Below are positions 1 to 20,265 of a stretch of DNA of 20,265 nt, piece after piece; positions within the stretch are counted from its first letter, which is position 1; every line of letters starts with the position of its first letter. The notes under the pieces are model-generated. The model worked only from the letters and a program-made list of their open reading frames with translations, made no database searches and had not been told where the DNA came from. Both the position numbers and the translations under genes were made by a program. This DNA comes from a virus: positions 1 to 20,265 of the IMG/VR virus record IMGVR_UViG_3300044960_000062, one strand, 5' to 3'.

Positions 1-1
1 C

Positions 2-1516
2 CTTAGTGGTTCTGGAACTGCTACAGTTGCTACTACTGGTGACATTACTTTGAACTCTAGTGGTAACGTCACCATCTTAGGTAACTCGGACGTTTCTATT
101 TCTAGCCCCAATGGTAATACCTATGTTTCCACTGGAAGTGGTGACCTAAATCTTACAGCTGGAAGCGGTGACATAAATATTAACGGTGGAGCTGGTGGTA
201 TCATTCTACAAGGCGGGTCTGGTAATTTGACCCTCAGTGCCGGTGGTGGCCCTATTGAAATTTTTGGCGGCAGTCAAAGTGTTGTTTTCAGCACTAATCA
301 AGGTGTAAGTATTGAATCCACTAAGGGCCTCCTGCTTAAGGAGCAGACAGCCCCTCCAGCTGCCCCAAACTACGGCACTTTCTATGTAAAGTCTTCTGAC
401 GGTCTCGCCTACTTTAAGACTTCTTCTGGGGTAGAGTATCAGATTTCTTCAGACGAGAAAGTTAAAATTTCTTCCACGGATACCACTACGGATTACCTGA
501 CTAATAAAGTAGTAACAGGCTCCAACAAGCTGTCCAAGACTATTTTGAATCCTTCAGGTAATGAGCAGATTTCTTTAGACGTTGTTGAGGCCAACCTTAC
601 CCACGACAACATTGGTGGCACACTTAGTATTTCTAAAGGTGGCACTGGTCAAACTACGGCTAATGCTGCCTTTGGCGCGTTGTCACCTATGACTACAGAT
701 GGAGACCTCATTACTCGCTCTGGCGGTGTTCCTACTCGTATTGCTGCCGTAGCTACCGGTAATGCCCTAATTTCTAATGGCACTTCTACTGCTCCTTCAT
801 GGGGTAAAATTGGACTCACCACTCATGTATCTGGCACTTTACCTATTGCCAACGGTGGGACTGGTCAAACCACCAATACTGCTGCTTTCAATGCGTTGAG
901 CCCTCTTACTACCAATGGAGATATCATCTACCACAATGGCACTAATAACGTGCGTCTAGGCATTGGCTCTTCTGGTCAAGTTTTGACTGTTTCTGGTGGT
1001 GTGCCTACTTGGGCTAATGCTGTAACTAAGTATCAATTTCAGTTTAGTTTGCCTGGAAATGCTGTTAGCACCATTGGGTTGTTATCTAAGGCTAACAGCT
1101 CTACAGGTAACCCAGGTGGCTTAAAACCTACTACGTCTAGTTCTGCCCCAGGTATTAACAATGGTGGCGTTGACCCGTATATTGCCGTTCAGGATATGAC
1201 AATTAATAAAGCTTATTTGAAAGTCGCACATGCGGCTACTTCAACTGCATCATTTTCTAGCCCTGCTACTGCTAAGTTTGATGTTTATAGAGTGGATTAC
1301 AGCACCCGCACATTGCTCGGCACTATCACGTTCAATGTCACAAATGCTGATACAAACGATACTCTTACAACCGACCGCTACAGCACATATACTGCAACCC
1401 CCAGCATTGCATTGTCGGCTGGAGATGCTTTTGGTATTGAGTTTAGGAATGAGGGCGGTAGTCCCTCCAAGATTAACTCTCTTGGTGGCATCTTTCTTGT
1501 TGTGGAGGCTTCTTAA
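2..1516 (+). CDS. Tail fibre protein, 5' end missing
   Basis: The frame is open from the first full codon at position 2, and the first in-frame start-like codon (TTG at 50) has no ribosome-binding site, so the true start lies left of the window. The visible part begins with Gly/Ser/Asn-rich segments (SGDLNLTAG, SGDININGG, SGNLTLSAGG) typical of a repetitive beta-helical shaft. Next comes an APNYGTFYVKSSDGLAYFK segment of a kind common in phage fibres. Two tandem 72-residue repeats, each starting GGTGQTT and containing FxALSPxTTxGD, follow at 638-1069. The last ~150 residues are beta-rich and non-repetitive (ending FGIEFRNEGG..GGIFLVVEAS), which would suit a C-terminal receptor-binding head. 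Fibre identity rests on this architecture; the receptor is unknown. The stop overlaps the next ATG by one base. Confidence 0.82.
   Translation, partial: LSGSGTATVATTGDITLNSSGNVTILGNSDVSISSPNGNTYVSTGSGDLNLTAGSGDININGGAGGIILQGGSGNLTLSAGGGPIEIFGGSQSVVFSTNQGVSIESTKGLLLKEQTAPPAAPNYGTFYVKSSDGLAYFKTSSGVEYQISSDEKVKISSTDTTTDYLTNKVVTGSNKLSKTILNPSGNEQISLDVVEANLTHDNIGGTLSISKGGTGQTTANAAFGALSPMTTDGDLITRSGGVPTRIAAVATGNALISNGTSTAPSWGKIGLTTHVSGTLPIANGGTGQTTNTAAFNALSPLTTNGDIIYHNGTNNVRLGIGSSGQVLTVSGGVPTWANAVTKYQFQFSLPGNAVSTIGLLSKANSSTGNPGGLKPTTSSSAPGINNGGVDPYIAVQDMTINKAYLKVAHAATSTASFSSPATAKFDVYRVDYSTRTLLGTITFNVTNADTNDTLTTDRYSTYTATPSIALSAGDAFGIEFRNEGGSPSKINSLGGIFLVVEAS
638..1069 (+). repeat. Two tandem 72-residue GGTGQTT repeats in the fibre
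   Basis: Two in-frame units of 216 bp (638-853 and 854-1069). Both start GGTGQTT, followed by AAF-ALSP-TT-GD-I, then a G-LxS/T-GG-P-W segment, and end in LP plus three residues. Protein similarity is highest in the first ~27 residues. Repeats of this kind are common in phage tail fibre shafts and may mediate trimerisation or chain extension by unequal recombination; the latter is inference. Confidence 0.75.
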
Positions 1517-2154
1517 TGAAACTGGCGTCTAAAGTCGGGGTAAAAGAATCATTAGATGACCGTATAAAGCACTACTATGTTGTTCCTAGCACTTATGATT
1601 TCGCTGGGAATGGTGCAGTAGATGTTAGTTCCCTGCAAAATATCTGGGACTTTAAACATCATAATCCTTCGGTGGATTATAAGATGTTTCGCGACTTGCT
1701 TAAGGTTCAAGTAGCTAGTGAGGGGTTTTCTAACATTGGTCCCTTTTGGCAGAAGGTTGCTGCTACTCACTTCTGTGTGTCCTCTGAGGATATTGATTCG
1801 GTTCTTACTACTGAAGAGCGCCTAGCTGCAGGGGAAGAATTCCATCGTCAATCAATCGCCGCACGTTCAGCCCGTTTTCAAAAAGCCTCAACACTGGTCT
1901 ATAACAGCCTGAGCAAGGCAGACGCCCAGGAAATCGTTTATGAAATTACTCAATTTAACTTGGCCTACAACTATATACAGTTTGGTATCGAAGGAACTGA
2001 GCAGGGTGATATTGACGGTCTGTTTGACTATCTTAACAGCACAGGTGTTTTTTCAGGAATGGGGCTTCGAGATAAACGCTTTTCTACTACAAATGGGCTT
2101 ACACTAGCACAGCTTGCTGATAAATGTTTAAATATCTTGAAAGGGCTTGCATAG
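1516..2154 (+). CDS. Unrecognised protein between tail fibre and baseplate genes
   Basis: 212 aa. The ATG at 1516 overlaps the fibre stop (TAATG), and GGAGG at 1504-1508 gives a good ribosome-binding site, so translation is probably coupled to the fibre. No signal peptide or membrane segment is visible. The N-terminal part has mixed polar and aromatic sequence (HYYVVPSTYDFAG, IWDFKHHNPSVDYKMF). The middle (about residues 95-130) looks helical and charged, with LTTEERLAAGEEFHRQSIAARSARF, and the rest looks like a compact soluble domain. I do not recognise the family. Position and coupling suggest a fibre-associated structural protein or a fibre assembly factor; that is inference only. Confidence 0.75.
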   Translation: MKLASKVGVKESLDDRIKHYYVVPSTYDFAGNGAVDVSSLQNIWDFKHHNPSVDYKMFRDLLKVQVASEGFSNIGPFWQKVAATHFCVSSEDIDSVLTTEERLAAGEEFHRQSIAARSARFQKASTLVYNSLSKADAQEIVYEITQFNLAYNYIQFGIEGTEQGDIDGLFDYLNSTGVFSGMGLRDKRFSTTNGLTLAQLADKCLNILKGLA

Positions 2155-2190
2155 CCCACTAATTCACCTATTACACTAGGAGCCAGGCAG

Positions 2191-3108
2191 ATGTCTCTAT
2201 ACGGTCTCTCGTCATACGGTCTATCTGTTTATGGTGCTGGTGACAGAGAGAACATTTTTTGGGAGTGGCTACCCAGAGTCTACAAGCGCCTAGATACTAA
2301 GGGGCAGCTTGAGAGGTTCTGTCTGATTTTCTCCTACATGTTTTGGGTGAGGAAACAGAGTATTCAAGACCAATTGAATCTTTTTAACGTCAACACCTGC
2401 CCTTACGAATACCTACCCTATCTTGGCTGGCTTGTAGGTGTTGATTTTAATTACGATTTGGAGGAGCGTTACGCTAGGGCTGAAATTGCAAACGCCATAG
2501 CTTTTTACAAAACCAAGGGCACAGAACAAGCAGTCTATGATTTTGTTCGTAACATCACAGGCTGGAAATCTACTCTTGTGCTTCAAGAGGGGTTTGCTTT
2601 CTTTACAAACACCATTGGACATTGGACAATCAACGTTAATGACCCAACCGCTCCAATGCCCCTTCCTTCTGCTTATTCCCCTTTCATTGGTGGCCAAGAT
2701 GACATTGTAAAATACACCTTTGGTGGATTCAAAAAGAAGTATGGGTTGACCTCTTACTGGCTTATTCTAAATATTCCTGAAGAGGATATTTCTAGTGCCG
2801 CCAAAATTAATAAGCTTACTCGAATCAAGGATGACTTAGTTCCTATTACAGGGGTCATTACTGATATTATTGGCGTGACCTTCTTTAGTGACGCGTATGA
2901 CCATGTTTCTGAAGTCACTGAGGATTACGACTCCACTGACATTCAGGAGCTTACTAGCTACCTTTACTCGCATGGCCCTGTTGTATATAATGACTCAGTT
3001 GTAGGCATGTCTTACATTATTTCTAACACGCTGACTTTCACAAACTCTGCTTTAAATTGGACTCCACATACCGCAATTCAGGATGGGTATGGGTTTGTTC
3101 CAGCTTAA
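2191..3108 (+). CDS. P2 gpI-like baseplate/tail protein
   Basis: 305 aa, starting at ATG 2191 with GGAG about 10 nt upstream. It opens with a YGLSSYGLSVYG repeat-like leader. The diagnostic stretch follows at about residues 70-115: CPYEYLPYLGWLVGVDFNYDL, then an Arg/Glu-rich helix and IANAIAFYKTKGTEQAVYDFV. This order (LPxLxWxxGVD, R-xI-A-xxxYRxKGT) is the signature I associate with the phage P2 tail protein I family, a baseplate component near the fibre attachment site. The C-terminal ~190 residues are longer than in P2 gpI and carry beta-rich sequence. Its neighbours are fibre and collar-like genes, which fits a baseplate role. A gpI-like protein usually implies a P2/T4/Mu-style baseplate, but it also occurs outside contractile tails. 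Confidence 0.78.
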   Translation: MSLYGLSSYGLSVYGAGDRENIFWEWLPRVYKRLDTKGQLERFCLIFSYMFWVRKQSIQDQLNLFNVNTCPYEYLPYLGWLVGVDFNYDLEERYARAEIANAIAFYKTKGTEQAVYDFVRNITGWKSTLVLQEGFAFFTNTIGHWTINVNDPTAPMPLPSAYSPFIGGQDDIVKYTFGGFKKKYGLTSYWLILNIPEEDISSAAKINKLTRIKDDLVPITGVITDIIGVTFFSDAYDHVSEVTEDYDSTDIQELTSYLYSHGPVVYNDSVVGMSYIISNTLTFTNSALNWTPHTAIQDGYGFVPA

Positions 3109-3141
3109 GTTCTTAAGTTTTCTTAAGCTTTAAGCTATAAT
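3105..3141 (+). promoter_or_regulatory. Candidate promoter with phased TTAAG repeats
   Basis: The gap between the gpI-like gene and the next gene holds a perfect -10 hexamer TATAAT at 3136-3141. No good -35 is present (TTAAGT at 3113-3118 with 17-nt spacing matches poorly). Instead, four TTAAG copies start at 3105, 3113, 3123 and 3130. The arms AGCTTAAG (3102-3109) and CTTAAGCT (3122-3129) form an 8-bp inverted repeat with a 12-nt loop. TTAAG arrays recur in the main control region, so a factor-dependent promoter is plausible, but this is inference. Confidence 0.4.
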
Positions 3142-3170
3142 ATAAACATAAAACATAATAGGAGACCGCA

Positions 3171-3707
3171 ATGCCTGAACAAGACAGTTTGTATAAAGAT
3201 AGGATGATTGGAGAGTTCCAAGACGTCATCACCAATGTAGAGACAGGTGAGGTCATCGTTGTTCCGTGGCAAAGGAATATCATCGTCAATACTATTGGTA
3301 ATCTGATTGCCGCACGGTTTTTTGGTAACCCTGGAGATACTAATGACGCCCCTATCGGTTATTGGGCTATTGGTAGTGGTAATAGTTCATGGGACGTGAC
3401 TCCAGGTATTGCTACTGCTTCTGATACAATTTTAGTGAACGAGTTTTACAGAAAGGCAATCTCTCCTGGTGATATAACTTATATTACTCCAGGAGATGTT
3501 CCTACTTCGTCCAACACTAACAGGCTTCAGATTGTGTTGACGTTTAGCACTTCTGAGGCTAATGGTTCATGGCGTGAGTTCGGTATTTTTGGCGGCTCTG
3601 CTACAATTGCCCCCAATAGTGGCCTGATGATTAACCACAAGATTCATGGCCGCATTGACAAGACTTCCGCCATTTCAATCACCCGCACTATGCGGTTCAC
3701 CTTTTAA
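3171..3707 (+). CDS. Tail-collar/fibre-like structural protein
   Basis: 178 aa. ATG at 3171 follows AGGAG (TAGGAGACCGCA) with normal spacing. The protein is beta-rich with no membrane segment. It starts with a polar region containing GEFQDVITNVETGEVIVVPWQRNIIVN, then IGNLIAARF and GYWAIGSGN. It ends with SWREFGIFGGSAT, NSGLMINHKIHGRIDKT and ITRTMRFTF. This C-terminal pattern (reference-frame REFGIFGG, NHKIH-RIDKT, TRTxRFTF) is one I associate with phage baseplate or tail-fibre-network proteins next to gpI-like genes. The exact role is not known to me. A candidate promoter lies just upstream, and the next gene starts 18 bp after the stop. Confidence 0.62.
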   Translation: MPEQDSLYKDRMIGEFQDVITNVETGEVIVVPWQRNIIVNTIGNLIAARFFGNPGDTNDAPIGYWAIGSGNSSWDVTPGIATASDTILVNEFYRKAISPGDITYITPGDVPTSSNTNRLQIVLTFSTSEANGSWREFGIFGGSATIAPNSGLMINHKIHGRIDKTSAISITRTMRFTF

Positions 3708-3725
3708 CTACTAAGGAGTTTTTAT

Positions 3726-5114
3726 ATGGCCCCTCCTACCTTCTCTGGTGATAGTTTCGACATAGACAAAGGCTACTCTAAGGTCGCCCTTGGCCAAGGT
3801 CAGCCTTTGTTTGATTCTGACTTTAATGAGGCTCAAGATATTAAGCGTTACACTGAGCGTGCTCTAGGTAAGGCCCACAATCATCCTTTTTTCCAGAGTA
3901 TCTTCCTAAGTGGTGGGCCAGCACGGTATCAGCCTCATGCTCTGTATCTGTTGGATGGGCGTCAACTTATTCCTGCTGCTCCAGGTGTTTACCCTACAGC
4001 AGGAATCATTTTTGCCAGCTTTAATGCAGGAAATCTTCAGTTCATTATGTCTGATACTAGTAGATTCTATGCTAATGGGCGCTACTTTACAGTTCCAACA
4101 GGCGTGTTGTTGACCGTTCCTGCGTCTTGGCTAAACTCTATTCCTACTGTTGGCGCAGGTAACATGAAATTCTTTCTTTCTGCAATTATTGAGGATGAAC
4201 TCATAGACTCTACTGTTGACCCTAGCCTCATCAAGCCTATTGGCTCGTCAAATTTTGAGCCGAGTTCCCGCTACCGCACTAAGGTTACTTGGTTCGTTCA
4301 TTACGGCAATACTACTTCCCCTGCTGGACCTAATGTATCTCCTTGGACACTGAATAATAGTGTTTCCAATCCTATCAAGGGGTATGACTACCCTGCTAAC
4401 ATTGTTTATGACCCTTCTGGTTCCGTTAATTGGAAATCGCCCTTCAACTCTAATATGGTAGATGAGACTAAGTTTCTTGTTAGCTATGGTGTGTGGAGTC
4501 TCGCTACCGCAAGCACGTTTGACCCTGCCAGCCCTTTTATTTCTCCTAATATAGCTCTTCCCATTAAGGCTACGTATATTTCTACTGTAGGCACTACTCT
4601 TAGTTCTGCTTCTTTGCCACAGGCCACTGCTAAGGGATTCGCTGAACTGGGGATTCCCAGTGACTTGTCGCTGAGCAATAGCGTAGGCTCAGTATCCCCG
4701 ACAGTTAGCACTATCACTGGTCCACAGTCCCTTCCTGTGACTTTCCATCATGCTTCTGCACTTGGCGGACCTACCTACCGTTTAGTGACTGTGAGTTTTC
4801 GTCTCACTAGCACTGGCACAGCTCCTGTGTCTGGAAGAGTTTTTGTGCAGAGCAACCTATCTCCTGGCCCTAACACTAGCATTGTGCCGTATGGTCATTA
4901 TGAGTTGGCTGCATCGTCAAGCTCTTTTGGGCGTGTTTATGGTTTCCATGCCACGTTTCTTATCAGTCCTGGTGTCACTGATTTGTATTTCCAGGCTGAA
5001 GTTCCTTCCGCCAACATGGAAATCACTATATCACAAGTTTCTCTTCAAGTTTCTGAGCTGCGCCCGGTGACTACTCCTATAATGACTGCATATGATGCTC
5101 TTGCAGGGTTTTAA
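3726..5114 (+). CDS. Large baseplate- or fibre-associated protein, DUF4815/DUF6519-like N-terminus
   Basis: 462 aa, ATG 3726 after AAGGAG. The first ~45 residues contain DKGYSKVALGQGQPLFDSDFNEAQDI. This Y-V-QG-pl-DsDfNE pattern resembles the start of phage proteins placed in DUF4815 or DUF6519-like families, which sit at baseplates and tail tips. The remainder is Pro/Ser/Thr-rich and beta-strand-like, with no membrane segment, consistent with an extended virion protein. Family naming is from memory of the motif, not a search. It is the longest complete virion gene here and probably interacts with the preceding collar-like and gpI-like products, by synteny. Confidence 0.62.
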   Translation: MAPPTFSGDSFDIDKGYSKVALGQGQPLFDSDFNEAQDIKRYTERALGKAHNHPFFQSIFLSGGPARYQPHALYLLDGRQLIPAAPGVYPTAGIIFASFNAGNLQFIMSDTSRFYANGRYFTVPTGVLLTVPASWLNSIPTVGAGNMKFFLSAIIEDELIDSTVDPSLIKPIGSSNFEPSSRYRTKVTWFVHYGNTTSPAGPNVSPWTLNNSVSNPIKGYDYPANIVYDPSGSVNWKSPFNSNMVDETKFLVSYGVWSLATASTFDPASPFISPNIALPIKATYISTVGTTLSSASLPQATAKGFAELGIPSDLSLSNSVGSVSPTVSTITGPQSLPVTFHHASALGGPTYRLVTVSFRLTSTGTAPVSGRVFVQSNLSPGPNTSIVPYGHYELAASSSSFGRVYGFHATFLISPGVTDLYFQAEVPSANMEITISQVSLQVSELRPVTTPIMTAYDALAGF

Positions 5115-5131
5115 TAAAGGAGGGTGAATAA

Positions 5132-5365
5132 ATGGCAACTGTATATATAAAACGTCCTTGCTCTCCTGAGGAAAAGGCTAGATTGATTGAGTTGGTCTCT
5201 CCATTTCCTCTATATAATCAGCACTTTAAAACAGACAGTTCCGAAGTTTTGGCCAAGTTCGAGAACGTCAGCGATGAGTTCGTGAACTACTTGGCTACTT
5301 TGCCTGGTGTGTCCTTCATTACTGAGGACCAATTCAACGACGACCTTCCTAACTACCCCTCCTAA
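5132..5365 (+). CDS. Small unrecognised protein
   Basis: 77 aa with an excellent ribosome-binding site (AAAGGAGGG at 5117-5125, 6 nt before the ATG). Predicted order from the sequence is strand (ATVYIKR), helix (SPEEKARLIELV), strands and helix (EVLAKFENVSDEFVNYLATL), then PGVSFITEDQ. This beta-alpha-beta layout with a closing LPGVxFIxED faintly recalls the small ferredoxin-like fold of subtilisin-propeptide/I9 domains, but this is only a resemblance. It sits between the last virion gene and the lysis cassette and could belong to either. Confidence 0.68.
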   Translation: MATVYIKRPCSPEEKARLIELVSPFPLYNQHFKTDSSEVLAKFENVSDEFVNYLATLPGVSFITEDQFNDDLPNYPS

Positions 5366-5373
5366 GAGGTGTC

Positions 5374-5748
5374 ATGGATTGGCAAACTGTTTCTGTCATT
5401 CTTGGCTCAGTAGCTCTTGTGGCCGCCGCGGTTGCTGGTGCTGCCGTTAAGATTTACTCTAACAACACCCATTCGACACCTCCTAAGAGTGGGGATAGCT
5501 TGCTCGCCCGTGAAGTGGCAGATTTAAGGATAAAGTATGAAGAATTGGAGGCTAGAGTGCGTCCGTTAGAGAACAACCTTCCTGCAATGAACACCAAGCT
5601 CGACCATCTCCGTGACCAAGTGAACGACGCTCGTGGCGACATCACTAAACTCTACGATAAGATGGATGAGCATTTCCGTATGATAGTCACTCTTGTCAAT
5701 GGTGGAAAAACTGGTCCCTCAAAGGATAACATCATTCATAAGGGTTGA
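5374..5748 (+). CDS. One-TM coiled-coil protein, holin/spanin-like candidate
   Basis: 124 aa, ATG 5374, eight nt after the previous stop, with AGAGGTG as ribosome-binding site. Residues ~5-28 (VSVILGSVALVAAAVAGAAV) form one hydrophobic transmembrane segment with no cleavable signal site. A Ser/Thr/Pro-rich linker follows, then about residues 42-105 form a charged heptad-like helix (LAREVADLRIKYEELEARV, NTKLDHLRDQVNDARGDI, KLYDKMDEHF) suited to a coiled coil. It lies directly before the DUF5675-like gene and near a hydrolase, so a lysis role is likely. Holin, holin-associated (XhlA-like arrangement, order reversed) or inner-membrane spanin are all possible; the sequence alone does not decide. 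Confidence 0.68.
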   Translation: MDWQTVSVILGSVALVAAAVAGAAVKIYSNNTHSTPPKSGDSLLAREVADLRIKYEELEARVRPLENNLPAMNTKLDHLRDQVNDARGDITKLYDKMDEHFRMIVTLVNGGKTGPSKDNIIHKG

Positions 5749-5772
5749 TTCATAGGGGTTAATTCATAGGGG
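5731..5772 (+). repeat. Three 14-bp tandem repeats spanning a stop codon and RBS
   Basis: Three consecutive 14-bp units, 5731-5744, 5745-5758 and 5759-5772. The last two are TTGATTCATAGGGG and TTAATTCATAGGGG; the first is a diverged copy (ATCATTCATAAGGG). The TGA stop of the upstream gene lies in unit 2. Each unit ends in AGGG(G), and the last supplies the purine-rich ribosome-binding site for the gene at 5783. This looks like replication-slippage duplication of a translation-start module. Confidence 0.85.
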
Positions 5773-5782
5773 GCAATTAACC

Positions 5783-6235
5783 ATGGCTAAGCCCGTAGTG
5801 ACCATTACCCGCACAGAGTCTAGTGACGAAGGAACCTTTGGGGTCTTAACCTTCCAAGGCAGTGTTTTTTCATACAAAACAGGTGAACTTCCTTGGAGGA
5901 ATAACGCACCTGGTATATCCTGTATTCCTGCCGGCACTTATGAGTGTGCTACTTGCTTTAGTTGGCGTTTTATGAAGACCCTTTACGAAGTTCGTGGTGT
6001 AGAGAATAGGAGCAACATTCTCATTCACTCTGCTAATTGGATGGGTGATAAGAGCAAAGGTCTAAAGTGTCAACTTAATGGCTGTATCGCTCTAGGCAAG
6101 CGTATTGGGGAAATTGCTCCTTACAAGCAGAAAGCCCTACTATCTTCTAATGTAGCCGTAGAGCAATTTATGTTGGAACTTAAAGGTCAGGGCTTCACCC
6201 TCAACATAATCAACGCTTTTCCTGTGGTGTCATAA
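5783..6235 (+). CDS. DUF5675-like protein, putative lysis function
   Basis: 150 aa, ATG 5783 with AGGGGG at 5768-5773. Visible family features: ITRTESSDEGTFGVLTF at the N-terminus, then GELPWRNNAPGISCIPAGTYEC, a LYEVRGVENRSNILIHSAN block and LNGCIALGKRI. The E-PWR-N-xSCIPxGxY, YEVxxVxxRSxILIH and GCIALG motifs are those I associate with DUF5675, a phage-enriched domain often near lysis genes. The conserved His (ILIH) and Cys (GCIALG) spaced along the chain resemble an L,D-transpeptidase-like catalytic layout, but that comparison is inference. No signal peptide is seen, so release would need the holin candidate upstream. It may be the phage endolysin or a wall-modifying enzyme. Confidence 0.72.
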   Translation: MAKPVVTITRTESSDEGTFGVLTFQGSVFSYKTGELPWRNNAPGISCIPAGTYECATCFSWRFMKTLYEVRGVENRSNILIHSANWMGDKSKGLKCQLNGCIALGKRIGEIAPYKQKALLSSNVAVEQFMLELKGQGFTLNIINAFPVVS

Positions 6236-6283
6236 TGGCCTATAAACTTTAGACATGTGAATCATGTAAATAAGGAGTAGCCA

Positions 6284-7291
6284 ATGGGGACTCAAATCTA
6301 CTTTGCTACTAATCGTTGTGCCGTGAATGACCCACCTACGGACTTCAATCATAACTTTAGCTCTAAAGGCCTTCAAGATTTACGTTTTGGTAAGGCTATT
6401 ATTGACGTCAATGCAAAGCCTGAGAATTGTATCATTGACTTGGCTGTCGCCCCTGAAGTTATTGACAGTAATAACCCTTCCTTGTCAATTCTTGGAAGTA
6501 AGGCCATTTACAAAGATATCAAAGATAAAATGCTTTCCGGGGGCAAAGATACCGTTGTAATGATTCATGGCTATGCTACGTCTTTTAAGCAAGCTCTTAA
6601 AGGTGCGGCTATTTTTAAAGAGGTTTATAAGAAATTCGACTTTAATGTTGTGATGTTTACTTGGCCTTCTGATGGCCGCAATCTTCCTCAAGACTACGGT
6701 AATGACCGCCACGATGCTAAAGCTTCTGGAATGGCTGTTGCCAGAGCTATGATGAAGCTGGTTGATTTCTTACGGCCTAAGAATCTTGGTCAGCCTTGTG
6801 GCCAAAAGCTTCATCTGCTCGCTCATAGCATGGGCAACTATGTTTTGAGAAACGCCCTTTGGGAACTCAAAAAGATGTATCCAGGACAACACCTTCCTAC
6901 TATTTTTGAGAATATCTTTCTTATGGCGGCAGATGAAGATAATGACGCCTTTGAAATGGAGCAAAAGTTTCGAGATTTGCCATCCCTAGCAAGGCAGGTT
7001 AATGTTTATTTCAATAAGTATGATAAGGCTCTTTGGTGCAGTGACCTTACTAAGGGCAACCCTGATCGTCTTGGTAATACAGGCCCACGAAAGCCTTTAG
7101 ATGTTCCTGCTAAAGTTGTTTTGATTGATGTAAGCGCTTTAGACCCTTTTACTGATTTTATTGGCCATGGTTATTATGATAGTTGGAAAGGGGTCATAGA
7201 TGATGTTACGGCTGTTTTTGAAGGTTTAGAACCTGATAAAATTCCCGGCCGTCATTATGTTCCTTCCGCCAATAAATATCGTTTAGGCTAG
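6284..7291 (+). CDS. DUF900-type alpha/beta hydrolase
   Basis: 335 aa, ATG 6284 after AAGGAG. The N-terminal IYFATNR is typical of DUF900 hydrolases (YATNR). The core is visible in order: VVMIHGYATSF (HGY oxyanion region, about residues 91-101), VVMFTWPSDGR, a GNDRHDAKASG helix, HLLAHSMGNYVL with nucleophile Ser182 in A-H-S-M-G, FLMAADEDNDAF with candidate acid Asp217 or Asp219, and FIGHGYY with His295. The catalytic set is therefore complete. Family members are esterase/lipase-like enzymes of mostly unknown substrate. There is no signal peptide or membrane segment. It is the last gene before a strong terminator and follows two lysis-type genes, so a role in cell-envelope lipid or ester cleavage is plausible; an intracellular role is equally open. 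Confidence 0.8.
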   Translation: MGTQIYFATNRCAVNDPPTDFNHNFSSKGLQDLRFGKAIIDVNAKPENCIIDLAVAPEVIDSNNPSLSILGSKAIYKDIKDKMLSGGKDTVVMIHGYATSFKQALKGAAIFKEVYKKFDFNVVMFTWPSDGRNLPQDYGNDRHDAKASGMAVARAMMKLVDFLRPKNLGQPCGQKLHLLAHSMGNYVLRNALWELKKMYPGQHLPTIFENIFLMAADEDNDAFEMEQKFRDLPSLARQVNVYFNKYDKALWCSDLTKGNPDRLGNTGPRKPLDVPAKVVLIDVSALDPFTDFIGHGYYDSWKGVIDDVTAVFEGLEPDKIPGRHYVPSANKYRLG

Positions 7292-7325
7292 TCAGATTTC
7301 CCACCATACGACTCCTGCCAAACAT

Positions 7326-7377
7326 AGAGCCTTAACTAGGACCGCCCATCCTAGTTAAGGCTCTCCCACCTTTTTTT
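7326..7377 (+). terminator. Intrinsic terminator closing the late operon
   Basis: Perfect 16-bp inverted repeat AGAGCCTTAACTAGGA (7326-7341) and TCCTAGTTAAGGCTCT (7349-7364) with a 7-nt loop CCGCCCA, then CCCACC and a run of seven T at 7371-7377. The T run is 6 nt past the stem, slightly far for a textbook terminator, but it lies 35 bp after the hydrolase stop and before a gene-free region. I infer that it ends structural and lysis transcription. Confidence 0.85.
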
Positions 7378-7445
7378 AAGATTTTTAAGGGAATTCAAGA
7401 TTTTAAGGGTAGTTAAGATTTCTAAGGGAACTTAAGGTTTTTAAG
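7376..7445 (+). repeat. Phased TTAAG array
   Basis: Eight TTAAG-like pentamers begin at 7376, 7385, 7395 (TCAAG), 7403, 7413, 7422 (CTAAG), 7432 and 7441, spaced 8-10 bp, several followed by GG. Similar TTAAG clusters occur at 3105-3134. The spacing approximates one helical turn, as expected for cooperative protein binding or curved DNA; function is inferred. Confidence 0.65.
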
Positions 7446-7584
7446 GCCCTCTTAATCTTAACTAGGTAATTAGGACGTTAATTTTTCTTGGATTTTAAGC
7501 CTTTATTAATTTTAGCTTTCTTATGGCGGTTAAGAATCTTAATAAAAATCCGATTTTTTCTTTATTTTCAACGATTTTATTTTG

Positions 7585-7613
7585 TTGACCGATTTCTCTT
7601 ATTGTTATATACT
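7585..7613 (+). promoter_or_regulatory. Sigma70-type promoter
   Basis: -35 TTGACC at 7585-7590 (5 of 6 matches to TTGACA), a 17-bp spacer, and -10 TATACT at 7608-7613 (5 of 6 matches to TATAAT). Transcription would start near 7620 and run through the repeat region toward the helicase gene at 8037, giving a leader of about 417 nt. It is the best consensus promoter I found in the window. Confidence 0.72.
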
Positions 7614-7639
7614 TAGTCATGCCGAAAAAAAGTATGGAA

Positions 7640-7687
7640 TTAAGGGCTAAGAATTAAGGGTTAAAACCAAGGGTTAGGGCTTAGGAA
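7640..7687 (+). repeat. Heptad array of TTAAGGG/TTAGGG type
   Basis: Seven near-heptads in a row: TTAAGGG (7640), CTAAGAA (7647), TTAAGGG (7654), TTAAAAC (7661), CAAGGG (7668, six bases), TTAGGGC (7674) and TTAGGAA (7681). The period is 7 nt, different from the 8-10 nt of the array at 7376-7445, though the core letters are the same. It may have expanded from the same motif. Confidence 0.65.
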
Positions 7688-7724
7688 TTGAAGCTCTATT
7701 ATTACGATTTTAAGAATAGATAAT

Positions 7725-7911
7725 TTGGCTTTGTTATAAAGTATAACTACCTATAGCGTATTCTATATAGATATACAGATTCTATATGGATATACGTAAT
7801 ACATACTATAAGCTAGCTATAGTGCTTCTTATAGAGTAATCAAGTTCCGAAAAAAGGTATAGTTACGAAAAAAGGTATGGGCTGATTAAGAATTTTGGCT
7901 ATGTTATAAAG
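7725..7911 (+). promoter_or_regulatory. Two copies of a TTGGCTNTGTTATAAAG element, candidate extended -10 promoters
   Basis: Copies at 7725-7741 and 7895-7911, exactly 170 bp apart, differ at one base. Each contains TGTTATAAA, which fits an extended -10 promoter (TGnTATAAA) at 7735-7740 and 7905-7910. No good -35 lies at the expected distance in either. The second would give a leader of roughly 120 nt before the helicase start codon. Alternatively both are binding sites for a phage-encoded factor. Confidence 0.5.
7760..7795 (+). repeat. Two 17-bp direct repeats, 19-bp period
   Basis: ATTCTATATAGATATAC at 7760-7776 and ATTCTATATGGATATAC at 7779-7795, one mismatch, separated by AG. Each is almost wholly A/T with an imperfect internal symmetry. 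The tandem arrangement at close to two helical turns resembles origin iterons or operators; it could also serve as an unwinding element. Confidence 0.7.
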
Positions 7912-7934
7912 ATAGTTATTGAATACGTAACAAT

Positions 7935-7986
7935 CGGCATTAAAGCTTAGCTCAATGCCGAAATGGCGAAGCTTTGTCTTGATGCC
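7935..7986 (+). promoter_or_regulatory. Leader RNA with interleaved alternative stems
   Basis: Four perfectly complementary segments: A CGGCATT (7935-7941), B AAAGCTT (7942-7948), A' AATGCCG (7954-7960), B' AAGCTTT (7969-7975). A-A' and B-B' interleave, giving an H-type pseudoknot topology. A second partner for A, ATGCC at 7982-7986, would instead allow a nested long hairpin with B-B' inside. It lies 51 nt before the helicase start codon. Another small hairpin (TGCGTT 8002-8007 with AACGCA 8017-8022) sits just before the ribosome-binding site. I infer possible translational or transcriptional control of the helicase operon. Confidence 0.45.
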
Positions 7987-8036
7987 TTAATTTTGCAATT
8001 TTGCGTTGAACGCCTTAACGCACCAGGAGACATAGT

Positions 8037-9710
8037 ATGAGTTTTAAAGGGCAACTTAAGTGGAATCAAATTGAGATGGCCAGGTTTCGCCTCAGAGCAA
8101 AACGTGTTATTGATAAGTCTTCTACTGGGCTGGGTAAGACAGTTTCAAGTTTGGCCGCCGCCGAAAAGCTTAAGGATGCGGGTTATACCGATAAGTGTAT
8201 CTGTATGGTTAAGGCTAATCTTATTGAAGAATGGGAAGACCAAATTGAGCAATTTACTGATTCTAAGTTTATAAGTATTTACAGTCCTAGTAAGGACGTT
8301 CATAAGCTAAATGAATTTCTTAATTCTGATGCTTATTATTTAATCATGTCCGTTGAATCGGCCGCTACTTTAGCAGGGCGTGTTGATGGACAAAATATTG
8401 AATATGGGCCTCTTTTTGAGACTTTGCACGCTATCGGCGTTAAGCGCACTATTCTTATTCTTGATGAAGCTACCAAGATTAAGAATTACAGGGCTAAGAA
8501 AACCCAGGCGCTAAAGCTTCTAAGCGCCAAGTATAAATGGGCTCTTACTGCAACTCCTTTAGAGAATAGGCCTGATGAAGTGTTCTCTATTGCAAATTGG
8601 GTGCGCCCTAATGCTCTTGGTTCATGGTGGGACTTTGATAGAACATACATTCGGCGAGGTATGTTCAGAGAGATTCTTGGATACCATAACTTGCACCACT
8701 TGCACGAAAGGCTAAAGCCTTTTATGCAGGGTCATAGCGACAAAGACCCTCGTATTCAGGCTCTCATGCCTAATAAGATAGTGCAAAACTTTTTTGTGGA
8801 CCTTTCTCCTGAAGTGAGCAAGGTCTATGACATAGTTAGTGACCAAGCGTTAGAGGATTTAAATAAGTTGGCTATGAAGAGCGCAGAGCTTACCGAGTTG
8901 GGGTTTTTTGATGAGGAAGCACAGGAAGCTCTCGCAGATGGCATTAGCGAAGTTGATAAAGCGCAAGCCGCCGCCATCACTAAGTTTATGACTTTGCGGC
9001 AATTGTGCTGTAGCCCTGAGCTCGTATTCACAGGCAATTCTTGGTTCAACAAACGGATGATTCGAGAGGGCGTAATTACCAGTAGGCTTAAATACGCTAA
9101 ATGCCCTAAGTTGGATGAGTTGAAACGTTTGGTTCGTATAGCTATTACGGGACATCCTGATAACAAGGTAGTGATTTTCTGTTGGTTCACAGCTATGCAG
9201 GACATCTTTTACCGAGAGCTAGTTAAGATTTACGGTAAGGATGCCATTGTGAAATTCAATCATAATATGACGCCTCGTCAGCGTAAGGAAGTTAAAAGAA
9301 GGTTTAACTCCGACCCTAAGGTTCGCATTTTTCTTAGCACCGACGCTGGAGGGTATGGCATCAACCTTCCTGCTGGTAATTATCTTATTAACTATGACTT
9401 GCCTTGGCACCCAGGTGCTTTAAAACAGCGTAATCGTATCACTCGCTTGTCTTCTAAATGGAAGACGAATTACATCTGGAACATCATTACCCGTAACACC
9501 GTAGAGGAGCGTATCTATGACATCAACAAGGAAAAGCAAGGTTTAACGCAAGCAGTAATAGAGGGTAAAAAATTGGATTTGAACAAGGCACGCAAGGAGA
9601 GTCTCCGTAACTTTCTGAATCGCAACCGTAAGGTGCATCAATGGAAGGACGGTAAGCCCTTCTTGCCTTCCACAGGAGGAACCATGAACTATTCACAGGA
9701 GGAACCATGA
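8037..9710 (+). CDS. SNF2-like (superfamily 2) DNA helicase/ATPase
   Basis: 557 aa, ATG 8037 with AGGAGA six nt upstream. Superfamily 2 motifs are all visible: motif I TGLGKT (residues 30-35), motif II DEAT (143-146), motif III TATP (171-174, in LTATPLENRPDEVF), motif V STDAGGYGINL (from 434) and motif VI QRNRITR (464-470). TATPLEN and the GxNL-AGxxInyDLPWxPxxxxQRxxRxxR pattern indicate the SNF2/Rad54-like group rather than RecG or UvrB. Such phage proteins may remodel DNA at the origin, aid recombination or displace bound proteins. It is the first gene after the control region, so likely early. The last eight codons overlap a duplicated ribosome-binding site for the next gene. Confidence 0.88.
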   Translation: MSFKGQLKWNQIEMARFRLRAKRVIDKSSTGLGKTVSSLAAAEKLKDAGYTDKCICMVKANLIEEWEDQIEQFTDSKFISIYSPSKDVHKLNEFLNSDAYYLIMSVESAATLAGRVDGQNIEYGPLFETLHAIGVKRTILILDEATKIKNYRAKKTQALKLLSAKYKWALTATPLENRPDEVFSIANWVRPNALGSWWDFDRTYIRRGMFREILGYHNLHHLHERLKPFMQGHSDKDPRIQALMPNKIVQNFFVDLSPEVSKVYDIVSDQALEDLNKLAMKSAELTELGFFDEEAQEALADGISEVDKAQAAAITKFMTLRQLCCSPELVFTGNSWFNKRMIREGVITSRLKYAKCPKLDELKRLVRIAITGHPDNKVVIFCWFTAMQDIFYRELVKIYGKDAIVKFNHNMTPRQRKEVKRRFNSDPKVRIFLSTDAGGYGINLPAGNYLINYDLPWHPGALKQRNRITRLSSKWKTNYIWNIITRNTVEERIYDINKEKQGLTQAVIEGKKLDLNKARKESLRNFLNRNRKVHQWKDGKPFLPSTGGTMNYSQEEP

Positions 9711-9711
9711 A
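9671..9711 (+). repeat. Duplicated ribosome-binding site and start codon
   Basis: CACAGGAGGAACCATGAA occurs at 9671-9688 and again at 9694-9711, a perfect 18-bp repeat at 23-bp period. The first ATG (9684) is in the helicase frame and would give only eight residues (MNYSQEEP). The second ATG (9707) starts the next gene. A simple history is duplication of the start module, which extended the helicase reading frame by a few codons. Confidence 0.9.
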
Positions 9712-10300
9712 ATTTAAGATAAAAGGTAAGAACGGGCATAAGATTGAAAAAAAGAAAAAGCCAGTTGTTTCCGAAAATCCAGAGCCACTTTCAGAAGATG
9801 AGGAATTAGTAGCGAAGGCCGCTTCCAAGATTGAATCAGAGGTTTCTGAGGAAGCTCCTGCTCTAGATTTAGATCAAGCTCCCTTGAATGATTTTGAGCA
9901 GGATGTTCTTAAGTTCTTGAAGCTCAAGGAGGTTATTTCTGAAGCTTCTGAACAAGCAGAGAAGCTCAAGGAAGCTATTAAAAGTTATGTAAGAGATGTG
10001 GGCGATGTAGATTCTAAAGGTAATCGTTTTATTTATGTGGTGATTGAAGGTAATAGGCATATCGTTTTGTTAGAGCGTCGTGTGAGTTCACGGCTTAATG
10101 AAGCCAAAACCCTCTCTTTACTCCGTGGCAAGAATTTGGAGTATTGCATTGAAGTGGTTGAGAAGGTGAACGAAAACGCATTACAAGACGCCTATAACAA
10201 GGGCGAAGTCACCGATTCCGAGATGAAGGATTTGGTCATTAGCAGTGAATCTTACGCTTTAAAGGTTATGGAGGATAAGAAGAATGAATCGAGCCAATAA
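9707..10300 (+). CDS. Unrecognised acidic/coiled-coil protein
   Basis: 197 aa. ATG 9707 overlaps the helicase stop by four bases (ATGA) behind a strong AGGAGGA. The N-terminus is very basic (KFKIKGKNGHKIEKKKK), followed by an acidic disordered-looking stretch (residues ~20-65). A helical segment follows, LKEVISEASEQAEKLKEAIKSYV. The C-terminal half (NRFIYVVIEGNRHIVLLERRVSSRLNEAKTLSLL, then ALQDAYNKGEVTDSEMKDL) looks folded, and the ..GxVTDxEMKDL segment resembles small domains seen in phage replication-region proteins. I cannot assign a function. Tight coupling to the helicase and to the HTH gene suggests an accessory replication or transcription role. Confidence 0.72.
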   Translation: MKFKIKGKNGHKIEKKKKPVVSENPEPLSEDEELVAKAASKIESEVSEEAPALDLDQAPLNDFEQDVLKFLKLKEVISEASEQAEKLKEAIKSYVRDVGDVDSKGNRFIYVVIEGNRHIVLLERRVSSRLNEAKTLSLLRGKNLEYCIEVVEKVNENALQDAYNKGEVTDSEMKDLVISSESYALKVMEDKKNESSQ

Positions 10301-10673
10301 AGAAATTAAGGCCGCTGGTGACTTACTTAATGATGGTAAAGCATACACCATCGGAGGTAAGAGAATCATTCTTTACCCTATTGGCACTTTGGCTACAGAG
10401 TGTGGTAAGTCGCCCGTAACTTTGCGTAAGTGGGAGGCTGATGGTCAGCTTCCTAAAGCTCCTTTCCGTGACGGCAGTAACCGGCGTATGTATGCTAAGG
10501 AGCATATCGCTCTTATTAAAAAACTTGTCGCAGATGAGAATCTGACTAGTGGGGTTCATTTCAAAAAGACTAACTTTGCAAAGAAGGCTCTAGAAGGGTT
10601 TAAGAAATTGACCCTTGATAAACTAGAAGCTCACGTTACAGAAGACGTTACAGAAGAAAAGGAGAAGCCATGA
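10284..10673 (+). CDS. MerR-type helix-turn-helix DNA-binding protein
   Basis: 129 aa. ATG 10284 lies inside the end of the previous gene (17-nt overlap), with GGAG about 10 nt upstream. Residues ~31-73 carry a MerR-like winged helix-turn-helix: YPIGTLATECGKSPVTLRKW, then EADGQLPKAPFRDGSNRRMYA and a following helix. The L-A-xxGxSPxTLRxWExxGxLP core and the R-Y/M-Y wing are clear. The C-terminal part is Lys-rich, then acidic; no effector-binding domain is present, so it is a DNA-binding module only. It may regulate the early operon or bind the repeats of the control region, or act like an excisionase-type architectural protein; no integrase is seen. Confidence 0.75.
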   Translation: MNRANKEIKAAGDLLNDGKAYTIGGKRIILYPIGTLATECGKSPVTLRKWEADGQLPKAPFRDGSNRRMYAKEHIALIKKLVADENLTSGVHFKKTNFAKKALEGFKKLTLDKLEAHVTEDVTEEKEKP

Positions 10674-10978
10674 CAAAACTACTACGGAAGAAGAAGCGCT
10701 CAGCAGCGAGCGTTTTAGAAACAGCAGTTTCTCAGCCCAATTTAGGAACTTCCACACCTCAGGCTAGGGTTCGTTTTGAAAAGACCATTCGTTTGTCCCA
10801 TCAATACCAGAGTGTGGAATTTAAAGTTGGTCTTGACCTTCCTTGTTCTGTTGGAGACGAGCCTGCTACATACGAAGAATGTCGGAAAATCGTTGACGAT
10901 CAACTGGAGCGAGCTGTTGCTTTATCTATGGCGGACACTCAAAAATTGACTGAGCTTGCCGCTAAGGTGATTCAATAA
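10670..10978 (+). CDS. Small unrecognised protein of the replication module
   Basis: 102 aa, ATG 10670 overlapping the previous stop (ATGA) with GGAG upstream. A basic Ser/Ala-rich N-terminus (LLRKKKRSAAS) is probably disordered. The core reads RVRFEKTIRLSHQYQSVEFKVGLDLPC, then YEECRKIVDDQLERAVALSMAD. This beta-hairpin plus long helix pattern, with a hydrophobic LxLPC and ECxxxVDDQLE, recalls a group of small phage proteins located beside replication genes whose function I do not know. Confidence 0.7.
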   Translation: MTKLLRKKKRSAASVLETAVSQPNLGTSTPQARVRFEKTIRLSHQYQSVEFKVGLDLPCSVGDEPATYEECRKIVDDQLERAVALSMADTQKLTELAAKVIQ

Positions 10979-11006
10979 CACATAAACTGCTATCTTAGGG
11001 AGCGCA

Positions 11007-11906
11007 ATGGGGAATGAAAAGCACAGCCCAATTCTACCGATTCCCTATTGGTTCCATCAGGTCTTAATGGAAGAAAAGTTGACAGTGGCTAAAGTCGTTT
11101 GGTTTTTTCTTAACAAATCCTTGGAGCAAGGTAAGAACGAAATTTCTTGCTCCGTTAGCAGGCTTGCTCGGATTATCCGTTCAAGCTCTGTTCATACAGC
11201 CTTTGAAGCTCTTAAAGAAGCAATGTCAAAGGGCTATATAAAAAGAGTGTCTGAAGGATACGTTAAGAACGGGAAGATGAAAGCCGCAGTCTATAAAGTC
11301 AACTGGAACTTCTTAGAAGACGGAACCGAGAATCGTGTAAGAAAGACCTATCAGTATATCTTGAGAAAGTGGCATACAAATCCTCGCGCCATTACTGATG
11401 ACGCAGATAAATCTGATAAGATTCTACGAGCCACCCTTAATGCTAATAGGGTTATTAAGGCTGCAAAGCCAAAAATGTCCTTTGAGGATATTGAGAAAGT
11501 GGCTACTCGAAGTGGTCGTTTTGGTGCCGCATTTGAGAATGAAGATTGGAAGGTGAAGCAGGACGACTACATTAAAAGAGTTATGGCTAAAATTAATCAA
11601 GGTAACACAACAGCACTTACCCCTGCTGAGTTGTGGCGTTATTTTCAGTTTAAATATCAGACGCATTACAGGGTTAAGTATCTGGGAAACATGGGGGTTG
11701 AATTGTTTCTCATTAAGAAGATGATGGCTGAAGGTGTTACTCAGAGAGACTTTGTGCAGATGACTGATTGGCTCATGTCTGGGCAGAACCAGTTTGAGTC
11801 TCCTACAATCAAGTTATTAAGCACGAATTGGCGTCAGAAGATTTACACAGAGTCTCAAAAGTCTGCCAAGATTCGGCAGATACCTCGCCGTGCTATTCTC
11901 TCTTAG
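11007..11906 (+). CDS. Winged-helix protein, putative replication initiator or accessory
   Basis: 299 aa, ATG 11007 after TTAGGGAG. Residues ~1-100 form a winged-helix domain: PIPYWFHQVLMEEKLTVAKVVWFFL, SCSVSRLARIIRSSSVHTAFEAL, KEAMSKGYIKRV, then a wing. This is the layout of phage O/DnaD/RepA-type N-terminal domains. The remainder (from ~115) is basic and helical with RAITDDADK, TPAELWRYFQFKYQTHYRV and QMTDWLMSGQ, followed by a basic C-terminus (QKSAKIRQIPRRAILS). The last ~130 residues could be a helicase-loader or DNA-binding domain. It sits before DnaB-like helicase and primase genes, so replication initiation is a reasonable guess, but I cannot name the family. Confidence 0.62.
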   Translation: MGNEKHSPILPIPYWFHQVLMEEKLTVAKVVWFFLNKSLEQGKNEISCSVSRLARIIRSSSVHTAFEALKEAMSKGYIKRVSEGYVKNGKMKAAVYKVNWNFLEDGTENRVRKTYQYILRKWHTNPRAITDDADKSDKILRATLNANRVIKAAKPKMSFEDIEKVATRSGRFGAAFENEDWKVKQDDYIKRVMAKINQGNTTALTPAELWRYFQFKYQTHYRVKYLGNMGVELFLIKKMMAEGVTQRDFVQMTDWLMSGQNQFESPTIKLLSTNWRQKIYTESQKSAKIRQIPRRAILS

Positions 11907-11950
11907 GTAGCACGTCTTAATTGAATAACCCTAATAGAAGGAGTCCATAA

Positions 11951-12169
11951 ATGAGTGGATTTACCTATGTGTCTGGGACTGCTACACCAGAAAAGAACAT
12001 GTCCCGTTGCACCGCCTGCGGGAAGTTTCTTGACCGCAATCTTAAGTGGTGTGTTGATTGTCTCAACGACCTTCACATTGCTTTGACAGTGGCTAACATT
12101 GATTTAAGTAAGCGTCATCCTGCGGTTGATAGGTTTGGCCCAGGCGGTATTGATGACTATACTAAATAA
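11951..12169 (+). CDS. Small zinc-ribbon protein
   Basis: 72 aa, ATG 11951 with AAGGAG at 11938-11943. A four-cysteine zinc site is visible: CTACGK at residues ~19-22 and CVDCLN about 13 residues further (CxxC-x11-CxxC). The rest has no recognisable domain. Short zinc ribbons in phages bind nucleic acid or partner proteins. The next gene begins 11 nt after its stop. Confidence 0.72.
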   Translation: MSGFTYVSGTATPEKNMSRCTACGKFLDRNLKWCVDCLNDLHIALTVANIDLSKRHPAVDRFGPGGIDDYTK

Positions 12170-12180
12170 GGGAGGCCATT

Positions 12181-12618
12181 GTGGAGGAAGGTAACATTTC
12201 TAATAGAATGGCCCCTTTCCTAGCTTTTGACGCTGAGCTTCTTATAGGGGTTCCAGCTAGGGATTTGTTGAAGGTGAAAGTCCTCGAATCCCTTAGGCTC
12301 TATAATCAGTCTAAAAGGTATTACCTTTCTGTTCCTGGTTCCGCAGAGTGTTTGGAAGTTTTGTCCCGTTTTTACAACATTCTGATTGTAAAGGTGGGGC
12401 CTAAGCATACGTGGGAGCCAACCAGAGACCTTTTGGCCACTTACTATTACAACACTCTTTGTTGTGTTAAGAGCGAGAATGAGTTGAAGGAACAACTTAG
12501 TCACTTCAGGGTAGTTAACTACTTGACTATGATTCCTACTCGGCGCTCTATGTTTCCTTTTGCTACTGAGTTTAGCGGGTGGGATGAACTTCGCATTATT
12601 AAAGCAACCCCAGTTTGA
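12181..12618 (+). CDS. Unrecognised 145-aa protein, GTG start
   Basis: GTG at 12181 is preferred because GGGAGG (12170-12175) lies five nt upstream; the internal ATG at 12208 has no such site. The order of elements looks like a small alpha/beta fold: strand LAFDAELLI, helices, strand RYYLSVPG, helix SAECLEVLSRF, strand YNILIVKVG, helix TWEPTRDLLATYYY, strand TLCCV, helix, strand RVVNYLTMIP. The layout faintly recalls a HAD-like Rossmann domain, but the expected DxD at the first strand is DAE and the following motifs do not match, so enzyme activity is doubtful. Function unknown. Its end overlaps the ribosome-binding region of the helicase gene. Confidence 0.7.
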   Translation: MEEGNISNRMAPFLAFDAELLIGVPARDLLKVKVLESLRLYNQSKRYYLSVPGSAECLEVLSRFYNILIVKVGPKHTWEPTRDLLATYYYNTLCCVKSENELKEQLSHFRVVNYLTMIPTRRSMFPFATEFSGWDELRIIKATPV

Positions 12619-12625
12619 GGAGTCT

Positions 12626-13915
12626 ATGCCTACAAAGCTGGATATAGAATCTGCTTTCATAGCATCCGTTGTAGAACAAAAGGCTTTAAAGCAAGCTCTC
12701 AACGAGAAGATAGATGAGACCTTCTTTTTCGGCGCTAACAACAAATTGGCCTTTAGATGGTTGCTCAATTATTTTCGTCAATACGGAGGCATGCCTTCTA
12801 AGAAAGTTTTTTGTTCTGAGAATAAGTCTTTCGAGTGGGTTAGCCAAGAAGAGCCTACAGCTTTTTGGATAGAGAAATTAAAGGCTCGAAAGAAGAGAGC
12901 CATCCTTAAAGATGTAGGCGAGAAGTTTTGGGCAGAGCTCCAAGACGGTAATACCGAAAAAGCCTACTCCCTTCTTAAAGAGGGCATCCACAAGGTCAAT
13001 ATTGAGCTTGAAAGCTCATCAGACAAAGACTGGACTAAAGGAGCTATCAAGCGAGCCAAAGACATTAAGGCTCTTAAAGACCGTCAAGGTTTGTTAGGTA
13101 TTCCTACTCCTTGGAAGCAGTTCGATGACCTTTTCATGGGTTGGCAAGATACCCAACTTATTACAGTGTTTGGGAGACCATCAACAGGAAAGACCTTTGA
13201 AATCTGTCTTTACGCTTACCATGCTTGGAAGCATGGTTTTAAGCCCCTTATCATTTCTAAGGAAATGGGGGTTCCTGAAATTGAGAAGCGCCTTGACGCC
13301 ATGAACACTAAGATTGGCCATGAAAAGCTGCGCAAAGGTAATTTAAGTAAGTCCGAAAGGATTATTTTGTTCAGGGAAGCTAAGAAGCTTAGTGCTTCGC
13401 AAGTTCCGTTTTACATTTCTGCAGAAGAAACCTTAGAGGGTGGCGGAATTAGTAACGTCGCCGCCAAAGTAGAGGAGTATCAGCCAGATATCGTGTTTAT
13501 TGATGGTGTGTATTTGATGGATGATGAAGAAGGAGGTAAAAGTAAAACCGAGAATCTTTATAACATTACTAGAGGGCTGAAGCGTGTTGCAAGGGTTTAT
13601 AAGGTTCCCATTATAGTTACTACCCAGGCTGGACGTGGCAGTGCCAGCGTTAAGAAAAACGATAGGCTTTCTGGTGTTCAATGGTCTGACAGTTTTGGTC
13701 AAGATTCAGACGTAGTAATTGAACTGATTCAAACGGCTTCTATGAAAGGAGCTAAAGAGATGTTACATAGGGTAGCTAAACAGCGTGAAGGTATGGTTGG
13801 TGACCTATACACCAAGTGGGATTTAAATCTTATGGATTTTAGCCCTATAAACGCCACAAGTGAATACGTTGAGAGCATTGAGATTGAGGCTCAACAAGAA
13901 GCTGAGGCTCTATGA
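12626..13915 (+). CDS. DnaB-like replicative helicase
   Basis: About 429 aa from ATG 12626, chosen over an upstream TTG at 12560 because TTTGAGGAG directly precedes it and the N-terminus (PTKLDIESAFIASVVEQKALKQAL) then resembles the DnaB N-terminal domain (DIE-x-xFIASVV). The RecA-like core shows Walker A GRPSTGKT at residues 183-190, TVFGRPSTGKTFE, the DnaB-typical SKEMGVPEIEKRL, a Walker B-like DIVFIDGVYLM, and TTQAGRG followed by GQDSDVVIEL. This is the hexameric DnaB/Gp4-type replicative helicase. With the primase, SSB and polymerase downstream it forms the phage replisome. Confidence 0.88.
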   Translation: MPTKLDIESAFIASVVEQKALKQALNEKIDETFFFGANNKLAFRWLLNYFRQYGGMPSKKVFCSENKSFEWVSQEEPTAFWIEKLKARKKRAILKDVGEKFWAELQDGNTEKAYSLLKEGIHKVNIELESSSDKDWTKGAIKRAKDIKALKDRQGLLGIPTPWKQFDDLFMGWQDTQLITVFGRPSTGKTFEICLYAYHAWKHGFKPLIISKEMGVPEIEKRLDAMNTKIGHEKLRKGNLSKSERIILFREAKKLSASQVPFYISAEETLEGGGISNVAAKVEEYQPDIVFIDGVYLMDDEEGGKSKTENLYNITRGLKRVARVYKVPIIVTTQAGRGSASVKKNDRLSGVQWSDSFGQDSDVVIELIQTASMKGAKEMLHRVAKQREGMVGDLYTKWDLNLMDFSPINATSEYVESIEIEAQQEAEAL

Positions 13916-14055
13916 GACTTTCATTGATTCTGCCGACTTTTGTAATTGTTGTCAGCGCAGGAGCAGGTATTGTTTATCTGCTCTGCGGTAACATCAAGAT
14001 GGGTGTCTATTGGATTGGCACAGCAGTAATTAATGCTGCTTCAACCTATTGGTAA
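13912..14055 (+). CDS. 47-residue small membrane protein
   Basis: ATG at 13912 overlaps the helicase TGA by four bases (ATGA), and the frame closes at TAA 14053-14055. The peptide has one strongly hydrophobic segment (LSLILPTFVIVVSAGAGIVYLL) followed by KMGVYWIGTAVI, so one or two membrane passes. The stop lies 13 nt before the primase start codon and only a few bases before the primase ribosome-binding site. The overlap, good coding length and lack of any other frame here make it credible. It could be a superinfection-exclusion, membrane-anchoring or toxin-like small protein; unknown. Confidence 0.6.
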   Translation: MRLSLILPTFVIVVSAGAGIVYLLCGNIKMGVYWIGTAVINAASTYW

Positions 14056-14068
14056 AAGGAAAATAGTC

Positions 14069-14980
14069 ATGCTAGATGAGCTTTTAAGGCGCTATCCAAT
14101 CAATAGGTCAAGGCCCACTAGCAATGGGCTTATTGGTGCTTGTCCTTTTCACAAAAATGGTCAGGAAAAGAAGCTCTCATTCAGTATGAATGAGGAGGGT
14201 TTGTGGACGTGCTTTTCCGGTTGTGGTTCAGGTAACTTGGCTCAGTTTATTCATAAATATGCCAAGGTTCCTATGGGTAAGGCCGTCATGCTCGCTGAAG
14301 AACTTACGATGGCAGAAGCTTTTTCTGAAAGCCTTAATAATAAGGGTTTTGTTGACCGAAAAGCCGCTGAAGAACAAGAGCAGGAAGAAAACGAAGAAAG
14401 GTTTAGGCAACAGTTCAAGTTCTACAAGTTGTTTAAGCATGACTATTTGTTGAATCTAGGCTTTACTACAGAAACTCTTGAAGCTTTCCGTATAGGATAC
14501 GACCCTGACAATGACCGTGTTGTTTTTCCGATTTTTGATAAAGATGACAAGCTCAGGGGGTTTCAATATAGAGGCACTAAAGAGAAGATTTACACTACTG
14601 AGTTCGGTTTTAAGAAAAATAACTGGCTCTTCGGTGAACACCTTCATAATAAGCGTCATGGTATGCCTTGGCTAGTAGAAGGTCCGACAGACGCAATGTG
14701 GCTTTATCAGAAAGGTTTCCTAGCATTTTCCTGTATGGGGGTTAAGTTTTCTGAGCGGCAAGCTGATAGATTGTGCGCCCTCGGGTATGATAAAATTCTA
14801 CTTGCTTTCGACAATGATGACGCAGGTAGGGAGGCTGTTGGTAGAGCTAAACTCATTCTAGGGAGGCGTGTTGATGTTTACCTAATGGACTACTCGAACA
14901 TGGCACAGAAAGACTGGAAAGGAATGTCGAAGAAAGATTTACTGTATTTTTCATCCACTGCAAAACTCGCTAGGAGATAG
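14069..14980 (+). CDS. DnaG-type primase (CHC2 zinc finger and TOPRIM)
   Basis: About 303 aa. ATG 14069 is chosen because AAAGGA lies 8 nt upstream; the upstream ATG at 14033 has no ribosome-binding site and falls inside the small membrane gene. N-terminal zinc site: Cys25 and His28 (CPFH), then Cys48 and Cys52 (CFSGC), a CHC2-like finger with C-x3-C instead of the usual C-x2-C. TOPRIM motifs: EGPTD (Glu204 to Asp208) and DNDDAG (from Asp248). Short for a full DnaG, lacking a C-terminal helicase-binding domain, as in many phage primases. It likely makes RNA primers for the phage replisome. Confidence 0.86.
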   Translation: MLDELLRRYPINRSRPTSNGLIGACPFHKNGQEKKLSFSMNEEGLWTCFSGCGSGNLAQFIHKYAKVPMGKAVMLAEELTMAEAFSESLNNKGFVDRKAAEEQEQEENEERFRQQFKFYKLFKHDYLLNLGFTTETLEAFRIGYDPDNDRVVFPIFDKDDKLRGFQYRGTKEKIYTTEFGFKKNNWLFGEHLHNKRHGMPWLVEGPTDAMWLYQKGFLAFSCMGVKFSERQADRLCALGYDKILLAFDNDDAGREAVGRAKLILGRRVDVYLMDYSNMAQKDWKGMSKKDLLYFSSTAKLARR

Positions 14981-14983
14981 CAA

Positions 14984-15706
14984 ATGAAACTCATCAAAAA
15001 GAAGTCTGACTCCACAGGAGAGGCGTCAACCGCTCCTTCTTCTATTAAGAATTCTGGTTGGATGGCTACCGGCTATGAAAGCATGAAGAAGCATATTGCT
15101 CAGCAGGTCGCCCAGAAAAAGTCATCCTACGTTCCAGAATTTTGGCTTAAGGATGGAGAGGAAGCCGGTATTCGTATCCTGACAGAGCCTATCTGCATTT
15201 TTTCACACCGTTTAATGCGTCCTGGGCGCAAGGTTCCTGATATGCTTACTTGTCTCGAAGGGACAGGGCAATTGTGCCCTTTGTGTGAAGCTGGTCAGAA
15301 AGCTTACCCCCGTCAATGGCAGGCGGTTTATGCTGTGATTGACCGTCGTAAGGAAGAATGGGTTGACAAGCAGGGGACTAAGCATAGGCACCAAAACCGA
15401 GTTAAGCTTTGGAGAGCTGGTCAACGTATTGCTGGTCTTCTGGAAAAGAAGCAAAGCAAATTCGGTGACCTTCGTAACTATGAACTTGAGATTTCTCGCA
15501 CAGGCACCGCTTTTAATACCATGTATTCTATTGAGGTAGGGAATAAACAGCCACTTACCGCCGCTGAGAAGGAAGCCCGTGACAAGTTTGACATTATCAA
15601 GGTTATTCAGCCTAAGACACGGAGTGAACTTCTCGCTCTAATCGGTGGTGTTGCTGAGGAGGAGTCATCTGAGGATGGCCCTATTGACGAAGGTTTGGAT
15701 ATCTAA
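14984..15706 (+). CDS. Gp32-like zinc ssDNA-binding protein
   Basis: 240 aa, ATG 14984 with TAGGAG. After a basic N-terminus, the OB-fold core includes EFWLKDGEEAGIRIL, ICIFSHRLMRPG, MLTCLEGTGQLCPLCEAG, RQWQAVYAVIDR and KFGDLRNYELEISRTG. Zinc ligands His75, Cys90, Cys98 and Cys101 (C-x2-C) have nearly the spacing of T4 gp32 (His-x12-Cys-x9-Cys-x2-Cys). The last ~15 residues are acidic (EEESSEDGPIDEGLDI), the protein-recruiting tail typical of single-stranded DNA-binding proteins. It sits between primase and polymerase. Identity follows from zinc pattern, acidic tail and context; no other SSB is visible here. Confidence 0.76.
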   Translation: MKLIKKKSDSTGEASTAPSSIKNSGWMATGYESMKKHIAQQVAQKKSSYVPEFWLKDGEEAGIRILTEPICIFSHRLMRPGRKVPDMLTCLEGTGQLCPLCEAGQKAYPRQWQAVYAVIDRRKEEWVDKQGTKHRHQNRVKLWRAGQRIAGLLEKKQSKFGDLRNYELEISRTGTAFNTMYSIEVGNKQPLTAAEKEARDKFDIIKVIQPKTRSELLALIGGVAEEESSEDGPIDEGLDI

Positions 15707-15720
15707 GTCTAAAATGGCAC

Positions 15721-15766
15721 GCACTGTGGGTAGGGTTAATTCTTGGTCCTACCCACAGTGCATTTT
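15721..15766 (+). terminator. Perfect 14-bp hairpin before the polymerase gene
   Basis: GCACTGTGGGTAGG (15721-15734) and CCTACCCACAGTGC (15748-15761) are exact complements with a 13-nt loop, followed by ATTTT (15762-15766). AAAAT upstream (15711-15715) makes it symmetrical, so it could terminate in either direction. The short T run makes readthrough likely. Because the stem ends about 18 nt before the polymerase ATG and close to its TAGGA ribosome-binding site, attenuation or processing is also possible. Confidence 0.72.
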
Positions 15767-15778
15767 ATAGGATTAAAC

Positions 15779-17662
15779 ATGAGCATCAAACCTCCTAAGA
15801 AACGTCCAGTTATTCTGTCTCCTAAAGTGTTGGACGGGTATGTTGCAGAAATGCTTAAAGGTGACTGCGCTACCGTGGACATTGAGACAGATGATAGTTT
15901 GGATGTTATTCATAATCCTACTATTGTTGGGATTTCGTTTTATAACGAGAAGATTGAAGGCCCCTTGTTTGTGCCTATTTCGTTTAATACGTTTAAAAAC
16001 CAGATGACCGTTCAGGCGTTGGTAAAGAGCATCCAGCCGTTATTTAGTGCGGAGCATTTTACGATGATAGCTCACAACGCCAAGTTTGACATCGCCATCT
16101 TAGAACACTTTGGCGTTAAGACTAACTGGGGCCGTATTCATTGCTCTCAGGTGCTCTCATTCCTTCAGAATGAGAACAAACGAACTGGACTTAAGGACAG
16201 AGTGTTTTGGGAGTTCAACTACCGAATGAAGAGTCTTTCTGACATTCAGGGCAAACGCAACACTAAGGCGTTTATTCCTATGGTTGACCTTCCAGCAGAT
16301 AAAATTACTGATTATTGCTCTGACGACGCCTACTGGTGCTATTGGCTTTATCAGAAATACAAGAAGGAGCTACAGCAAGATAAGTTTCTCTGGAACTACT
16401 ACATTAAGCTTGAAGCCCCTTTTGTCAAAGTTTTAAAGGATATTCATAAAAGGGGTGTTCACATTAATAAGCCGTTCCTTGAGAAGCTGGATAGGAAAGT
16501 AGGTAAGCTGAAAGATAAAGCAGAGGAAGATATACTTAAACTTGCCAGGAAGCCAATTAACGTCAACAGCCCTGCGCAGTTGACAAGGCTTCTATTCAAA
16601 GACTTGCACTTACACCGCACATTGCCCAATCCAGAGATTCTGGCCACTAATAGTTCTGGTTTTGCGGCAAACGCCGAAAACTTAGAAATTTTAGCTGGTA
16701 AGCATCCGATTGTTGATAGGATTCTCGACTATCGGATGTATGCGAAGTTAAAGACTACTTACACTACGGGGTTGTTGGAAAGACTCGGTGACGGATACAA
16801 AAAGATTCACTGTAACTTCAATCAAACGGTTGCAGTTACAGGACGTCTTAGTTCGTCCGATCCGAATTTACAGAACATTCCATCAAGGTCTGACTTAGGG
16901 AAACAAGTGCGTTTGGCTTTTGTTCCCCCTAAAGGTCATTCTTTTATTGTTGCTGACTATTCCAACATTGAGTTGAGGATTTTGTGCCATATGAGTCAAG
17001 ACAAGACTATGTTGGAAAAGTTCTCCAGCAATGAAGACCTTCATGCGCTTACGGCAAGTTTCATTTTCAAGAGACCGCTCAGCGAGTGTGATAAATCTAC
17101 TCCTGAGGGTAAAAAGAGAAGAGAGGCTGGGAAGACTTTGAACTTCGGTATCATGTATGGTATGGGGCCTTGGGCTTTAGCTAAGAGTCTTAATATCTCC
17201 GAAGAAGAAGCCCAGAGATTTATTGATGAGTATTTCACCCTATACCGTGGCGTTTATGAATACATTAAAAAAGTTCAGGATTTTGCCACTAAGAATGGAT
17301 ACGTTAGAACGCTGTTTGGGCGCAAACGTCGCCTTCCTGAAGCCCAACTTTTAGATGGGTTCTTCAAAAAAGAGCGTCAACGTGCTTTGCGCCAAGCGGT
17401 AAATTCTATTATTCAAGGAACACAGGCAGAGATTATAAAACTTGCCATGATTAAGCTTCAGAAGCGCTGTAAGAAGGCCAAATTGCGTCTTCAAGTTCAC
17501 GATGAGCTGGTGGCAAGTGTCCCTACTACCGATGCTCAGGAAGTCGCCAAAGTCTTCAAAGAGTGCATGATGTTCCCTACTGACGATGACAAGAGGCAGA
17601 TTCTTTCAATTCCAATGGAAGTTGATCTTGTTATTGTTGATAGTTGGGGAAAAGCCAAATAG
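15779..17662 (+). CDS. Family A DNA polymerase with 3'-5' exonuclease
   Basis: About 627 aa from ATG 15779 (TAGGA upstream), preferred over a TTG at 15743 that lies inside the hairpin loop. Exonuclease motifs: DIET (Asp34, Glu36), HNAKFD (His99, Asp104), and Tyr179-x3-Asp183 (YCSDD). Polymerase motifs: A VADYSNIELR (Asp393), B R-REAGKTLNFGIMYG (Lys452, Phe456), C QVHDELVA (His574, Asp575). The exonuclease and polymerase are both intact; no 5'-3' exonuclease domain is present, so this is the T7/T5-type replicative form. Phe at the Lys+4 position of motif B matches E. coli Pol I rather than the Tyr of T7. Confidence 0.93.
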   Translation: MSIKPPKKRPVILSPKVLDGYVAEMLKGDCATVDIETDDSLDVIHNPTIVGISFYNEKIEGPLFVPISFNTFKNQMTVQALVKSIQPLFSAEHFTMIAHNAKFDIAILEHFGVKTNWGRIHCSQVLSFLQNENKRTGLKDRVFWEFNYRMKSLSDIQGKRNTKAFIPMVDLPADKITDYCSDDAYWCYWLYQKYKKELQQDKFLWNYYIKLEAPFVKVLKDIHKRGVHINKPFLEKLDRKVGKLKDKAEEDILKLARKPINVNSPAQLTRLLFKDLHLHRTLPNPEILATNSSGFAANAENLEILAGKHPIVDRILDYRMYAKLKTTYTTGLLERLGDGYKKIHCNFNQTVAVTGRLSSSDPNLQNIPSRSDLGKQVRLAFVPPKGHSFIVADYSNIELRILCHMSQDKTMLEKFSSNEDLHALTASFIFKRPLSECDKSTPEGKKRREAGKTLNFGIMYGMGPWALAKSLNISEEEAQRFIDEYFTLYRGVYEYIKKVQDFATKNGYVRTLFGRKRRLPEAQLLDGFFKKERQRALRQAVNSIIQGTQAEIIKLAMIKLQKRCKKAKLRLQVHDELVASVPTTDAQEVAKVFKECMMFPTDDDKRQILSIPMEVDLVIVDSWGKAK

Positions 17663-17670
17663 GAGGCTAT

Positions 17671-18378
17671 GTGCGAAAGTTCTTGCTGTCAATACTCTTG
17701 CTAGTTCCAGTGGCGTTGCACCCCCATGAATGGGATTTACGAAGTCCTAGCAGGGAGGATTTTTTAAAGTTGTCCTATCGTTTAGCTAGTAGAGCCCAAA
17801 TGTTTGTTGGGCCAAAAGCAGAAGAAAATAAGAAAAGGGTTATTAGTGTCACTCGGGATGTATACGACATTTGGTATGAGCATCGTAAAGGAAAGCTCCG
17901 GGCTATCAAAAGCCCGACATTGCCACTGGCGCTGTTTTACACTGAAAGTCATTTACGGCCCATAGTGAGTGTAGCTAACTGTTATGGGATTTCTCAGATG
18001 GATTTAAATAGCGCCAAGTGGATTTGCAAGCTCTATGGCATTCCATACAACCCTAAGACCCTTCATATAGACCTTATGAAGAATCAAAAGTTCAATTTGC
18101 TTGTAGGAATGTGCGAGCTAAATCAGCATTTATTGAATTGGAATGGCAATGTTGACCTCGCCATCCTTGGATATAAATGCGGGGATAATCGAGTTAAACA
18201 GCTTATTCTTAATGGAGAACTAAAAGGTAGATACGAATGGTTCTACGCCAACGTCTTTAAATACCACAGTATTTTGGAAGGGCATTCTCGGTTTAAACTG
18301 GTTCCTGTCCTTAATCCTTATAATGATAATGGAGAGCTGACTATCGAAAAATACTGGAGACCTAACCGTAAGCCTTAG
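17671..18378 (+). CDS. Secreted lytic transglycosylase (SLT-type)
   Basis: 235 aa from GTG 17671, chosen because AGGAGG at 17661-17666 precedes it by four nt and the protein then starts with a signal peptide (MRKFLLSILLLVPVALHP). The nearby ATG at 17669 is out of frame. The catalytic region shows the SLT pattern: ALFYTESHLRPIVSVAN with candidate catalytic Glu92, then CYGISQMD (GISQM at residues 106-110), AKWICKLYGIPYNP, and NVDLAILGYKCGDNRV, matching goose-lysozyme-like transglycosylases that cleave peptidoglycan with 1,6-anhydro products. It is oddly placed between polymerase and recombinase genes, far from the lysis genes. It may open the wall for DNA entry or later release, or serve another wall function. 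Confidence 0.78.
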   Translation: MRKFLLSILLLVPVALHPHEWDLRSPSREDFLKLSYRLASRAQMFVGPKAEENKKRVISVTRDVYDIWYEHRKGKLRAIKSPTLPLALFYTESHLRPIVSVANCYGISQMDLNSAKWICKLYGIPYNPKTLHIDLMKNQKFNLLVGMCELNQHLLNWNGNVDLAILGYKCGDNRVKQLILNGELKGRYEWFYANVFKYHSILEGHSRFKLVPVLNPYNDNGELTIEKYWRPNRKP

Positions 18379-18415
18379 TCTTCAATCTTCCCACTTCTCA
18401 CTAGGAGTATTGTTC

Positions 18416-19501
18416 ATGTCAAAGGCACTACGAAACAGTCCTACTCAGAATCGTCCTACGGTTTCACCTGCTGTTCTTCAGGTGATGAACAAAATCAACA
18501 AGACCTACGGTGAGGGCACCGTGGTTTTGGGAAATGAGGCTAAGCATATGAAGGTGCGCCGAATTAAGTCGGGCATCTTTGATTTGGACTATGAAATTGG
18601 TGGTGGTTTTCCCTTGGGCAGGGTCGTTCAAATTCACGGTCCATTTAGTTCAGGGAAGACCACCATTGCAATGCTTCTTGCCGCACAAATTCAGAAAAAG
18701 AAAAGTAAGAACCTTGTAGCTTATCTAGACGTTGAAGGCACTTTTGATATTGATTGGGCTAAGACCCTTGGTGTTCAGCCTGATAAGCTTTTACTCCCTC
18801 CAAATGTTATGAGTGGGCAAGCTGCACTTAATATCGCTGAGGAGCTTGTTCAGACTGGAGACCTTGGTTTGGTAGTCATTGACAGTCTTGCGGCTGTAAC
18901 TCCTAATGAAGAAGTTGACGCCCCTATTGACAATTGGACTATGGGGCTACAGGCGCGCCTTATCAATAAGTTTATTCGTAAGATTGTAGTTGCTAACTCT
19001 AAAAAATCTGAAGATGGCACAGACAATGAGTGCATTGTTCTTATGTTAAACCAAGAGCGAGACAGCATGGACAAGTATAAGCCTATTCAAACTCCAGGCG
19101 GTCGGGGTAAAGATTTTGCTTCTAGTCTTACAATTCAAATCCGTAAAGGTGAGTGGATTGAAGACGGTAAGGGCTCCAAAAAGAAAGTGGTCGGGCATGT
19201 TATTAATTTTAAGGTGCTTAAAAATAAGACTTTCCCTCGTGCCCGTGAAGGTCAGTTTGATTTTTACTTTGATAAGGCTTCATGGGGTATGAAAAAGGGC
19301 CAAGTAGATAACACTAAGTCCATCGTTCTCAAGGCCATAGAGTTAGGTCTGATTAAGCAGGGAGGTGCGTGGTTTAGTTACAATGGGAAACAATACCAGG
19401 GCCAAGACAAGCTTGTAGAGGCCCTTACCAAGAAGGAAGACCTGCTTAAGAAGCTTCGTGTGCAGGTTCTCGCCACGCTTCGAGAGGAGAAGGACAAATG
19501 A
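18416..19501 (+). CDS. RecA-like recombinase
   Basis: 361 aa from ATG 18416 (TAGGAG at 18402-18407); an upstream TTG at 18410 adds two codons and is less likely. RecA features: G-FDLDYEIGGGFPLGRVVQI, Walker A GPFSSGKT (residues 75-82), AYLDVEGTFD, Walker B VVIDSLAAV (Asp156), a PNEEVDAPI..WTMGLQARLINKF region, LMLNQERDSMDKY and TPGGRGKDF (loop 2-like). The C-terminus is shorter and more basic than bacterial RecA, similar to other phage RecA/UvsX proteins. It catalyses strand exchange for recombination-dependent replication and repair; polymerase and gp32-like genes are next to it. Confidence 0.9.
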   Translation: MSKALRNSPTQNRPTVSPAVLQVMNKINKTYGEGTVVLGNEAKHMKVRRIKSGIFDLDYEIGGGFPLGRVVQIHGPFSSGKTTIAMLLAAQIQKKKSKNLVAYLDVEGTFDIDWAKTLGVQPDKLLLPPNVMSGQAALNIAEELVQTGDLGLVVIDSLAAVTPNEEVDAPIDNWTMGLQARLINKFIRKIVVANSKKSEDGTDNECIVLMLNQERDSMDKYKPIQTPGGRGKDFASSLTIQIRKGEWIEDGKGSKKKVVGHVINFKVLKNKTFPRAREGQFDFYFDKASWGMKKGQVDNTKSIVLKAIELGLIKQGGAWFSYNGKQYQGQDKLVEALTKKEDLLKKLRVQVLATLREEKDK

Positions 19502-19548
19502 CACTCACTTTTATATTGAGTTACTTGGTTTGGAGTCCCAAACTATGA
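19498..19548 (+). CDS. 16-codon bridging ORF between recA-like and next gene
   Basis: ATG 19498 overlaps the recombinase stop (ATGA), preceded by GAGGAGAAGG, and the frame ends at TGA 19546-19548, overlapping the next gene's ATG (19545) again as ATGA. The product would be MTLTFILSYLVWSPKL. Two ATGA overlaps with a strong ribosome-binding site make accidental occurrence less likely, but the peptide itself has no known counterpart. It may be a leader or coupling peptide. Confidence 0.42.
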   Translation: MTLTFILSYLVWSPKL

Positions 19549-20078
19549 GCCTCTATCATGTTACCTATGACTATCATGGGAGTATGGTTCGCTTCAAGCC
19601 ACGGGTTCCAAATACCATGCTAAAGAAAGAGGGTAGGCGTAAAAGAATTTGCGTGGCCCCTAGAGTGTCTGACTGTTTGCGCCTAGCATTTAAGCAGGAT
19701 TACTCAGACCGTTTTCATGTTTACGAAGTTCTAGGCTCACCTAGAGGGTTAGACACCGTTTCTCCTGCCACCAAGGTTCCTGATTGGCAATTTGGCACTA
19801 AAGAGGAGGTGTGGCTTACTAAGCCTAACATTTTCAAGCATTTGGGGATTGTTCATTTCTTTAGAGTGCTAGTTCGAATGAAGAAGTGTTATCTTTGGAT
19901 GGAGAAAGATTTCCCGTTTGTTCCTGATGAGGATGCTCTCTCCCCGACAGAAGCTCTGCCGTGGGTTCAATTCAGCCAGAGGCTCTCAGAAGTGAATAAG
20001 GAAATACAAGATTCCATGCTCTCCTATGACATGGTTCTACCCCCTACCTTCCAAGGAGGGAGTCTTCATGGATATTAA
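19545..20078 (+). CDS. Unrecognised protein with an N-terminal YHVTY/PRVP domain
   Basis: 177 aa from ATG 19545, preceded by GGAG about 10 nt upstream and by the bridging ORF; an earlier in-frame start-like codon lies inside the recombinase gene and is not favoured. The N-terminus reads SLYHVTYDYHGSMVRFKPRVP, then RKRICVAPRVSDCLRLAF and FHVYEV, followed by EEVWLTKPNIFKHLGIVHFFRV. The Y-H-V, PRVP, RICVAPxVxxCL, VYEV and EVWL order resembles small domains found in phages and bacteria whose function I do not know. Basic and charged, no membrane segment. Overlaps the next gene by 11 nt. Confidence 0.68.
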   Translation: MSLYHVTYDYHGSMVRFKPRVPNTMLKKEGRRKRICVAPRVSDCLRLAFKQDYSDRFHVYEVLGSPRGLDTVSPATKVPDWQFGTKEEVWLTKPNIFKHLGIVHFFRVLVRMKKCYLWMEKDFPFVPDEDALSPTEALPWVQFSQRLSEVNKEIQDSMLSYDMVLPPTFQGGSLHGY

Positions 20079-20265
20079 GTTCACTAAATCTGACATCATT
20101 ATCAATCTCAGCTACCGAGAGTATCGGGAGCTGGTTACGGGTATGAAAAACACATTTATTATTAACGGGGTAACGGCCAATGATGATAGGCGCGTTGTCC
20201 TTAAAGTAGAAACGGAGGTTCCAGTTGCCGTTCCCACAAAAGACCAAAAAGCAGTTGAGCTACTC
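20068..20265 (+). CDS. Partial unrecognised protein cut by the right edge
   Basis: ATG 20068 with AAGGAGGG at 20053-20060 opens a frame that stays open for 66 codons to the last base. The visible residues (MDIKFTKSDIIINLSYREYRELVTGM, KNTFIINGVTANDDRRVVLKVETEV) look like an alpha/beta soluble domain; no family is recognised. It overlaps the previous gene's end by 11 nt, as is common in this operon. Confidence 0.65.
   Translation, partial: MDIKFTKSDIIINLSYREYRELVTGMKNTFIINGVTANDDRRVVLKVETEVPVAVPTKDQKAVELL

Follow-up and report, generated by a model that had tools for sequence, protein, structure and literature searches.

A DUF900-family hydrolase gene beside DUF5675 at the end of a phage tail-gene block, with a possible accessory role in lysis

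The window, the whole 20,265-base virus record analysed here (IMG/VR IMGVR_UViG_3300044960_000062), closes its tail-gene block with a gene whose product, by its sequence, certainly belongs to the DUF900 family. A DUF5675 gene lies directly upstream. We tentatively favour the reading that the DUF900 protein may be an accessory envelope esterase of lysis, comparable to mycobacteriophage LysB by analogy only. Below, we describe the gene and its neighbours, follow both families through other viruses and bacteria, and weigh this reading against three others.

Gene order at the end of the tail block

The left third of the window is a rightward block that contains a weakly tail-fibre-like ORF, a Tail_P2_I protein and unknown ORFs, with the DUF900 gene as its final member. 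Since the block holds tail genes, it is probably transcribed late. An ORF with no assigned family (5132-5365, + strand) stands just before a 124-residue protein (5374-5748, +) with one predicted N-terminal transmembrane (TM) segment at residues 6-24 and a coiled-coil-like remainder, which is a candidate holin or inner-membrane spanin. An earlier reading of the sequence alone (the sequence-only reading) had called this protein holin-like, and family searches did not back that name: no holin or spanin family passed its cut-off. The family matches were sub-cut-off and to coiled-coil-type families only, and the sole match in the lysis category was to an Rz-like spanin (PHROG 739, E = 0.054). A lipobox scan of positions 5000-7400 found no Rz1-like lipoprotein.

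The two genes that complete the block are also on the + strand. The first encodes a 150-residue protein (5783-6235) that matched PF18925 at E = 2.7e-23, in agreement with the DUF5675-like gene proposed earlier. The second, after a gap of 48 nt, is the DUF900 ORF (6284-7291), which starts with ATG and encodes 335 residues.

A perfect 16-bp hairpin (7326-7364, +; MFE -26 kcal/mol, z -8.19) begins 34 nt past the DUF900 stop codon and is followed, after a 6-nt spacer, by seven T (7371-7377). None of 200 shuffles was equally stable. A simple terminator scan did not list this hairpin because of the spacer, as the scan requires a T-run 0-2 bases after the stem. Hairpin and T-run together form a terminator-like end to the rightward block. 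The surrounding 7292-8036 region, roughly 745 nt of AT-rich and apparently non-coding DNA, separates the tail block from the replication block and contains numerous short TTAAGG/TTTAAG-like repeats (seen by eye) besides the strong hairpin.

Replication genes follow this gap, including those for a SNF2-type helicase, DnaB, primase, PolA and RecA. One further gene (17644-18378, +) encodes an SLT-type lytic transglycosylase (PF01464 E = 1.7e-6, 28 bits for a cut-off of 21.3) with an N-terminal hydrophobic segment at residues 6-24. It is located in the stretch from polA to recA, a long way from the presumed lysis genes, and is a candidate for a second enzyme with which this phage, outside its cassette, could cut the wall. 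An Rfam search of the window gave no match. When viral contigs were scanned, the window tail protein found no relative and the window polymerase found two distant contigs (L002 and L003).

The DUF900 protein is a predicted lipase-like hydrolase

The sequence-only reading had placed a DUF900-type alpha/beta hydrolase at 6284-7291, and both family and fold searches agreed. PF05990 (DUF900) matched residues 81-304 at E = 1.3e-29 (103.7 bits against a cut-off of 20.5), and a family search at the DNA level also gave DUF900 (104.4 bits). Pfam detected this single hydrolase domain and no other. We aligned 22 DUF900 sequences (alignment A3), comprising the window protein, two viral proteins and the proteins of 19 of the 21 bacterial loci described below (without L024 and L031). 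Ser182, Asp217, Asp247, Asp282 and His295 were invariant in 22/22 sequences and Asp219 nearly so; the five invariant residues are also retained in the viral proteins L047 and L050. The previously noted Ser182, Asp217/219 and His295 are thus all present, with Asp247 and Asp282 as additional conserved acids. The nucleophile motif around Ser182 reads A-H-S-M-G.

An AlphaFold2 model of the protein (pLDDT 88.6, pTM 0.90) predicted a lipase-like alpha/beta hydrolase, in which strands 176-181, 208-214, 236-243 and 278-282 precede Ser182, Asp217, Asp247 and His295, respectively. The order of serine, acid and histidine fits that of alpha/beta hydrolases in both the alignment and the predicted model. 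According to the pertinent parts of a 2024 review (PMC11878206), the acid in these enzymes is usually found at strand 7 and in many clusters at strand 6; the same parts give the function of the DUF900 family as unknown. The candidates for the catalytic acid are therefore Asp217 (after strand 6) and Asp247 (after strand 7). Judged by the alignment and the model, the ORF is a candidate for an intact serine hydrolase.

Among the best 1000 PDB chains ranked by Foldseek, 962 reached Z >= 5 against the model. The best fold matches were the PhaZ7 depolymerase and hornet phospholipase A1 (Z 13.0, rmsd 3.9-4.3, 228-231 aligned residues), and others included Tle3 (Z 12.5) and Candida lipase B (Z up to 12.3). 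Such matches to a predicted model would indicate the fold rather than the substrate. Sequence searches of the PDB gave one match at E = 0.32 with the window protein and none at E <= 0.1 with alignment A3. The sole PHROG match was phrog_36159 (E = 0.043), which has no assigned function. A search for an export segment in the protein found no hydrophobic stretch over threshold.

DUF5675 models as a YkuD-type fold and lies near small predicted-membrane ORFs

DUF5675 was found by tblastn in 133 of 50,697 phage records, and the proteins were mostly called hypothetical among the 40 matches listed. The literature excerpts that mention DUF5675 place it in Vibrio phages, as an annotation without function. 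An AlphaFold2 model of the window protein, built from a 35-sequence alignment, had a pLDDT of 96. Plain Foldseek found nothing below E = 0.001 with this model. After realignment of the best Foldseek chains, L,D-transpeptidase-type structures filled the top 23 rows (Z 7.9-10.3 over 98-117 residues), and the next row had a Z of 3.5. These top rows included Pgp2 (Z 10.3), Csd6 (9.7), Tlde1a (8.9), DpaA (7.9), LdtMt2 and Bd1075, of which we take Pgp2, Csd6, Tlde1a and Bd1075 to be YkuD-type structures. DUF5675 thus models as a YkuD/L,D-transpeptidase-type fold, and the window protein is a candidate peptidoglycan-peptide enzyme.

Seven DUF5675 residues (Glu35, Ile48, Gly51, Tyr53, His82, Asn85 and Cys101) were invariant in 35/35 sequences. 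The YkuD catalytic motif includes a histidine and a cysteine, for which His82 and Cys101 are candidates. A PDB sequence search with the DUF5675 alignment (A12) gave one unconvincing match (E = 0.46). The portion of the literature relevant here describes DpaA as a YkuD-family enzyme that frees Lpp from the wall, also lists LdtMt2, and counts transpeptidases, carboxypeptidases and endopeptidases among YkuD enzymes (PMC12729407). In a PhaLP database table of phage lytic proteins, YkuD has a count of 10 (PMC8310338).

We determined how often small membrane proteins are encoded near DUF5675 in 98 virus loci (L075-L172; 18 from one scan and 80 kept of the 87 matched in another), in 91 of which DUF5675 was called as an ORF. 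Small ORFs were mechanical calls of 40-200 residues. Among small ORFs on the same strand, a TM segment was predicted in 126 of the 306 lying no more than 1 kb from DUF5675, compared with 40 of the 427 at a distance of at least 3 kb (odds ratio 6.8); those at 1-3 kb were omitted. The Fisher p of 4.5e-24 overstates this excess, given the relatedness of the loci, the mechanical ORF calls and the omitted 1-3 kb range. At least one small predicted-membrane ORF lay within 1 kb in 77 of 88 DUF5675 loci.

The suggestion that GTA-type holins with three TM segments stand beside many DUF5675 genes was not upheld by a profile search, in which GTA_holin_3TM (PF11351) matched 4 of 50 DUF5675 records, 2 of them over the cut-off. 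The two over-cut-off matches (L077 and L079) coincide with the ORF next downstream of DUF5675. One Salinibacter phage has PF11351 about 750 nt downstream of DUF5675, and inspection by eye of L076 and L078 showed small hydrophobic or signal-like ORFs after DUF5675.

From the predicted YkuD-type fold and the small predicted-membrane ORFs, a lysis neighbourhood around DUF5675 is plausible, and the family may represent phage wall enzymes of a class so far overlooked. The sequence-only reading had assigned the window genes to a phage lysis cassette. Its neighbourhood is plausible on these grounds, whereas its holin is without family support. The DUF900 gene lies 48 nt downstream of a gene whose own putative lysis role is read from predicted fold and neighbourhood.

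DUF900 and its pairing with DUF5675 in other viruses

A tblastn search with four DUF900 queries (the window protein, two other viral proteins and one bacterial protein) found no matches in the 50,697 phage records (E <= 1e-3 for the window query), and a viral-contig scan with the window protein alone found no relative. Three alignment scans of IMG/VR recovered 14 virus records. DUF900 passed the family cut-off in every one of them (13 of 13 in one search and the fourteenth, L073, in another), although the match of one (L051) was weak at 26 bits. Our literature search found no publication joining DUF900 to phage.

Two viruses in the 13-record IMG/VR set, L043 and L010, also carry DUF5675. With the window added and L073 left out, DUF5675 is present in 3 of the 14 DUF900 virus records tested, for which the 133 in 50,697 found by tblastn is a rough yardstick only, the collection and method being different. 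DUF5675 lies upstream of DUF900 on the same strand in both viruses, by 202 nt in L043 and by 192 nt in L010, where an 87-residue ORF overlaps both genes. Terminase- and portal-like genes occur near the pair in each (the L010 portal identified by Pfam, the others by eye), and by eye a lipoprotein-like ORF follows the pair in L043. DUF900 homologues therefore do occur beside DUF5675 in phages other than the one in the window, where the sequence-only reading had taken their absence from other lysis cassettes as an argument against itself.

L010 shows two further features. A single reading frame (12294-14465) encodes a portal protein (PF06381) together with an inorganic pyrophosphatase-type domain (PF18823), and a DUF6527 gene (10555-10839; PF20137) comes right after DUF900, slightly overlapping its end.

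Other viral DUF900 genes have different surroundings. L047 lacks DUF5675 and has a 117-residue ORF directly before DUF900, whose resemblance to the window TM protein is at chance level (19 residues, E = 0.50). No TM segment passed the threshold in the small ORFs adjoining DUF900 in L010 and L047, which weakens the lysis reading and strengthens the metabolic alternative discussed below. No recognisable lysis genes were found near DUF900 in L009 or in L049 and L050, which look like one virus. Six records (L040, L041, L042, L045, L046 and L048) encode long DUF900 proteins that group with plasmid copies in the tree, and by protein length and tree position we took them for host sequence.

Conversely, DUF900 was present in only 2 of the 98 DUF5675 loci, both of them the known pairs. 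The other 96 records were without DUF900 (49 of 50 in one group, whose lone positive was the DUF900 locus L073, and 47 more); several of these records are short, the smallest being about 4 kb, and absence there is not proof. The two families are thus not always together. DUF900 appears to be an occasional addition to DUF5675 regions, and DUF5675 does not need DUF900. A survey of DUF900 beside phage lysis genes, as the sequence-only reading had proposed, therefore yielded two further cases within a pattern that is rare by both counts.

Bacterial relatives and origins of viral DUF900

A scan with an alignment query, covering one genome per species, identified 21 bacterial DUF900 loci with 34-46% identity in the best-matching segments, 20 of them covering nearly the whole length and one (L031) partial. 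Most are Alphaproteobacteria according to the record titles, which also name two gammaproteobacterial assemblies and a verrucomicrobial one. The window protein is 34-48% identical to its bacterial relatives and is colinear over nearly its full length with a branch of Roseomonas, Reyranella, Elioraea and Rhodobacter proteins; its closest kin are bacterial proteins of single-domain size. The neighbours of cellular DUF900 genes look metabolic or housekeeping (L004 by annotation; L011, L012, L014 and L016 by eye), with no obvious phage context at these five loci. DUF5675 was over the cut-off in none of the 21 genomes of close DUF900 relatives, with one sub-threshold match.

In a 34-row DUF900 tree, the window protein fell among a bacterial subfamily, although its placement was not firm. 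The six viral rows require four label changes, at least two of which are forced by well-supported branches. L047 and L050 grouped with a Dinoroseobacter plasmid DUF900 protein (100/100). This three-row clade, which joins the viral L047 gene (6299-7273) to plasmid gene L008 (5860-6831), suggests exchange between phage and bacterial replicons. Two other bacterial plasmid DUF900 genes (L005, 7410-9146, and L006, 7428-8981) adjoin CHAT-domain or caspase-family genes, which may point to a defence-like or cell-death setting.

A single clade of five viral rows was rejected (p-AU 3.6e-37; L009 was omitted from this tree for its very long branch), whereas a single clade of the window, L010 and L043 was not (p-AU 0.139; the L010 and L043 branches are long). 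These trees suggest that viral DUF900 genes have at least two origins and that the DUF5675-DUF900 pairing may have arisen once. The notion of three independent pairings was accordingly not borne out.

Possible roles of the DUF900 protein

How might a bacterial-type hydrolase contribute to lysis? The phage would have captured a serine esterase of bacterial type and placed it last in the rightward block, after the TM protein and DUF5675. We infer that the two soluble enzymes would gain access to the envelope through a membrane lesion formed as infection ends. There, DUF5675 would cut or trim peptidoglycan stem peptides, or links between protein and peptidoglycan, and the DUF900 enzyme would hydrolyse an ester in a membrane lipid or an envelope-linked acyl group, weakening the last membrane. 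This accessory lysis role is the reading we rank first, and we put it forward as a possibility. It is favoured by the shared gene order in the window, L043 and L010, the conserved catalytic-type residues, the lipase-like model and the excess of TM ORFs beside DUF5675. Against it count the presence of DUF900 in just 2 of 98 DUF5675 loci, the position of the L009 and L049/L050 genes away from lysis genes, the other candidate muralytic gene of this phage (17644-18378), the lack of an over-cut-off holin or spanin family for the TM protein, the cellular relatives without obvious phage context, and the small ORFs of L010 and L047 that fell below the TM threshold.

Only somewhat less likely is that the gene encodes a host-derived metabolic or host-takeover (moron) hydrolase with a small cytoplasmic ester or lipid as its substrate; the last position in the block would then simply be a convenient site. 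Extra genes tend to accumulate at operon ends. The nearest DUF900 relatives are bacterial and sit among metabolic-looking genes, viral DUF900 genes are not monophyletic, and some of them (L009 and L050) are away from lysis genes, all of which speak for this alternative. It accounts less readily for DUF5675 directly upstream in three viruses, though few phage records hold DUF5675.

A more specific form of the lysis reading, which we consider unlikely, is that DUF5675 and DUF900 form a two-enzyme envelope-dismantling module of phages with Gram-negative hosts, in which a YkuD-fold enzyme that cuts wall peptides or releases outer-membrane proteins anchored to the wall would be followed by a membrane-lipid esterase. 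The enzymes would achieve by catalysis what spanins do mechanically, with the YkuD part modelled by analogy on the freeing of Lpp by DpaA. A Gram-negative host is our guess from the bacterial relatives of DUF900.

An improbable alternative is a virion- or surface-directed esterase, for example an O-acetyl or receptor-removing esterase, that would act on surface sugars in entry, release or superinfection exclusion. Phage surface esterases exist, and the window gene follows tail genes (Tail_P2_I and the weakly tail-fibre-like protein); however, the protein has one hydrolase domain alone and no hydrophobic export segment over threshold, and its closest kin are bacterial and of single-domain size. 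Least credible is a role in counter-defence or signalling, with the enzyme removing a molecule of host defence: the two plasmid genes beside CHAT-domain or caspase-family genes point that way, but they sit on another tree branch and PADLOC matched no family to the window protein at E <= 0.01. A PADLOC SIR2 match to a viral DUF900 relative (P0004, E = 0.0058) was weak and taken as chance.

Returning to the accessory lysis role, spanins are the textbook answer to envelope opening for phages of Gram-negative bacteria. If true, the recurrent pairing of a YkuD-fold enzyme with a serine esterase would offer a well-defined candidate for enzymatic envelope opening that experiments could probe, and it gives a concrete hypothesis for two families, DUF5675 and DUF900.

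Comparison with known systems

DUF5675 shares its predicted fold with YkuD-type enzymes (Pgp2, Csd6, DpaA, Tlde1a and LdtMt2), and its invariant histidine and cysteine are candidates for their catalytic residues; it differs in having no convincing PDB sequence match. The DUF900 protein shares its sequence family, catalytic-type residues and predicted fold with bacterial DUF900 hydrolases, from which it differs in being phage-encoded and in lying beside DUF5675.

Enzymatic opening of the envelope at phage release is well described for mycobacteriophages, where LysB is the precedent in the sections of the literature relevant here (PMC6116114). LysB hydrolyses the ester joining the outer membrane to the wall. 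Like LysB, the window protein would be a phage alpha/beta serine hydrolase whose gene has those of a candidate wall enzyme and a small membrane protein close by. Identity with LysB fails on both sequence match and nucleophile motif, in keeping with the earlier view that the two are different families: the window protein had no tblastn match (E <= 1e-3) in any of the 50,697 phage records, and it has A-H-S-M-G where the LysB motif, as given in the same sections, is G-X-S-X-G (PMC6116114). In a viral fold search with the DUF900 model, Lysin B proteins appeared at ranks 37 and 43 only (E = 6.6e-3 and 1.5e-2), and a distant structural kinship is possible.

For Gram-negative phages, the part of the literature covered offered one lysis-cassette lipase, a GDSL lipase encoded upstream of holin and endolysin in a Pseudomonas syringae phage; killing by a chimera depends on the catalytic residues of this lipase (PMC12173070). 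As described in the portion of that paper used here, this enzyme differs from the window protein in its GDSL family, its carbohydrate-binding domain and its measured activity, the window protein being known from sequence and model (PMC12173070). What the two would share is a lipolytic enzyme encoded beside lysis genes in a phage of a Gram-negative host (PMC12173070), the host of the window phage being Gram-negative by our guess.
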